Notes under the pieces: model-generated
What the model was told of the DNA's origin: nothing
The model's database searches: none
Seen by the model: the letters and a program-made list of their open reading frames with translations, nothing else
Translations under genes and position numbers: made by a program
Shown here: positions 1-64,000 of the stretch, in pieces
Numbering within the stretch: position 1 is the stretch's first letter
Layout: every line of letters begins with the position of its first letter
Assembly (NCBI RefSeq): GCF_000739435.1
Contig: NZ_CP009159.1
Location: 1,984,001 to 2,048,000, forward strand
Source: Actinobacillus suis ATCC 33415
Lineage (GTDB): Bacteria > Pseudomonadota > Gammaproteobacteria > Enterobacterales > Pasteurellaceae
Length of the DNA stretch: 64,000 bases
Direction: 5' to 3'

Positions 1-1214
1 TGACGAATCACCTGTACCCGCTGACCGGCAACTAACAAATCCCAATCTTCACTTTTCGCATTCGGCATAAACTCTCGTAACTCCGCCATACGTTGTTCTT
101 TGGTTAACATCGCTTGTTTCACCAAATAATTGGCTAGTGGTAAGTTTTTAACGCCGGCAACCATCACCGAGCTAAAATTCGCCGGACGAATAGAGGTAAT
201 TAAGTCGAAATGGCTGCCTTGTTTTAAGAATTTAGTCGTAAAACCGGCAAAAGGCCCGAACAATAATGTTTGCTTACCATTGATAAAACGGCTATCTAAG
301 TGAGGCACGGACATTGGCGGCGCCCCTACTTTCGCTTTGCCATACACTTTAGCCTGATGCTGGGCAATCACTTGCGGATTGTTACACACCATAAATAAAC
401 CGCTAACCGGAAAGCCGCCAATACTTTTCGCCTCGGCAATGCCGGATTTCTGTAACAAATGCAAACTACCGCCACCACAGCCGATAAACACAAATTTACT
501 ACGATGTTTACGTAGCTGATTTGAAGCGTCAATCACGGAAATTTCCCATTCGCCATTCGGTAAGCGGACCAAATCTGAGACTTGATGATTTAAGTTTAGC
601 TCCGCACCTTGCGAAGCTAAATAAGCGAATAGTTTACGAGTTAATGCCCCGAAATTGACATCGGTGCCTCCCGCCATATAACTGGCGGCAACCGGCTGGT
701 TAGTGGGACGATCCGCCATCATCAACGGCATCCATTGTGCTAATTGCTCCGGCGCTTGGCTAAATTGCATCTCGGCAAAAAAATGATGTTGGGTTAATGC
801 TTGATAGCGTTTTTTCAGAAACGCAACATCCGCCTCGCCCTGCACGAAACTGATATGTGGAATCGGCTGAATAAATTGCTGCGGCTGACTAATTTTTCCC
901 GTTTCAACCAAGTAACTCCAAAGCTGTAACGACAACTGGAAATCTTCGAAAATTTTCAACGCGCGTTCGGTTTCAATTTCACCATTCGCTTGCTGTGCGG
1001 TGTAATTCAGCTCGCATAATGCTGCATGACCGGTGCCTGCATTGTGCCATTCATTTGAGCTTTCTAAGCCTACTGCCGATAATTTTTCAAAGACACTGAT
1101 GGTCTTGTGAGGTGCAAGTTCTTTTAACAACGTACCTAAGGTTCCGCTCATAATCCCAGCCCCAATTAAAGTGACATCCGAAAACGAGGAAACGGCAGAA
1201 GGCGAGTTACTCAT
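1..1214 (-). CDS. mqo: Malate:quinone oxidoreductase, partial (C-terminal end lies beyond the left edge)
   Basis: Membrane-associated FAD enzyme that oxidises malate to oxaloacetate and passes electrons to the quinone pool, bypassing NAD-linked malate dehydrogenase. About 404 residues are visible, against roughly 490 usual for the family, so the C-terminus is missing. The N-terminal Rossmann motif GAGIMSG is at residues 18-24, followed by [12 protein letters not shown] and [18 protein letters not shown], which are typical of Mqo. The ATG at 1214 follows AAAGGA at suitable spacing. A perfect CRP-type site lies about 65 bases upstream, so control by carbon status is likely. Identity is from recall of the family and is strong. 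Confidence 0.95.
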
Positions 1215-1279
1215 AACATTCCTTTATTAAATTATTGTTAAGTTTTTGTGAAATTATACCGTGAAATAGGTATCAAAAA

Positions 1280-1295
1280 TGTGAGCCAGATCACA
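1280..1295. promoter_or_regulatory. CRP-type operator upstream of mqo
   Basis: TGTGAGCCAGATCACA is an exact match to the TGTGA-N6-TCACA consensus for the cAMP receptor protein. It lies 66 bases upstream of the mqo start codon, a position suited to activation, and downstream of the USS pair that ends the previous gene. Confidence 0.8.
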
Positions 1296-1330
1296 TTTTT
1301 ATAAACTCTATGTAGAAATGAGGCAAAATA

Positions 1331-1376
1331 AAAGCGGTCTCTTTCGTGCAAAATTTTGCACAAAAATGACCGCTTA
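1331..1376. terminator. Facing USS pair, probable terminator
   Basis: AAAGCGGT and ACCGCTT face each other, with GTGCAAAATTTTGCAC between them forming an inner stem. It follows the stop codon of the minus-strand secreted-protein gene and separates it from the mqo promoter. USS pairs acting as terminators are well known in Pasteurellaceae. Confidence 0.6.
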
Positions 1377-1391
1377 TAAAGGGTTAATACG

Positions 1392-1901
1392 TTATAGATC
1401 GTCAATCAAGCTATTCGCCTTTTTCGGTTGATAGCGTAGATTTAATTGTGCCGGTACGCTAGTCTGCCCTTGTGGGGTTTGCACTTTCGCCGCCGGAATG
1501 AAGATCAAGCGGATGCTGTCGTCATCAAACACCATAAACCATTTTTGATCGGTTGGTAACACTTGCCCTAATTTGATATTGCCGGAAATTTGTGTTGGTT
1601 CACCGTATTTCTGACGTAAGCCTTGGCTGACACGATCTCGTTCATGCGCCGCCAGCACTAGATTGATTAATTCTAACTTCTGATCGGCAAAACGAATAAT
1701 GGCTTTTATCGGCTGTTCGGCAAACTTAAACTGATTACAGCGCCAAACATTATTCGCTTCAAGTTCTTCCCACACGCTCTGACATAATTTGCTCTTACGC
1801 ACTTCATCAATTGAACTGCCAAATTTTAGATCTTTATAGCCTTCTGCCGCCAAAACATTTAAAGAGAATAGGCTGATTAATAACATTAGATATTTTTTCA
1901 T
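1392..1901 (-). CDS. Secreted protein of unknown function
   Basis: 169 residues. The first 18 form a typical Sec signal peptide (MKKYLMLLISLFSLNVLA, cleaved after ALA or thereabouts). The mature part starts with GYKDLKFGSSIDEVRKSK, like small periplasmic proteins in which a calculated-precursor-style segment precedes Cys residues; two cysteines (CQS and RCN) could form a disulphide. No enzyme motif was recognised. It is flanked on both sides by USS pairs, so it is probably its own transcription unit. The family is not known to me; the CDS itself is well supported by start, signal peptide and length. Confidence 0.75.
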   Translation of the reverse strand: MKKYLMLLISLFSLNVLAAEGYKDLKFGSSIDEVRKSKLCQSVWEELEANNVWRCNQFKFAEQPIKAIIRFADQKLELINLVLAAHERDRVSQGLRQKYGEPTQISGNIKLGQVLPTDQKWFMVFDDDSIRLIFIPAAKVQTPQGQTSVPAQLNLRYQPKKANSLIDDL

Positions 1902-1913
1902 TGGAATCCTCAG

Positions 1914-1958
1914 TAAGCGGTCAAATTTGCAAAAAATTTTACAAAATCAACCGCTTGT
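1914..1958. terminator. Facing USS pair between genes
   Basis: AAGCGGTCAAATTTGCAAAA faces ACCGCTTGT-type sequence (TCAACCGCTTGT) about 30 bases on. The pair sits between the esterase gene's end (1975) and the start of the secreted-protein gene, so on the minus strand it can terminate the esterase transcript. Confidence 0.55.
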
Positions 1959-1974
1959 CTATTAGGGCTATACC

Positions 1975-3603
1975 CTATTTACATTCAAAGCTGGTAGCTT
2001 TGTTTTCGTCTCCGCCAATATAAGTCGCAATTTTCGGATATGGACACAGCGGCATTTCTTTCGCTTTATTTGACATCTCAGGTCCAGCTTTTGCAAGAAT
2101 AAAATCAGGCGCTTTGCCCTCATCCGTCCATTGCTCTAACGCCGTAAGCGGGTCGAAATTCTCCGTTGCCGGCCCCATACCGCAATGGTTCATACCCGGC
2201 ACCATAAACACCCGAGCAAAACCTTGTACGTCTTGCATATTTGCCTGCAATTGGTTATACCAATCACGTAAATCATGTGCGGAGAATACCGGGTCAGACA
2301 CGCCTTCAAAGATAATCATCTTGCCGCCTTTCGCTTGGAAGTAAGATAAATCCGTTTCATCGGCATCATGTACCCCTGCGATTTCAGCTGTTTTGGCAAC
2401 ATCTTTATCAAAATCGAATGTGAGCGTATCAAACATCGGATTATGCGGTGTCATAAAATATTGCGCTAAACTTTGTACGCCCATCATAAAATTGATGGCA
2501 TTCGGTTCAGCCGTTTGCGAAGAACCGTGTTTCCACACTCGCCAGCCATTGGTATTAAGCCCTGCGTCATAAGGCCAAGAAGCATATACGTTTTCACCAC
2601 GGCTATTTTGCGCACCACCAAAAATCGCATTTAATAATGCTACCTTTTGCTCTGCTCGTTCGCCTAATTCTGCTGTTACCATTTCCGGTTTAAAGTCGCA
2701 CTGTTCCCAAGCGTTAATGATGCCGTCCGCTAAGCCGTCTTTGGCATCACACTGTTTCAATACGCCTTTTACCACCACATCTAAATCCGCTTGCGTCAGC
2801 GCATTGGCAACAATTTTTTCGCCTTTTTCATTGGTTGGGGCATATTTCAAGAAATGTTGGTTATCCCACGCTTCCGCCACAGCAGCTCTCGATAAACGAA
2901 AACCCGGGTTGCCGGCTACCACACCGTCAAACTCTTGCGGATAACGCATCGCCGCTTGCATCGCCTCTCGTCCGCCATTCGAACAGCCCATGAAGAAGCT
3001 CTTGCTCGGCTTTGTTTGATACATTTGTTCGATCAGTTGTTTAGCGACTACAGTTACCTTACCGGTGGAAGCCAACGCATAGTTAAAACGAGCCAATTGA
3101 TCTTCAGAAAATGAGATATCTCGTGAACCACCACCGTGACCGCTATCGGTACTCACCACCGCATAACCACGAGAAAGAGCCGGTAAAGCATCCGAACCAC
3201 GTACCGGTGTTTTACCAATTGCAGGGGAAACGATGCCATTTGTGCCGCCACCGCCTTGAAATAAGAATTTTTTATTCCATTGTTCCGGTAAGCGGAGTTG
3301 GAAACTAATCGCATACGGTTTGCCGTTTACCCCGATGCGTTTTTCGATTTCACCGGTGACAATACAATGCGCACCAGCGGTAACCGGCTTAGCACTCGCA
3401 CCACTCATCGCCGCATTCTTATCTTGGGGTAATTCACCGGCTGGCAACCATTCTGCTTTGATAATCTGCGTATCGTAAATCTTCGCTTCTTTTAATGCAG
3501 CACATTGCTGTGCAGCGGACGAAGGAGTAGGAGTCGTAGCATATGCCATTTGACTTATGCCGATCAGCGCTATCGCACTGGAAATTGCCGTGAGTTTGAG
3601 CAT
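1975..3603 (-). CDS. Tannase/feruloyl esterase family hydrolase, secreted
   Basis: 542-residue alpha/beta hydrolase of the tannase and feruloyl esterase family (PF07519), which cleaves ester bonds of phenolic acids. A signal peptide covers residues 1-22 (ending MAYA). The nucleophile motif GCSNGGREAM puts the catalytic Ser at about 208; the oxyanion GGGG stretch is near 117-120; the SDPVFSAHD and GMNHCGMG segments near the C-terminus carry the likely Asp and His. GGAAGTG precedes the ATG. The substrate cannot be told from sequence. Such an enzyme is unexpected in a host-restricted respiratory pathogen, so a different ester substrate is possible. Confidence 0.85.
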   Translation of the reverse strand: MLKLTAISSAIALIGISQMAYATTPTPSSAAQQCAALKEAKIYDTQIIKAEWLPAGELPQDKNAAMSGASAKPVTAGAHCIVTGEIEKRIGVNGKPYAISFQLRLPEQWNKKFLFQGGGGTNGIVSPAIGKTPVRGSDALPALSRGYAVVSTDSGHGGGSRDISFSEDQLARFNYALASTGKVTVVAKQLIEQMYQTKPSKSFFMGCSNGGREAMQAAMRYPQEFDGVVAGNPGFRLSRAAVAEAWDNQHFLKYAPTNEKGEKIVANALTQADLDVVVKGVLKQCDAKDGLADGIINAWEQCDFKPEMVTAELGERAEQKVALLNAIFGGAQNSRGENVYASWPYDAGLNTNGWRVWKHGSSQTAEPNAINFMMGVQSLAQYFMTPHNPMFDTLTFDFDKDVAKTAEIAGVHDADETDLSYFQAKGGKMIIFEGVSDPVFSAHDLRDWYNQLQANMQDVQGFARVFMVPGMNHCGMGPATENFDPLTALEQWTDEGKAPDFILAKAGPEMSNKAKEMPLCPYPKIATYIGGDENKATSFECK

Positions 3604-3645
3604 AGGTTCACTTCCTTATCATCATGTCATCAAAATAATTGCCGT

Positions 3646-4059
3646 CTAATAATACCGGCCTTTAAAAGCGTTAATTGCCGCCAGTCCGAAGAAAAGACCA
3701 AATAAGAAATCGCCAAAACCATAGCTGGCAAAAAAGCAAAACATCAGCATAGATTGTCCGGCAAGTGCATCTAATTTTTCGGGCTGAGTTGCCAGCCAAT
3801 ATGCCCAAGCGGCGGCATACAACATTTTTTCCAAACAAAAAATTAATACTAAGTGAGGCGTTAGCCAAAAGCGACGAGCGACCGACCAATAAGCCAAGCC
3901 CCATAAAATAATCGCAATTTGACCAAGCCAAGAGAAAACGATCGGATCATTTTCCATTAAGGTGGGATTGGTGAAAAACTGAGTAAAACCTAAAATACCG
4001 ACAAGATTATATAACCCTGCCAAAATAAAGCCCTGAATCGCAGACTGTTTACTTAACAC
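3646..4059 (-). CDS. Small integral membrane protein, unknown function
   Basis: 137 residues with four predicted hydrophobic helices (about 8-27, 43-62, 67-90 and 105-128) and a short basic tail (FKGRYY). The start is a GTG at 4059 with GGAGAG at good spacing; there is no in-frame ATG at that position. It lies directly upstream of the esterase gene on the same strand, 42 bases apart, so the two may be cotranscribed. The family was not recognised. Confidence 0.7.
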   Translation of the reverse strand: MLSKQSAIQGFILAGLYNLVGILGFTQFFTNPTLMENDPIVFSWLGQIAIILWGLAYWSVARRFWLTPHLVLIFCLEKMLYAAAWAYWLATQPEKLDALAGQSMLMFCFFASYGFGDFLFGLFFGLAAINAFKGRYY

Positions 4060-4193
4060 GAAAACTCTCCATAAATAAATCTATTCCGCATACCCCTATA
4101 TGGCAAACTAAGGATATGCAAGTTCGCATTCTAAGACTATTTTGCGAAATTTCATACAATCTATGGTGCATTGTTATACGAATATGTAATAAA

Positions 4194-4238
4194 AAAGCGG
4201 TCCGATTTGCAAAAAATTCGACAACTCGGACCGCTTGT
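4194..4238. terminator. Facing USS pair
   Basis: AAGCGGTCCGATTTGC faces GGACCGCTTGT, with a perfect stem across AAGCGGTCCGA/TCGGACCGCTT. It sits just past the stop of the yccS-type gene and is its probable terminator. Confidence 0.65.
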
Positions 4239-4244
4239 TGACGG

Positions 4245-6428
4245 TTAGTGCTGCTGTGAATAGAAATGTTCTTTATTCACCAGTGCCTGAAGTTGAGGTA
4301 ACAGCTGCACAATCAAACGCAATTGTTGTGTTAACACCAAGGCTAATCTGTCTTCTCCGGCTTGATTTGCAATTTCAAATTGATTTAACGCCTGATCTAT
4401 GTCCGCTAGCTGTTGCTCAATATGCGCACCGCTAGCTTTCGCATAAGTCATTTCATCTAAAACCTTCACGACTTTTTTACCTTGGCTAAAGAAAATGGCG
4501 GAAAAATCAATATGATGATTCAGTTCATGACTTTCTACCCGATAAGCACCCAATGCGGAAATATAACCCAACAACGTATAAGTTACCCCCAATAGGGTCG
4601 GGGCAAAATGCAGCGCATTTTGATATTTTTGCGGCTCGCTGTGCATATTTGAAATCACCGCACTCAACGCTGAAATATGATTATGTACGTCTCGGCGTGC
4701 CACTCGATAGCCAAGCTGATCGTTATAACCGAATTGCAGCTGCGCCAAAATATGGCGTAAATATTGCCCGCTTGCTTTCAGCGTATTCTGTAGATTTTGA
4801 TGTAAATTTAAATATTTCCAGTCCGGATAAATAAACGAAACCGCCAACCACGCAATTGCCGTGCCTAATAGTGTATCGAACAAGCGAGGCAATAACGCAT
4901 TTTGTGCGCCTAAGCCCGCCACATCTAGGCTCACAAACACCAACAGCGTAATAAAAAAGGTGGAAGAGCCGTAATTGCTTACCCTAAAAAAGTAATACAA
5001 ACTGCCGGTTAAGGTAATTAGCCCTAATTGTGCTTCCAAACTCGGTGAAAAATATTGGAAACAATAGCCGACAACCACCCCGAGCATTGTTCCAATCACT
5101 CGCTGAATTAAACGTTTTTTGGTGGCGGAATAATTCGGCTGACAAACAAAAATCGCAGTCAGCAAAATCCAGTAGCCTTTGTTATCTAAGCCGGATAAAA
5201 ACACCAGTAAACTACAAGCGAATACCACTAACGATAAACGTAACGCATGACGAAATAGCTGTGAAGAAAGCGTACATTGGCTGCGAATTGCCGAAAACAT
5301 ATTGCGTAAACCTGAGACATTTTCCGCCGTTAAGCGGGCGGATTTGGCAAAATCTTTGCGTAAATTATCTACTGATGTCTGTTGCTCAATTTGGCTTAAT
5401 TGCCCTTCAATATTGCGTAAGTTCTCGGCAATTGATAGCCAACGATGCGCACTATGTAGCCCTCTTGCCTGATGATAATTCAATGAATTCAACAAACCTT
5501 GTAGCGCTTTCTCGCCCCGCACACTGTGTTGATAGCTCTCTCGATGACGCAGCGCTGAAGCGATTCGTTGGCAAGCTATCGCCTGAAGTTCCATCACTCG
5601 CTGAAACCGGAACATTAAATCGCTATTGCTGAGTTGTTGAAAAAGTTCATGGTATTGATAATGACTGGAACTTGCGCGTTCTAAAATATCTTGTGCAGTA
5701 AAGTAATAGCGCAATAAACGGCGGGTGCGAACATGGCGATGTTGCCCTTGTAAACGATAAAACAGTGAAACTCGAGTTTGGTCGAAAGCCGCCATCACTT
5801 GCTGATTTGCCTTTGCCAACGCCAATTGCTTAGCCGGCAAATCATCATCGTCCGGATCAAAATATTCTGATTTTGCCTGTAAATAAGCGGCTAACGCATC
5901 ATACGCTTTCGCTAAGTTTTCCTGCACCAAACGATTCGGAAAACATAAATGCACGACAATACTGACCAGCCCATATAACAGCGCACCGGCTAAAATCATT
6001 AACGGACTGCCGTACCAACTATCGTCTGCGCTGTAGGTTAGGCAAGTATAAACCGACACAATTAACGTGCCGAAAGCAATCGTACTATAACGCTGCCCAA
6101 TCGCCCCCAACATCACTAATGCAAAAGTACTAACCATTGCCACCGGCAAAAACAACCAACCTACACTGAGCGACCACTGCGCACTCAAAGTGGATAACGA
6201 AAAAGCGACTAAACTCAGCGCTAAATTCTTTACTCTGCCGGTTAAACTGCTATCTAAATCTACTAAACCGCCGGCAATTACCCCCAGCACCAATGGCATA
6301 GCAAGATGTGACATCTGTAATTGCCACACCACAACCGAAACAAGGTTTATCGCAATAAAGATAGGGAACGTTTTAATAATATTTTCCGACAACCAGTCGG
6401 TTTGAATCTTTTTGAATAGGCTTTTCAT
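4245..6428 (-). CDS. yccS: YccS-type inner-membrane protein (FUSC family)
   Basis: 727 residues, the size of E. coli YccS. There are two blocks of about five to six transmembrane helices (about 20-170 and 395-535), each followed by a soluble region. This is the architecture of the FUSC/aromatic acid exporter family. Motifs such as DNKGYWILLTAIFVCQPNYS followed by RLIQRVIGTMLGVVVG, at the start of the second membrane block, are hallmarks of the YccS/YhfK group. The biological role of this group is unsettled; efflux is inferred from homology. The gene stands alone, bounded by USS pairs on both sides. Confidence 0.85.
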   Translation of the reverse strand: MKSLFKKIQTDWLSENIIKTFPIFIAINLVSVVVWQLQMSHLAMPLVLGVIAGGLVDLDSSLTGRVKNLALSLVAFSLSTLSAQWSLSVGWLFLPVAMVSTFALVMLGAIGQRYSTIAFGTLIVSVYTCLTYSADDSWYGSPLMILAGALLYGLVSIVVHLCFPNRLVQENLAKAYDALAAYLQAKSEYFDPDDDDLPAKQLALAKANQQVMAAFDQTRVSLFYRLQGQHRHVRTRRLLRYYFTAQDILERASSSHYQYHELFQQLSNSDLMFRFQRVMELQAIACQRIASALRHRESYQHSVRGEKALQGLLNSLNYHQARGLHSAHRWLSIAENLRNIEGQLSQIEQQTSVDNLRKDFAKSARLTAENVSGLRNMFSAIRSQCTLSSQLFRHALRLSLVVFACSLLVFLSGLDNKGYWILLTAIFVCQPNYSATKKRLIQRVIGTMLGVVVGYCFQYFSPSLEAQLGLITLTGSLYYFFRVSNYGSSTFFITLLVFVSLDVAGLGAQNALLPRLFDTLLGTAIAWLAVSFIYPDWKYLNLHQNLQNTLKASGQYLRHILAQLQFGYNDQLGYRVARRDVHNHISALSAVISNMHSEPQKYQNALHFAPTLLGVTYTLLGYISALGAYRVESHELNHHIDFSAIFFSQGKKVVKVLDEMTYAKASGAHIEQQLADIDQALNQFEIANQAGEDRLALVLTQQLRLIVQLLPQLQALVNKEHFYSQQH

Positions 6429-6433
6429 AGGCT

Positions 6434-6490
6434 ACAAGCGGTCGAATTTATGCAAAAGTTTGCAAATTTTAAAGCAAATTCAACCGCTTG
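6434..6490. repeat. Facing USS pair upstream of yccS
   Basis: ACAAGCGGTC and CAACCGCTTGC face each other about 35 bases apart, with TGCAAA repeats between. The pair is upstream of yccS and before the thrC promoter region; because it does not follow a stop codon closely it is better described as a paired uptake signal than as a terminator. Confidence 0.5.
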
Positions 6491-6640
6491 CAAAAGAGAA
6501 TGGCGAGATATTTCTTTGTGCATTACCTAAGCGGTGAAGATTTTAAAAATTTGCGCAAATAATCACGCCTTTTGCATTGACTAACGGAGGATAATGGCTA
6601 GAATCAGATAAATCACTCTTAATATAAAGGACCCATCCTA

Positions 6641-7921
6641 ATGAACTTATACAACATCAAACATCCCGAAGAACAAGTTAATTTTGCACAAGGCGTGCGC
6701 CAAGGTTTAGGTAAAGATCAGGGCTTATTTTTCCCTGAAGTGTTACCAAAATTTGACGATATCGAGGCGTTACTCGATTTACCTTTAGTTGAGCGCAGTC
6801 AAAAAATTCTTACGGCACTGATTGGTGAAGAGCTTCCGCAAGAAACGGTAAATGCGATGGTAAAAAATGCGTTTACCTTCCCGGCACCGCTCACAAAAGT
6901 GAATGACGACATTTATGCACTTGAGCTGTTCCACGGCCCGACATTGGCGTTTAAAGACTTCGGCGGTCGTTTTATGGCACAAGCACTGGCAAGCGTGCGT
7001 GGTGACGGCAAAATTACCATTTTAACCGCAACCTCAGGCGACACCGGCGCAGCAGTTGCACACGCATTCTACGGTTTAGAAAATATCAATGTGGTGATCC
7101 TTTATCCAAAAGGCAAAATCAGCCCGTTACAAGAAAAATTATTCTGTACCTTAGGTGGTAACATTCGTACCGTTGCGATCGAATCGGACTTTGACGCTTG
7201 CCAAGCGTTAGTAAAACAAGCGTTTGACGATGCCGAATTACGTCAAGCGATCGGCTTAAACTCAGCAAACTCAATCAATATCAGCCGTTTATTAGCGCAA
7301 GTTTGTTATTATTTTGAAGCGGTAGCGCAATTACCGAAAGAAAAACGTTCAGATGTTGTGGTTTCTGTGCCAAGCGGTAACTTCGGTAACTTAACAGCAG
7401 GTTTAATCGCAAAAACCTTAGGTTTACCAATCAAACGTTTTATCGCATCAACTAATGCGAACGACACCGTGCCACGTTATTTAAAATCAGGCAAATGGGA
7501 ACCGAATGCGACGGTTGCGACCCTGTCAAATGCAATGGACGTAAGCCGCCCGAACAACTGGCCACGAGTGGAAGAATTATTTAAACGCAACGGCTGGGCG
7601 CTAACCGATTTAGGTTCGGCGGCATTAAACGATGCGGAAACCGAAGCGGCATTAAAAACACAATATGCGGAAGGTTACTTATGCGAACCGCACGGTGCAA
7701 TCGCTTACCAAGTGTTAAAAGATCAGCTTCAAGCAGGTGAAACCGGTATTTTCCTCTGCACCGCTCACCCAGCAAAATTCAAAGAATCGGTAGAGCGCAT
7801 TTTAGAGATCGAATTACCACTACCGGAAGCGTTAGATAAACACAATAAAATGGAATTGTTATCTGACACCATGCCGGCAGATTTCGCAAAATTACGTGAA
7901 TATTTATTAGCAGGTAACTAA
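6641..7921 (+). CDS. thrC: Threonine synthase
   Basis: Converts O-phospho-homoserine to threonine using pyridoxal phosphate, the last step of threonine synthesis. 426 residues, the size of the E. coli enzyme. The PLP lysine is about residue 105 in GPTLAFKDFGGRF; TATSGDTGAAVAHAF and SVPSGNFGNLTAG bind phosphate and cofactor. The ATG follows AAAGGA. No thrA or thrB is adjacent and no leader peptide of runs of Thr/Ile codons was seen, so the usual attenuated thrABC operon is not present here. Confidence 0.96.
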   Translation: MNLYNIKHPEEQVNFAQGVRQGLGKDQGLFFPEVLPKFDDIEALLDLPLVERSQKILTALIGEELPQETVNAMVKNAFTFPAPLTKVNDDIYALELFHGPTLAFKDFGGRFMAQALASVRGDGKITILTATSGDTGAAVAHAFYGLENINVVILYPKGKISPLQEKLFCTLGGNIRTVAIESDFDACQALVKQAFDDAELRQAIGLNSANSINISRLLAQVCYYFEAVAQLPKEKRSDVVVSVPSGNFGNLTAGLIAKTLGLPIKRFIASTNANDTVPRYLKSGKWEPNATVATLSNAMDVSRPNNWPRVEELFKRNGWALTDLGSAALNDAETEAALKTQYAEGYLCEPHGAIAYQVLKDQLQAGETGIFLCTAHPAKFKESVERILEIELPLPEALDKHNKMELLSDTMPADFAKLREYLLAGN

Positions 7922-7940
7922 TCTATTTAGCTTAAACAAG

Positions 7941-7987
7941 CGGTAAGTTTCTGAATGAATTTTGTCATTCAGACTTACCGTTTTTTT
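7941..7987 (+). terminator. Rho-independent terminator after thrC
   Basis: A long stem (CGGTAAGT...CTGAATGA pairing with TCATTCAG...ACTTACCG) is followed by a run of seven T. The left arm begins inside an ACAAGCGGTA uptake-like word. Confidence 0.85.
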
Positions 7988-7998
7988 ATGGAGAAAAT

Positions 7999-8337
7999 AT
8001 GAATAAGTGGTTCAAAAATCTAATCTCATATAGTGAATTTCATTGTAATAAAATGCCAAACTGGTTAAAGGTTATTTTTGCTGCAATGATTTCAGGAGCA
8101 ATTCTATTAAACCCAAAATCTTTTGTAGAATTATTAGATTTAAATTTTGAGGACGTTAAAACACTTAATAGCTTTTGGACAATATTTACTTTAATTGCTT
8201 CTGCACCAGTCGCTTTTATTATTTGGCATTTTCGAGATCAAAATATATCTCAACAAATTGAAAATGCTCGTAAGGATACTAACTTAAAAGAATTTCAGAA
8301 ATTAGAGAATCCTGACTGGTTAATTACGTTTGAGTAA
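7999..8337 (+). CDS. Small membrane protein, probably an N-terminal remnant of a longer protein
   Basis: 112 residues. Two hydrophobic helices (about 24-42 and 57-76) are followed by a polar segment, IWHFRDQNISQQIENARKDTN then LKEFQKL. This arrangement, two helices followed by an RD.N...Q.EN.RK..NL.EFQ.L helix, is seen at the N-terminus of longer membrane proteins of unknown function, so this copy may be cut short at its C-terminus. GGAGAAAAT precedes the ATG. Base composition is more AT-rich than thrC. It lies at the left border of the accessory region, and the repeat-laden spacer starts right after its stop. Confidence 0.55.
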   Translation: MNKWFKNLISYSEFHCNKMPNWLKVIFAAMISGAILLNPKSFVELLDLNFEDVKTLNSFWTIFTLIASAPVAFIIWHFRDQNISQQIENARKDTNLKEFQKLENPDWLITFE

Positions 8338-8364
8338 AAAGATCTTTATTATCAAGAGTATTAT

Positions 8365-8399
8365 GATAGCCCCCACATCCCGACGGATGTTGATAATTA
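8365..8399. repeat. Short dispersed repeat, copy A
   Basis: Begins GATAGC, contains CATCCCGACGGATG, a small hairpin, and ends ATAATTA. The segment at 10222-10256 has the same outline (GATAGC, C-rich, CCCGAC, TAATTA) with several substitutions. Confidence 0.5.
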
Positions 8400-8415
8400 A
8401 TTGAAATATAAAAGC

Positions 8416-8433
8416 CTCCCACTGAAGTGGGAG
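8416..8433. repeat. Perfect small hairpin
   Basis: CTCCCACTGAAGTGGGAG is an 18-base perfect palindrome. On the minus strand it is followed by GCTTTTAT. Small G/C-rich hairpins of this sort occur at the ends of IS200/IS605-family elements, but no transposase is nearby; a leftover element end is only a guess. Confidence 0.4.
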
Positions 8434-8446
8434 TAAGATACATAAA

Positions 8447-8560
8447 GAGCCACAGCGTGGCTCAACAGGCTCGAAGAGCCCCCTAACCACGTACGGCTCG
8501 TGCGTGGTTATATGCTCAGCTAGAGCTGAAATGAAAACCACAAGCGGTCAATTCTTCAAT
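8447..8560 (+). repeat. Triple-hairpin/USS module, copy 1
   Basis: Three hairpins in a row: GAGCCAC/GTGGCTC (8447-8463), GGCTC/GAGCC (about 8468-8480), and a 10-base stem AACCACGTAC with GTGCGTGGTT (about 8485-8509, loop GGCTC). They are followed after some 20 bases by an ACAAGCGGTC uptake signal. The unit recurs at 12051 and 13342 in the same orientation, with a shortened copy at 10103. It lies between the small membrane protein and the UhpC-like gene. Confidence 0.75.
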
Positions 8561-8634
8561 AACACAAGCAAAAATAAAGGCACTCGACAGAGTCGAGCGC
8601 CATCAGAAAAAGAGCTTCTCAGCTCAATCAACAT

Positions 8635-9960
8635 TTAGCTAATCGCTTGATTTCGTCTGTTTTGCAATACAAACACTAAAACGAGTAACAACGCACAAGC
8701 TAATGAGATAATGAATAACGTGCTGAAGAAACCGTTCCATTTGAATTGTTCGATAATCAATGATAACGGTAAACCGGCAATTGCCGCACCAATATAGGCA
8801 AATAAACTCACAAAACCAGTTGATGCGCCAGATGCATATTTATGTGAGTTTTCCGCTGCCGCCATCGCAATTAAGAATTGTGGTCCAAAGATAAAAAAGC
8901 CCATCAAGAAAAATAAACTCGACATAATGAATTTATCATCACTTGGAATCAACCATAACCCCAAAGCCACCGAAATAATTCCTAACACATAAATAATGTT
9001 CATTTGTGTGCGGTTACCTTTAAAGAACTTATCGGAACCCCAACCGGCAAATAATGCCCCTAAAAAGCCCCCGATTTCAAAGAATGCGATAACCGTATTC
9101 GCTTGCAATAAATCATAATGATGGGTCTCGGTTAAATATAAATTACCCCAGTCATTAATACCGGTTCTGACGATATAAACCAAACCATAAGAAATCGCCA
9201 ACGCCCAAATGATTTTATTTTTAAAGACGTATTGTTTGAGAATTTCCCATGTGGTTAAGCCTAAGCCGTCACTTTCATGTTTTTGTTCCGCAATATCATT
9301 ACGCCACTCCCCTACGGTCGGCAGCCCCATTGAAGCTGGTCTGTCTCGCAATAAAACACACAAACCAATCCCGACAACAACCGCAATCACACCAGGAATA
9401 ATCATTCCGTAACGCCAGCCCCAGGCTAAAGTTGCCGCCCCTGCGAGTAACGGAATCACCGCTCCGCCTAAATTATGCGACGTATTCCAAATCGCCCACC
9501 ATAAACCACGCTCATTACGAGAATACCAAGTATTTAAAATTTTTGAGCATGGCGGCCAGCCCCAGCCTTGGAAGAACGCATTAATCATCCACAACGTAAC
9601 GAACATAAAAATGGAAGAACTCATCCCAAAGAAGATATTCACCAAGCCGGTTGCCATTAAGCCTAATCCCATAAAATATCTCGGATTAGAACGATCTCCG
9701 ATGACACCGGATAAAAACTTAGATACACCGTAGGTCAAATAAAACGCCGTCCCCATCATACCGATATCCGCTTTTTGCAGCCCCAAATCAGTCAACATTG
9801 CCGGCATCACAAAATTAAAACCTTTACGGGTAAAATAGAAAACTGCATAACCGACATAACTGACCAACATCAACTGTATCCGCCAATAACGATAGGTTTT
9901 ATCGATCTCCTCTTTTGTTTTGGTCACAGGAAGATCCGGCGCTTCTTTAAAAATATTCAT
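8635..9960 (-). CDS. UhpC-like organophosphate/sugar-phosphate carrier (MFS)
   Basis: 12-helix major facilitator of the organophosphate:phosphate antiporter family. 441 residues from the ATG at 9960, which has GGGAG six bases ahead; an ATG 30 bases further up lacks a good ribosome site. Segments YRYWR, GYAVFYFTRKGFN, TYGVSKFLSGVIGDRSNPRY and NAFFQGWGWPPCSKIL match E. coli UhpC much better than UhpT or GlpT as recalled. In E. coli UhpC senses glucose-6-phosphate for UhpB/UhpA; no uhpA or uhpB lies nearby, so this solo form is more likely a transporter. A CRP-like site is upstream. Most of the surrounding genes are accessory, so it may be a mobile or variably present gene. Confidence 0.85.
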   Translation of the reverse strand: MNIFKEAPDLPVTKTKEEIDKTYRYWRIQLMLVSYVGYAVFYFTRKGFNFVMPAMLTDLGLQKADIGMMGTAFYLTYGVSKFLSGVIGDRSNPRYFMGLGLMATGLVNIFFGMSSSIFMFVTLWMINAFFQGWGWPPCSKILNTWYSRNERGLWWAIWNTSHNLGGAVIPLLAGAATLAWGWRYGMIIPGVIAVVVGIGLCVLLRDRPASMGLPTVGEWRNDIAEQKHESDGLGLTTWEILKQYVFKNKIIWALAISYGLVYIVRTGINDWGNLYLTETHHYDLLQANTVIAFFEIGGFLGALFAGWGSDKFFKGNRTQMNIIYVLGIISVALGLWLIPSDDKFIMSSLFFLMGFFIFGPQFLIAMAAAENSHKYASGASTGFVSLFAYIGAAIAGLPLSLIIEQFKWNGFFSTLFIISLACALLLVLVFVLQNRRNQAIS

Positions 9961-10025
9961 TTGATACTCCCAATCAGAAAATTTACTCATCCGACCGGAC
10001 TATATATGAAAATTCACGCTAAAAA

Positions 10026-10041
10026 AGTGACCGCTATCACA
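10026..10041. promoter_or_regulatory. CRP-like operator upstream of the UhpC-like gene
   Basis: AGTGACCGCTATCACA fits TGTGA-N6-TCACA in nine of ten fixed positions. It lies 66 bases before the chosen start codon at 9960, the same distance as the site before mqo. Confidence 0.6.
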
Positions 10042-10102
10042 TTTTAATAATGTGCGAGAACAGTATTTACAGCTATTTGATTTCGCTAAAGGTTTTCACC
10101 AA

Positions 10103-10209
10103 GAGCCACAGCGTGGATTAGGAAATTCCACTGTGACTAGAGCAAAAACAGCAAGCGGTCACATTCCCCTAATATTTTGTAAATTTTTAGGAAAATTTGA
10201 CCGCTTGTT
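10103..10209 (+). repeat. Triple-hairpin/USS module, copy 4 (shortened)
   Basis: Only the first 14 bases (GAGCCACAGCGTGG) of the hairpin part remain; then GGAAATTCCACTGTGACTAG and a complete facing USS pair (GCAAGCGGTCACATTCCCC to ATTTGACCGCTTGT, 10152-10209). That pair is nearly the same as those following copies 2 and 3, including the inner AATATTTTGTAAATTTT. It separates the UhpC-like gene from the hipA/hipB pair. Confidence 0.65.
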
Positions 10210-10221
10210 TTGACATTACAC

Positions 10222-10256
10222 GATAGCGCCCATCTCCCGACAGGTGCCGGTAATTA
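10222..10256. repeat. Short dispersed repeat, copy B
   Basis: GATAGCGCCCATCTCCCGAC then CAGGTGCCGGTAATTA; shares its outline with 8365-8399. It overlaps the 3-prime end of the HipB-like gene by three bases. Confidence 0.5.
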
Positions 10257-10583
10257 TTTTAGAAAGGAATCCATCAAGTCTTTTGAAATCGGCATAAGAC
10301 CTAGCTTTAGCCCCATCGGTTTAAAAACCTGATTAATCGTTTCTATACTATAGTTTCCTTTATCATTTTCGATATTAGAAAGAGTTTGCCGAGAAACTTT
10401 CGCTAATTTCAGATAATCTTGCTGGTTTATTCCCAATGCTTCCACTCTTAATCGACGCAGTGCTTGCCCTTGGCTAATCTCACCTTTTAAGAGCTGTACT
10501 ATAATCGTTTCACGGATTAATTGTCGTTCAATGCCATTCACTTTAGAGCGCGTCGGTGAGGCATTTTTATGTTGAATCGTCAT
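10254..10583 (-). CDS. HipB-like helix-turn-helix antitoxin
   Basis: 109 residues from the ATG at 10583, whose first bases overlap the stop of the upstream HipA-like gene as ATGA, so translation is probably coupled. An Xre-type helix-turn-helix is seen at about 50-90 (INQQDYLKLAKVSRQTLSNI then ENDKGNYSIETINQVF), followed by KPMGLKLGLMP, a common HipB-like ending. By family knowledge it should bind the HipA-like kinase and repress the operon. The order is toxin first, antitoxin second, opposite to E. coli hipBA. Confidence 0.8.
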   Translation of the reverse strand: MTIQHKNASPTRSKVNGIERQLIRETIIVQLLKGEISQGQALRRLRVEALGINQQDYLKLAKVSRQTLSNIENDKGNYSIETINQVFKPMGLKLGLMPISKDLMDSFLK

Positions 10584-11911
10584 ACCAGCCCCCAACGTTG
10601 TAACTTCTCAGGTAAGTAATCAAAACCAATGGCGGGAAAATCTAAAATGCTTTTCGGAACACCTCGCTTCGTAAGTCTAGATTTTAAATCTACTAATTGG
10701 GTCGCAAGCATTCTTAATTCTCTTAACAATATATCTGGTTCAATAAGGTCAGATAAACTGTCAGCTATTTTATCAAAGCGATATTCTCCGGCGAACTCTT
10801 GAGAGTTATCTCCATTTTTAGCCCAAGTGGTCGTTCTGATAATGCCTTCCGGATCTGCCCGCATCGGAGCAAAATCATAGATAGGGGATAGCCAAATACG
10901 ATTATCATCACGTAAAAATGCAGTATTTCTGCCATGATTATCACTATTTCCAAAAGCAATATTCAACAAATCCCTTTTTACCCATTCAATAACAAAATGC
11001 CGGTTATCAAAATCATTAGAAAATTGCGAAGCTGAAATAACATTGAGTAAGTTGCGAATAGTCTGCTCATGATCAAGATTTCCACCATATTTTTGCAACA
11101 TAGAATAAACCGATTCCATAGCATATCGCTCCCATTTTCCATCTTTGAACTTCATATCGAATCTAGGTAGCCATAAAGACGGATAACGTTCCCCTTCTTC
11201 TAATTTCATTAGATCAGTATCTATAGTTGAAAACCCTAATGCACGCAGCTCATGATAATAATGATATTCAGCTCTTAAAATATCACAGTCCAACTCTGAA
11301 TAATTCCCACGAGGATATTTCACTAAATAAGCCGTATCGCAATCTAAACCTAATTGCAAATTATCAATCCAAACTTGTTTATCTTGGCGTTTAAGTAATA
11401 ACTTTGGTGCTTCTCCCCCAGCCCCGGTCGCTCCGCCTACAATAGCTCCTGTCTGATTTGCATATTCTAAAAAATCACTCTGCCTGTTTTGTACCACATT
11501 TAATGGAAAATAACGCTCACTTTGTATTTCTGGCACAGCCTCTTTAACTCGAACATTGCCGATAGGGGATATTGCGCCATTTTTTAGTAATAAGTAATTT
11601 TGATGAGAAATAGATAGGTGCTTGATATCAAGAGCTTCCAGCCAATAACGCCGACTCGCTCCGGCAGGAATAATATCGGCAAGTGTAGTCATCAGCTTAT
11701 CAGCATGATCAATAAACACATTTACAGGATAATTAATTGATATGGATCTGGCATTCGCTTGCCCAAAAAAATCGACGGCATAGTCCGTTAAATATTCCAT
11801 GCTCTCTAATTCATACTGAGCATTGAAATAAAGCTCCGCCATATCTCGCCATAAATTATCAACATAGGTCTGCAATGTTAGTTTTTTAATTTTGATTGAT
11901 ATATCACTCAT
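10580..11911 (-). CDS. HipA-like serine/threonine kinase toxin
   Basis: 443 residues from the ATG at 11911, which has AAAGGTGAAG ahead; the longer open frame upstream has no ribosome site. HipA-family marks: a glycine-rich loop GGATGAGGEAPK at 159-170; a catalytic loop GNSDNHGRN at 321-329 with Asp324 and Asn329; a metal-binding DF at 346-347 (IYDFAPM). HipA toxins phosphorylate tRNA synthetases or other targets and cause growth arrest; the target here is unknown. The gene is followed by its HipB-like partner with a 4-base overlap. There is no Ser at the place matching the autophosphorylated Ser150 of E. coli HipA by my alignment, which is uncertain. Confidence 0.82.
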   Translation of the reverse strand: MSDISIKIKKLTLQTYVDNLWRDMAELYFNAQYELESMEYLTDYAVDFFGQANARSISINYPVNVFIDHADKLMTTLADIIPAGASRRYWLEALDIKHLSISHQNYLLLKNGAISPIGNVRVKEAVPEIQSERYFPLNVVQNRQSDFLEYANQTGAIVGGATGAGGEAPKLLLKRQDKQVWIDNLQLGLDCDTAYLVKYPRGNYSELDCDILRAEYHYYHELRALGFSTIDTDLMKLEEGERYPSLWLPRFDMKFKDGKWERYAMESVYSMLQKYGGNLDHEQTIRNLLNVISASQFSNDFDNRHFVIEWVKRDLLNIAFGNSDNHGRNTAFLRDDNRIWLSPIYDFAPMRADPEGIIRTTTWAKNGDNSQEFAGEYRFDKIADSLSDLIEPDILLRELRMLATQLVDLKSRLTKRGVPKSILDFPAIGFDYLPEKLQRWGLV

Positions 11912-12307
11912 AACTTCACCTTTTTGGCTTATTTTGTATGATATATTATACAAAATAAACTTATGGAACAAGCTATAATCTAAGAGAAACAAGCTGCTTG
12001 CGGTTACATATTACTAAGTTCTAAGGATAGGAAACACAAAAAATACAGTTCCACAGCGTGGCTCAACAGGCTCGAAGAGCCCCCTAACCACATACGGCTC
12101 GTGCGTGGTTATATGCCCGGGGCTGGAGTAAAAACAACAAACAGTCAAATCCCCCTAATATTTTGTAAATTTTAAGGAAATTTGACCGCTTGTTTGCGAC
12201 AAAAATATCATTTTGATATACTTTGTCCAACATACTTGCTATGCCTATGACTGAGTTTTCTTAGTTACGCACAAATTTGCAGGTTTTTTTTACACGGAAG
12301 ATAGAAA
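11912..12307. other. Spacer between the HipA-like and Abi genes
   Basis: About 400 bases with no supported gene. The left part should hold the hipA-hipB promoter on the minus strand (AT-rich, with TATATTATACAAAATAAAC near 11939-11957, and an imperfect palindrome around TTTGTATGATATATTATACA that could be an operator). The middle holds copy 2 of the triple-hairpin module and the right part a promoter region for the Abi gene. Confidence 0.5.
12051..12194 (+). repeat. Triple-hairpin/USS module, copy 2
   Basis: CCACAGCGTGGCTC, GGCTCGAAGAGCC and AACCACATACGGCTCGTGCG continue in the same order and orientation as copy 1; the first three bases of hairpin 1 differ. It is followed by ATATGC, as in copy 1, and by a facing USS pair at 12138-12194 in which the left USS is degraded (ACAAACAGTC) and the right is intact (GACCGCTTGT). 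Confidence 0.75.
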
Positions 12308-13336
12308 ATGGGGCAATTTAATAAACCTGCAAAATCCAATCAAGAGCTTATACAACAATGGAAAACAAGAGGTTTGATTGTACCTGATGAAGCTCGTGCG
12401 GAACGTTATTTGGAACATATTAGCTATTATCGTTTTTCCGCTTATACCATTCCTTTTCAACAACTCAACAATCCAAATCATCACTTCAAGCCAAATACTA
12501 CATTTGACGATATTCTTAATCTATACATCTTTGACCGTGAATTACGTTTGCTTGTATTAGATGCGATTGAACGTATTTAAGTCTCTGTCCGTACACAAAT
12601 CAGCAATGTAATGGGAACACAAGCTCAAAATCCTTTTTGGTATATGCAAGAAAGCTATTTCAAAAAGGATTTCAATATTTATCGCTTACTCGCTCAGCTT
12701 GAAAAACAACTGGCTGAAGAACAGCAACGCTTAGAGCGTGATGAAAAACATATTCAGAAACGCTACAAAAATAATAATATCGATGAACAAGAAAGAGATC
12801 GCTTATTAAATAATGTTCGTAAAGAAAATTTCTTACGCCACTATCTCACTCAGTACAATACACCGAAATTATTACCCTCGTGGATGATGATTGAAATGCT
12901 AACTTGGGGCGAACTTAGTCATTTATATGCGGGGCTATCAGAAAAACATCAAAAACCGATTGCCAAAAATTTAGGCGTACAAGCGCCTATTTTAGAATCT
13001 TGGTTAAAAGTTTTAAATGATGTTCGCAATATCTGTGCTCATCACAGCCGATTATGGAATAGAGAATTTGGGCGCATTATTAAAACCCCAACGAGTCAAA
13101 ATACCCAATGGCTTTTATCAGCCATTAGCTTAAATAATACTCATATTAACGCAGAAAAACGCCTTTATCCGATTTTAGTCGCAATTCAAGTACTACTTTA
13201 TACCATCAGCCCAAATTCAACATGGGCAAAACGCTTGAAGGAATTGTTAGATAGTTATCCTGACATTCAGAAAGAATATATGGGTATTCCACAAAATTGG
13301 GAATTAGATAGCTTTTGGGATAAGGCTTTGAGATAA
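12308..13336 (+). pseudogene. Abi_2 (AbiD/AbiF-type) abortive infection gene broken by one stop codon
   Basis: Read through, the frame gives about 342 residues. The first part (FNKPAKSNQELIQQWKTRGL, then ERYLEHISYYRFSAYTIPF, then FDRELRLLVLDAIERI) and the second part (VSVRTQISNVMG, then NPFWYMQESYF, then LPSWMMIEMLTWGELSHLY, then RNICAHHSRLWNR) are both typical of the Abi_2 family, which protects against phage. A TAA at 12578-12580 falls in the DAIERI-E-VS-RT stretch where the family normally has Glu, so a single G to T change (GAA to TAA) would explain it. The reading frame is kept on both sides. The RNICAHH motif is an RNase-type HEPN R-X4-H motif. The second part could restart at ATG 12611, but would lack the N-terminus. 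Confidence 0.85.
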
Positions 13337-13341
13337 AAAAT

Positions 13342-13474
13342 GAGCCACAACGTGGCTCAACAGGCTCGAAGAGCCTCCTAACCACGTACGGCTCGTACGT
13401 GGTAGTGAATAACAACAAGCGGTCAAATTCCCTTAAAAACTTACAAAATATTTAGGAAATTTAACCGCTTGTTG
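13342..13474 (+). repeat. Triple-hairpin/USS module, copy 3
   Basis: Starts five bases after the Abi stop codon. GAGCCACAACGTGGCTC, GGCTCGAAGAGCC and AACCACGTACGGCTCGTACG follow as in copy 1, with about four changes in 63 bases; one change (G to A in the third stem) turns a G-T wobble into a T-A pair. A complete facing USS pair follows at 13415-13474. It probably also ends the Abi and the minus-strand papain-fold gene transcripts. Confidence 0.75.
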
Positions 13475-13492
13475 TACTTAGAATAGTAAAAC

Positions 13493-14530
13493 TCATTTCT
13501 GTTCAGTTCCGCTAGAGCTACTATTTTTGTGCTCAATTCGTATTAAAAATCGTTTCGCTGAATTGAAATGAATATTGACTAACCTAAAGTATAAGTCATT
13601 TATCAGGTAAAAATATTTTAGATTTAAATTTCTAAGCATTTTTTGAGCTTGAATATATGTTTCATAATGTCTTTTATACAAATCCCTCTGTAATTTATAC
13701 TCGGAGATAAGATTAATATCTTTAATATTCAAAAGTTTATCTAATTCATTATCATCATACCTATATTTGTTTTTAGGTATTTCAAAGTCTTCTAATAATG
13801 TTAAATATCCTGATTTCTGCAATATATCAGAGAAACATTGATCGAATTCTCTATTGTTTATAAGAAATGATTCTACATCCTGCAGAGTCAAAAATTCAGC
13901 ATTTGCTAACTTGGAACACTCATCAATTAAAAAGTTTGTACTTTTCTTTTGAACTTCTAAAAAATTTTCACTTTTTGCAAACTCAATTTCTTCTTGTGTT
14001 GCTAAATTTATACAATCATTTACACATTCAAGCTCTTGACTATTTTCAAGATCAGCGGGTGTACAAATTTCAGCCTCCTGAACTAAATTTATTCCCGCAT
14101 CTTTAAATGCTAAAGCTACTAACTTTGAACAAAATTGTTTACGATCATCATCAGTAATAAAAGAAATCTTAGTTCCAATTGCCAATAATGTAGAATATGG
14201 TGTTCCAATTTTACTCCTTACACTAGAAACTATCCTATCAATATAAGGAGTAATATCTTTTTTATACCTTAATACTTTAACATCACTAGGTTGTTTATAT
14301 AGCGTCCTCTTTATATTATTGGAATGAACGCCATCAGACAACGCTTCAATACAAGAACCTTGACTCCAACAAATTTTAGCATGTGAGTATTGGCTGTTTG
14401 TTGCAAGTTTTATACCATTCGAATACCATGAATCCCCAGATTCTAATATAATATCCCCTTTTTTCAGTTTAGCAATGTCCAAGATATATAGCTTTTCATC
14501 TTCTTTAAATGTTATTTTTTGTTTTACCAT
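13493..14530 (-). CDS. Papain-fold (NlpC/P60 or YiiX-type) protein with an unknown helical C-terminus
   Basis: 345 residues, strongly AT-rich. Residues about 20-165 show the marks of the permuted papain-like group: LKKGDIILESG, YSHAKICW with the likely catalytic His, IEALSDGVH, SKIGTPYSTL, and KQFCSKLVALAFKDAGI with the likely catalytic Cys. Such proteins cleave or transfer amide or acyl bonds in peptidoglycan, lipids or proteins. Residues about 190-345 are helical, rich in Asn, Lys and Leu, and unlike anything I recognise. There is no signal peptide, so it probably acts in the cytoplasm. The AAGGGAATG before the ATG is somewhat distant. Placement beside HipA and Abi genes hints at a defence role, which is inference only. 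Confidence 0.65.
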   Translation of the reverse strand: MVKQKITFKEDEKLYILDIAKLKKGDIILESGDSWYSNGIKLATNSQYSHAKICWSQGSCIEALSDGVHSNNIKRTLYKQPSDVKVLRYKKDITPYIDRIVSSVRSKIGTPYSTLLAIGTKISFITDDDRKQFCSKLVALAFKDAGINLVQEAEICTPADLENSQELECVNDCINLATQEEIEFAKSENFLEVQKKSTNFLIDECSKLANAEFLTLQDVESFLINNREFDQCFSDILQKSGYLTLLEDFEIPKNKYRYDDNELDKLLNIKDINLISEYKLQRDLYKRHYETYIQAQKMLRNLNLKYFYLINDLYFRLVNIHFNSAKRFLIRIEHKNSSSSGTEQK

Positions 14531-14645
14531 AAATATATTTTCATTCCCTTATGAGGCTTTTACTTATTCTAATAAAAACATGAGATAAATATTAACAAAA
14601 TGTAAAAAGTAAATACTATTAAATACAGAATCAAATAAGGACAAC

Positions 14646-14678
14646 AAAAAGACAACCACCTTCCAGCAGTTGCCTTTT
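14646..14678 (-). terminator. Terminator after purL
   Basis: Read on the minus strand: AAGGCAAC pairs with GTTGTCTT (one G-T pair) across a TGCTGGAAGGTG loop, followed by TTTTT. It sits about 20 bases past the purL stop. Confidence 0.65.
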
Positions 14679-14699
14679 CTTTTATTAACTTACGCTTGG

Positions 14700-17600
14700 C
14701 TATTTAAGTGCCACTCTCGCATTTCTAAACAATCTCATCCACGCCCCATCTTCGGTCCAGTCTTCTGGATGCCATGAGTTGCTGACTGCGCGGTAAACAC
14801 GTTCCGGGTGTGGCATCATGATAGCTACACGTCCGTCTGTGTTTGAGATTGCGGTGATGCCGTTTACCGAGCCGTTCGGGTTAGCCGGGTAAACTTCGGT
14901 CGGTTGTAAGTTGTTATCGATATATTGTGCGATCACAAGTTTCTGTTCGGTTAAGCCGGCAAGTTGTTGTGCCGATTTGAATTCTACTTGACCTTCACCG
15001 TGTGAAACGGCAATCGGCATATGTGAACCCGCCATACCTTGGAACCAATGGCTGTTGGTTTCGTTGATTTTCACTAAACCAACACGTGCTTCAAAGCGTT
15101 CCGACTTGTTACGCACGAAACGAGGCCAGTTTTCTGTACCTGGGATAATTTCCGCAAGGTTTGAAACCATTTGGCAACCGTTACACACACCTAATGCAAG
15201 CGTATTCGGGTTGGCAAAGAATTGGCTGAACTGTTCACGCAACATTGGGTTGAATAAAATTGATTTCGCCCAACCACCGCCTGCACCGAGTACGTCACCG
15301 TAAGAGAAACCGCCACACGCCACTAACGCATTGAAATCTTTAAGGTTTCTTCTACCCGCCATTAAGTCTGACATATGTACGTCAATCGCATTAAAGCCGG
15401 CACGGTCGAATGCCGCCGCCATTTCGTAATGACTATTTACGCCCTGTTCACGCAAGATAGCAATAGTCGGTTTCACACCTTTATTGATAAACGGTGCGGT
15501 AATATCTTCGTTAACATCATAGGTTAAGAAGGTTGATAAACCTTTGTTGTTCGGGTCTTTTTTGGTTTCAAACTCTTGATCCGCACATTCCGGATTATCA
15601 CGTAAACGTTGCATTTGGTGGGTTAATTCTGCCCAAATTCCACGTAATTCCGAACGTTTTTCGTTAAGAAGTTTGAGGCTGCCACGGCTAATCACAAAAC
15701 GATCGTCTTCGTGTACCGTACCTAAATCTTTGGTTAAGCCCAATAAGTTATGTGCATTTAACACTTCACGTACACGCGCTAAATCCGCATCTTTTACTTG
15801 AATAACCGCACCAAGTTCTTCGTTGAACAATACTGCTAAATCATCATCACCTAACGCTGAAATATCAATCTCTACGCCACAGTTGCCGGCAAACGCCATT
15901 TCCGCAAGCGTGGTAATTAAACCACCGTCTGAACGGTCGTGGTAAGCAAGCAATTTGTCTTCCGCCACTAAAGTCTGCATTGCATTAAAGAAGTTTTTGA
16001 GGCTGTCTACATTCACAACGTCCGCCGGTTTGTCACCGAGTTGTTTGTAAACTTGCGCTAATGCGGTTGCACCTAAACGGTTTTTACCTTCACCCAAGTC
16101 GATTAATAATAGGCTTGATAAGCCTTTATCGGTACGTAATTGTGGGGTAACGGTTTTACGCACATCTTCCACACGAGCGAATGCCGAAATCACTAATGAA
16201 AGTGGTGCAGTTACCGATTTTTGCTCGCCATTTTCTTCCCACGTAGTGCGCATTGACATTGAGTCTTTACCTACCGGAATCGTAATGCCTAACGCCGGGC
16301 AAAGTTCTTCACCAACTGCTTTTACCGCTTCATAAAGACCGGCATCTTCACCTTCGTGACCTGCTGCCGACATCCAGTTTGCCGAAAGTTTAATACGTTT
16401 TAATTCACCGATATTGGTCGCCGCGATATTGGTGATCGATTCTGCCACTGCAAGGCGTGCAGACGCACCGAAATCTAATAAAGCAACCGGCGCACGTTCG
16501 CCCATCGACATTGCTTCACCGTGGTAGCTGTCTAAACTTGCCGTAGTTACCGCACAGTCCGCTACCGGAATTTGCCACGGGCCAACCATCTGATCTCGTG
16601 CCACCATACCGGTTACCGAACGGTCACCAATGGTAATTAAGAAGGTTTTTTCTGCGACAACCGGTAAACGTAACACACGATGTAGTGCTTCTTTTAATTG
16701 GATTTGTTGGCTATCAAGCGGTTGATTTTCAACCGTTTTTGACGAAACATCACGGTGCATTTTCGGCGTTTTACCGAGTAATACGTTCATTGGTAAATCA
16801 ATCGGGTTATTGTCGAAATGATCGTCCTTAAGCGTTAAATGTTTCTCTTCAGTCGCTTCACCGATCACTGCAAACGGCGCACGTTCACGCTCACATAATT
16901 CGGTAAATAATGCTAATTTTTCCGGCGCAACCGCTAATACATAACGTTCTTGTGATTCGTTACACCAAATCTCTAGTGGTGACATACCTTTTTCGTCACA
17001 TAAAATTTTACGTAAATCGAATTTACCGCCACGATCGCCGTCGTGGACTAATTCCGGCATTGCGTTAGATAAACCGCCTGCACCTACGTCGTGAATAAAT
17101 AGAATCGGGTTGTCTTCGCCTAGTTGCCAACAGCGGTCGATCACTTCTTGGCAACGGCGTTCCATTTCCGGGTTTTCACGTTGTACCGAAGCAAAATCTA
17201 GATCTTCTTTTGATTTACCGGAAGCCATAGACGAAGCCGCACCGCCGCCTAAGCCGATGTTCATTGCCGGACCACCAAGTACGATTAATTTCGCACCGAC
17301 CGGAATTTCGCCTTTTTGCACGTGTTCGGCACGGATATTACCGATACCGCCTGCGAGCATAATCGGTTTGTGGTAGCCACGTACTTCTTCGCCGGCAAAG
17401 CTATTTACTTTTTCTTCATAGGTACGGAAATAGCCTAATAATGCCGGACGACCAAATTCATTGTTAAATGCCGCACCGCCTAATGGGCCTTCGATCATAA
17501 TATCGAGTGCCGAAGCGATACGATTCGGTTTTGAAAGCGGGTTTTCCCACGGCTGTTCAAAGTTTGGAATCACAAGGTTAGACACCGAGAAACCGGTTAA

Positions 17601-18596
17601 ACCTGCTTTTGGTTTTGCACCGCGACCGGTTGCACCTTCGTCACGAATTTCACCGCCTGAACCGGTTGCTGCGCCCGGGAATGGCGAGATCGCAGTCGGG
17701 TGGTTATGGGTTTCCACTTTCATTAAGATATGTGCATCTTCTTGGTGCGCACGGTATTGACCGTCTTGATCCGGGAACCAACGACCGACTTTCGAACCTT
17801 CCATTACCGCCGCATTATCTTTATAAGCTGAAAGCACGTAATCAGGCGTTTTCTCGAAGGTGTTTTTAATCATTTTGAATAATGATTTTTCTTGTTTTTG
17901 ACCATCAATCGTCCAATCCGCATTAAAGATTTTGTGACGGCAGTGTTCTGAGTTCGCTTGTGCAAACATATAAAGTTCGATGTCGTTCGGGTTACGATTT
18001 AAAGCAGTGAAATTTTCCACTAAATAATCAATTTCATCATCCGCTAACGCTAAACCTAAGTTCACGTTCGCTTCTTCTAACGCTTTACGACCGCCATTTA
18101 AAATATCTACGGTGGTAAATGGCTTCGGCTCCTGTTGAGCAAATAAATTTGCCGCTTGCGCTTCGTTATCTAACACCGTTTCTAACATACGGTCGTGTAA
18201 TAAACCTTTTAAGGTTTCGATTTGTGCTGCTGTCGGCTCTGCGCTGAATTCAAAATAGTAAGCTAAACCACGTTCGATACGATTTACCGCTTGTAAGCCG
18301 CAGTTGTGTGCAATATCGGTCGCTTTTGAAGACCATGAAGAGATGGTACCGATACGAGGGGTCACAATTAAGCAAAAACCGGTCGGCTCGTGTTCGGCAA
18401 GAGTCGGACCGTAATGTAAAAGCTCTTTAATTTCAGCGGTTTGTGCTGCGCTAAGTTCAGCATTTAAATCGACAAAATGCACATATTCCGCATAGACCGA
18501 TTTTACCGGTAACGCATTTTGTTGGAATTTAGTTTGGAATTGGTTAAGACGAAATTCAGAGAGGGCAGGAGAGCCACGAAAGGTTTGTACAGTCAT
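14700..18596 (-). CDS. purL: Phosphoribosylformylglycinamidine synthase
   Basis: Large single-chain FGAM synthase of de novo purine synthesis: converts FGAR, glutamine and ATP to FGAM. 1298 residues, the usual size for gammaproteobacteria. Visible parts: N-terminal PurS-like region; [17 protein letters not shown] and [20 protein letters not shown] of the first synthase half; the second half with ISVG-type [11 protein letters not shown]; and a C-terminal glutaminase with [16 protein letters not shown] and GVCNGCQM (nucleophile Cys) and MPHPERVYR (His, Glu region). A PurR box lies upstream and a terminator downstream, so it is its own unit. Confidence 0.97.
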
Positions 18597-18648
18597 TGTT
18601 GATTCCGTATTTGAGAAATAAAAAAATTCTCTGCCATTATAGCGGATA

Positions 18649-18664
18649 ACGCAAACGTTTGCAT
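18649..18664. promoter_or_regulatory. PurR box upstream of purL
   Basis: ACGCAAACGTTTGCAT differs by one base from the symmetric PurR operator ACGCAAACGTTTGCGT. It lies about 55 bases before the purL start, where a repressor would block the promoter. Confidence 0.85.
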
Positions 18665-18753
18665 TGCAAAATTTTACTCAAATAACACGAAAATCGGATT
18701 TTATTTCCATAGAAATTTTAAGAACGTTCTCTTGAAATTTTTCAGATTAAAAA

Positions 18754-18772
18754 TATAATGCAAATCATTTTT
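18754..18772. promoter_or_regulatory. Fur box upstream of the haem operon
   Basis: TATAATGCAAATCATTTTT matches the 19-base GATAATGATAATCATTATC consensus in 14 places by my count. It ends 23 bases before the first gene of the haem operon, where iron-bound Fur would repress. Confidence 0.7.
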
Positions 18773-18794
18773 ATTATTATAACAATGTTTTTAT

Positions 18795-19637
18795 ATGCTA
18801 AATAAGTTTTCATTATTGCTCAGCTTGAGCTTTTTTTTATTAGGTTGCACTCAAAAATCACTTTCAGAACAACAACTACATTCACTTGGCAACATTATCG
18901 ATTTAAAAACTCAACAATCGCTTTCCCTATCAGAATTACTACAACGCTTACCCACTTACACTTATGTATTGATCGGTGAAGAGCATGACCAACCCGTTCA
19001 CCATCAAATCGAAACTTACTTGGTGCAAAAATTAGAGCAAAAACGACCGCTTGCGGCGGTGGTGCTGGAAATGCTCTCAGTTGATCAACAAGCGCAAATC
19101 AGTCACTTGCAACAGTCACAAACACCGTTATTTGCCGAAGAAATTCCGGCACAAATCGGTTGGAAGCACTGGGATTGGCATCAATATCAAGATTTAATCA
19201 TTAGCCGTTTGTCTTCAACGACACCGTTAATTGCCGCTAATTTAACTGAAACTGAAGTCAAAACCTTATATGCCGGAGCACAGCCGTTACGAGGCTCAAT
19301 TTCTGTGACACCCCAAGTTCAAACACAGTTGGCGCAACTGATTCAGGCACATCACACGTTGCCCACAGATATTTTAGAAAAAACGGTAACCGTACAGCAA
19401 TTTCGTGACCGCCGCATGGCGGAAATGCTGGTAAAAAATACGCAAAATTCAACCGCTTATGCCCTCTTGGTGGCGGGTAATAATCACGTACGCAAAGACC
19501 TTGGCGTACCACTCCATTTACAAGACTTTGATAAGAAAAATAAAGCAAAAACGATTTCAATTATGCTCAAGAGCCAGTATTCGGAAGCTAAAGCCGTCAC
19601 GCTACAGCAAGCCGACTACGTTTGGTTTACTGAGTAA
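18795..19637 (+). CDS. ChaN-like haem-binding lipoprotein
   Basis: 280 residues. Residues 1-18 form a lipoprotein signal with lipobox LLGC (Cys18). The body fits the ChaN/Tiki superfamily: YVLIGEEHDQPVHHQIETYL near the start, LAAVVLEMLS, RDRRMAEMLV, and AYALLVAGNNHVRKDLGVP near the end with conserved Glu and His. ChaN-type proteins bind haem at the outer membrane. It is the first gene after a Fur box and is followed after 31 bases by the TonB-dependent receptor, so a role in haem capture is well supported by context. No Shine-Dalgarno sequence stands out before the ATG. Confidence 0.8.
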   Translation: MLNKFSLLLSLSFFLLGCTQKSLSEQQLHSLGNIIDLKTQQSLSLSELLQRLPTYTYVLIGEEHDQPVHHQIETYLVQKLEQKRPLAAVVLEMLSVDQQAQISHLQQSQTPLFAEEIPAQIGWKHWDWHQYQDLIISRLSSTTPLIAANLTETEVKTLYAGAQPLRGSISVTPQVQTQLAQLIQAHHTLPTDILEKTVTVQQFRDRRMAEMLVKNTQNSTAYALLVAGNNHVRKDLGVPLHLQDFDKKNKAKTISIMLKSQYSEAKAVTLQQADYVWFTE

Positions 19638-19668
19638 TTTTTATAACATCTATAATTAAGGAGAATGA

Positions 19669-21906
19669 ATGAGATTAAAGCGTTTAAATCAACTATTGCT
19701 TGGCAGTTTAGCCGGCGTTACTTCTCTACCCGGTATAGCGGCGGAAGAAAATATGACCTTGGATCCGGTTTATGTCTTAGAAAAAAATCAAACGAACGCT
19801 AATTTTGAATCATACGGTAAAGCCGGTGCGACAAGCAGCCGTGGTGTCGGCGAAAATGCAATGCAAAATCTGGATAGCGTGGTGCGTTCGATCGCCGGCG
19901 CTTATACGCAAATCGACCCAGGTCAAGGTGCGGTAAGCGTGAATATTCGCAACATGACCGGTTTAGGGCGTGTGAATATGATGGTGGACGGCATACCGCA
20001 AACCCAATTAGGTACTTCGGCAAACGGCAGCGGTAAATTCCACGAAGGAAACGGGCCGATGAGCCAATTCGGGGCGTTAATCGACCAAAACTTTTTGACA
20101 CGTGTGGATGTTTCTAAAGGGCATTCGGACGGTGCTGCTGGGGTGAACGCATTAATGGGCAGTGCCAATTTTAAAACGATCGATGCGGAAGACGTGCTTT
20201 TGGAAAACCGAAAAGTCGGCGCATTAACTAAACTGAATATCGGTTCTAACGGTTTAGGTCGCAACGGAATGCTCGCAGTTGCGGCAAAAGAAAATTTTGC
20301 ACAATCAGGCAGTCTCAGCGGTTTATTTGCGCTGAGCAAGCACAAATTATCGCAAAATTATAAACGAGGTGATGGTTCTTCTTCTGAACAAACCAATTAT
20401 TTGAGCGGACTCGACCAGCGACCTCGTTCTTATTTAGCCAAAATCGCATTAAAACCGGAACAAAACAGCGAATTAAAAGTCTCTCGCCGTGTTTATCATA
20501 ACAACATTGCCGGGCGAGAAATTGACAGTTACACCAATGCGCTCGAAGCAAAATACGATGCCCATCCGTGGTTAAATTTACATTTACTCGCTTCTAACAG
20601 CAGAACATCGCAGGTTTATAACCAAGGCGCTACACTCTGGACTTTAAGTGATGCGGCAACGTTAAACCGTTCTAACACATTTGATATACACAATAATGCA
20701 AAATTTGATTTTGGGCATAGTAACTTAGATATCGCACTTGGTTTGAACTTCTTTAACAATAAATACGTGCGTCACTTACCGCTTAATGAAAATAATAACA
20801 GCGGCGCAGTAGCCAATAGTGCTTTTGCACCGCAGGGCAAACAAAAAATTAAATCATTCTACTGGAACACTATGCTGGAAACAGGCATTTTTACCCTGAA
20901 AACCGGCGCAAGCCATTCACATTACCGCTTAACCGGCGATAAACCGGAATGTGATACGGATGATGCGATCTATTGTGTTCCCTCTTGGCGTTTAAATATT
21001 AATCGCAAGTACAGTTCTGCTGATCCATCAGTAAATTTATCCGCAAAAGTGACCGCTTGGTTAGAGCCATTCCTTGAATATACAGAGACGACTCGTGCGC
21101 CGAATGTACAAGAGATGTTTGATACTAACCGTAACGGCTTAAGTGTTAATCCGTTCTTACGCCCAGAAAGTGCGAAAACTAAGCAAGCCGGTTTTAATAT
21201 CACTCAAGATAAAGTATTCACTGAAAACGATATGTTAGGTTTAAAAGTGGTTTATTTTAATTCACATATTACCGACTATATTTTCAAAGAGTCTTTTTAC
21301 GGTTGCGGCAACCATTTATGCAACGACTTAAATACATCCGATGGTTCGCTGCAAACACAACTTTATGTCAATGCGCCAAACAAAGTAAAAAGCAAAGGCT
21401 GGGAAATCGAGCTCAATTACGACGCGGGACAGTTCTTTACTAATTTTTCCTATACTCGTAGTGCAACCACCGCTCCAACATCCGTTGGTGCAATTATTCT
21501 CGGCGGATTCGGTACGGAATCTTATACGGTACAACCGAAAGATCACGCTACATTAGAACTCGGAACACGCTTATTGGATAAAAAATTAACGCTTGCAACC
21601 CATTTGAAATACACCGGTAAAGCGCATCGTGTACATATTGAAGGCGTTGATTCCGACGATAACATTCTGATCGAAAAACTGCCGAAAATCCCGTTAATTG
21701 TCGATTTTTATGCCAACTATAAATTGAACCGACATGTCACCTTAAAAGCCGGCATACAGAACCTGATGAATAAAAACTATTTAGACGCACTGAACTCGTA
21801 CAACTCTTCTACTCATGAAGATTATGATGATGATACCGGACTGTATAAATTCAGTAATACCGCACGTGGTAGAACCTACACCGCAGGTGCGGAAATTCGT
21901 TTCTAA
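19669..21906 (+). CDS. TonB-dependent haem/haemoprotein receptor
   Basis: 745 residues. Signal peptide 1-25 (ending GIAA). A plug domain follows with LDPVYVLEK (TonB-box region), NLDSVVRSIAGAYTQID, GLGRVNMMVDGIPQTQ and RVDVSKGHSDGAAGVNALMG. The rest is a 22-strand-type barrel that includes EYTETTRAPNVQEMFD and ends in AGAEIRF with a C-terminal Phe. AAGGAG precedes the ATG. Neighbours (ChaN-like protein upstream, HmuTUV downstream, Fur box) point to haem or a haemoprotein as ligand. The precise ligand is inferred. Confidence 0.85.
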   Translation: MRLKRLNQLLLGSLAGVTSLPGIAAEENMTLDPVYVLEKNQTNANFESYGKAGATSSRGVGENAMQNLDSVVRSIAGAYTQIDPGQGAVSVNIRNMTGLGRVNMMVDGIPQTQLGTSANGSGKFHEGNGPMSQFGALIDQNFLTRVDVSKGHSDGAAGVNALMGSANFKTIDAEDVLLENRKVGALTKLNIGSNGLGRNGMLAVAAKENFAQSGSLSGLFALSKHKLSQNYKRGDGSSSEQTNYLSGLDQRPRSYLAKIALKPEQNSELKVSRRVYHNNIAGREIDSYTNALEAKYDAHPWLNLHLLASNSRTSQVYNQGATLWTLSDAATLNRSNTFDIHNNAKFDFGHSNLDIALGLNFFNNKYVRHLPLNENNNSGAVANSAFAPQGKQKIKSFYWNTMLETGIFTLKTGASHSHYRLTGDKPECDTDDAIYCVPSWRLNINRKYSSADPSVNLSAKVTAWLEPFLEYTETTRAPNVQEMFDTNRNGLSVNPFLRPESAKTKQAGFNITQDKVFTENDMLGLKVVYFNSHITDYIFKESFYGCGNHLCNDLNTSDGSLQTQLYVNAPNKVKSKGWEIELNYDAGQFFTNFSYTRSATTAPTSVGAIILGGFGTESYTVQPKDHATLELGTRLLDKKLTLATHLKYTGKAHRVHIEGVDSDDNILIEKLPKIPLIVDFYANYKLNRHVTLKAGIQNLMNKNYLDALNSYNSSTHEDYDDDTGLYKFSNTARGRTYTAGAEIRF

Positions 21907-21930
21907 GTGCGGAACAAGCAGGAGAACAAC

Positions 21931-22764
21931 ATGAAACTGGTAAAATTTTTGGCTTTTTTAACCGCTTGTATCGGACTGAATCCGGCGCTGGCACAAGAAC
22001 GTATCGTCAGTATCGGCGGTGATGTCACTGAAATTATTTACGCATTAGGCGCAGAACAAGCACTTGTCGGGCGAGACAGTACCAGCATCGCACCGCTTGC
22101 CGCACAGCAGTTACCGGATGTTGGTTATATGCGCCAACTAAATGCAGAAGGCATTCTGGCTCTCAAACCGACCAAGGTGATTAGCTCCGAAGTCGCACAA
22201 CCTTCTGCCGTATTTGAGCAGCTTAAAAGCGCTGGAATTACGATTGAACGAGTACCGTTTGAATATTCACCGGAAAGCGTTATTCATAAAATTCAGCTCA
22301 TTGGAAAATTGGTAAACAAACCACAACAAGCGGTTAAATTAGCCGAAAAATTTACAAATGAGCTAAAAGCTGTCTCCAGTTCACCATTAAATGTGCGCGT
22401 ATTATTTATTCTTAATCATGCCGGTTCAAATTATATGGCTGCCGGACAAAATACCGTAGCAGATACCGCCATTCGCTTAATCGGCGCCACCAATGCGATG
22501 CAAAACAGTGTACGTTTTTCACCGATTTCACAAGAAGGTGTGATTGCCGCTCGTCCGGATTTGTTAGTGCTGACGAAAATGAGTTTGGAAAGTTTAGGCT
22601 CAATAGACAAACTCTGGGAGTTACCCGGTATGTCGCTAACCCCTGCAGCGAAAAAGCAAAATGTGATTGTGGTAGATGATTTAGCCGTACTCGGTTTTAG
22701 CCTGACAACACCGACCGAATTATTAAAAATGCGTCAAGCCGCCGAACAGGTGCGACATGACTAA
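21931..22764 (+). CDS. hmuT: Haem ABC transporter, periplasmic binding protein
   Basis: 277 residues from the ATG at 21931, which follows CAGGAG; a GTG 24 bases up is less likely. Signal peptide 1-22 (ending ALA). Cluster of the TroA-like haem binding group: RIVSIGGDVTEIIYALG, DVGYMRQLNAEGILALKPT and SQEGVIAARPDLLVLT. The Tyr in DVGYMRQL is the usual haem ligand of HmuT proteins. Gene symbol used by analogy with Yersinia hmuT. Its stop overlaps the start of the permease gene by eight bases. Confidence 0.85.
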   Translation: MKLVKFLAFLTACIGLNPALAQERIVSIGGDVTEIIYALGAEQALVGRDSTSIAPLAAQQLPDVGYMRQLNAEGILALKPTKVISSEVAQPSAVFEQLKSAGITIERVPFEYSPESVIHKIQLIGKLVNKPQQAVKLAEKFTNELKAVSSSPLNVRVLFILNHAGSNYMAAGQNTVADTAIRLIGATNAMQNSVRFSPISQEGVIAARPDLLVLTKMSLESLGSIDKLWELPGMSLTPAAKKQNVIVVDDLAVLGFSLTTPTELLKMRQAAEQVRHD

Positions 22765-23743
22765 AACGATTTGGTTAGTTGCTCTCGGCTTCGCACTGTT
22801 ATGTAGCGCTATTCTTGCAGCCAACCTTGGCGCTCTCTCGATTACTTGGCGTGATTTATGGCAACTTACTTTTGATGATAGCCAATGGCAAATTTGGCTC
22901 AACATCCGACTGCCTCGCATTTTACTTGCTATTTTAGTCGGTGCGGGGCTAGCGATTGCCGGTACGTTATTTCAAGGTTTGTTTCACAATCCGATGGCGG
23001 ATCCGGCATTAATCGGCGTAAATAGCGGTGCATCTTTAGCAGTGGCGCTATTTATCTTGCTGCCAAATATTCTGCCGGAACAATGGCTATTGTACGGCAC
23101 AATGTTGGTCGCCTTTAGCGGCAGTATATTGGTTGCTACACTGATTTATTGGTTGGGATATCAAGGACAAGCTTCGGTTAATAAGCTATTGCTAGCGGGA
23201 ATTGCCGTTAACGCCCTTTGTTTTTCCTTGGTTGGGATTTTGACCTATGTGAGCAATGACCAACAATTACGCCAATTTAGTCTATGGACCATGGGCAGTC
23301 TCGGACAAGCGCAATGGCAACCGCTGATAGTTGCAAGTTGTGTGATGATTCCGACCGCTTGTTTTGCCTTAATGCTCGCCCGCTCACTCAATTTACTGCA
23401 GCTCAGCGAGGAAGAAGCGCATTATTTAGGCGTAAATGTCGTGCGCTTAAAAAAAGCGTTAGTTTTAAGCGGTGCGTTATTAGTCGGTTGTGCGGTAGCC
23501 GTCAGCGGTGTAATAGGTTTTATCGGTTTGGTGATTCCACATTTAGTACGTTTTAAATTCGGTGCCGATCATCGTTGGGTAATCCCTGCCTCCGCTATAT
23601 GTGGTGCAATCCTATTATTATGGGCGGATACTTTAGCTCGTACCATAGTTGCACCGGCGGAAATTCCAGTAGGAATGCTAACCAGCTTTCTCGGCGCACC
23701 CTACTTTTTATGGTTGGTAATTAAATATAAGGAAGGCAGATGA
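22757..23743 (+). CDS. hmuU: Haem ABC transporter, permease
   Basis: 328-residue FecCD/BtuC-type permease with about ten hydrophobic helices. Family marks: RLPRILLAILVGAGLAIAGT, QGLFHNPMADPALIGVNSGA, EEAHYLGVNV and SGVIGFIGLVIPHLVR. It forms the inner-membrane channel with HmuV. It overlaps hmuT by eight bases and hmuV by four (ATGA). Confidence 0.9.
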   Translation: MTKTIWLVALGFALLCSAILAANLGALSITWRDLWQLTFDDSQWQIWLNIRLPRILLAILVGAGLAIAGTLFQGLFHNPMADPALIGVNSGASLAVALFILLPNILPEQWLLYGTMLVAFSGSILVATLIYWLGYQGQASVNKLLLAGIAVNALCFSLVGILTYVSNDQQLRQFSLWTMGSLGQAQWQPLIVASCVMIPTACFALMLARSLNLLQLSEEEAHYLGVNVVRLKKALVLSGALLVGCAVAVSGVIGFIGLVIPHLVRFKFGADHRWVIPASAICGAILLLWADTLARTIVAPAEIPVGMLTSFLGAPYFLWLVIKYKEGR

Positions 23744-24546
23744 TTTGCAAAAAATCCGCAGAATTTGACCGCTTATCCGAGGTATTAAGCGCCAAACAAT
23801 TGGCTTATCGGATTGATGGGCACTCTATTTTACAATCGGTCAATCTGTCACTTAAATCCGGTGAAATTAGTGTGTTAATCGGCACCAATGGCGCAGGAAA
23901 ATCTACGCTGTTGCGATTACTTGCCGGTTATCTGCCGCCAACCACAGGTAACATTCAGCTCAACCAGCAAAATTTAGCTGGTTTTCGACCGCTTGCATTA
24001 GCGCATCAGCGAGCGGTGATGCAGCAACATAGCCAAATAAACTTTCCGTTTTTAGCGGAAGAAGTCATCCGAATGGGCAGCTATCAACGCCATATTAGTG
24101 AGACGGATATAGAGCAAGTTGTGATGGCAACCGAATGCCAATCATTGCTGAACCAACAGTATCGTGCGTTATCCGGTGGCGAACAGCAGCGGATTCAACT
24201 GGCGAGAGCTTTATTGCAACTCTGGCAGCCGGATATGCAGGGTAAAATCTTGTTTTTAGACGAGCCGACCTCCGCCTTTGATTTATACCATCAACAAGCC
24301 TGTTTGCGTTTATTACGCAAGCTCTGTGATGAACGAGGCTTAACGGTTTGTGCCATTCTGCATGATCTCAATCTTGCTGCGCTTTATGCCGATCAGCTGA
24401 TGTTATTGGCTGAAGGAACAATTCAGGTGCAAGGCAGCCCGCAAGCGGTCATAAATCAGGCAAATATTGCAAAATGGTATCGTTCGGAAGTGGCGATCGT
24501 TTCTCACTGTATTCATTCAACCCCACAAGTAATGCTCTTACGTTAA
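23740..24546 (+). CDS. hmuV: Haem ABC transporter, ATP-binding protein
   Basis: 268-residue ABC ATPase: Walker A GTNGAGKST near residue 49, signature LSGGEQQRIQLARALL near 146, Walker B ILFLDEPTSAFDLYHQ near 170, and an H-loop CAILHDLNLAA. It powers haem import with HmuU. The first 15 residues, before LSAKQLAYRIDG, are coded by a USS sequence (TTTGCAAAAAATCCGC then TTTGACCGCTT), so the N-terminus looks like an added extension. The start is coupled to hmuU by ATGA. Confidence 0.9.
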   Translation: MICKKSAEFDRLSEVLSAKQLAYRIDGHSILQSVNLSLKSGEISVLIGTNGAGKSTLLRLLAGYLPPTTGNIQLNQQNLAGFRPLALAHQRAVMQQHSQINFPFLAEEVIRMGSYQRHISETDIEQVVMATECQSLLNQQYRALSGGEQQRIQLARALLQLWQPDMQGKILFLDEPTSAFDLYHQQACLRLLRKLCDERGLTVCAILHDLNLAALYADQLMLLAEGTIQVQGSPQAVINQANIAKWYRSEVAIVSHCIHSTPQVMLLR

Positions 24547-24581
24547 AAAATTGTAACGAACAAGTAACATTAAAATTGCAC

Positions 24582-24620
24582 ATAAACGGAATTTTTTAAG
24601 TATTTAAAAATTCCGTTTAT
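24582..24620 (+). terminator. Long inverted repeat after hmuV
   Basis: ATAAACGGAATTTTT pairs perfectly with AAAAATTCCGTTTAT around an 8-9 base loop. There is no T run after it, but the stem itself contains T and A tracts. Probably ends or protects the haem operon transcript. Confidence 0.55.
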
Positions 24621-24684
24621 GCTGTTTCTTTCACAGTAAATTAGATTGCAATTTATATTAATTAGGCGGAAAATAATAAACATA

Positions 24685-24707
24685 TTTCTGAAATGCCGTT
24701 TCAGAAA
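24685..24707. promoter_or_regulatory. Perfect palindrome upstream of yagU
   Basis: TTTCTGAAATGCCGTTTCAGAAA: nine-base arms around TGCCG. It is about 50 bases before the yagU start and could be an operator or a mRNA hairpin; the regulator is not known to me. Confidence 0.45.
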
Positions 24708-24755
24708 TGATGTAAACTCAATTTCATCTTAATTTTCATTTATAGGATTATTAGT

Positions 24756-25397
24756 ATGGGTCTTTTTGAACAAACTAACCCTAATCGTCGTCGTTACGGT
24801 TTAGCAGTATTTATCGGTATTATCGCCGGCATTATTTCCGCATTCGTAAAATGGGGTGCAGAACATCCATTCCCACCACGTAGCCCGATCGATTTATTCC
24901 AAGCAGCGTGTCCACAACCTGTTTTAGATGCGTTAAATTCAGGTTCATTAGCGATGGAAGGTGCATTAGCACAATGTTCACGTGCGGTTTTAAACCCACC
25001 GGCAGTTTTCTTACGTGATTACATTGGTATCGACCCTTATAACACCGTGGCATTTACTTTTGCGGATCACCCGTTTAACTCAATCGGTGTAACACACATG
25101 ATTTTCTCATTAGTGTTCGCTATCGGTTACTGCTTAGTGGCGGAAGTGTTCCCAAAAATTAAATTCTGGCAAGGTATCGGTGCAGGTATCATCGCGAATA
25201 TCTGTGTACACTACATCACATTCCCGGCATTAGGCTTAACACCACCGGTAGCGGAATGGCCTTTATATGAACACATTTCTGAATTAGTCGGTCATATCTT
25301 CTGGTTCTGGACAATTGAGGTAATTCGTCGTGATTTACGTAACCGTATTACCAAAGAGCCGGATGCGGAAATTCCTTTAGATCAACCGCATCGCTAA
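24756..25397 (+). CDS. yagU: YagU family inner-membrane protein
   Basis: 213 residues, four hydrophobic helices. [71 protein letters not shown] and [20 protein letters not shown] closely match E. coli YagU, which affects acid resistance. The first Phe-Glu-Gln residues and the end are the same length. ATG preceded by AGGATTATT, a weak ribosome site. It stands alone, with a palindrome upstream and a terminator after it. Confidence 0.9.
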
Positions 25398-25419
25398 TCG
25401 AAACACTTGTTTCAACCAT

Positions 25420-25445
25420 AAAGCCACCCACTGGGGTGGCTTTTT
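25420..25445 (+). terminator. Rho-independent terminator after yagU
   Basis: AAGCCACC-CACTG-GGGTGGCTT followed by TTTTT, about 20 bases past the stop codon. Confidence 0.9.
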
Positions 25446-25560
25446 CATAACAAAAAATTATAAAGAATAGCTTCTTATACTTTCCATTTCCGATGGATTC
25501 GATCGAAAATCTTTTCCAGTTTTTTAAGCATTTTTGTCTTAACCTCACCTACTACTTACT

Positions 25561-26220
25561 ATGAATTGGTCTTACGTTGTTAATGCGATTCCACGCTTTA
25601 TTGACGCAGCTATCATTACCCTCCAGCTTTCGTTTTGGGGGATTTTGCTGTCGTTAGTTTTCGGCTTATTGATCGCGATTGTTACCGCTTATCAAGTTAA
25701 ACCGTTTTACGGATTAACTCGTGGTTATATTGAATTATCTCGTAATACTCCTCTGCTTATTCAACTCTTCTTTCTTTATTACGGCTTACCGAAAATTGGC
25801 ATTAAATGGGACGGTTTTACCTGCGGTATTATTGCGTTAGTTTTTCTTGGGGCAAGCTATATGGCGGAAGCGTTACGTGCCGGTTTACTTGCCGTGCCGA
25901 AAGGGCAAACCGAAGCAGCAAAAGCAATCGGGTTAAATCGTTTTCAGGTGTTTCGCTATGTCATTTTTCCGCAAGCTTGGGCGGTATCCATTCCGGCTAT
26001 CGGCGCAAATGTTCTGTTTTTAATTAAAGAAACATCGGTCATCAGTGCAGTTGCCGTAGCAGAATTAATGTTTGTGACCAAAGATATTATCGGTATGGAT
26101 TACAAAACCAATGAAGCCTTGTTCTTATTATTCGCCAGCTATTTAGTGATTTTATTACCGATTTCGCTGTTAGCTCGCCACTTTGAAAATAAAGCTCGGG
26201 GTGCAAAATATGGGGTTTGA
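25561..26220 (+). CDS. Polar amino acid ABC transporter, permease 1
   Basis: 219 residues, about five helices, HisM/GlnP family. LSRNTPLLIQLFFLYYGLP is the conserved first loop; EALRAGLLAVPKGQTEAAKA and IGLNRFQVFRYVIFPQA form the EAA loop that contacts the ATPase. No Shine-Dalgarno sequence is seen in the bases before the ATG (CACCTACTACTTACT), so initiation may be weak or the transcript short-leadered. First of a four-gene operon (two permeases, ATPase, binding protein), the order of the H. influenzae amino acid importer. The substrate is uncertain; the binding protein suggests cysteine or cystine. Confidence 0.85.
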   Translation: MNWSYVVNAIPRFIDAAIITLQLSFWGILLSLVFGLLIAIVTAYQVKPFYGLTRGYIELSRNTPLLIQLFFLYYGLPKIGIKWDGFTCGIIALVFLGASYMAEALRAGLLAVPKGQTEAAKAIGLNRFQVFRYVIFPQAWAVSIPAIGANVLFLIKETSVISAVAVAELMFVTKDIIGMDYKTNEALFLLFASYLVILLPISLLARHFENKARGAKYGV

Positions 26221-26878
26221 TTGGTTATTCGAAGGGCAAAATGCCGCAAGACTCGCACAAGGCTTATGGCTAACCGCCCAGATTTCGTTTATTTCGGTCG
26301 GTTTCTCCTTGGTATTCGGTACGCTATTCGGCTTATTGATGCGAGCCAATAATGTTTTTGTACGTGCCGTTTGTCGTTTTTATTTGGAAACTATTCGGAT
26401 TGTACCGATTCTAGTTTGGCTATTTGCGCTCTACTTCGGACTATCTACTTGGTTTAATCTGCATATCAGCGGTTTTTGGGTATGTATTTGGGTATTTACC
26501 TTATGGGGTGTTGCCGAAATGGGCGATTTGGTACGAGGTGCGTTAGCCTCGATTGAAAAACATCAAATCGAATCCGCAAAAGCATTAGGTCTAAATCGTT
26601 GGCAAATTTTTCAATATATCGAATTACCACAAGGTACACGCCGAGTATTACCGGGGGCGATTAATCTGTTTACCCGTATGGTAAAAACCAGTTCGCTCGC
26701 CGCCTTAATCGGCGTGATCGAAATGGTTAAAGTCGGGCAACAAATCATTGAGAATGCGTTATTGACGAACCCTAGCGCCTCTTTTTTTGTCTATGGATTA
26801 ATCTTTATTTTATATTTTCTGATTTGTTACCCGTTGTCACTGCTTGCAACACGCTTAGAACACAAATGGGAGAGCTAA
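26210..26878 (+). CDS. Polar amino acid ABC transporter, permease 2
   Basis: 222 residues from the ATG at 26210, which overlaps the end of the first permease gene by 11 bases; a TTG 27 bases up is possible but less likely. Same family: FYLETIRIVPILVWLFALYF and GALASIEKHQIESAKALGLN then RWQIFQYIELPQ (EAA loop). Works as a heteromeric pair with permease 1. Its stop runs directly into the ATPase start (TAAATGG). Confidence 0.85.
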   Translation: MGFDWLFEGQNAARLAQGLWLTAQISFISVGFSLVFGTLFGLLMRANNVFVRAVCRFYLETIRIVPILVWLFALYFGLSTWFNLHISGFWVCIWVFTLWGVAEMGDLVRGALASIEKHQIESAKALGLNRWQIFQYIELPQGTRRVLPGAINLFTRMVKTSSLAALIGVIEMVKVGQQIIENALLTNPSASFFVYGLIFILYFLICYPLSLLATRLEHKWES

Positions 26879-27610
26879 ATGGCGTTACTTTCTATCCGTA
26901 ATTTACAGAAAAAATATGGCGAAACGGTCGCAATTCCCAATTTAGATTTGGATTTAGCCAAAGGTGAAGTGGTGGTAATTTTAGGCCCGTCCGGCTGTGG
27001 CAAAAGCACGTTATTACGTTGTGTAAACGGCTTGGAAGAAAAACAAGGCGGCAGCATTGTGATGCAAGATGTTGGCAAATTCGGCAAAGATTTAAGCTGG
27101 GAAGCCTCTCGTCAAAAAGTCGGTATGGTGTTCCAAAGCTATGAATTATTCGCTCATTTAAATGTGATCGAGAACATTTTATTAGGCCCGCTTAAAGCGC
27201 AAAAACGCTCACGCCAAGAAGTGGAGGCGCAAGCGGATAAATTACTCGCTCGTGTTGGTTTACTCGATCGAAAAAACGCCTTCCCTCGAGAATTATCCGG
27301 CGGACAAAAGCAACGTATTGCGATTGTGCGTGCCTTATGTATGAATCCGGAAGTGATTTTACTCGATGAAATTACTGCGGCACTTGATCCGGAAATGGTA
27401 CGAGAAGTGCTTGATGTCGTGTTGGAATTAGCGGAAGATGGAATGTCAATGTTAATTGTTACTCACGAAATGCGCTTTGCCGAAAAAGTGGCAGATCGGG
27501 TTGTCTTTATGGATAAAGGCGTGATTATCGAACAAGCGCCACCGCATCAATTCTTTACACAGCCACAAACCGAGCGAGCCAAACAATTCTTAAGCGGTAT
27601 GGCTTATTAA
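26879..27610 (+). CDS. Polar amino acid ABC transporter, ATP-binding protein
   Basis: 243 residues, GlnQ/HisP type. Walker A GPSGCGKSTLLRC near 36, Q-loop MVFQSYELFAHLNV, signature LSGGQKQRIAIVRAL near 140, Walker B EVILLDEITAALDPEM (Glu-Ile-Thr instead of the usual Glu-Pro-Thr) and switch His in MLIVTHEMRFAEKVADRVVF. Starts one base after the previous stop, with AGAGC upstream. Drives import of the substrate bound by the downstream lipoprotein. Confidence 0.88.
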   Translation: MALLSIRNLQKKYGETVAIPNLDLDLAKGEVVVILGPSGCGKSTLLRCVNGLEEKQGGSIVMQDVGKFGKDLSWEASRQKVGMVFQSYELFAHLNVIENILLGPLKAQKRSRQEVEAQADKLLARVGLLDRKNAFPRELSGGQKQRIAIVRALCMNPEVILLDEITAALDPEMVREVLDVVLELAEDGMSMLIVTHEMRFAEKVADRVVFMDKGVIIEQAPPHQFFTQPQTERAKQFLSGMAY

Positions 27611-27696
27611 TTTGCAGTATTCAAGCGGTCAAATTTTGCTAAAATTTTACAAAATACGGCTTCTAGCCGAGCAACGATTTTAAACAGGAGCATTTT

Positions 27697-28530
27697 ATGA
27701 AACTGAACACAACATTAAAAACATTACTGGCAACTGCTATTGCCGCTTTTGCCTTAACGGCGTGTGACAATGGGAATAGCACACAATCTTCCTCTCAAGA
27801 TAGCGTTGCACAAATTAAACAAAACGGTGTTATTCGTATCGGCGTATTCGGCGATAAACCGCCATTCGGTTATGTTGATGCTGAGGGTAAAAACCAAGGC
27901 TTTGATGTCGAAATTGCTAAAGAAATTGCTAATGATTTACTCGGTAGCTCGGATAAAGTGGAGTTTGTGTTAACTGAAGCGGCAAACCGTGTCGAATATT
28001 TAAAATCGAATAAAGTTGATCTAATTTTAGCTAACTTTACTAAAACGCCGGAGCGTGCCGAAGTGGTGGATTTTGCCGCACCTTATATGAATGTGGCACT
28101 AGGTGTTGTATCACCCAAAGGGGCGTTAATTACCGACCTTAAACAGTTGGAAGGTAAAACTTTATTAGTCAATAAAGGGACGACTGCCGATGCCTATTTC
28201 ACCAAAAATCACCCTGAGATCAATCTGTTAAAATTCGACCAAAACACAGAAACCTTTGACGCGCTTAAAGACGGTCGTGGTGTAGCCTTAGCCCACGATA
28301 ATGCGTTAGTTTGGGCGTGGGCGAAAGAAAACCCGACCTTTGACGTAGCAATCGGTAGCGTAGGTCCTGCAGAACAAATTGCTCCGGCAGTACAAAAAGG
28401 TAATCAAGCACTGTTAGATGTGATCAACAAAGAAATTGCCGAATTAAAAGCAAATGGCAAACTAAAAGCGGCTTATGAGAAAACCTTAGTGCCTGTTTAC
28501 GGTGATAAACCTGAATTGCTTGCACAATAA
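27697..28530 (+). CDS. Polar amino acid ABC transporter, lipoprotein binding protein
   Basis: 277 residues. Lipobox LTAC puts the lipidated Cys at 23. Family 3 binding protein: IRIGVFGDKPPFGYVD, NQGFDVEIAKEIANDLL, RVEYLKSNKVDLILANFTKT, ERAEVVDFAAPYM and GTTADAYFTKNHPE. The overall match is best to the cysteine-binding CjaA group, so cysteine or cystine is the likely substrate. An 86-base gap with a USS (27623-27632 and AAATTTTGC around it) separates it from the ATPase gene; AGGAGC precedes the ATG. A terminator follows. Confidence 0.85.
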   Translation: MKLNTTLKTLLATAIAAFALTACDNGNSTQSSSQDSVAQIKQNGVIRIGVFGDKPPFGYVDAEGKNQGFDVEIAKEIANDLLGSSDKVEFVLTEAANRVEYLKSNKVDLILANFTKTPERAEVVDFAAPYMNVALGVVSPKGALITDLKQLEGKTLLVNKGTTADAYFTKNHPEINLLKFDQNTETFDALKDGRGVALAHDNALVWAWAKENPTFDVAIGSVGPAEQIAPAVQKGNQALLDVINKEIAELKANGKLKAAYEKTLVPVYGDKPELLAQ

Positions 28531-28550
28531 TCCGTTCCCTTTACAAAAGG

Positions 28551-28584
28551 GCCCGAAGAAAGTGTCTGTTTCTTCGGGCTTTTT
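28551..28584 (+). terminator. Rho-independent terminator after the importer operon
   Basis: GCCCGAAGAAA-GTGTCTG-TTTCTTCGGGC followed by TTTTT. Confidence 0.9.
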
Positions 28585-28674
28585 AATTGGCTAAAATTTA
28601 CTTTATCGGTACTAGAGAGTAAACTCTATGTTTTGTAAAAGATTATTTACGCATCGATTTAAACAAAGTTAGCT

Positions 28675-30732
28675 ATGGCAAAATCCCTTATTTTCTCACG
28701 TGGAATTTTAAAAATCCCGCACCTTAATGCTTTCTTACATGACAGTGAGATTATTGCTTTTCCTCATCTAGGAACCGCCCCTCTAGTGGACAATGTCATC
28801 GGCTGGGGATTACGCCCTTCTACCCAAAAAGCTCGAGATTATGCGCAAAAACATGGCTTACTTTATATCGCATTAGAGGACGGATTTCTACGCTCGCTTG
28901 GTTTAGGTGTAATGGGATATCCGCCGTTTTCGATAGTTTATGATGATGTCGGTATTTATTATGACACGACTCGACCATCTCGTTTAGAAGCACTGATTTT
29001 ACACTCGCAGCTTACGCCGGAACAAATGTGTGCTGCCGAGCGAGCCATCAGTTTAATTCAGCAGCACCAATTATCCAAATACAATCACAATGTTGATTTC
29101 GATGTGCCCTTAGATACCGCAGCACCTATCGTTTTGGTTATAGACCAAACATTCGGTGATATGGCGGTAAAATTTGGCAGTGCAGGCGAAGAACAGTTTA
29201 GACAGATGTTAGAGGCTGCAATCCGTGAGAACCCTCAAGCACAAATTTGGGTAAAGACTCATCCTGACGTAATTAGCGGTAAGAAAAAAGGCTATTTAAT
29301 CGATTTACATAGCTACGGTAATCGTATCCGTTTATTTGCCGAGGACGTTAATCCGCTTTCGCTGCTTAAACAAGTCGATAAAGTTTATTGTGTTACCTCT
29401 CAAATGGGGTTTGAGGCATTATTACTCGGAAAACAAGTGATCACATTTGGCGTACCATGGTTTGCCGGCTGGGGCGTAACAGACGATAGACATCCAGATA
29501 TTGAAATTTTAAAACAGGCACAACGCCGCAAAAACCGATCGTTTATTCAGTTATTTGCTGCAGCTTATTTGCAATATAGTCGTTATATCAACCCGAATAA
29601 CGGCAAGATCGGTACAATTTTTGATGTAATAGACTACCTAAGCAAAACTAAAGCATTAAATCAACGTCTAAGCGGAAGTCTTTATTGCATCGGGATGTCA
29701 TTATGGAAACAAGCGGTGATTAAACCGTTTTTTGATTTACCCTTATGTAAATTACATTTTGTGCGTTCGCTAAAAAAACTTGAAAATCGACCGCTTGCAT
29801 CGGATGCAAAATTGTTGATTTGGAGCCAAGGTAAACCGGAAATTCTTGCCTTTGCAGCCAAACACCAGTTACCGATATTACGTATGGAAGACGGTTTTAT
29901 TCGTTCGGTCGGGCTAGGCTCAAACTTAGTTGCGCCATTATCATTGGTAGTTGATGATTTAGGCATTTATTTCAATGCGCAAACGCCATCTCGCTTAGAA
30001 GAGATTCTGCAATATCAGGAATTTAGCGAGCAAGATTTAGCACTAGCCAAACAATTACGACAACGCCTGATTCAAGCTAATATCGGTAAGTACAATGTTG
30101 GTAATACCGGTTTCCGCTTATCAGTTACCGATAAAAAAACGATTTTGGTGCCAGGCCAAGTTGAAGACGACGCTTCTATTCGTTTCGGTTCTCCGCAACT
30201 TAAGCGCAATGTTGATTTGCTCGAAAAAGTCAGAGAATTGAATCCGGATGCCTACATTATTTATAAACCGCATCCGGATGTGGTCAGTGGTAATCGACAA
30301 GGGCTGGTAGTTCACGAACAAGCGGTCAAATTTGCCGATGAAATTGTAGAAAATGCCAATATTTTAGATTGTATTAATCAAGTTGATGAGGTTCATACAA
30401 TGACCTCTCTGGCTGGATTTGAGGCGCTATTACGAGGGAAAATCGTGCATTGTTACGGCTTACCGTTTTATTCCAATTGGGGATTAACGCAAGATCATAT
30501 CCCTCTTACAAGACGTACGCGTCAATTACGTCTTGAAGAATTAATTGCTGCGGTATTAGTTTATTATCCGCAATATGTCGATCCTGAAAAGAGAGTCATG
30601 ATTGACGCTAACCAAGCAATTGCGATTCTTCAGCAACAAAAACAAAAATTAGCAAACAGCGGGATTAAACGCCCTTGGATTGCTAAACAATTCGGTAAGT
30701 TAAAACAACTTTACCGAACCTTAAAATATTAA
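28675..30732 (+). CDS. kpsC: Capsule Kdo transferase KpsC (LipA/PhyA type)
   Basis: 685 residues; dual retaining beta-Kdo glycosyltransferase that builds the poly-Kdo linker on a phospholipid for group 2 type capsules. The sequence is an internal duplication: ALEDGFLRSLGLG near residue 73 recurs as RMEDGFIRSVGLGS near 405; VDDLGIYF and YDDVGIYYD follow each; and KTHPDVISGKKKG and KPHPDVVSGNRQG are the paired later motifs. It is followed by kpsS. Called lipA/lipB or phyA/phyB in other Pasteurellaceae, not related to the lipoate genes at 53.7 kb. The start has only a weak ribosome site. Confidence 0.92.
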   Translation: MAKSLIFSRGILKIPHLNAFLHDSEIIAFPHLGTAPLVDNVIGWGLRPSTQKARDYAQKHGLLYIALEDGFLRSLGLGVMGYPPFSIVYDDVGIYYDTTRPSRLEALILHSQLTPEQMCAAERAISLIQQHQLSKYNHNVDFDVPLDTAAPIVLVIDQTFGDMAVKFGSAGEEQFRQMLEAAIRENPQAQIWVKTHPDVISGKKKGYLIDLHSYGNRIRLFAEDVNPLSLLKQVDKVYCVTSQMGFEALLLGKQVITFGVPWFAGWGVTDDRHPDIEILKQAQRRKNRSFIQLFAAAYLQYSRYINPNNGKIGTIFDVIDYLSKTKALNQRLSGSLYCIGMSLWKQAVIKPFFDLPLCKLHFVRSLKKLENRPLASDAKLLIWSQGKPEILAFAAKHQLPILRMEDGFIRSVGLGSNLVAPLSLVVDDLGIYFNAQTPSRLEEILQYQEFSEQDLALAKQLRQRLIQANIGKYNVGNTGFRLSVTDKKTILVPGQVEDDASIRFGSPQLKRNVDLLEKVRELNPDAYIIYKPHPDVVSGNRQGLVVHEQAVKFADEIVENANILDCINQVDEVHTMTSLAGFEALLRGKIVHCYGLPFYSNWGLTQDHIPLTRRTRQLRLEELIAAVLVYYPQYVDPEKRVMIDANQAIAILQQQKQKLANSGIKRPWIAKQFGKLKQLYRTLKY

Positions 30733-30760
30733 AAATAAAATTCTCAAAGAGTATTTAACG

Positions 30761-31981
30761 ATGATCAACCATTATTTAGATGATTTGATTGAGCAATCAA
30801 ATCGGATTTTGCTATTGCAAGGTCCGATAGGCGCTTTCTTCACCCAATTATCGGAATGGTTACAAACTCAAAATCGCAGTGTATTTAAAATTAACTTAAA
30901 TGCCGGTGATGAATTTTTTTATCCGAATAGCATTGCTAATACCTTTGCTTATCGCGATACCTTAGAAAATTTTCATCAATATTTAACCGACTTTTGCCAA
31001 ACGCATAACATTGATAGCGTGGTATGTTTTGGTGATAACCGTAAATATCACAAATTGGCTAAAACGGTTTGTCAGCATTTAAATATCGCATTTTGGGCTT
31101 TTGAAGAAGGTTACTTCCGTCCGGATTACGTCACGTTTGAAAAAACCGGGGTAAACGCTTATTCACCCATTCCAAAGCAGGCAGATTATTTCCGAGCGTT
31201 CGAACACTTATCGGAGCCAAACAAAGCACAAAGTGTAGCCAAAGGTTTCTGCCCGATGGCAAAACTGGCCATCCAATATTACGTGTCGGCATATTATCGC
31301 CGTCATCAATATCCGGAATATCGCCACCATCGTTTATTAAATGTGTGGTACTACGTAAAATTATGGATGGTTTCAGGGATTAAACGGCTGCACTATTATA
31401 TGCACGATCGCAATTTTTCTAAGCGTGTTGAGCAAGGCGAATTCGGTGAGTTTTTTATTTTGCCGTTACAAGTTTATGATGATAGCCAAATTTTAGTGCA
31501 TAGCGATTATCCTAGCGTAGCTGCAGTGTTACGGGAAGTGTTGTCATCTTTTGCCACCAAAGCACCGAAACATTTAAATTTAATCGTAAAACATCATCCG
31601 ATGGATCGTGGCTTTATTGATTACGGTAAAGTGATTGATGAATATATGGAACAATATCCTGATCTGAAAAAGCGCATTTACTATATTCACGATGTGCCAA
31701 TGCCGGTTTTCTTGCGCCACGGGAAAGGAATGGTTACGCTAAATAGTACCAGCGGTATTTCAGCGTTATTACACAATATGCCGGTCAAAACCTTAGGTCG
31801 AGCCAATTATGATTTTGCCGGGCTAACCTATCAAGGCAATCTAGACGACTTTTGGAGCAATCCAGAAAAACCGGATGATGGATTATTTCATGCTTATCGT
31901 AAATTCCATCTGTATAAAACGCATATTAACGGTAGCTTCTATAACAAGGTAATTCTGCGTTATCCATACAACCAAAAGTAG
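30761..31981 (+). CDS. kpsS: Capsule Kdo transferase KpsS (LipB/PhyB type)
   Basis: 406 residues. KpsS adds the first Kdo to phosphatidylglycerol, making the lipid anchor that KpsC extends. LLLQGPIGAFFTQLSEWL, NAGDEFFYPNSI, FWAFEEGYFRPDYVTFE, VKHHPMDRGFIDYG and TLNSTSGISALLHNMPVKTLG are characteristic. Soluble, expected at the inner face of the membrane. 28 bases after kpsC, so one operon. The rest of the capsule locus is not in this window. Confidence 0.92.
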   Translation: MINHYLDDLIEQSNRILLLQGPIGAFFTQLSEWLQTQNRSVFKINLNAGDEFFYPNSIANTFAYRDTLENFHQYLTDFCQTHNIDSVVCFGDNRKYHKLAKTVCQHLNIAFWAFEEGYFRPDYVTFEKTGVNAYSPIPKQADYFRAFEHLSEPNKAQSVAKGFCPMAKLAIQYYVSAYYRRHQYPEYRHHRLLNVWYYVKLWMVSGIKRLHYYMHDRNFSKRVEQGEFGEFFILPLQVYDDSQILVHSDYPSVAAVLREVLSSFATKAPKHLNLIVKHHPMDRGFIDYGKVIDEYMEQYPDLKKRIYYIHDVPMPVFLRHGKGMVTLNSTSGISALLHNMPVKTLGRANYDFAGLTYQGNLDDFWSNPEKPDDGLFHAYRKFHLYKTHINGSFYNKVILRYPYNQK

Positions 31982-32017
31982 CTGACAAGCGGTTATTTTT
32001 CGAGACTTTTTTACAAA

Positions 32018-32056
32018 TAAAAAAGACTGCGTAATTTGTTTTACGTAGTCTTTTTT
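32018..32056. terminator. Bidirectional terminator
   Basis: AAAAAAGACTGCGTAA pairs with TTACGTAGTCTTTTTT (one G-T or C-A mismatch) around TTTGTT. It lies between the convergent kpsS and outer-membrane protein genes and has a T run on each strand. Confidence 0.88.
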
Positions 32057-32070
32057 GATCATACGAAAAG

Positions 32071-33033
32071 TTAAAAAATCACTTCTAAACGCACAAAGGT
32101 ATTAATAAAATGGTTACGATCTTTGTCTTTATCGTTATAAAAACTGATTTCCGGTTGAATAAATACCCAATTGCGGAAAATGGATTGACGATAGTTAATG
32201 AACGGCCCGTAAGTATTGAATTTGGAGTGATCTTTATCAAAACGTCCCCCCATAAAAATACCGTAGCTTAGACGTTTAAGTGGTGCAAAATTATGCTGAC
32301 GATATAAGCTATTACCCCAACCGGTTTCTTCATCCACATCGTGCGTATATTGTAGGAAAGTATGATTCATAATGAAGGTGTTTTCACTATCAATATAACG
32401 ATTTTCTAAATTGGTACGGAGGTAATGCTTACTATTGGTACCATAACGATAAATTTGTTCTAAACGAGTACCGAAGTTATCGGTCATCTCCCACGTTTTA
32501 CTTAGACGTAAACGACCAAAGATATCACCGCCCGAACGTAAACCGCCGTCCAAATCACTTTCAATCCCTAAACGTTTAATTTCATTTGACCAACGTAAAC
32601 CGATAGAGGCGTTATCGTTACGAGCTTGGCGGCTGTCATAATTACGATCACGAGGCAGGTTACGGTAATTTTGTCCGACATGATTTTTATCGCGCGCTTG
32701 GTTTTCCAAATCCTCATCACCGAATACCACGCTGACGTGTTTTTTCAGTACCGGTAATCTGATTTTGCCTCGTACACGAGGTTTATAAGAAAAACGATCG
32801 TGTTTATTCCATTGATTGTCTAACATCACACGTAAACTTGCCGATGCCGGTTTACTTGGATCCGTTTCACCCAGCCAATCGTTAATACCGTTTGACCAAT
32901 CGTGTAATTTCGAACGAATCGAACTGCGTTGTTGATCCGCCCAAGTATTTTCAGCATCATTTGTTTCATTCGCAACAGAGGAAACAGCAAATGTTGTAAA
33001 TAATGCGATATAAGTAAGTTTAAAATATTTCAT
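32071..33033 (-). CDS. Outer-membrane beta-barrel protein of unknown function
   Basis: 320 residues from the ATG at 33033, giving a clean Sec signal peptide MKYFKLTYIALFTTFAVSSV and then A; a start 60 bases upstream would put extra residues before it. The mature part is rich in aromatic and charged residues in alternating strands (GLRWSNEIKRLGIESDLDGG, RLRLSKTWEMTDNFGTRLEQ) and ends VRLEVIF, with the C-terminal Phe needed for BAM recognition. The family was not recognised. It shares the bidirectional terminator with kpsS but need not be functionally linked. Confidence 0.75.
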   Translation of the reverse strand: MKYFKLTYIALFTTFAVSSVANETNDAENTWADQQRSSIRSKLHDWSNGINDWLGETDPSKPASASLRVMLDNQWNKHDRFSYKPRVRGKIRLPVLKKHVSVVFGDEDLENQARDKNHVGQNYRNLPRDRNYDSRQARNDNASIGLRWSNEIKRLGIESDLDGGLRSGGDIFGRLRLSKTWEMTDNFGTRLEQIYRYGTNSKHYLRTNLENRYIDSENTFIMNHTFLQYTHDVDEETGWGNSLYRQHNFAPLKRLSYGIFMGGRFDKDHSKFNTYGPFINYRQSIFRNWVFIQPEISFYNDKDKDRNHFINTFVRLEVIF

Positions 33034-33120
33034 GTGAGTTATCTTTATCAAGGAATTTGCCCGTATCATAATCCAAATGAGTAAGTGATTCAAAAAATAC
33101 CTTTCGTTTAAAAAACAAAA

Positions 33121-33162
33121 AAGCGGTCGATTTGCAAAATTTTGTTACAAATCAACCGCTTG
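33121..33162. terminator. Facing USS pair after ulaD
   Basis: AAGCGGTCGATTTGCAAAAT faces AATCAACCGCTTGT, ending 25 bases past the ulaD stop on the minus strand; probable end of the ulaA-C-D operon. Confidence 0.65.
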
Positions 33163-33186
33163 TATGCTTTAACGCAATACTAAACA

Positions 33187-33867
33187 TTACGCCCAATATT
33201 TATCAATTTCAGCACGAATCGCTTCCGCAGTTTGTTTACCTTTTTCACCCACTAAAGCGCGACCGGCAATGAAAGCTTTCGCATTTTTGATTTCTTTAAA
33301 TAAGTGAATTTCTTCCGGTACAATACCACCGGTAATCGATAATTCTAAGCCGAGTGCAGAAAGTTGTTTCATTAGTTCCACGTCTTCCGCCGTCCAACCC
33401 TTACCTGCTAATTCCGCATCGCGAGAACGGTGGTAAATCGCTTGTTTTACGCCTAATTCAACCCATTCTTTCGCATCTTTTTCTACTGTCCAGTTGCCGT
33501 AAATTTCGATTTGGATTTCTTTCTTCACTTTTAATTCCGGATGTGCCACATTGAAATCATCCGCCACTTTCTTACACGCCGCTTTAGTTGCTGGATGTGC
33601 TGCTGCTGAAACAGTTAACCAGTCTGCGCCCGCTTCAAATGCCATTTTCGCTAAAATCGCCCCACCGTCCGTGGTTTTTAAGTCACATACGATAATATGG
33701 TTCGGGTGTAACGCACGTAAAGTTGAAACCGCTTTCATCCCTTCCGCACAGGCAAGAATCGTACCGCACTCAATAATTTCTACTACACTTTCCGCCTGTT
33801 TTGCATCTGCAACCGCTTTTTCTAAACTTAATGAATCTAATGCAATTTGAAGTAATGGTTTTGACAT
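33187..33867 (-). CDS. ulaD: 3-keto-L-gulonate-6-phosphate decarboxylase
   Basis: Converts 3-keto-L-gulonate 6-phosphate to L-xylulose 5-phosphate and CO2 in ascorbate breakdown. 226 residues; orotidine-decarboxylase-like barrel. LQIALDSLSL near the N-terminus, IIVCDLKTTDGG with the Asp-Lys-Thr metal and catalytic group, IEIYGNWT, IYHRSRDAELAGKGW and LSITGGIVPEE-F are typical of UlaD/SgbH. AAAGGAACAAA precedes the ATG. Third gene of the minus-strand ula operon, after a hairpin spacer. Confidence 0.95.
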   Translation of the reverse strand: MSKPLLQIALDSLSLEKAVADAKQAESVVEIIECGTILACAEGMKAVSTLRALHPNHIIVCDLKTTDGGAILAKMAFEAGADWLTVSAAAHPATKAACKKVADDFNVAHPELKVKKEIQIEIYGNWTVEKDAKEWVELGVKQAIYHRSRDAELAGKGWTAEDVELMKQLSALGLELSITGGIVPEEIHLFKEIKNAKAFIAGRALVGEKGKQTAEAIRAEIDKYWA

Positions 33868-33905
33868 ATTTTGTTCCTTTTACGAATTTTTAAATTGTTC
33901 TTTAT

Positions 33906-33972
33906 TCCTCTCTCCCGCAAGCAGGAGAGAGACCGCTTGTTGAAGCGTTTAGCGAAACAAGCAGAGAGAGGA
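33906..33972 (-). repeat. Nested hairpin between ulaC and ulaD
   Basis: CTCTCTCC pairs with GGAGAGAG (33908-33931), and GCTTGTT pairs with AACAAGC (about 33935-33962) next to it, containing a USS-like ACCGCTTGT; outer TCCTCTCT could instead pair with the last AGAGAGGA. It may set the ratio of UlaD to upstream proteins, or stabilise mRNA ends. Confidence 0.5.
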
Positions 33973-33977
33973 AATTT

Positions 33978-34445
33978 CTAGCCAGCTAACGCCTGATCAA
34001 TCACCGCATAAACATCTTCTTTAGTTTGGCAACGTAAGATTTTGGCTAAATCGACTCCCGTATCACTGTCCGGATCATCCAATACTTGGGTAATTTCCAT
34101 TAAACCTTCCATATGTTTATCCGAATCACTACCGGCTAAGGTGACAAATACCGAAACAGGCTCATCTTCGCCATCAAAATAAACCGGCTCTTTTAAAGTC
34201 ACTAAGGCGAACGAGGTTTTAATCACACCTTCTTCCGGACGAGAATGCGGCATCGCTAAACCCGGTGCAAGAATGATATACGGTCCCATTTTTTCAATAT
34301 TTTCAATAATACTGGTGTAATAACGAGGTTCAATCGCGCCTGATTTTTCTAGAACATCCGTGCCTAATTTAATCGCTGCTTTCCAATCTGCCGCACTTTG
34401 ATTTAAAAGGATTGAGTTATTTTCGATAAGCGATTCTTTTAACAT
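33978..34445 (-). CDS. ulaC: Ascorbate PTS enzyme IIA
   Basis: 155 residues, PTS IIA of the mannitol/fructose type. LAPGLAMPHSRPEEGV carries the phosphorylated His. It passes phosphate from HPr to the IIB domain of the permease. AAGTAAAG precedes the ATG. It follows ulaA after 74 bases that contain a hairpin, and precedes ulaD. Confidence 0.93.
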   Translation of the reverse strand: MLKESLIENNSILLNQSAADWKAAIKLGTDVLEKSGAIEPRYYTSIIENIEKMGPYIILAPGLAMPHSRPEEGVIKTSFALVTLKEPVYFDGEDEPVSVFVTLAGSDSDKHMEGLMEITQVLDDPDSDTGVDLAKILRCQTKEDVYAVIDQALAG

Positions 34446-34478
34446 AGCTTTACTTCCTTCAAGTTGGATAGCTTTAAA

Positions 34479-34517
34479 TCAAGGTAACCACCTCCCTTCT
34501 TGGAAGGTGGCCTTGAG
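34479..34517 (-). repeat. Hairpin between ulaA and ulaC
   Basis: TCAAGG-TAA-CCACCT pairs with AGGTGG-CCTTGA around CCCTTCTTGGA. An intra-operon hairpin without T run, likely involved in differential expression or mRNA processing. Confidence 0.5.
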
Positions 34518-34519
34518 GG

Positions 34520-36331
34520 TTATTGATATTTTTTGATAAGAGCCAATAACTCTTCACCAAAGGTATTCGGATTTAACATATTTTGTACGCCTAATACTGA
34601 GATATGATCATTTGCCACAATCTCATTTTGTAAGTGTTTAGAACATACGATGATATCTACCGAACCGACTTTACCTTTATGGTCGGTTACCGCACATGAA
34701 TCCATCACATTTGGAATACCGCGTTTATCAAGGTATTGTTTAATTTTCATTTTCATCATCATTGATGAACCTTGACCCGAGCCACATACCGCTAAGATAC
34801 GCACCGCTTTTACATCACCTTCCGCATTGCCTTCTGTAGCTTGAGCTGGTTCAGCTTCTTGTTCAGCCGGTTCACCGAAACCGTACAATTGGTCTACAGT
34901 TTTGCCTTCTGCTTTCGCTCTTGCTTCGTCAGCACGTAATTGTTTGCCCGCAAATGCCATATATACAAGCGCTAACACGATACATACGAAGGTTGCACCG
35001 GTCGGGCTAAAGAACATACCTTGGATAATCGGTGGGAATAATAACGCCCAGTCCGCCATACCCATCCAGCCGTTAAAGCCTGCACCACCTTCTGTGCTGG
35101 TAATTAAGCTTACTACCCATGCAGAACCAAGCACTTCAATAATACCCATCACGAAACAGATTTTCATTACCGCTTTCCAACCACCGAAATGGTTTGCGAA
35201 TACACCGATTGTCGCATTAGAGAAGAACATCGGGATAAAGCCCGGAATAATTAATACCGCAGCTGAAGCGTCACCGCCACCGAATTGTTGATAAGCAATT
35301 AATGCGCCTACTGCAACAAACTGACCGATAGCACCCCACATGAAACCGAATACCACAGCATTTGGCGAGAATGCATAAGTTGCCGCACAGTCAATCGCTA
35401 ATACTGCATTTGGAATTAAACGTTCGGAAATCCCTTTAAATGATTCAGATAATTCCGCTACGAACATACGTACACCAAGTACGATAACTTGGATTGCCAC
35501 CGCAAATTTTAAGCCGGTTTCAAAGATGTAAATCGTCCAGTGCGTTTTACCTGCCATTTGTTGTAGGTTATCTAAACCGAATGACATTAGGATAATACCG
35601 AAGAACACTGTCATCACGATCGCGGTTGCAGAGATACTGTCGTGGAAAATATGTAACCATTTAGGTAAGTTGAGTTTATCAACCGTTTCTTCTTTTTTAC
35701 CTAATTTCGGTGCAACTTTTGCTGCTAACCAAGATGCGAATTGTTGTTGGTGACCGATAGAGAAACCCGCACCGCCGGTAATTTGTTGAGTTGCTTGGTA
35801 CATCATATTAGAGAAGATACCCCAATAGAGCGCCATAATGATTGCAGTATATACGACCACTTCCCACGGTTTTGAGCCAAGTACCCAGAACACTACCGCA
35901 ACTAAGCCTGCTTGTTGGAACATAATATGACCGGTAAGCATAATGGTACGAATACCGGTAAAGTGTCTGAATAATACAAGTAGGATATTAAGGAATAAGG
36001 CTAAAATTACTGCATAACCCACATACGCATAAGCGTCACCCATGGTACTCATTGTCGCTTGCCAACTTGTATATGGGTCAATCACCGCACCTTTAAGGTT
36101 ATGGTATTTAGATAAACCTTCGATAACCGGTTTAAAGTTTTGCACAAGCGTACCTGAACCGACTTGTACCAACATAAAACCGACGATCGTTTTAATGGTA
36201 CCTTTAAGAATGGTAGTTGAATCTTTTTTTAGGAAAATGTAACCGATACAAGCGACAAGACCGAGTAACAGCGGTGCTTTCGAAAGAATCTGGTCATTGA
36301 TTGCCATAAAGATACTCATTACTGTATCCAT
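34520..36331 (-). CDS. ulaA: Ascorbate PTS permease IIC with fused IIB domain
   Basis: Takes up L-ascorbate and phosphorylates it to L-ascorbate 6-phosphate. 603 residues: IIC membrane part (about 1-465, the length of E. coli UlaA, with [20 protein letters not shown] and [20 protein letters not shown]), then a Glu/Ala-rich linker (about 480-510), then a IIB domain beginning [20 protein letters not shown] with phosphorylated Cys near 523. In E. coli UlaB is a separate protein, so this is an A-B fusion. First gene of the minus-strand ula operon; a CRP site is upstream. Confidence 0.95.
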
Positions 36332-36494
36332 AGTGAGCCTCTCTTTTTATGTTGAGTAAGAATGATGAGATTTGGAAGATCTCGTTATTTTTAGATTGGT
36401 TAAGTTAAAGATTAAAAAAATATAGGCATATCTATACCTACAGAACAAATGATAAACAGTTATCGCACCTCAAAAAAGATTATTTTTGATTATT

Positions 36495-36510
36495 TGTGAG
36501 CAAGATCACA
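36495..36510. promoter_or_regulatory. CRP-type operator in the ula control region
   Basis: TGTGAGCAAGATCACA is a perfect TGTGA-N6-TCACA. It lies about 164 bases from the ulaA start and overlaps one of the candidate UlaR repeats. Confidence 0.8.
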
Positions 36511-36742
36511 TTTTATTTTTCATTTTCGTGATTTTCGTGTTCATTTGTTAAAAATATGTATAATCCTTTTTTCTCCCCTCTCGTCACAAACACAAATAAC
36601 CTATTGATTTTATTAGAAAGTAATCGTTTGTTAAGTTTCAAAAAAACACAAGATAAATGAGAAGAATTCCTATCCATGCAGAATCGACGAAAAAATTAGA
36701 GGTAGATCACATTTTTTAAAAAAAGCGTTTTACAAAAAAATA

Positions 36743-36755
36743 TGATTATTTATGA
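36743..36755. promoter_or_regulatory. Candidate UlaR operator repeat
   Basis: TGATTATTTATGA here and TGATTATTTGTGA at 36487-36499 are the only two long matches I see in the control region, one near each promoter. DeoR-family proteins bind such repeats; assignment to UlaR is inference. Confidence 0.4.
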
Positions 36756-36810
36756 TTGCACTTGATTAAATATTTCATCTTTTCCTTATTATACAAACTA
36801 GGAGTTTACT

Positions 36811-37902
36811 ATGGCGAACGTTAATGAAATCACACGTGAAAGTTGGATTCTTTCTACCTTCCCGGAATGGGGTACTTGGCTAAACGAAGAAATTGAAGAA
36901 GAAGTGGTACCGGAAGATAACTTCGCAATGTGGTGGCTAGGTTGCGTAGGCGTGTGGATTAAAACACCTGCAGGTGCAAACATTTGTATGGACTTATGGT
37001 GTAGTCGTGGTAAGTCTACTAAAAAAGTAAAAGATATGGTGCGTGGTCACCAAATGGCAAATATGGCGGGTGTACGTAAATTACAACCGAACCTACGTGC
37101 GCAACCGATGGTATTAGACCCGTTTGCAATTAACGAAGTAGATTTCATTCTTGCGTCTCACTATCACAGCGACCATATTGATGTAAACGTTGCAGCCGCT
37201 ATCGTAAACAATCCTAAGTTAAATCACGTGAAATTTGTTGGCCCATGGCACTGCGGTGAATTATGGAAAAAATGGGGTGTGCCGGAAGATCGTATCATTG
37301 TGGTAAAACCGGGTGACATTGTAAAAATTAAAGACGTAGAAATTCACGCATTAGATTCATTCGACCGTACTTGTTTAGTAACTTTACCGGTAGAAGGCGC
37401 AGAAGAACGTGGCGGCGAATTAAAAGGTTTATGTCCGTCTGACGAAGAAATGGGTCGTAAAGCAGTGAACTATGTATTCAAAACTCCGGGCGGTAACATT
37501 TATCACGGTGCAGACTCACACTATTCAATCCAATTTGCAAAACACGGTAAAGAATTCGATATTGATGTAGCGTTAAATAACTATGGTGAAAACCCAGTGG
37601 GTATTGCAGATAAAATGACTTCTATCGACTTACTCCGTATGGCGGAATGTTTACGTGCAAAAGTGATTATTCCGGTACACCACGACATTTGGACAAACTT
37701 TATGGCAAGTACGCAAGAAATCATTGATTTATGGCGTATGCGTAAAGATCGCTTACAATATAAATTCCATCCGTTTATTTGGGAAGTTGGTGGTAAATAT
37801 GTTTATCCGCGCGATAAAGACTTAATTGAGTACCACCACCCACGTGGCTTTGATGATTGCTTCGAGCAAGAACCAAATATTCAATTTAAATCTATGCTTT
37901 AA
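36811..37902 (+). CDS. ulaG: L-ascorbate-6-phosphate lactonase
   Basis: Hydrolyses L-ascorbate 6-phosphate to 3-keto-L-gulonate 6-phosphate. 363 residues, metallo-beta-lactamase fold: [20 protein letters not shown], metal motif [43 protein letters not shown] and IIPVHHDIW supply the Asp and His ligands. AGGAG precedes the ATG. First gene of the plus-strand ula cluster, followed by a terminator-like hairpin before ulaR. Confidence 0.95.
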
Positions 37903-37910
37903 TTGAAGTT

Positions 37911-37942
37911 AAGCCACTCTTAATTCGAATTAGGAGTGGCTT
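37911..37942 (+). terminator. Terminator-like hairpin after ulaG
   Basis: AAGCCACTC pairs with GAGTGGCTT, with TTAATTCGAATTA between adding inner pairs; CTTT follows. It may reduce readthrough into ulaR. Confidence 0.7.
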
Positions 37943-37996
37943 CTTTAGTAATTGTTCATGATTTAAAACGTGATAAGAATGAAAAGGGAAATAGTC

Positions 37997-38743
37997 ATGA
38001 ATGAAAGTTTTAGACATAAAAAATTATTAGCCATGTTAGAAGCAAGACAAATGCTTTCTACCTTGGAAATTATGAATCTTTTAAATATTTCGCCGGCAAC
38101 CGCCAGACGAGATATTAATAAATTAAGCGAACAGAAAAAATTACGCAAGGTGCGTAACGGTGCGGAAGCAATCGGCACACAGCATTCGTTAGAAAAAGAT
38201 AAACCAATTAATAATTTTGAAGAAAAGCGCCGCATTGCCGAAGCGGCAAGCAAGTTATGTCGAGAAGGCGATAGCGTACTTCTCACCTGCGGCTCGACTA
38301 TGCAATTACTTGGACAAGCGTTATGCGGTCAAAAATTGCAAATTATTACCAATTTTCTACCGCTTGCGAATTATCTGATTGAGCATCAACACGAAGATAT
38401 CGTGATCATGGGCGGACAATACAATAAAAACAAAAAAATTACCCTATCGCTCAATCAACAAAATGAATTTACTTATGCGGCAAATATTATGTTTACCAGC
38501 GGTAAAGGCTTTACTCAAGAAGGTTTATTTAAAACCGATATGATTATTGCTAATTCCGAAGCGCAAATGTCATCGAAGGCGAATAAATACGTGGTATTGC
38601 TGGATAGCACCAAGCTCGGCACAGAAATCGGTATGTTATTCAAAGACATTCGCCACATTGATTTGCTGATCACCGGCAAAGAAGCTGATCCAAAAATTAT
38701 CCAAACAATTAGAGATAAAGGGTTGGAAGTTATTCTGGCATAG
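37997..38743 (+). CDS. ulaR: Ascorbate regulon repressor UlaR (DeoR family)
   Basis: 248 residues from the ATG at 37997, with AAAAGGGAAATAG ahead; the longer open frame starts without a ribosome site. N-terminal DeoR helix-turn-helix (STLEIMNLLNISPATARRDI then NKLSEQKKLRKVRNGAEAI), then a sugar-phosphate-sensing domain with LLTCGSTMQLLG, QIITNFLPLANYL and GGQYNKNKKITLS, which match E. coli UlaR closely. Ascorbate 6-phosphate is the known inducer in E. coli. Lies inside the cluster it is expected to repress. Confidence 0.92.
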   Translation: MNESFRHKKLLAMLEARQMLSTLEIMNLLNISPATARRDINKLSEQKKLRKVRNGAEAIGTQHSLEKDKPINNFEEKRRIAEAASKLCREGDSVLLTCGSTMQLLGQALCGQKLQIITNFLPLANYLIEHQHEDIVIMGGQYNKNKKITLSLNQQNEFTYAANIMFTSGKGFTQEGLFKTDMIIANSEAQMSSKANKYVVLLDSTKLGTEIGMLFKDIRHIDLLITGKEADPKIIQTIRDKGLEVILA

Positions 38744-38827
38744 CAACATTTAATTATATTCATAAAAACAAGCGGTTAAATTTACCTGATTTTTTACCAA
38801 AAGCATCATTCAAACCAGGGGATGAAT

Positions 38828-39688
38828 ATGAGAAAACATAAACTCGGTATCTATGAAAAAGCATTGCCAAAACATATTTCTTGGCAAGACAGGCTTTCTA
38901 TTGCTAAAGCATGCGGTTTTGATTTTGTGGAAATGTCTGTTGATGAAACGGATGAACGCTTGGCCCGCTTAGATTGGACAAAAGAACAACGTATAGAATT
39001 AGTGAAAGCGCTCATCAATACCGGTGTAACAATTCCATCAATGTGTTTGTCCGGTCATCGCCGCTTCCCGTTCGGTTCTCGTGATGAAGCCACTCGTCAA
39101 AAAGCCTATGAAATCATGGAAAAGGCAATCCAACTTGCAGTGGATTTAGGTATTCGCACCATTCAATTAGCCGGCTACGATGTGTATTACGAAGAACAAG
39201 ACGAAGGCACAATCGAACGTTTCCAACAAGGCTTAGAATGGGCGACCGAACTAGCGGCAAGTAACCAAGTTACTCTCGCAGTCGAGATTATGGATACTAA
39301 GTTTATGAGTTCGATTAAACGTTGGAAAAAATGGGACGAAATTATCAAATCACCATGGTTTACCGTCTATCCGGATATCGGCAACGTTTCGGCTTGGAAT
39401 GATGATATTGAAGCGGAATTTGCCTTAGGCATCGATAAAATCTCGGCGATTCATTTAAAAGACACGTATAAAGTGACCGAAACGTGTAAAGGACAATTCC
39501 GTGATGTGCCGTTCGGTGACGGCTGTGTTGACTTTAAAGGTTTCTTTGAAATTCTCGCCAAATTAAATTATCGCGGTGCGTTCTTGATTGAAATGTGGAC
39601 GGAAAAAGCGGAAGAGCCAATTGCAGAAATTATTAATGCTCGCCGTTGGATTGAACAAAAAATGAAAGAGGGTGGTTTCCAATGTTAA
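38828..39688 (+). CDS. ulaE: L-xylulose 5-phosphate 3-epimerase
   Basis: Converts L-xylulose 5-phosphate to L-ribulose 5-phosphate. 286 residues; TIM barrel. [53 protein letters not shown] and [13 protein letters not shown] are near-identical to UlaE/SgbU. The ATG at 38828 lies six bases after AGGGG; an ATG at 38822 abuts it and is less likely. Overlaps ulaF by seven bases. Confidence 0.94.
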
Positions 39689-40395
39689 CAGAATTATCTC
39701 CAAAATTATTGGCAATGCGTGATCGTGTATTTAAAGCGAATCTGGAATTACCAAAATACAAATTAGTGACTTTCACTTGGGGTAACGTGAGTGAAATTGA
39801 TCGTGAAACCGGTTATGTTGCAATTAAACCTTCCGGTGTGGAATATGAAACAATGAAGCCAGAAGATATCGTATTTGTCGATTTGCAAGGTAACAAAGTA
39901 TTCGGCGATAAAAAACCTTCGTCTGATACCGCGACCCATTTAGAGTTTTATCGCCAATTCCCGAATATCGGTGGCGTAGTACATACCCATTCACGCCATG
40001 CAACCGCATGGGCGCAAGCCGGTGAAGATATTCTTGCCTTAGGCACAACACAAGGTGATTACTTCTATGGTTCGGTGCCTTGTACACGCCGTATGACACC
40101 GGAAGAAATTGCCGGCGAGTACGAATTAGAAACCGGTAAAGTGGTGGTAGAAACCTTCCGTAAACGTGGTATTAATCCGGATATGGTACCGGGCGTATTA
40201 GTCCACTCACACGGGCCTTTCACTTGGGGTAAAGATGCGCATGATGCGGTACATAATTCGGTAGTGTTAGAAGAAGTGGCGTATATGAACTTCGTTAGCC
40301 ACCAAATCCGTCCGAATATCGGTTCAATGCAACAAGAATTGCTTGATAAACATTACCTCCGCAAACACGGTGCGAATGCGTATTACGGTCAATAA
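39682..40395 (+). CDS. ulaF: L-ribulose-5-phosphate 4-epimerase
   Basis: Makes D-xylulose 5-phosphate for the pentose phosphate pathway, the last step of ascorbate breakdown. 237 residues, class II aldolase family (AraD type). [40 protein letters not shown] then [16 protein letters not shown] (metal His), and [20 protein letters not shown] are typical. Last gene of the plus-strand ula cluster; a USS pair follows. Confidence 0.95.
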
Positions 40396-40419
40396 GCTTT
40401 GTTGAAATTGTGTGTGTTT

Positions 40420-40464
40420 AAGCGGTCAAATTTGCAGAATTTTTTGCAAATTTGACCGCTTTTT
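40420..40464. terminator. Facing USS pair between convergent ulaF and yedF
   Basis: AAGCGGTCAAATTTGCA faces TGCAAATTTGACCGCTT, a near-perfect 17-base inverted repeat followed by TTTT; it can terminate both strands. Confidence 0.8.
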
Positions 40465-40470
40465 GATCGG

Positions 40471-40740
40471 CTATTTCTGAATTAAATAGCGTAAAATTGG
40501 CCCATTTTGTTCCACGCTTAATAAACTATAACCGTGATTTTTAACATCTACGGGAATATTATTAATCGATTGAGCGCAATCACTTAACACTTCCAATACT
40601 TCACCTGATTTTAACGTCGGCATCGTTTCCAATGTTGCAATTGCCGGATACGGACAAGGTTCACCGAGCATATCTAAAGTGTAATCCGGTGTAATTTCCG
40701 AAGGGTGTTTATCTTGTTGTTGAATTACTGTAAAAGCCAT
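40471..40740 (-). CDS. yedF: YedF, TusA/SirA-family small protein
   Basis: 89 residues from the ATG at 40740. TusA fold with the CPxP motif: DYTLDMLGEPCPYPAIATLE and VLSDCAQSINNIP, then ending ILRYLIQK, just as in E. coli YedF. The Cys in GEPCPYP carries sulfur (or selenium) in this family. It lies 33 bases after yedE, so the two are cotranscribed, as in E. coli. The physiological role in E. coli is still unsettled; sulfur or selenium handling is expected. Confidence 0.92.
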   Translation of the reverse strand: MAFTVIQQQDKHPSEITPDYTLDMLGEPCPYPAIATLETMPTLKSGEVLEVLSDCAQSINNIPVDVKNHGYSLLSVEQNGPILRYLIQK

Positions 40741-40773
40741 AATATTTTCCTTATTTCTCAATCACGGCAAGCA

Positions 40774-41994
40774 TTATGCCGTTGTATCACCTTGAATTGC
40801 AGCAAGGCGAGCTTTTGCCTTACGCAGAAAGCGTTTTTCCCACCAAACTACAAACACTAAACAAGCAATCATTAAGCCATAATTGAGTAATAAACCCGAG
40901 ATAGGCCCGAATGATTTCAATAAATTGATTTTTTCATAATCTAATGCCAATACCGGTGCGAGACTATCCCACCAATATGCCAGCAAGGTTGAGCCGGCCA
41001 CATTACCGACACCTACCCACATAAAATGGACCTGCCCTTCCATCGCTCGATACATCCAACCGGTTTCACAGCCGCCGGCAAGCACAATACCGAAACCGAA
41101 CAACAAACCACCGATGACTGCATTTGGCCCCGCCCACATAATTTTCGGATTTGCTCCCAACTGAATATAGCTAAACACACAGATAGTACTCACCAACATC
41201 CCATAGATAATCGCCTTACCCATATAAGCACGGCCGGTTGCCCATAAGTCACGAAAGGCGGAAGTAAAACAAATTTGCGCCCGCTCAATTAGCAAACCGA
41301 ATCCCAATCCGAATAACATTGCAAAACCTAATTTAATTGAACTTTGCATCACATAAAAAGAAGCAATCAACCAAATGGCAAAGATCAACATACCGAATCT
41401 AAAACGGTGTTTAGCTTGCTGAGGATCCGCGTGCTCTACTTTGCCCGCGCCTTTTTTGAGTTTCAACGGCGGACGAAATATCGGCAGTAAGGTAAATTTT
41501 ACCCCTGCATAAGAGCCGATAGCGGTGGTTAATGTGAAAAACCAGGCATGTAATGAAAACTGAGGAATACCGGTAAACAACGAAGCCAAATTACAGCCCA
41601 TGGCTAAACGTGCTCCAAAACCGGCTAATGCGCCGCCGATCAAGGCTTGTACAATACGAATCCGATTTTGCGGCATCCGAATCTTGATATTATTTGCCCA
41701 GAGCGCTGCGGCAATACAGCCGGCAAACATCCCCAGAATCATCAACCCGTCAATACGGCTGAAAATCGTACCGTCTAAACCAATAATTTTGTAATAGCCC
41801 CAGTCTGAGACATTTACCCCCATAGACTCTAGAATCTCTCCACCCCAACGAGTGAATTCTCCTGTCACGGCCCAATATGTGCCAGTCAGCCCAAAATAAT
41901 AGGCAGAAAGGATACCCGCAGCAATAACCGCCGCAGTCGGATTCCAAAATCTAATCAGGTAATCTTGTTTGAATTGTTGCCATATTTCTAACAT
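40774..41994 (-). CDS. yedE: YedE, sulfur/selenium-compound membrane transporter family
   Basis: 406 residues from the ATG at 41994 (AGGAAATTTT ahead); the longer open frame has no ribosome site. About ten helices of the YeeE/YedE family. WAVTGEFTRWGGEILE, RIDGLMILGMFAGCIAAALW, GFGARLAMGCNLASLFTGIP and IVLAGGCETGWMYRA with conserved Cys that relay sulfur. Closest by memory to E. coli YedE, which pairs with YedF; YeeE-type proteins carry thiosulfate. Which anion this one moves is not known. Confidence 0.9.
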   Translation of the reverse strand: MLEIWQQFKQDYLIRFWNPTAAVIAAGILSAYYFGLTGTYWAVTGEFTRWGGEILESMGVNVSDWGYYKIIGLDGTIFSRIDGLMILGMFAGCIAAALWANNIKIRMPQNRIRIVQALIGGALAGFGARLAMGCNLASLFTGIPQFSLHAWFFTLTTAIGSYAGVKFTLLPIFRPPLKLKKGAGKVEHADPQQAKHRFRFGMLIFAIWLIASFYVMQSSIKLGFAMLFGLGFGLLIERAQICFTSAFRDLWATGRAYMGKAIIYGMLVSTICVFSYIQLGANPKIMWAGPNAVIGGLLFGFGIVLAGGCETGWMYRAMEGQVHFMWVGVGNVAGSTLLAYWWDSLAPVLALDYEKINLLKSFGPISGLLLNYGLMIACLVFVVWWEKRFLRKAKARLAAIQGDTTA

Positions 41995-42179
41995 AAAATT
42001 TCCTAAATAGAATATGAAGAAAGGCAAGCAGGTATAACGATGAATAAATAGAATTGCGCCTAAAAGCGATGATTGAATTTGCTCATTTCCTATACACAAA
42101 ACTTGCGATATAAATAAATGATGTCAAAAGACGTATAAATTCTAATCTTTTTAATTCCGTTGTCAATTTAGGCGTAAAA

Positions 42180-42208
42180 AAGCCCCGAGCTTATTTTGCT
42201 CGGGGCTT
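42180..42208 (-). terminator. Rho-independent terminator after fklB
   Basis: AAGCCCCGAGC pairs with GCTCGGGGCTT around TTATTTT; on the minus strand the arm is followed by TTTTTT, as expected for the fklB transcript. Confidence 0.9.
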
Positions 42209-42253
42209 GGTTTTCATATAACAAGCGGTCAAATTCCGCCATTTTTTTGCAAA

Positions 42254-42883
42254 TTATAGGATATCTAATAATTCCACTTCGAAAATTAAGGTTGCAAACG
42301 GAGGAATTGATGCACCTGCGCCACGCTCACCGTATGCTAACTCTTGTGGAATAGTTAAACGCCATTTTGAACCAACTGTCATTAATTGTAACGCTTCAGT
42401 CCAACCTTTAATTACGCCGCCAACCGGGAATTCTGCCGGAGTACCACGTTTTACAGAACTGTCGAACACCGTACCATCAATTAAAGAACCGGTATAATGT
42501 ACACGCACTGTGCTGTCAGCCGTTGGTTTTGCACCAGTGCCTTCAGTTAATACTTCATACTGTAAACCAGACTCAGTAACTACAACGCCTTTTGCTTTCT
42601 TGTTTTCTTCTAAGAATGCTTTGTTGTCCGCTTCAATGGCTTTAAATGCTTCCGCTTGCGCCGCTTCTGCACGAGCGCCTAACTCTTGTAACGCTTTAGT
42701 CACTTCGTTAAGGTCAATTGCCGGTGGGTTTTGATTTAATACATCGTTGATACCACGTGCAACCGCTTCGGCATCTACTTCCATACCGCTACCTAATAAT
42801 TGTTGACCGATTTGTAAACCAATACCGTAGCCACCTTTTGCTTCTGTGCTTTCTAAAGCAACTGCGTTGAAATCTAATGCCAT
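42254..42883 (-). CDS. fklB: FKBP-type peptidyl-prolyl isomerase FklB
   Basis: 209 residues, no signal peptide, so cytoplasmic. N-terminal helical dimerisation part (about 1-100: [38 protein letters not shown]) and C-terminal FKBP domain ([54 protein letters not shown]). Matches the E. coli FklB 22-kDa isomerase. AAGGAAACAAC precedes the ATG. Terminator after it. Confidence 0.93.
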
Positions 42884-42967
42884 TTGTTGTTTCCTTTTTT
42901 GTTAAAAAATATAAAGACGTTCAATGTTATGGGGGTAATTTTTGAAAATACAAGCCTGATAACAAAG

Positions 42968-43012
42968 AAAGCGGTCAAATTTGGCAAATTTTTTGCTAAA
43001 TCCGACCGCTTG
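42968..43012. terminator. Facing USS pair after comEA
   Basis: AAAGCGGTCAAATTTGGC faces AATCCGACCGCTTGA; it lies 19 bases past the ComEA-like stop on the minus strand. Confidence 0.65.
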
Positions 43013-43030
43013 ATTCGTATTGAGTTTAAA

Positions 43031-43684
43031 TTAGAAAGTTAAATACGGTGCAACTTTTTGAATGGTTGCTTCACCGATACCAGAAATGTTTGATAATTCC
43101 GCTACATTTTTGATTTTGCCAACCTTATTACGGTAATCAATAATCGCTTGCGCTTTCGCTTCACCAATGCCACTTAATGTTTGTAGTGTTTTCGCATCCG
43201 CTGTATTCACATTTACTTTTGCCGATGCGGGCACTTTTGCGGCTGCCGATTTTGTTGCGGCCACTTTTTCAGCAGCACTTGCTTTCACTGCCGTTGTTTT
43301 CTCTGCTGCTTGCGCTTTAACCGCTTTCACTTTTTCTTTAGCGTTTGTTTTCACGTCATCTAATGCATTCGCTTTGCTCGCTTTAGACGTTTTTAACGCT
43401 TCTTTAGCGTTGGTTACTTTATCCGTCGCAGATGCTTTTACTTTCGCTAAGTTTTCTTTTGTCGCAGTCACTTTATCAGTTACTTGCGTTTTAGCGGTTG
43501 CTAATGTTTCTTTTGCTGTCGGCGCTTTGTTTGCTACCGAACTTTTTACTTGTGTAACTTGATTAGTTACCGCACTTTTAGCATTGTCTTTTACTGAAGT
43601 TAATGGGTTTGCCGTCTCTGCGAATGAAGTCGTAGAAACTGCCATTGCTACGCCTAAAGCTAGAAGAGTTTTTAATGATTTCAT
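43031..43684 (-). CDS. ComEA-like DNA-binding protein with long Lys/Ala linker
   Basis: 217 residues from the ATG at 43684 (AGGAAGCAA ahead). Signal peptide 1-22 (ending FAETA region). C-terminal helix-hairpin-helix pair at about 154-217: VNVNTADAKTLQTLSGIGEA then KAQAIIDYRNKVG and ELSNISGIGEATIQKVAPYL. Between them is a ~125-residue stretch of repeating Lys, Ala, Val and Thr (AKE-LA-AKTQVTDKVTATKE and the like), about double the length of other known ComE1 proteins. ComEA binds incoming DNA during natural transformation. The linker may reach across the periplasm or bind DNA itself. Confidence 0.85.
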   Translation of the reverse strand: MKSLKTLLALGVAMAVSTTSFAETANPLTSVKDNAKSAVTNQVTQVKSSVANKAPTAKETLATAKTQVTDKVTATKENLAKVKASATDKVTNAKEALKTSKASKANALDDVKTNAKEKVKAVKAQAAEKTTAVKASAAEKVAATKSAAAKVPASAKVNVNTADAKTLQTLSGIGEAKAQAIIDYRNKVGKIKNVAELSNISGIGEATIQKVAPYLTF

Positions 43685-43856
43685 AATTTGCTTCCTATAA
43701 AAGTTACGGATATACAAAAGGGGAAAGTCGAGAGGTCTGCTCAACTTAAACTGAATTCTAAGACTGAATGCAAAAATATTAGTTCAAGTTTATTAGCCGA
43801 CCGAATGAATATTGTACAGCATTTTGCCTAAAATTTTGTTCTAATAATAACCTTTT

Positions 43857-43877
43857 CGCCTATCATTAAGATAAGCG
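43857..43877. promoter_or_regulatory. Imperfect palindrome between comEA and cyuA
   Basis: CGCCTATCATTAAGATAAGCG has matching halves at most places (CGC, TATC, GATA, GCG). It is 29 bases upstream of the cyuA start. A possible operator; no regulator assigned. Confidence 0.35.
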
Positions 43878-43905
43878 ATTAAATGAGTGTGACAGGATAA
43901 AAATA

Positions 43906-45204
43906 ATGAATATAAATAACGAATTATCACAAGCGATTTTAGCTACCGTGCAACAAGAAGTTGTACCGGCATTAGGTTGTACTGAACCGGTTTCTTTGGC
44001 TTTGGCATCTGCGGTAGCACGTCAATATTTAGGCGCATTACCGGATAGAATCGAAGCTAAGGTTTCGCCGAATTTAATGAAGAACGGAATGGGTGTAACC
44101 GTCCCAGGAACAGGTACGGTCGGCTTAACGATGGCGGCGGCAATTGGTGCAATTGGTGGCGATCCGAACGGTGGTTTAGAAGTCTTAAAACATATTACTA
44201 CCGAGCAAGTAGAACTTGCTAAACAGATGATTAACGAGCAGAAAATTGAAGTCAGTATTTCTGACACTGAACATATTCTCTATTCCGAAGCGGCTTTGTT
44301 TAAAGCCGATCAGCAGGTAAAAGTACGTATCGCAGCTCACCATACCAATGTGATTTATATTGAGAAAAACGGCGACTTGCTGTTTTCCAAACCCTGCGTA
44401 GTGGAAAGCGAAAATGCAGAGAATGTCTTTGCAAATCTGACCGCAAAAGATATTTATGATTTTTCCTTAAATATTGCACTAGAAAAGATTCGCTTTATTC
44501 AACAGGCGGCGATTTTAAATAGCGCGCTTTCACAGGAAGGACTGAATCAAGATTACGGCTTACATATCGGACGTACCTTGCAAAAACAAATCGGCAAAGG
44601 GTTAATTAGCGATGATTTGCTCAATCGTATCGTGATTGAAACCACCGCCGCCAGCGATGCACGAATGGGCGGAGCAAATTTACCGGCGATGAGTAATTCC
44701 GGTTCGGGTAACCAAGGGATTACTGCGACAATGCCGGTTGTCGTTGTCGCTCGCCATTTAGCCGCTAGCGAAGAACAGCTCACTCGAGCCTTGTTCCTTT
44801 CGCATTTAATGGCGATTTACATCCATAGTAAATTACCAAAACTTTCTGCGTTATGTGCCGTAACCACGGCAGCAATGGGCAGCTGCGCCGGTGTAGCATG
44901 GTTATTAACCGGTAAATTTGAAGCGATCAGTATGGCGATCAGCAGTATGATCGGCGATATCAGCGGCATTATTTGTGACGGTGCAGCAAATAGCTGTGCG
45001 ATGAAGGTTTCAACGAGTGTGAGTTCCAGTTATAAATCAATTTTAATGGCGTTGGATGATACCCAAGTGACTGGCAACGAAGGGATTGTTGAACATCAAA
45101 TCGACCGTTCTATCAACAACCTTTGTGCGATCGCTTCTCGTAGTATGCAGTACACCGATCGTCAAGTGATCGAAATAATGGTGAGTAAACCTAAAACGCT
45201 CTAA
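43906..45204 (+). CDS. cyuA: L-cysteine desulfidase (CyuA/YhaM, UPF0597 family)
   Basis: 432 residues. Oxygen-sensitive iron-sulfur enzyme that converts cysteine to pyruvate, ammonia and sulfide. Cys ligands: PALGCTEPVSLALASAVA near the start, AAMGSCAGVAWLL, and GIICDGAANSCAMKVSTSVS in the second half; NGMGVTVPGTGTVG and GSGNQGITATMPVV are family marks. AGGATAAAAAT precedes the ATG. No transporter partner (cyuP) is next to it, unlike E. coli; the likely cysteine importer at 25.5-28.5 kb is separate. Also resembles serine dehydratase alpha-chain proteins. Confidence 0.88.
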   Translation: MNINNELSQAILATVQQEVVPALGCTEPVSLALASAVARQYLGALPDRIEAKVSPNLMKNGMGVTVPGTGTVGLTMAAAIGAIGGDPNGGLEVLKHITTEQVELAKQMINEQKIEVSISDTEHILYSEAALFKADQQVKVRIAAHHTNVIYIEKNGDLLFSKPCVVESENAENVFANLTAKDIYDFSLNIALEKIRFIQQAAILNSALSQEGLNQDYGLHIGRTLQKQIGKGLISDDLLNRIVIETTAASDARMGGANLPAMSNSGSGNQGITATMPVVVVARHLAASEEQLTRALFLSHLMAIYIHSKLPKLSALCAVTTAAMGSCAGVAWLLTGKFEAISMAISSMIGDISGIICDGAANSCAMKVSTSVSSSYKSILMALDDTQVTGNEGIVEHQIDRSINNLCAIASRSMQYTDRQVIEIMVSKPKTL

Positions 45205-45221
45205 ACATCTTCTCATAAAAT

Positions 45222-45253
45222 CATAGCGCTAATCTTATTACATTAGCGCTATG
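45222..45253 (+). terminator. Perfect inverted repeat after cyuA
   Basis: CATAGCGCTAAT and ATTAGCGCTATG form a 12-base stem around an 8-base loop, 18 bases past the stop. There is no clear T run, so it may be a terminator or a stabilising hairpin. Confidence 0.6.
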
Positions 45254-45413
45254 CTCTTAACGTCGAATCGCACAATCAAAATTACAAATTATATACAGTT
45301 CTATATTAACTTTTGACAATTATTGAAAAAAGCGATTCATAATTGAGCAATTGTAAGTTTTGAAATATAATCTATAGACTCTTTTTTTGATCGATACAGG
45401 GTTCTCAAAACGG

Positions 45414-46142
45414 ATGCTTAGAATTATCAATAAAATTGTCTCATCTTCACTTTCAATAGCGTTTTTAGGAGCGCTTAGTTGGTCAGCCGCTTATTCCTAT
45501 GGATGGGCACAAGCTTATTTCTACGGATTTTCGTGGTGGTATGTTGATGTTGGTGCCGGCAATGTCGCTCGTAGCTTAGGTTATGTGCTCTATGTCACTT
45601 TAGTTCTTTGTTCCACCTATTTAATCGGATTGTTCTTATTAGTAAAAGCCAAACCGTATCTCAGTCATTCTTGTATCAAAATGGTACGTGCAGGTATTTT
45701 ATGTGCGGTAACCTTCTTACCCATTTTAATCGTTAGTACCTTAATTACCGGTAAAATCTATCAACTGGCAGTGATATCTTATTTCTGTACTGTCTTCATT
45801 TCTACGTTTTTATTCAGCAACCCGATTAACCGTCATATCGGTAACATTAATATTCATACGGCAATTAACTTTTTCCAAAGCCACAAAAACTATGTGATGA
45901 TTTTTACCTACGCATACTTCGTGTTATTTGCTTTTCTGGTCGGTTACTTACGCCCTCACTTTAAAACACGTTTTAATATGCTCGAGGTAGATCATAAGAT
46001 GTACTATGTACTAGCTAAATATAACAAGACCTTTATATTGTCTAAAGAACTAAAAATTGATAACGATGATTTTTATCTCTATGAATTAGTGCCGAACCAA
46101 TTAGGACACGTTCAAATGGTTTGTATTAATCACCCGTTTTAA
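45414..46142 (+). CDS. Membrane protein of unknown function
   Basis: 242 residues from the ATG at 45414; an in-frame TTG at 45387 would add nine residues. Five hydrophobic helices can be drawn (about 10-30, 55-80, 100-122, 128-145, 175-195), then an outward or cytoplasmic tail of about 50 residues ending VCINHPF. A segment WWYVDVGAGNVARSLGYVLY after the first helix is distinctive. The family was not recognised. It stands alone, followed by a USS pair. Confidence 0.65.
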   Translation: MLRIINKIVSSSLSIAFLGALSWSAAYSYGWAQAYFYGFSWWYVDVGAGNVARSLGYVLYVTLVLCSTYLIGLFLLVKAKPYLSHSCIKMVRAGILCAVTFLPILIVSTLITGKIYQLAVISYFCTVFISTFLFSNPINRHIGNINIHTAINFFQSHKNYVMIFTYAYFVLFAFLVGYLRPHFKTRFNMLEVDHKMYYVLAKYNKTFILSKELKIDNDDFYLYELVPNQLGHVQMVCINHPF

Positions 46143-46155
46143 ACGATAAATAAAA

Positions 46156-46200
46156 AAGCGGTTAGATTCTGCAAAAATTTTGCAAAATTTAACCGCTTGT
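46156..46200. terminator. Facing USS pair between convergent genes
   Basis: AAGCGGTTAGATTCTGCAAA faces AAATTTAACCGCTTGT. It lies 14 bases past the membrane-protein stop and 14 past the DUF711 stop, so it can end both. Confidence 0.7.
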
Positions 46201-46213
46201 TCAATAAATTACA

Positions 46214-47569
46214 TTAGTTTTTCATTGATTGAACCGGTGCCGGAATTCGTCCGCCACGATTTACAAACACTTCGCACGAACCTTCTTTAACCGGCATAAT
46301 CGGCGCATAGCCGAGTAAGCCACCAAATTCCACGCTTTCGCCAACGTCTTTGCCAGTTACCGGAATAATACGAACTGCTGTGGTTTTGCTGTTGATCATA
46401 CCGATAGCCGCTTCATCGGCAATGATGCCGGAAATAGTGTGTGCCGGTGTTTTACCCGGTACGGCTATCATATCTAAACCGACCGAACAAACTGCCGTCA
46501 TCGCTTCTAGTTTATCTAAGGTTAAAATACCGCTCTCTGCGGCTGCGATCATACCTTCGTCTTCCGAAACCGGAATAAATGCACCACTTAAACCGCCGAC
46601 CGAGCTAGATGCCATCATACCGCCTTTTTTCACTGCATCATTTAACAATGCTAACGCTGCTGTCGTGCCGTGTGTACCGCATACACTTAAGCCCATTGCT
46701 TCTAAAATACGAGCAACGGAATCACCGATTGCCGGTGTTGGTGCGAGCGATAAGTCTAAGATACCAAACGGAATATTCAGCATTTTTGACGCTTCTTGAC
46801 CGATTAATTCACCGACACGGGTGATTTTAAACGCGGTTTTCTTCACTACTTCAGCCACTTCGGTTAGTGTTGTCGCATTTGAATTTTCTAACGCTTCTTT
46901 CACCACACCCGGGCCGGAAACGCCCACGTTAATAATCGCATCCGCTTCACCTGAACCGTGGAATGCGCCCGCCATAAACGGATTATCTTCCACCGCATTA
47001 CAGAACACCACGATTTTGGCACAACCAAAACCTTCTGGGGTAATGTCAGCAGTACGTTTAATCATTTCGCCGGCGAGTTTTACCGCATCCATATTAATTC
47101 CGGCACGGGTTGAGCCGATATTAATAGAGCTACATACGATATCGGTAGTTTTCATTGCTTCCGGAATCGAGCGAATTAAAACTTCATCGGAAGGTGACAT
47201 GCCTTTTTGCACTAACGCAGAAAATCCGCCAATAAAAGAGACACCGATCGCTTTTGCTGCTCGGTCGAGTGTTTGTGCAATAGAAACATAAGAATCCGCT
47301 TTAGTTGCTGCTGCAATTTGTGCGATAGGGGTGACAGAAATACGTTGATTAACGATAGGTACGCCATATTTGGCAGAAAGGATTTTGGCAGTTTCGACTA
47401 AGTCTTTGCCGATGGTGGTAATTTTTTGATAAATATTTTGGTTTAATTGGTCGATATCAGCACTGATACAATCGTGTAAATCGATACCGATGGTAATGGT
47501 TCGCACGTCAAAATTTTGGTCGGCGACCATTTTTATCGTTTCAATAATTTCGCTGGATTGAATACTCAT
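46214..47569 (-). CDS. PFL/DUF711 family protein (UPF0210)
   Basis: 451 residues, glycyl-radical-enzyme-like barrel fold without the radical Gly-tail. [60 protein letters not shown] and [20 protein letters not shown] are family marks. Function is unknown; the family is nearly always paired with an ACT-domain gene, as here (12 bases upstream). GAGTGGCGAA precedes the ATG. Both sit behind a PurR-like palindrome. Confidence 0.88.
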
Positions 47570-47581
47570 TTCGCCACTCCC

Positions 47582-47854
47582 TTAAATACGGTGCATTGCT
47601 TTGAAAATTTCTTCGTTTTGAATACGAATATCTAACGCAAGTTTTTTACTTTCTTGTGTGAAAAATTCGGCTAATTGTGGGAATGATTTTTCACATTTTG
47701 TTGTATCCACCAAAATCACCATGGTGAAAAAGTCATCCATTAATTGTTGGCTGATATTCACGATATTAATTTGATTTTCCGCTAAGATTTTCGATACATC
47801 GTACACGATACCTACACGGTCTTTTCCAATAACAGTAATCACTGAATTGCTCAT
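47582..47854 (-). CDS. ACT-domain protein (UPF0237)
   Basis: 90 residues from the ATG at 47854 (GAGGAAGCAAC ahead); the longer open frame has no ribosome site. SVITVIGKDRVGIVYDVSKI then LAENQINIVNISQQLMDDFF is a clear ACT fold like the amino-terminal part of GcvR. ACT domains bind amino acids. Cotranscribed with the DUF711 gene; together they may form a ligand-controlled complex, which is inference. Confidence 0.88.
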   Translation of the reverse strand: MSNSVITVIGKDRVGIVYDVSKILAENQINIVNISQQLMDDFFTMVILVDTTKCEKSFPQLAEFFTQESKKLALDIRIQNEEIFKAMHRI

Positions 47855-47930
47855 TGTTGCTTCCTCGAGTTTGCATATTATTAAATAGGAAGAATGAGTA
47901 TAGCGCTGTTTCAATTTTTTGACTAGATAA

Positions 47931-47952
47931 ATTGCGCAAACGTTTGCGCAAT
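47931..47952. promoter_or_regulatory. Perfect palindrome, PurR-like operator before the ACT/DUF711 pair
   Basis: ATTGCGCAAACGTTTGCGCA followed by AT is a perfect 22-base palindrome. Its core GCAAACGTTTGC is identical to the purL PurR box core. It lies about 80 bases upstream of the ACT gene start and past the pirin terminator, so it belongs to the ACT gene. Confidence 0.7.
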
Positions 47953-47962
47953 TAAAATAAAA

Positions 47963-47986
47963 AACCACGGCAGAAATTCCGTGGTT
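47963..47986 (-). terminator. Terminator after the pirin gene
   Basis: AACCACGG pairs with CCGTGGTT around CAGAAATT; on the minus strand TTTTTTATTTT follows. Confidence 0.88.
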
Positions 47987-47991
47987 AATGT

Positions 47992-48681
47992 TTAAACTAA
48001 ATCGAATAATAAAAATTCAACATCGTTATCCGTCTCAATCGTCAATAATTGCTCAGCACGGATCCCTAACGCATCACTGGTTTCAACTTTTGTACCGTTT
48101 ACGCTTAATTGACCTCTCACTACTTGTAACCAATATGAACGGTTGCTATCCAATTCAATTTGCGCACTTTGGTTTGCAGAATACTGATAACGCCAAAGTT
48201 TCATATCTTGATAAATCTTAAATGAACCTTGTTCGGCAGTCGGCGATAAAATTAACGTACCACCTTCACGATCGGCAAATTTATCTTGGCTGTAACGAGG
48301 CGTTACGTCTTTTTGATTCGGGATAATCCAGATTTGATAAAGATGTAGCGTATCTTCTAAGTCCGGATTCATTTCCGAATGGAAAATCCCCGTACCTGCC
48401 GACATAATTTGAAATTCGCCCGCTTTAACCTCGGTTTGATTCCCCATACTATCCTTGTGAGCGACACGCCCGTTAAGTACATAAGTGAGGATTTCCATAT
48501 TATCGTGTGGGTGCATACCGAAGCCACGTGCCGGTGCAATAAAATCTTCATTAATCACACGTAAATGTGAAAAATGGATATGCTTCGGATCATAATAATT
48601 GGCAAAAGAAAAAGTATGATAACTTTCTAACCAATCAAATGAACCGTCGCCTCGCTCGTTTGCTTTTCTAACTTGTAACAT
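47992..48681 (-). CDS. Pirin family protein (YhhW type)
   Basis: 229 residues from the ATG at 48681. Two-cupin pirin: metal site GFGMHPHDNMEILTYVLNG with the His pair and Glu, HKDSMGNQTEVKAGEFQIMS and GTGIFHSEMNPDLEDTLHLY. Closely like E. coli YhhW, an iron-containing quercetin 2,3-dioxygenase; the real substrate is not known. Ends LLFDLV. Has its own terminator; the upstream spacer is shared with dps. Confidence 0.9.
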   Translation of the reverse strand: MLQVRKANERGDGSFDWLESYHTFSFANYYDPKHIHFSHLRVINEDFIAPARGFGMHPHDNMEILTYVLNGRVAHKDSMGNQTEVKAGEFQIMSAGTGIFHSEMNPDLEDTLHLYQIWIIPNQKDVTPRYSQDKFADREGGTLILSPTAEQGSFKIYQDMKLWRYQYSANQSAQIELDSNRSYWLQVVRGQLSVNGTKVETSDALGIRAEQLLTIETDNDVEFLLFDLV

Positions 48682-48997
48682 TTTAAATTCCTTATACATT
48701 TGCTATTTTTTGCGGAAATTAGACCGCTTATGAACGGCGAGCATTTTAATGTTATTTTTAACGGTAAATAAATATATAATTTATTGAATAACTATTTACT
48801 ATTAGTTAATAATATTCTTATTGCAAATGAATTTCAGAATCATTAATAGGATATATCTATTATGTAATGCATTTTGATTAGTTTTAACTATTAAAACCAA
48901 TCACACTTATCAGTGATAACAATTAGACAGCAACATAACTTTCACTCATAATTCACCCAGTTAAATGATGAAAAAGAAAACAATAGGAGTATAAATT
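48682..48997. other. Divergent spacer between pirin gene and dps
   Basis: 316 bases, strongly AT-rich, no gene seen. Holds a USS-like GACCGCTTA near the pirin side, ATAG-N7-CTAT at 48846-48860 and the inverted repeat ATCAC-N8-GTGAT at 48900-48917. Confidence 0.5.
48846..48860. promoter_or_regulatory. Possible OxyR half-site before dps
   Basis: ATAG-GATATAT-CTAT has the spacing of one OxyR half-operator (ATAG-N7-CTAT). No second half is seen at the expected distance, about 138 bases from the dps start. OxyR control of dps is known in E. coli. Confidence 0.4.
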
Positions 48998-49567
48998 ATG
49001 ACAAATAAAACGATTACTTTCCCAGTATTAAAATTAAACACTCAAACACAAGAATTAAGTGCAGATATCAATAAAAATGCCTCTCATACCGTTCCCGGTT
49101 TAACCGTTTCTACCGGTCACTTAATCGCTGATGCGCTACAAATGCGTTTACAAGGTTTAAATGAATTATCCATGATCTTAAAACACGCACACTGGAATGT
49201 TGTTGGACCAAATTTTATTTCGGTACACGAAATGTTAGACAGCCAAGTGGATGAAGTACGTGATTTTGTTGATGAAATTGCGGAGCGTATGGCAGCATTA
49301 GGCGTTGCACCGAATGGTTTATCGGGTAATTTAGTTGCAACACGTCAAACGCCTGAATATCCGCTAGGCCGTGCCACAGCACAAGATCATTTAAAAATGG
49401 TTGATTTATATTACTCACACAATATCGAAGCGCATCGTGTGGTACTTGAGCATAACGGTCATTTAGATCCGATTAGCGAAGATTTATTAGTCGCACAAAC
49501 TCGAGCATTGGAAAAATTACAATGGTTTATCCGTGCGCACTTAGATAACGGCAGCGGTAATATCTAA
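48998..49567 (+). CDS. dps: Dps, DNA-protecting ferritin-like protein
   Basis: 189 residues, a little longer than E. coli Dps (167). Ferroxidase ligands in ILKHAHWNVVGPNFISVHEM then DSQVDEVRDFVDEIAERMAA; a typical Dps core through WFIRAHLDN. The N-terminal 40 residues carry several Lys and may bind DNA. Stores iron and shields DNA from peroxide. AGGAGTAT precedes the ATG. Own terminator. Confidence 0.95.
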   Translation: MTNKTITFPVLKLNTQTQELSADINKNASHTVPGLTVSTGHLIADALQMRLQGLNELSMILKHAHWNVVGPNFISVHEMLDSQVDEVRDFVDEIAERMAALGVAPNGLSGNLVATRQTPEYPLGRATAQDHLKMVDLYYSHNIEAHRVVLEHNGHLDPISEDLLVAQTRALEKLQWFIRAHLDNGSGNI

Positions 49568-49594
49568 TTAAAAATTGAACAAATCCCTCTAAGT

Positions 49595-49633
49595 AAGCGG
49601 CTAGTTGTTGCAATATGCAAACAATTAGCCGCT
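49595..49633 (+). terminator. Rho-independent terminator after dps
   Basis: AAGCGGCTA-TTGTT arm pairs with AACAA-TAGCCGCTT (small mismatches) and is followed by TTTTTT; the ends look like altered USS. Confidence 0.85.
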
Positions 49634-49779
49634 TTTTTATGACCTACCTCTCATTCTGAAATCAAGCCAATTTACATCTCCAATTTTTTAGAGTATGGTA
49701 TTTCTTAGTATTTTAGTAAGGTATTAATATACTGACTAAAATCAATATCAACACAACTTAACTAAAATGGAGCTTCAAT

Positions 49780-50211
49780 ATGGCTGAACAAATCGTGCCT
49801 TCAAATGATGCAATTCTAAAAGCAGTACAAGATACTCTCGTGATTTCAACCACCGATTTACAAGGTGTGATTACCTATGCGAACGATTTATTTTGCAAAC
49901 TTACCGGTTTTTCACGTGAGGAATTAATCGGTCAACCGCATAACATCGTACGCCATCCGGCAGTCGCAAAAGAAGTTTATAAAGAGATGTGGGATACCAT
50001 TCAAGCAGGGAAAATCTGGACAGGTATCGTGCCGAACTGCGGAAAAGGCGGCGTTGTTTATGTGGTAGATACGACAGTTCAACCGATGTTTGATGAAGCG
50101 GGTAATATTACCGGCTATATTAGCGTGCGTCGCGTGATTAACGACTTAATGGATAATTTCGAAGCCGTTGAATTATCAAAAGAAATTTACGACGAATTCT
50201 ACGATAAATAA
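49780..50211 (+). CDS. Stand-alone PAS-domain protein (Aer-like)
   Basis: 143 residues, one PAS domain with no output domain. DLQGVITYANDLFCKLTGFS, ELIGQPHNIVRHPAVAKEVY, KEMWDTIQAGKIWTGIVPNC and YVVDTTVQPMFDEAGNITGY match the FAD-binding PAS of the aerotaxis sensor Aer (the HPAVAK segment replaces HPDMP). Pasteurellaceae lack chemotaxis systems, so it must act differently, perhaps as a redox sensor. The ATG has a poor ribosome site (AAAATGGAGC). Its terminator and then the diflavin reductase gene follow directly. Confidence 0.8.
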   Translation: MAEQIVPSNDAILKAVQDTLVISTTDLQGVITYANDLFCKLTGFSREELIGQPHNIVRHPAVAKEVYKEMWDTIQAGKIWTGIVPNCGKGGVVYVVDTTVQPMFDEAGNITGYISVRRVINDLMDNFEAVELSKEIYDEFYDK

Positions 50212-50217
50212 TTTGCT

Positions 50218-50251
50218 AAAGCGTACGCAATCTCTTCTGCGTACGCTTTTT
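50218..50251 (+). terminator. Terminator between PAS gene and reductase gene
   Basis: AAAGCGTACGC pairs perfectly with GCGTACGCTTT around AATCTCTTCT and is followed by TTTTTA. Confidence 0.85.
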
Positions 50252-50269
50252 AGTTCAGGAGAAGATTTA

Positions 50270-51826
50270 ATGCAATCTATTTCTCATGTCCATATTGCTT
50301 ACGGTTCAGAATCAGGTAATGCAGAACAACTCGCTCAGCAGCTTGCACAACAACCCTTTCTACAACCATATCAGCCAACTATCGCAACGCTAAACGAGAC
50401 AGAACTCACTCACTTAGATCCACAAAGCCTGTTATTAATCATTACTAGTTCGTTTGGTGACGGTGAACCGCCAGAGAATGCGGAAGATTTCATTGAAAAT
50501 TTCCTTGCAAATTCGACCGCTTATCAAGGACGTTACGCCATTTTTGGTTTGGGTGATGTCAGTTATGATAAGTTTTGCGGTTATAGTCGCAAGCTCGATC
50601 AATTCTTTCAAACGCAACAATTACCTGCATTGATTGAACGAGTGGATGCCGACCTAAACTATCAGGAAATTTTTAAACTCTGGCTCCCGTTACTCGAGCA
50701 AGCGCTGAATAAACCGGAAGCTGCGCCACTAACACATAAACTCTCCGTGAAAGTGTATGATGAAAACCAAACCTATGCGGCACAAGTGTTAGAGATTCAG
50801 CGATTAGCGCAGTCCGAGCCGGCGGTTTATCACCTACGCTTATCGCTTGAAAATAGCGGCATTTTTTACCAAGCCGGCGATTTAATTTATGTGCAAGTTC
50901 AACAGCAGGATGATTTACTCAATATGTTCGTCCAATGGTTTGGCGATGACAATGCGGCACAGCAATTACGCCATAAAGAGTTGCGCCTATTAACTAAAAA
51001 CGCATTAAGAGAGCTGGCAAAAATTTGTTCGAATCATGCGTTAAAAGAGTTACTTAAAATTGCCAATAAAAAAGCGCTTGAACAATATCTTTACGGGCAT
51101 GATTTACTCGATGTATTGCGTGATTTTGACCCGCAAAAAATCATCTCGCTTGCTGATCTGCAAGCTATTTTGCCGAATCTTACCGCTCGCGCCTACTCCA
51201 TTAGCTCTTGCGGTAAAACGCATCCGGAATATGTCGACTTATGTATTCGCCAAGTACAATACCAGCTTGCTGACCGCCAATATTACGGTACGGCAAGCTG
51301 TCATTTGGCACAATTACAAGCGGGTGATTTTGTACAAATCTTTGCAAAAGCAAATCCTCACTTCCATTTGCCGGAAAATGATAAACCGATTGTGATGATT
51401 GGCTCCGGCACCGGCATTGCGCCTTATATCGGCTTCTTACAAAATCTTGCAGCACAAACATCCGCTCGTCAAACGTATCTGTTCTTCGGCGAACGGTATG
51501 CAGCGAAAGATTTTCTATACCAAACCGAATTGGAAAACTATCTGAAAGCCGGCACACTGACCCAGCTTTTCACCGCATTTTCTCGTGATCAAGCGGAAAA
51601 ATTCTATGTACAAGATGCATTGGCACAACAAGCCGCATTAATTTGGCAATTAATTGAGCAAGGCGCTTATTTCTACGTATGCGGCAGCAAAACGATGAGT
51701 AAAGCGATTGATGAAACGTTATTGAATGTTGCGGCACAGGTTGGAAATCAGCCGAATATCGATGCGTTTAATAATATTGTTGCACAGCTTGTGGCGGATA
51801 AACGTTTGTTCCGAGACGTGTACTAG
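50270..51826 (+). CDS. Diflavin reductase, CysJ-like (sulfite reductase flavoprotein alpha-type)
   Basis: 518 residues from the ATG at 50270 (CAGGAGAAG ahead). Order of domains: flavodoxin-like FMN domain (about 5-145, YGSESGNAEQLAQQL and TSSFGDGEPPENAEDF and GLGDVSYDKFCGYS), FAD-binding domain with RAYSISSCGKTHPEYVDLC and YGTASCHLAQLQAGD, and NADPH domain with PIVMIGSGTGIAPYIGFLQN, FGERYAAKDFLY and YFYVCGSKTMSKAIDETL. It should move electrons from NADPH to a partner. No cysI or other partner is adjacent. Similar to CysJ but shorter (about 600 in E. coli). Confidence 0.85.
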   Translation: MQSISHVHIAYGSESGNAEQLAQQLAQQPFLQPYQPTIATLNETELTHLDPQSLLLIITSSFGDGEPPENAEDFIENFLANSTAYQGRYAIFGLGDVSYDKFCGYSRKLDQFFQTQQLPALIERVDADLNYQEIFKLWLPLLEQALNKPEAAPLTHKLSVKVYDENQTYAAQVLEIQRLAQSEPAVYHLRLSLENSGIFYQAGDLIYVQVQQQDDLLNMFVQWFGDDNAAQQLRHKELRLLTKNALRELAKICSNHALKELLKIANKKALEQYLYGHDLLDVLRDFDPQKIISLADLQAILPNLTARAYSISSCGKTHPEYVDLCIRQVQYQLADRQYYGTASCHLAQLQAGDFVQIFAKANPHFHLPENDKPIVMIGSGTGIAPYIGFLQNLAAQTSARQTYLFFGERYAAKDFLYQTELENYLKAGTLTQLFTAFSRDQAEKFYVQDALAQQAALIWQLIEQGAYFYVCGSKTMSKAIDETLLNVAAQVGNQPNIDAFNNIVAQLVADKRLFRDVY

Positions 51827-51838
51827 CCGGTAAAATAA

Positions 51839-51884
51839 ACAAGCGGTCAAATTTGCAAAAAATCTTACAAATTGAACCGCTTGT
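51839..51884. terminator. Facing USS pair between convergent genes
   Basis: ACAAGCGGTCAAATTTGC faces AAATTGAACCGCTTGT, 13 bases past the reductase stop; probable bidirectional terminator. Confidence 0.7.
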
Positions 51885-51913
51885 TATATTTACCCATAGA
51901 CGCAAAGTATCCG

Positions 51914-52813
51914 CTACGGAATATCATGCCCTTGCGAGGCCACATAAACGTTGATCCATTCCTCTTCACTAAGAGTAATATCCAATGCCCTTACTGCATT
52001 TTCAACTCGAGCAATCTGTCCGGAACCAATAATCGGCATAATCTTCGCCGGATGTGCTAAAAGCCAAGCGTAGCTCAAAACGTCCAATCGTTGTTCACCA
52101 TATTTTTCACCAATTGTTCTCAATGCTTTTGCCACTTGTAGGCTTCGTTGGTCTTGATTAAAAATTTTACCACCTGCAAGTGGTGACCAAGCCATTGGAC
52201 GAATCCGTTTTTCCAATAAGAAATCTAGCGAGCCGTCATCAAACGGTGCTAACTGCAAGGGGGAAATTTCAATTTGATTGGTTACTAACGGTAGGGAAAG
52301 ATAAGATTGCAACATTGAGAACTTAGCCGGCGTGTAATTCGATACGCCAAAATGGCGCACTTTTCCGGCTTGATGTAAATCTTCAAACGCACGGGCAATT
52401 TGTTCCGGATCGGCACAAGGCGAGAGGCGGTGAATCAATAAAACATCCAGATAATCACTATTGAGTTGTTGCAAAGAACGTTCTGCCGACCAAACGATAT
52501 GTTCATAACTGTTATCGTAGTGGTGTGTTTTGATAGCCGGTAACGTTTGGTTCGGGTATAAAATTCCGCACTTTGTAATTAACGTCAGTTTCTCACGCAA
52601 AGACTTATCCAGCGCCAATGCTTTGCCAAATTGTCCTTCGGATGTAAAACCGCCGTAACACGCAGCGTGGTCTAACGTATCAATCCCGAGTTCTAACCCC
52701 TGCTGCACAAAGCGTAACAGCTCCTGCGGTGTTTTCTGCCATTCATTTAATCGCCAAAATCCTTGAATCAAGCGGCTAAATCTCAGTGTCGGTGTGAGTT
52801 GAATATATTGCAT
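51914..52813 (-). CDS. Aldo/keto reductase, YdhF type
   Basis: 299 residues from the ATG at 52813 (AGGAG ahead). NADPH aldo/keto reductase barrel: RLIQGFWRLNEW, GIDTLDHAACYGGF (catalytic Asp and Tyr), TLITKCGI (Lys), LDVLLIHRLSP (His), GKVRHFGVSNYTPAKFSMLQ and LVTNQIEISPL. Nearest known relative is E. coli YdhF. Substrate unknown. Confidence 0.88.
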   Translation of the reverse strand: MQYIQLTPTLRFSRLIQGFWRLNEWQKTPQELLRFVQQGLELGIDTLDHAACYGGFTSEGQFGKALALDKSLREKLTLITKCGILYPNQTLPAIKTHHYDNSYEHIVWSAERSLQQLNSDYLDVLLIHRLSPCADPEQIARAFEDLHQAGKVRHFGVSNYTPAKFSMLQSYLSLPLVTNQIEISPLQLAPFDDGSLDFLLEKRIRPMAWSPLAGGKIFNQDQRSLQVAKALRTIGEKYGEQRLDVLSYAWLLAHPAKIMPIIGSGQIARVENAVRALDITLSEEEWINVYVASQGHDIP

Positions 52814-52906
52814 AGCGGCTCCTATCACTCTTGTTTAAATAACAGTCAGTGTACGCCCGCGCATTTATTTATTCTATGCTTTTGATATATCCATTTAGAT
52901 AAAAAA

Positions 52907-52942
52907 ATACCTTTAGCGTATTACAAACCGCTAAAGGTATTT
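52907..52942. terminator. Bidirectional terminator
   Basis: AAATACCTTTAGCG pairs with CGCTAAAGGTATTT around a 8-10-base loop; TTTTTT follows on the minus strand, ending the lipoprotein gene transcript. Confidence 0.85.
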
Positions 52943-52971
52943 ATATGTAAGAGCCATTGGTTCTCTAAGCA

Positions 52972-53538
52972 TTACAGCAATAATGCCGAACCCCATTTAA
53001 TAATATCGAAGAAGAATTTGTTATCATTCGTTGCAACACCGTCGCCGCTTTTCGCATCGGTTTTTACTTCTTCAACCATTCCGCTCTTATACTGACCTTT
53101 GACTACAGCCAAGTCATCTTTGGCTTGAGCACGTAGAATTTGGCACTGTTTATTGCTCATCTTTTCGATATCAGCCGGCGAATTTTTAAATTTCTTAAAT
53201 TGATATTGTGCATAGCCCATAGACTTCTCATCGCCTTGCACGATCTTCACGTATTGTTCGCCAATTACTTCTTCCAACGGATAGAAGAACACATACTGTG
53301 AATGAATGTAAGCATCTTCTTTAGAAAAATGCGCTTGCTGAATACGTGTCAGATTCGGATAAATACACTGAGAAGCTTGTTCGCTTAATGCTACCCAACG
53401 TTGTGCGTCCTTATCCGATAACACATAATCGGCATTCGCAAATTCACCCGGAAATGCTTCTTGTTGTACCGATTTACCTGAGAATGAACAGCCTACGGTC
53501 AACACTGTCATTCCGACTAACATAATTTTTTTTAACAT
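52972..53538 (-). CDS. Putative lipoprotein, unknown function
   Basis: 188 residues. Lipoprotein signal with TVGC (Cys17). Mature part has segments [40 protein letters not shown] and [20 protein letters not shown] with two Cys. I do not recall a family with a known role; it looks like a Pasteurellaceae surface lipoprotein. It ends in a hydrophobic [12 protein letters not shown]. It lies on its own, with a terminator after it. Confidence 0.7.
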
Positions 53539-53643
53539 GGCTAACCTTGAATTAAATCTAAATAAAGGTGGCTGATTGTAGCATTTATCAATAAATGCGC
53601 AAACAAGCGGTCAAATTTACCTATTTTTTTGCACATTTAACAC

Positions 53644-53669
53644 AAAGCCCTCTACAAAGAGAGGGCTTT
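53644..53669 (-). terminator. Terminator after lipA
   Basis: AAAGCCCTCT pairs with AGAGGGCTTT around ACAAAG, about 15 bases past the lipA stop. Confidence 0.75.
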
Positions 53670-53684
53670 ATCTATATGGCACTA

Positions 53685-54677
53685 TTATTTAACTAATTCG
53701 CCTTTCGCCTGTAAATCTGCATGATATGAAGAACGAACAAACGGACCGCAAGCAGCGTGTTCGAAGCCCATTTTTTCCGCTTCACTACGGAACATATCAA
53801 ACTCTTCCGGCGGTACATAACGTTCTACTTTTAAGTGATGACGACTCGGTTGCAAATATTGACCGATAGTCAACATCGTTACGCCATGATCACGTAAATC
53901 CTGCATTACTTCTAAAATTTCTTCGTTGGTTTCACCAAGACCTACCATTAAACCTGATTTAGTCGGAATACCCGGGAATTCTTGTTTGAAGATTTTAAGT
54001 AACTCAAGCGACCATTTATAGTCTGCACCCGGACGCACTTCACGGTATAAACGTGGCACGTTCTCAAGGTTATGGTTAAACACATCCGGCGGATTTTGCT
54101 TTAAAATTGCAACCGCTTGTTCTACACGGCCACGGAAGTCCGGTACTAAAATTTCCACTTTACATTCCGGATTTAATGCTTTGATTTCACGTACAGTGGC
54201 AGCAAAATGCGCCGCACCGCGATCAGCTAAGTCATCACGGTCAACCGAAGTAATTACCACATATTTTAGCTTCATATCTTGTACGGTTTCCGCCACTTTA
54301 CGCGGTTCTTCCGGATCTAACGGTAACGGTTTACCGTGTGCAACGTCACAGAACGGACAACGACGAGTACAAATTGCGCCCATAATCATAAAAGTTGCCG
54401 TACCGTGGTTAAAACATTCGTGCAAGTTCGGGCAAGACGCTTCTTCACACACAGAATGTAAGCCGTGGCGGCGCATACCGTGCTTGATACTATCAATTTT
54501 TGCCGAAGCCGCCGGTAATTTAATTTTCATCCAACTTGGTTTTGGTAATAACTCTTGGTCAGGGTCAATATTACGCACTTGGATTACAGAAGTTTTGGCT
54601 GCGTCGCGATATTTAACGCCACGCTCCATTTTAAATGCTTCCATTTTTGTAGGCTTAGTGCCTGTAGCAGTTGTCAT
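53685..54677 (-). CDS. lipA: Lipoyl synthase
   Basis: Radical SAM enzyme that inserts two sulfurs into octanoyl-ACP-derived octanoyl domains. 330 residues. The auxiliary cluster Cys set is [12 protein letters not shown] near 79-90, the radical SAM set is CTRRCPFC near 105-112, and RSSYHA near the C-terminus carries the Ser ligand. Last gene of the cluster that begins with rsfS. A GGGCGG/CCGCCC hairpin (54709-54729) lies just upstream, within the gap from lipB. Confidence 0.96.
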
Positions 54678-54708
54678 TAAGTTCTATCCTTTTCTATGCA
54701 ATTTTAAA

Positions 54709-54729
54709 GGGCGGAGATAAACCCCGCCC
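54709..54729. repeat. Hairpin between lipB and lipA
   Basis: GGGCGG-AGATAAACC-CCGCCC, about 30 bases upstream of the lipA start; possible mRNA processing or expression-balancing element. Confidence 0.45.
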
Positions 54730-54788
54730 CTACACAGATCTTACAATTCTGATAATCTTTTTATTAACGGGCAAATGCCTTACGAACA

Positions 54789-55445
54789 TTATTTGTTAAC
54801 AATTTGTTGATCATTATACCCTAAAATGTTGCAAAAGTGAGCTACTAATTTAGGGGCAACTAAATCACATTGCGCTTCTGCTTCCACAATATAATCTTTC
54901 AATTGCGCCATTTCCAATCCGGCATAGCCGCACGGATTAATATTTCTAAACGGCGTTAAATCCATATTCACATTAAATGCCAAGCCATGAAACGAGCGAC
55001 CTTGGCGAATACGTAACCCTAACGAACAAATTTTCTTACCGTCAATATACACGCCCGGTGCATCCGGTTTTGGATAACCTTCAATCCCATAATCCGCTAA
55101 TGTTTTAACCACACATTGCTCCAAAGCGGTCACCAAATCTCGCACCGAAACCTCTTTACCTTGCGCTTTTAAACGTTTGATATCAATCAGCACATACATA
55201 ATCTGCTGCCCTTCGCCGTGGTAAGTAATTTGTCCGCCACGGTCGGTTTGCACCACAGGAATATTGGTCGGATTAAGTAAATGTTCCGGTTTACCGGCAG
55301 AACCTTGGGTAAATACTGCCGGATGCTGGACGAGCCAGATTTCATCTGCAGTATTTTCATCGCGAGAATCGGTGAAATCTTGCATTTTGTGCCAGATTTC
55401 TTCATACGGTTGCACGCCAAGTTGGCGAATGATGAGTTGATTCAT
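54789..55445 (-). CDS. lipB: Octanoyltransferase LipB
   Basis: Moves octanoyl from ACP to lipoate-dependent enzymes; LipA then adds sulfur. 218 residues. [40 protein letters not shown] (catalytic Lys) and [19 protein letters not shown] (catalytic Cys) are the expected motifs. GAATAATC region precedes the ATG; lies 29 bases after ybeD. Ends a tight cluster with ybeD and dacA upstream. Confidence 0.95.
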
Positions 55446-55474
55446 TAGATTATCTCCGTCCGGAAAAAGGGTTC

Positions 55475-55774
55475 TTATAAAACCATTCTCACGCCGGCAA
55501 TTTTAGCAAGCTCAGTATAAAGCGTTTCAACTTGATCAATATGTTCGGCAATAATATCAATTGAAACCGAGTTATAAGTCCCTTTTGAGCTACGTTGCTG
55601 ACGTGGGTTGTAATCGCCTTTTGCGTGAATTTGCGTTACCGCCACTACGTCATCCACTAAATCTTCACGATGTGTACCCACCACTTTAAATGTAAATGAA
55701 CATGGGAATTCTAATAAATCTTTTAATTTTGCTTGGGGTAAATCTTGTAGGTTTACTGTTCTTGATTGTGTCAT
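55475..55774 (-). CDS. ybeD: YbeD (DUF493/UPF0250) protein
   Basis: 99 residues from the ATG in the GTCAT stretch near 55774, with GAGAAGGATATAAAT ahead; the longer frame would start with a GTG inside the USS pair and has no good ribosome site. [20 protein letters not shown] and [20 protein letters not shown] then [15 protein letters not shown] match the ferredoxin-like YbeD family that always accompanies dacA and lipB. Function unclear; possible ACT-like regulator of lipoate metabolism. Confidence 0.9.
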
Positions 55775-55806
55775 ATTTATATCCTTCTCTCTTTTGCTAT
55801 TAAGAC

Positions 55807-55852
55807 CAAGCGGTATGATTTTGCAAATTTTTTGCGAAATCACACCGCTTGT
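55807..55852. terminator. Facing USS pair between dacA and ybeD
   Basis: AAGCGGTATGATTTTGCA faces GAAATCACACCGCTTGT, 33 bases upstream of the ybeD ATG and 50 past the dacA stop. Confidence 0.65.
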
Positions 55853-55905
55853 TAATTTGTCGCCTGAATATGGGGGCGATTTTGAATATTACAAGCTAAC
55901 AAAAA

Positions 55906-57084
55906 TTAGTCGAATAAACTCTTAACCGTTAATACAACCCAGTCCCATGCTTTGCCGAAAATACCCGCTTCTGGCACATCTTGTAGCACTTGTAAATCAC
56001 TGCTTGCAACATCTTTGCCATCTAATTGATAAATAACTTTACCGATTACCTGCCCTTTCGCTAATGGCGCTTCAAGGTTTTTACGCTCAAGTTCATAACG
56101 AGCTTTTAACTCCGAAGCCTTACCTTTTGGCACGGTCACAAAACTGTCTTGAACTGAACCAAGCTGGACTTTATCCGCTTCACCATAATAAACACTTTGT
56201 TCGGAAACCGCTTGACCAGCCGGCAGAGATTTAATTGTCTCAAAGTTTGCGAAGCCCCATTGTAACAATTTTTTGCTTTCGACTTCACGACCCTTATAAG
56301 TTTCTACACCCATTACCACCGAAATCAAACGCGTATTGCTGTTGGTCGCTGAAGCGACTAAGTTATAGCCCGCTTGGCTAGTATGACCGGTTTTCATACC
56401 GTCCACATTCATCGTTTTGTCCCACAATAAACCGTTACGGTTTGGCTGTGGTTTTTTAATGTTGTATTTAAATTCTTTTTCTGCGTAAATCTTATATTCT
56501 TCCGGCTGATCACGAATAATATGCGCACCGATAATTGCCATATCACGTGCTGAAGAATATTGGTTTGGCTCATCTAAGCCGTGTACAGTTGTAAAGTGGG
56601 TATTTTTAAGACCAAACTGCTGTGCAAATTTATTCATTTGGTCGATAAAGGCTTGCTGTGAACCTGACGTATGTTCCGCTAATGCCACCGCTGCATCATT
56701 ACCCGATACGATAATCAAACCACGCATTAAATCCGCAACCGATACTTGCGTATTTAAATCTAAAAACATTAATGATGAGCCTGGGAATTTTTGTGCCCAA
56801 GAATTCTCAGTCACCGTCACCATATCGCTGTTTTTCACTTTACCTTGTTTAAGCGCGTCACCTACCACATAACTTGTCATCATTTTAGTTAACGATGCCG
56901 GATATTGGCGCTGATCAGGATTTAAACTTGCTAAAACATTGCCCGAGTTATAATCCATTAAGATATAACTTTGCGCATTTAATTGCGGTGCCGAAATACC
57001 GAAATCCACATTTGCGTCAGCAACGGCAAATTGGGAGAAAGCTAAAGCACAAAGGCCTACTGATTTAAATAATGTTTTTTTCAT
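55906..57084 (-). CDS. dacA: D-alanyl-D-alanine carboxypeptidase (PBP5/6 type)
   Basis: Removes the last D-Ala from peptidoglycan pentapeptides. 392 residues; signal peptide 1-22 (ending VADA). Catalytic motifs SLTK near 65 (YPASLTKMM), SGN near 130 (LIIVSGNDAA) and KTG near 230 (DGMKTGHTS). The C-terminal region KAWDWVVLTVKSLFD is the amphipathic helix that anchors it to the inner membrane. Sits between rlpA and ybeD. Confidence 0.95.
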   Translation of the reverse strand: MKKTLFKSVGLCALAFSQFAVADANVDFGISAPQLNAQSYILMDYNSGNVLASLNPDQRQYPASLTKMMTSYVVGDALKQGKVKNSDMVTVTENSWAQKFPGSSLMFLDLNTQVSVADLMRGLIIVSGNDAAVALAEHTSGSQQAFIDQMNKFAQQFGLKNTHFTTVHGLDEPNQYSSARDMAIIGAHIIRDQPEEYKIYAEKEFKYNIKKPQPNRNGLLWDKTMNVDGMKTGHTSQAGYNLVASATNSNTRLISVVMGVETYKGREVESKKLLQWGFANFETIKSLPAGQAVSEQSVYYGEADKVQLGSVQDSFVTVPKGKASELKARYELERKNLEAPLAKGQVIGKVIYQLDGKDVASSDLQVLQDVPEAGIFGKAWDWVVLTVKSLFD

Positions 57085-57182
57085 ATAAAAGCATCCAATC
57101 CTTCAGGAAATGACAGGTTATATAACGTAAGCAAGGGTTTGTTGATTGCTCAACAAACCCTAATGCAAGAAAAGCTAAACGA

Positions 57183-57749
57183 TTAACCATCTTCTCTTAC
57201 TGCTTGAGTATTTTTCTTGTTTTTATTTAGCACTGCTAATTTGACGTGAGCCGTTCCGCTATTGTGCATTCCTAATTGGCGCGCTGCCGCTTTAGATAAA
57301 TCCACTACGCGAGCGTGTGCATAAGGCCCCCGATCATTTACTCGTACCACAACTGAACGTCCGTTACGCATATTGGTCACTTCCACTAAAGTGCCAAACG
57401 GCAACGTTTTGTGTGCTGCGGTCATCGCTGAATTGCTAAACCTTTCGCCGTTTGCGGTACGGCGGCCGTTAAATTTATCTGCATAGTAGCTTGCGATGCC
57501 AGACTGATAATGGCTACGTGCAGTATTTTTATGTAATTCTTTAAGCGATCTGCTTTTAACTAGTGCGATTTTATTCGCTCTCGCTTTTGCCACTAAAGCG
57601 GCGTGTTTTACTGATTTTTGTGCAGTTTTAGCAATTAAATACTTCTTTACTGCGCTAGGTTTTGCGTGTTTGGTTGCTGCAACAGAATTCAATGATCCGA
57701 ATGTTAAGAATCCAGCTAACAACAGGGTTACCATTTTACTTAATCGCAT
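57183..57749 (-). CDS. rlpA: RlpA-type lytic transglycosylase, short form
   Basis: Double-psi barrel enzyme that cuts denuded peptidoglycan at the septum. 188 residues. The barrel lies at about 85-175: YQSGIASYYADKFNGRRTAN, TLPFGTLVEVTNMRNGRSVV and VNDRGPYAHARVVDLSKAAA with the catalytic Asp and Glu region. The signal peptide (to AVAA, about 25) lacks the lipobox, and there is no SPOR domain, so it is a soluble secreted enzyme, unlike E. coli RlpA. A Lys/Ala-rich linker (about 26-80) comes first. Confidence 0.9.
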   Translation of the reverse strand: MRLSKMVTLLLAGFLTFGSLNSVAATKHAKPSAVKKYLIAKTAQKSVKHAALVAKARANKIALVKSRSLKELHKNTARSHYQSGIASYYADKFNGRRTANGERFSNSAMTAAHKTLPFGTLVEVTNMRNGRSVVVRVNDRGPYAHARVVDLSKAAARQLGMHNSGTAHVKLAVLNKNKKNTQAVREDG

Positions 57750-57923
57750 AAGTTTTCCTCATTTAGATATCGTACTGTGTAACGATGTGTTTTGCCCACA
57801 AAACAGGATTATCTTGTGGTGGCTGTTTATCTTTCTTTTGATAGATAACTGCTCTTGTATGTGCTTTTTGATACCGCAAAAAAGCAAAGGTTCAGACTTT
57901 ATAAATCAGTCTGTAAAGTCTGA

Positions 57924-59048
57924 CTAAAGTTTGCTGTAAGGATTATTTGTGTACGCACGCTTACGATGAACATAAGCGGACATCATTAATCCGAACGCAG
58001 CCATTAGGGTTACATAGGAGGTTCCCCCATAGCTAAACAGCGGTAAGGGTACACCAACTACCGGTAAAATACCACTCACCATACCAATGTTTACAAAAAC
58101 ATAAACAAAGAATAGCAGTGATGTACCGCCTGAAATCAAGCGTCCGAAAGCGCCGTCCGACTTAGCGCCGATAACCAATCCTCTAGCAATAATAAATAAA
58201 TAAATCGCTAATAAGATCAATATACCAATCATGCCGTGTTCTTCGCTCAACACGGCAAAAATAAAGTCCGTATGCGGTTCGGGTAAGAATTCCAACTGCG
58301 ATTGAGTACCTTCCATCCAACCTTTACCGTTAATCCCGCCCGAACCGATCGCAATTTTCGACTGAATAATATGATAACCGGCACCAAGCGGGTCTTTTTC
58401 CGGGTCAATTAAAGTCATTACACGGGTTTTCTGATAATCGTGCATCAGAAAAAACCACATAATAGGAATGAATCCCGTCAAGAAGACCACGCCGGCACTA
58501 ATTAATTTCCAACTTAATCCGGCTAAAAACAGCACGAAAATACCGGCGGCACATACTAAAATCGAAGTACCTAAGTCCGGCTGCGCCGCCACTAATAAGG
58601 TTGGCACGATAATTATGCCCAATGCAATAAAGGTATCTTTTAAACTTGGCGGTAAAGCACGTTTTGCCAAATAAGTCGCCACCATCAACGGTACGGAAAG
58701 CTTAGCGATTTCTGATGGTTGGAAACGTACAAAACCCAAATTCAGCCAACGTTGCGCCCCTTTACTGGTCTCGCCGACCAAATCCACCAAGATCAGCATC
58801 ACAATACAGACTAAGTAGAGATAAGGCGAGACTCGCTCATAAAAACGAGGCGGAATCATTGCCATAAAAAACATGACTCCCAAACCAAGCGTCACTTGAA
58901 TCACTCGGTTAGAGAACATCCGCTCACTTCCGCCACTGGCACTATATAACACTAACAGCCCGTAACCGGTGATGGATAACAGACCTAGCAATAGCCATAA
59001 GTCGAGAGAAAAAATTTTCCAGAAAAGTTTTTTAAAGCCACTATTCAT
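57924..59048 (-). CDS. rodA: RodA peptidoglycan glycosyltransferase (SEDS)
   Basis: 374 residues, ten helices. Glycan polymerase of the elongasome, partner of PBP2. [60 protein letters not shown] and [20 protein letters not shown] are SEDS marks. Overlaps the mrdA stop by eight bases, so the pair is coupled. Confidence 0.95.
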
Positions 59049-61011
59049 TGTGAGTATTTCCTTGCTCGCTTATAAGCGGTTGAATTTGCTCAATATTTTG
59101 CGAAGGTTGTTCCGACGTTCCGATCGGTTCTTTTAGCGTTTTGCTTAATGCAAAATCCATCACTTGGCGCGCCACCGGTGCGGCATTTGAACCGCCACCG
59201 CCCGCATTTTCTAAAATAATCGCCACCGAAACTTTCGGATCTTCATATGGTGCATAACTAATAAACCACGCATGGTCGTGTAGTTCTTTTTTCAACGCAT
59301 TCTTATTGTATTTACCACCGTTTAAGTTAAATACCTGCGCCGTACCGCTTTTACCTGCGGCACGATAAAACGAACCGCCGGCTTTGCGTCCGGTACCGTT
59401 TGCCGCATTCACTACATTGTACATTCCGAATTTTGCCACTTGCCAAAAACGCTCCGGCACGCCTTTAATATCTTCATATTTAAGCGGGTCTTTATACGGT
59501 TCGACTTTATCGCTGCTGATCACTTCCATCATTAAATGCGGCGTATTAACACGACCGTTATTAATTAATATCGCTTGTGCTTTTGCCACTTGTAACGGTG
59601 TTGCAATCCAGTAACCTTGACCGATCCCTACCGGAATGGTATCACCTTGTACCCAAGGCTTTTTATGACGGCGTTGTTTCCACTCACGATTCGGATACAC
59701 ACCGGCGGATTCTTCAAAAATATCAATCCCCGTTTTCTGCCCAAAACCGAATTTACGCATCCATTCCGACATTTTTTCAATACCGGTATCATACGCAAGT
59801 TGATAGAAGAACGTATCGGAAGACTCGGCAATCGCTTTATTCACATTGGTTGAACCGTGACCGCCTTTCTTCCAATCTCGATAACGTTGTGTGGTACCGG
59901 GTAATACCCAAAATCCCGGATCGTAAATCGCCCCATAAGGCGTAATTTTGCCTTCCGCCAATCCCATCACCGCATAAAACGGTTTTACCGTAGAAGCCGG
60001 AGGATAAGTCCCTTGCGTGGCACGGCTATATAACGGACGGGCAGGATCTTCCAATAATCGTTTATAATCCGCCCCCGAGACGCCGCCGACAAATAAGTTA
60101 TTGTCATAGCTCGGGTTGGTTACCATCGCCAATACACTGCTGTCACGAGGGTCAAGCACTACGACCGAGCCTTTTTGGTTGCCCAACAAATTCTGAATAT
60201 ATTGTTGTAACTCAACATCAATGGTTAAGCGAATACTACTGCCCGCCACACCCGGCTGATCACGCAATTTGCGAATCACTTTGCCTCGGTTATTGATTTC
60301 TACCTCTTCAAAACCGGTTTGTCCGTGTAATTGGTCTTCGTAATATTTTTCGATGCCCAATTTTCCAATATCGTGAGATCCGGCATAATTACCGAATTTA
60401 CCCTCTTCCTCGAGCTTTTTCTTATCTTTTTCGTTGATTTTCGCCACATATCCAATAATATGAGTTAGCGTTTCTCCATAAGGATAATTACGTTTGTAGT
60501 ACGCCTGTACGTCTAAACTTGGGAAACGATATTGGTTTACCGCAAAACGTGCCATTTGCTCTTCGTTTAAATTGCCCTTTAATAAAATCGGCGTATAACG
60601 AGAGGTACGTTTTTTCTCTTTACGGAATGCTTCCACATCTTCATCGGTTAGCCCAACCACATCACGCAATTCAACTAAGGTTTCTTCCAGGTTTTCCGTT
60701 TTCTCAGGAATGATATAAAGCCCGAAATAGGTAATATTTTCGGCTAATACTTTACCGTTGCGGTCATAAATCAAACCGCGGGTAGGCGGAACCGGGAGCA
60801 ATTTGATACGGTTGCCGTTGGAACGAGTTTGGTAATCGTCATAATTCACAATCTGTAAATGATACAAATTGGTTAATAACACGCCCGTAAGCGCCAATAC
60901 CCCAATAAATGCGACTAATGCACGACGAGCAAACAGATTGCTCTCCGCTTGCCCATCTCGCACTTTCTCACGAGGCTTTGGATTGGTTAATTTTCCGAGT
61001 TTACCAAACAT
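59041..61011 (-). CDS. mrdA: Penicillin-binding protein 2
   Basis: 656 residues. Crosslinking transpeptidase of the elongasome. One helix at about 30-50, then the dimerisation region, then the transpeptidase domain with SxxK in [14 protein letters not shown] in [10 protein letters not shown] and KSG in [14 protein letters not shown] near 61011. First of the mrdA-rodA pair, 82 bases after rlmH. Confidence 0.95.
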
Positions 61012-61093
61012 TGTTTATCTCATTTTGTTCTAGAGCGAACGGAACAAGCGGTCAAAATTTTAGCATTTTTTACCATGTCCATTCGAGATCAAG

Positions 61094-61561
61094 CTATTCT
61101 CGATGATAAGGGTGATTTGTTGTCAGTGACCACGCACGATATAAACTTTCCGCTACGATCACTCGCACCATTGGGTGCGGTAAGGTTAGAGGTGAAAGCG
61201 ACCAACTTTGTTCCGCTGCTGCTTTACATTCCGGCGAAAGTCCTTCCGGCCCGCCAATCAACAAGCACACATCTCGTCCGTCATTTTTCCATGCTTCCAA
61301 TTGGCTCGCCAATTGTTCGGTTGTCCAAGGTTTGCCCGGAATATCCAACGTCACAACTTTGCCTTTACCGGCAGCCGCTAACATCGCTTTGCCTTCTTGC
61401 TCTAAAATGCGTTTAATATCCGCATTCTTACCACGTTTACCGGCAGGAATCTCAATCAGTTCAAAAGGCATATCTTTCGGGAAACGGCGTTGGTATTCTT
61501 CGAAACCGACCTTCACCCAATCCGGCATTTTTTGTCCGACCGCAATTAATTGTATTTTCAT
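61094..61561 (-). CDS. rlmH: 23S rRNA pseudouridine1915 N3-methyltransferase RlmH
   Basis: 155 residues, SPOUT methyltransferase. Motifs [14 protein letters not shown] and [20 protein letters not shown] then [15 protein letters not shown] form the knot that binds S-adenosylmethionine. Methylates pseudouridine 1915 of the ribosome. 22 bases after rsfS, as in E. coli. Confidence 0.95.
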
Positions 61562-61583
61562 TGTGCTACCACAAAAATGACAG

Positions 61584-61898
61584 TTATGCCCAAAGTTTTT
61601 CTAATTGATACATTTCACGGGCATCCGCTTGTAATAAATGCACGATCGCTTGACCGAAATCGACCACGATCCAATCCGCCACCGCTTTACCTTCTTCGCC
61701 AAATACTTCAAAGCCCGCTTGTTTTGCTTCTGCGCTTAAACGATCTGCGGTTGAAGCCACGTGACGTACCGAAGTACCGGTTGCGATAATCATAGTATCG
61801 GTAATGCTCGATTTACCACGCACATCAATCGCTAAAATATCTTTCGCTTTTAAATCATCTAAAGTTTTTGTTAAAAATTCGACTAAATTTTGTTCCAC
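61584..61898 (-). CDS. rsfS: Ribosome silencing factor RsfS
   Basis: 104 residues from a GTG at 61898 (GAAAGAGAAC ahead), giving the usual length; an upstream TTG at 61931 would add 11 residues. [20 protein letters not shown] then [20 protein letters not shown] and [20 protein letters not shown] match RsfS/YbeB. Binds ribosomal protein L14 and blocks subunit joining in starvation. First gene of the conserved cluster; a USS pair separates it from the TA pair upstream. Confidence 0.93.
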
Positions 61899-61982
61899 GT
61901 TCAGTTCTCTTTCAAATTTACTAAAATACAAATGTTAAATTTTAACACAAATTCGTTGCAATATAACAAATAGACAAAAGTA

Positions 61983-62028
61983 AAGCGGTCGTATTTGCAA
62001 ATTTTTTTACAAATACGACCGCTTGTAT
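61983..62028. terminator. Facing USS pair between TA genes and rsfS
   Basis: AAAGCGGTCGTATTTGCAAA faces TTTACAAATACGACCGCTTG, a near-perfect 16-base stem. It lies just past the antitoxin stop on the minus strand. Confidence 0.75.
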
Positions 62029-62037
62029 TTAACCGGC

Positions 62038-62346
62038 TTAGAGCTGTGCCATTTGTTCTAATAACTGAGGCGATTTATCCACCATACGAAGCAACAGTAC
62101 CGCTTGTGGATTCGGTTTGGTTTTGCCTTGCTCCCACCCTTGATAAGTCCGCACGGAAGTATGCAATTTATGCGCAAAAACCGCTTGCGACAGATTTAAT
62201 TTTTCTCGAATCAATTTAACTTCAGACGGGCTAAGTTCTACTGGTTCAGGCTTTTCTAATACCGTGGTTCGCAGGGTGATTTTGCCTTGGATATGTTTTT
62301 CATAAGCATCAAGCCCTTCCATTAAATCATCAAAAAGTTTTCCCAT
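62038..62346 (-). CDS. HigA/NadS-type antitoxin
   Basis: 102 residues. N-terminal part LFDDLMEGLDAYEKHIQGKI then TLRT, then an Xre helix-turn-helix (VKLIREKLNLSQAVFAHKLH then TSVRTYQGWEQGKTKPN). AAGGAG precedes the ATG. It overlaps the toxin gene by 17 bases, so the pair is coupled. The order is toxin first. Confidence 0.85.
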   Translation of the reverse strand: MGKLFDDLMEGLDAYEKHIQGKITLRTTVLEKPEPVELSPSEVKLIREKLNLSQAVFAHKLHTSVRTYQGWEQGKTKPNPQAVLLLRMVDKSPQLLEQMAQL

Positions 62347-62692
62347 TACTACTCCTTATCTCTAATTCAACAATACGCTTCACTTTATTCGCTAACATAT
62401 TGCGTTCCGTATTAGATAAATCTGATTGTTCATCTTTACCATATGCGGTAACCAACAAAATTTTTGAATAATTCACAATATGATAATAAATTACCCTTGC
62501 TCCACCTCTCTTACCTTTATTTCGTTGCATATCTGCAATTCTAATTTTGCGTAAGCCGTTCGTACCTTGGATTAAATCTCCTTTATTAGGATTTTCTAAT
62601 AGCTCATTCTGAAAATGTCTATATTCTTCATCACTAAGGTGCTTTTGTCTATATCGCTCAAAAGGTGGTAATTCTACAAAAACTAACTTCAC
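62330..62692 (-). CDS. HigB/RelE-type mRNA interferase toxin
   Basis: 120 residues from a GTG at 62692 with GAGGAAACA ahead. LVFVELPPFERYRQKHLSDE, DLIQGTNGLRKIRIADMQRN, GGARVIYYHIVNYSKILLVT and AYGKDEQSDLSN are marks of the RelE/HigB superfamily. Ribosome-dependent RNase activity is the family norm but is not proven here. The promoter for both genes should lie at 62700-62825. Confidence 0.85.
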   Translation of the reverse strand: MKLVFVELPPFERYRQKHLSDEEYRHFQNELLENPNKGDLIQGTNGLRKIRIADMQRNKGKRGGARVIYYHIVNYSKILLVTAYGKDEQSDLSNTERNMLANKVKRIVELEIRSSNGKTF

Positions 62693-62829
62693 TGTTTCCT
62701 CACTATACGCTTAAAGCGTATGATTTTCAACCAATGAAAGATAGCTTATAAATGTTTGGTTAATATACAACTTTATTATTTTTCTTTTGCGATCAAGATC
62801 GAAAATCCACTTCATTCGTCTCAAAAAAT

Positions 62830-62855
62830 AAGGCTAGTGAAAACTCACTAGCCTT
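62830..62855. terminator. Terminator after mutS
   Basis: AAGGCTAGTGA pairs with TCACTAGCCTT around AAAC; both strands have an A or T run beside it. It lies 10 bases past the mutS stop. Confidence 0.9.
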
Positions 62856-62865
62856 TTTACTCTTC

Positions 62866-64000
62866 TTAAGCCATTAATTTTTTTAAGCGATATAGCTCAT
62901 CCAACGCTTGGCGGGGGGTGAGTTCATCGGGGTCTATGCTCATTAATGCTTTTTCCAGTTCGCTTTGTTGTACCGCAAGCGGTTGAATTTGCGGGACTTC
63001 TTGCAAATCCGCGCTGAATAAGAGATCGCCTTGCGGATTATCGTGCGCTTCTTTGGTTTGTAATGAAATTTCTTCCAAATGCGCTAAACGCTGTTTCGCC
63101 AATTGAATCACCTGTTTCGGCACACCGGCAAGCGCCGCTACTGCCAAACCGTAACTTTTACTTGCCGCACCTTCTTGTACGCTGTGCATAAACACGATGG
63201 AATCCTGATGTTCTCGGGCATCTAAATGCACGTTCGCTACACCTTTTAACTGACTTGGTAAACTGGTCAGCTCAAAATAGTGCGTCGCAAATAAGGTAAG
63301 CGATTGGGTTTTCTTGGCTAGCCATTCGGCACACGCCCACGCCAGCGATAAACCGTCATAAGTTGAAGTACCACGCCCGATTTCATCGATCAGCACTAAG
63401 CTGTTTTCGGTTGCCTGATGCAGAATATTCGCCATTTCGGTCATTTCCACCATAAAAGTCGAACGGCCTGAGGCTAAATCATCACTTGCGCCGATACGGG
63501 TAAAAATTCGGTCTAATGCGCCGATTTCCGCACTATCCGCCGGAACAAAACTGCCGATATACGCCATTAGACTGATCAATGCAATTTGACGCATATAGGT
63601 ACTTTTACCGCCCATATTCGGGCCGGTTACCACCAATAAATGACGTTGTGCGTTTAAGAATACCGGATTAGCAATAAACGGATCCTTTAACACTTGCTCC
63701 ACCACCGGATGGCGACCGCCTTTGATATTCACACCTCGTTGTAAGCTGAAAGTCGGGCGCACATAGTTCAAACTTTCCGCTCGCTCGGCAAGATTGGTCA
63801 GTACGTCTAATTCGGATAACGCCATTGCCGCTAATTGCATTTCGCCCAAACGAGGCATAAGTAAATCGAACAACTCATCATAAAGTTGCTTTTCTAACGC
63901 CAATGACGCACCTTTTGCTTTCAGAACCTTATCTTCATAGGTTTTCAGCTCAGGAATAATATAGCGCTCGGCATTTTTCAGGGTTTGGCGGCGTACGTAG
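62866..64000 (-). CDS. mutS: DNA mismatch repair protein MutS, partial (N-terminal part lies beyond the right edge)
   Basis: About 378 C-terminal residues visible, against roughly 860 for the whole protein. Walker [21 protein letters not shown], Walker [21 protein letters not shown], and [11 protein letters not shown] are exact MutS marks; the upstream visible part ([20 protein letters not shown]) is the clamp/lever region. ATPase that detects mismatches and recruits MutL. The end, [18 protein letters not shown], is typical. Confidence 0.97.

Follow-up and report, generated by a model that had tools for sequence, protein, structure and literature searches.

Solitary half-units between thrC and purL of Actinobacillus suis probably belong to a dispersed REP/REPIN-like family with a Y1 transposase partner

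Background

In REPtrons, REP and REPIN sequences accompany a TnpAREP (RAYT) gene: the repeats are short intergenic palindromes that occur as inverted pairs, and the Y1 gene is single-copy, repeat-flanked and fixed in place. The repeats of Actinobacillus suis described here, found in a window of 64,000 nucleotides (the whole stretch of DNA analysed), are alike in these respects but differ by an IS200-related transposase of subclass 1.2 (by motif), by a two-hairpin unit and by having no GT[AG]G foot. TIRtrons, in the available text of PMC3733652, also consist of Y1 genes flanked by non-GTAG repeats, some of them self-complementary and multi-copy; their TIRYTs are described there as keeping motifs separating RAYTs from the bulk of IS200, whereas the A. 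suis protein scores with IS200. TnpAY1 proteins of class 3 and of subclass 2.6 resemble it in having atypical hairpins beside the gene as well as genomic copies, but their Y motifs, YV[VI][AENY]EQ and YIH[QN]NP, contrast with YIKNQKEHH (available sections of PMC6006769). IS200/IS605 elements share a related transposase and hairpin ends; here, in contrast, the gene is not multi-copy, and what is dispersed is the repeats. The minimal mobile elements and repeat exchange of Neisseria, as outlined in the accessible part of PMC2649163, likewise involve variable cassettes, a competent group and repeats as likely exchange points, but the present locus has several internal repeats, variable outer genes and a probable transposase.

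Table 1 of a 2018 survey (PMC6006769) gives REP "no" for TnpAY1 subclass 1.2, and the sections available record no IS ends for it either. REP-like repeats in subclass 1.2 or in Actinobacillus were not reported in the open-access literature searched or in those sections, nor was any pairing of REP-like elements with a subclass 1.2 transposase found there. Five Pasteurellaceae genera looked for by term are not mentioned in the accessible text of PMC3733652.

Repeat units in the thrC-purL region

A sequence-only reading of the window had proposed three full copies and a shortened one, all in + orientation, of a module made of three adjacent hairpins followed by a USS. The number and orientation of the copies were confirmed by a search with the 32-base module core (3 occurrences in the window when up to 3 mismatches are allowed; none in 100 shuffles) and by a covariance model, R1. 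The full units M1, M3 and M4 lie at 8447-8509, 12048-12110 and 13342-13404 and score 77.8 bits (E 3.4e-20), 64.5 bits and 75.1 bits with R1, of which all three are training sequences; the degraded unit m2, at 10103-10134, scores 10.3 bits (E 0.26). The proposed starts at 8447 and 13342 were retained, whereas that of the second full copy moves from 12051 to 12048. The three hairpins were also recovered, with arms GAGCCAC/GTGGCTC, GGCTC/GAGCC and CCACGTACG/CGTGCGTGG, but the first of them has a mutated left arm in M3 and is only partly kept in m2, at whose position three congeners have a full unit. M1, M3 and M4 are solitary half-units, without an inverted partner.

USS cores are present after every copy, but facing pairs, which had been described as the usual arrangement, follow only m2 (10151-10209) and M4 (13415-13473). 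Past M1 there is a single core on the + strand (8540-8549), and past M3 a pair with one degraded arm (12137-12194).

Of the genes announced between the copies, those for the UhpC-like, HipA and HipB, Abi and papain-fold proteins were recognised by Pfam or NCBIfam. The left border is thrC, encoding threonine synthase (6641-7921, + strand, TIGR00260), followed by an ORF of 112 aa (7999-8337, + strand), the putative small membrane protein of that reading, to which no family is assigned, its Pfam and NCBIfam searches giving no match. Between M1 and m2 lies a UhpC-like MFS transporter gene (8635-9990, - strand; NCBIfam 663.9 bits, cut-off 564), and between m2 and M3 the genes of a HipB-like HTH protein (10254-10595, HTH_3) and a HipA-like protein (10580-11992, HipA_C), both on the - strand. 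M3 separates the latter from a divergent, broken Abi_2 gene on the + strand (12308-13336, in two ORFs of 12308-12580 and 12611-13336), whose stop codon is immediately followed by M4 and of which an intact relative exists in genome G004. Beyond M4, a C92 papain-like gene (13493-14530, - strand, Peptidase_C92) precedes the right border, purL, encoding phosphoribosylformylglycinamidine synthase (14700-18596, - strand, NCBIfam).

A genome-wide repeat family

The idea that the module is peculiar to this region did not survive the search of the whole genome. BLAST with the module found 14 places, and R1 detected at least 31 units. Many of these form REPIN-like inverted pairs and many adjoin core genes; among the neighbours of other units, 9 of the 10 scanned bear core or housekeeping-type names. 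The wider family is spread over the genome with no accessory link, an outcome that the sequence-only reading had named as refuting its proposal; the window subtype, however, is concentrated in the thrC/UhpC-purL region. Since BLAST tied the window copies to elements of the his operon only weakly, covariance models were built. R1 was trained on 16 sequences, including M1, M3, M4 and units flanking a transposase gene, and is partly circular because of the latter; a second model, R2, was thus built from window-type units alone, leaving the transposase-flanking units out.

Full elements consist of two half-units in inverted order, each with an inner and a terminal hairpin, between which the window type adds a small third one; eight full elements could be aligned and their plan is near-constant. 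Among the units chosen by R1, 98.2% of the cells are paired, with 106 double changes, and 0 of 500 shuffles attain the covariation score. On reading the aligned units, GT[AG]G was absent from any constant place of the stem foot.

USS lie within 100 bases downstream of only 4 of the 27 other units. Moreover, when an occupied and an empty site were compared, the empty site had a USS pair without a unit, a difference readable as gain or loss. The USS is therefore not a constituent of the repeat family, contrary to its proposed place in the module.

The Y1 transposase and its repeats across genomes

A single-copy Y1 (HUH) transposase gene lies between hisC and hisB (G000:C1:2470006-2470443) with a full repeat element on each side, and R2 still detects the four units abutting it (E 1.6e-7 to 2.8e-6). 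The protein matches the NCBIfam model transpos_IS200 with 74.5 bits (cut-off 55), whereas it scores 27.1 bits with REP_Tyr_transpos, under the cut-off of 80, and is thus not of the TnpAREP (class 2) type. Its matches among solved structures are to IS-type transposases, 2 of the 6 being named ISHp608 or ORFA. Its Y motif is YIKGQKEHH, and on this motif and the IS200 score, rather than on a tree, we would class it as IS200-related and, by signature, TnpAY1 subclass 1.2. Paired hairpins adjoin these genes, at variance with the published trait of neither IS ends nor REP for the subclass. The window subtype itself is only partly like the units beside this Y1 gene, which is a point against the reading that we prefer below.

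Hairpins occur at one or both ends of the gene in all 30 Pasteurellaceae homologue loci (both sides in 26), and R2 gave 59 matches within these loci. As his genes adjoin 29 of the 30, this common position could have raised the number of flanked loci. In one locus, L060, the gene is found beside hslU and hairpins still flank it; among loci from outside the Pasteurellaceae, mostly Bacteroidota, they lie beside the gene in 25 of 28 (both sides in 19), and in one Bacteroidales genome the gene-flanking repeat is present at 35 places. The motif Y..Q..HH was found in 30/30 Pasteurellaceae loci and in 33/33 of a second homologue set, for which NYIKGQKE had been the search pattern.

Over 140 genomes, a homologue was present in 28 of the 34 bearing at least 5 units (Fisher 1.4e-11, kinship ignored). 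The other 6 lack it, one of them having 31 units, and 16 of the 47 homologue-bearing genomes are without any R1 unit. In an order-wide sample, 5 of 197 genomes were matched, all of the same genus or family and none outside the family.

Cassette variation at the repeats

From species to species, the same left flank and module are followed by different genes. The UhpC-side module is followed on its right by hipBA (two species), an ORF of 300 aa (one) or unrelated, partly masked sequence (one), and the Abi-side module by the C92 gene (one), a DUF6037 gene (two) or an ORF of 262 aa with a GmrSD_N gene (one). In all six genomes where the right end was reached it is purL, with differing cassettes, and the left side is UhpC (four) or a different operon (two). 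These comparisons involve one genome per species and few breakpoints. Homology to the Abi segment starts in G004 at the USS pair that directly follows M3 (12136), and in G006 at 12229, away from any module. The right flanks of G006 and G007 were considered as one shared cassette; BLAST limited their sharing to about 120 bases on the module side, which are a second palindromic repeat, and one stretch of 34 bases, and the argument was dropped. Homologous exchange at the repeats appears the likeliest cause of the gene differences at the joints. The proposed swapping of cassettes finds partial support in the different genes joined at the modules between species, but without the USS as a constituent.

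Probable explanation and alternatives

From these sequence comparisons we consider it likely that each module is a lone half-unit from a dispersed, non-autonomous REP/REPIN-like family, with the Y1 transposase of subclass 1.2 signature as its probable mover. Among the three interpretations offered by the sequence-only reading, the small mobile element is the best, given that the units form a scattered family linked with a Y1 transposase and given the occupied and empty sites. That reading had also suggested strong transcription barriers, and the units might be retained as transcription terminators or as hairpins at RNA 3' ends, lying beside the transposase only since the his operon is repeat-rich. 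The - strand has terminator-like sites at the 8447 and 13342 copies, and 10 of them in 7800-14700 against 4.6 in shuffles; 27 of 30 units fall outside predicted ORFs of at least 120 aa, and several sit between other his genes. The 12048 copy, however, stands between divergent genes, the full elements join two units in inverted order on a nearly constant plan, the hairpins flank the gene also beside hslU and in Bacteroidota, and genome G041 has many near-alike copies scattered at unrelated places, all of which makes a terminator role improbable.

A dedicated cassette-exchange unit of hairpins and USS would account for the same module flank carrying different right-hand genes in four plus four genomes, and for the G004 edge at the USS pair. 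It is nevertheless unlikely: the USS is outside the family, being found alone at the empty site, the neighbours of other units are mostly core genes by name, and the comparison is of one genome per species. That the units are MITEs, decayed from the ends of an ordinary IS200/IS605 element that moves together with its gene, agrees with the NCBIfam scores and the IS-type structures, but seems very improbable in view of one gene copy against 31 units, of homologue loci staying near his genes, and of the two true IS200 copies of the genome, which are 27% identical to the Y1 protein and have different ends.

Proposed mechanism and significance

If the modules are indeed half-units of the REP/REPIN-like family, the Y1 transposase would, on the model of IS200/IS605 and TnpAREP, cleave the hairpins in single-stranded form and join them again. 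At the thrC/UhpC-purL locus, one subtype would have lodged beside USS pairs and multiplied together with them. Its near-identical copies would then provide blocks of homology at which accessory genes may be lost or exchanged by ordinary recombination, with incoming DNA perhaps supplied by transformation. More generally, and tentatively, subclass 1.2 Y1 proteins of Pasteurellaceae and Bacteroidota may move their own two-hairpin REP families, those lodged next to uptake signals serving in competent Pasteurellaceae as exchange points for small cassettes of defence and accessory genes; we hold this wider proposal with some doubt.

These results place an unnamed repeat in a family found throughout the genome, with a probable partner gene, and they propose a likely function for transposases that the main survey lists without IS ends or REPs. 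The enzyme of such a REP system would stand nearer to IS200 than does TnpAREP, which would allow the transition from an insertion sequence to a repeat system kept by the host to be compared. The turnover of small cassettes (toxin-antitoxin, Abi, GmrSD-like and others) at a single site of competent bacteria would also receive an explanation that can be tested.

Additional observations

The linker GCATAA/TTATGC beside the transposase genes was considered as a guide sequence and rejected as too uneven: 8 of the 33 loci in the second homologue set have it, as do 24 of the 30 Pasteurellaceae loci once looser variants are counted. An Rfam search of 6000-16000 at E up to 1 returned 5 matches, all far under the curated cut-offs, three of which fall on the USS pair at 10142-10213. 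Finally, a fourth hairpin, TCAGCTAGAGCTGA, lies 3' of M1 on the + strand (8514-8529), after the linker TATATGC.

Hairpin units in the window and over the genome

The sequence-only reading had described three full copies and one shortened copy of a module of three adjacent hairpins, all in + orientation, and all were recovered. The full copies are 63-base units of three hairpins on the + strand, located at 8447-8509 (M1), 12048-12110 (M3) and 13342-13404 (M4), and the degraded unit m2 lies at 10103-10134 (+). Their 32-base core gave 3 matches in the window and 0 in 100 shuffles. The genes assigned earlier (UhpC-like, hipA/hipB, broken Abi, papain-fold) were also confirmed. Going from thrC to purL, a 112-aa ORF without family is followed by the UhpC-like transporter gene, the HipA/HipB-like pair, the Abi_2 gene, which is split in two, and the gene of the C92 papain-like protein. 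A second palindromic repeat, GATAGC..CCGTCTCCCGAC.., was found beside the modules (8370-8410 and 10228-10256) and also after units in G002 (A. capsulatus), G006 and G007.

In the whole source genome (2.5 Mb, single contig), a single unit matched 14 places by BLAST. A covariance model trained on 16 units, including transposase-flanking ones (R1), detected at least 31 units at E<=0.1, a lower bound because only 150 of 483 candidates were scored. A locus was available for 30 units, and 27 of these are located outside any predicted ORF of at least 120 aa. Ten genes neighbouring units, a hand-picked and non-random sample, were scanned, and nine could be named: valine-tRNA ligase, copper-type P-type ATPase, uracil-DNA glycosylase, HslU, ribonucleotide reductase beta, argininosuccinate lyase, HisF, methionyl-tRNA formyltransferase and HisC. 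The proposed link of the module to an accessory region stands in part: genes at the window units are variable, but the units are spread genome-wide, beside such genes as HslU and HisF. The USS does not belong to the repeat family. Allowing one mismatch, a USS core was found within 100 bases downstream of 7 of the 30 units, namely all 3 full window copies but only 4 of the 27 others, and upstream of two other units.

Full elements outside the window measure about 105-140 bases (8 aligned) and consist of two half-units in inverted order: terminal hairpin, inner hairpin, spacer, inner hairpin, sometimes an extra small hairpin, and terminal hairpin. The window copies correspond to the right half alone. 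For 35 two-hairpin units from loci of transposase homologues, a set which leans toward the structure because its units were chosen by R1, 98.2% of the pairing cells were paired, with both-side changes in 106 cells; 0 of 500 shuffles reached the covariation score, and 25-39% of the cells paired in a slid-partner control.

The his-operon transposase

Four Y1_Tnp matches were identified in the source genome: two IS200 copies, the gene of locus L018, and a gene that lies between hisC and hisB (2470012-2470359) and is bordered by one full element on either side. The 146-aa product of the latter scored 74.5 bits with NCBIfam transpos_IS200 (cut-off 55) and 27.1 with REP_Tyr_transpos (cut-off 80). 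Its Y motif reads YIKGQKEHH. Table 1 of PMC6006769 gives YIKNQKEHH for subclass 1.2, with REP marked 'no' and a range of Cyanobacteria and Bacteroidetes; the article describes this subclass as being of low copy number and generally devoid of typical IS200 end structures.

A second model, R2, was built without transposase-flanking units, from 17 window-type units of purL-side and other loci; no transposase of this kind appears in the ORF lists of these training loci (L120 excluded). With 150 of 523 candidates scored, R2 matched at least 27 places in the source genome at E<=0.1, 3 of them its own training units. It recovered, at E values from 1.6e-7 to 2.8e-6, the four units abutting the his-operon gene, and it yielded 59 matches at E<=0.05 in 30 homologue loci.

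Homologues in Pasteurellaceae and beyond

The protein was matched at E<=1e-5 in 70 of 140 Pasteurellaceae genomes. Sorted by hand, 47 of these carry a homologue of at least 50% identity, some broken or partial, the remainder being IS200-like (24-31%). R1 units were detected in 56 of the 140 genomes, with 38 candidates scored per genome. At least 5 units were present in 34 genomes, 28 of which have a homologue (Fisher 1.4e-11, n=140, kinship ignored). Against this association, 6 genomes have at least 5 units without a homologue, one of them, G115, carrying 31 R1 units with no homologue at E<=1e-5, and 16 genomes have a homologue but no R1 unit. In the wider order, 5 of 197 sampled genomes matched, all of this genus or family.

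A his gene adjoins 29 of the 30 best homologue loci, the remaining one lying by an HslU-like gene; these neighbours are hisB, hisA or hisI-like, and the joint within the his operon varies. Stems of at least 6 were found within 180 bases of a gene end in 30/30 of these loci and at both ends in 26, with an R1 or R2 match adjacent in 25. Stem density was 13.7 per kb near the genes versus 2.8 further off. The homologue of Nicoletella semolina, of another genus, is 99% identical to that of the source genome and occupies the same hisB position, which suggests a recent transfer.

A scan of named genomes gave 38 loci, seven from Pasteurellaceae (Nicoletella semolina, a Mannheimia, Actinobacillus minor, Lonepinella, A. 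vicugnae, Avibacterium and an A. capsulatus fragment) and 31 others at 41-51%, nearly all Bacteroidota by record title. Excluding three fragments from the latter, the density of stems of at least 7 in the 28 loci was 7.1 per kb close to the genes, compared with 0.70 at greater distance and 0.35 in shuffled sequence. At least one occurs in 25 loci, at both ends in 19; none was found beside the genes of L150, L169 and L172. The flanking repeat of one Bacteroidales genome (L167) matched 35 places in that genome. Being based on hairpin counts and one genome, the extension of the association beyond Pasteurellaceae is provisional. In L167, a tandem hairpin-unit array with a GCATAAC/TTATGC linker spans 1280-2180, on both sides of the subclass-1.2-like gene.

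Signs of mobility and possible gene exchange

At the dnaE-like/lptG site, four congeners (G001, G003, G004, G005) carry an element ending in a window-type unit. The flanks are adjacent without element in G006 and G008 (A. vicugnae); the element is also absent from the source genome, where the right flank lies 6.4 kb away, and the flanks are far apart in G002 and G007. Such occupied and empty sites may be read as gain or loss of the element, a sign of mobility. The facing USS pair is seen there whether the element is present or absent. In G041, twenty copies (L125-L144) are much alike at different places; the left terminal hairpin core is kept in 16, and the outer inverted arms (TCAGA....TGACA / TGTCA....TCTGA) match by pattern in 9. 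The transposase is represented in G041 only by a distant homologue.

Between thrC/UhpC and purL, G002, G003 and G007 carry a full unit at the place of the degraded 10103 copy. To its right, the source genome and G002 have hipBA, G003 has a 300-aa ORF without Pfam family, and G007 has different sequence that is partly masked. The source genome, G002 (Abi tail only), G004 and G006 share an Abi 3' end with a unit directly behind it; to the right of this unit are C92 in the source genome, a DUF6037 gene in G002 and G004 (99% alike), and a 262-aa ORF with a GmrSD_N gene in G006. In all six genomes purL comes next. In G004 and G006 a different operon adjoins Abi on the left, and other genes follow thrC in G001, G004, G005, G006 and G008. 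The idea of cassettes between modules agrees with the different genes found right of the same module flank across species, but not with every edge: in G004, homology to the Abi segment starts at the USS pair that directly follows M3 (12136), but in G006 its start, at 12229, does not coincide with a unit. The single unit of G003 has a UhpC-side left flank and an M4-like right spacer, as expected if recombination between M2 and M4 lost the intervening genes; insertion histories would fit it likewise.

The his-operon protein most probably disperses the units, or did so in the past, by way of single-stranded copies, a mechanism that has been proposed for REP systems. USS-bearing copies would have accumulated at the thrC-purL locus and may serve there as short homologies for exchange, like the Neisseria REP clusters and minimal mobile elements described in that role in PMC2649163. 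Transformation would be the route, a step proposed because of the USS alone. Since the unit lacks the GT[AG]G foot and the enzyme is not class 2, we do not class the system as canonical REP, nor is the hairpin-unit family classed as an IS. Units and enzyme probably form a REPtron-like system, with the same working but a differing enzyme class and a two-hairpin unit. What looks like a canonical GTAG REPtron is present in the same genome at L018 (C1:2132498-2132758), where a Y1 gene with the class-2-like motif YIEHNP lies between inverted copies reading GTAGGGGCGGGTCC...
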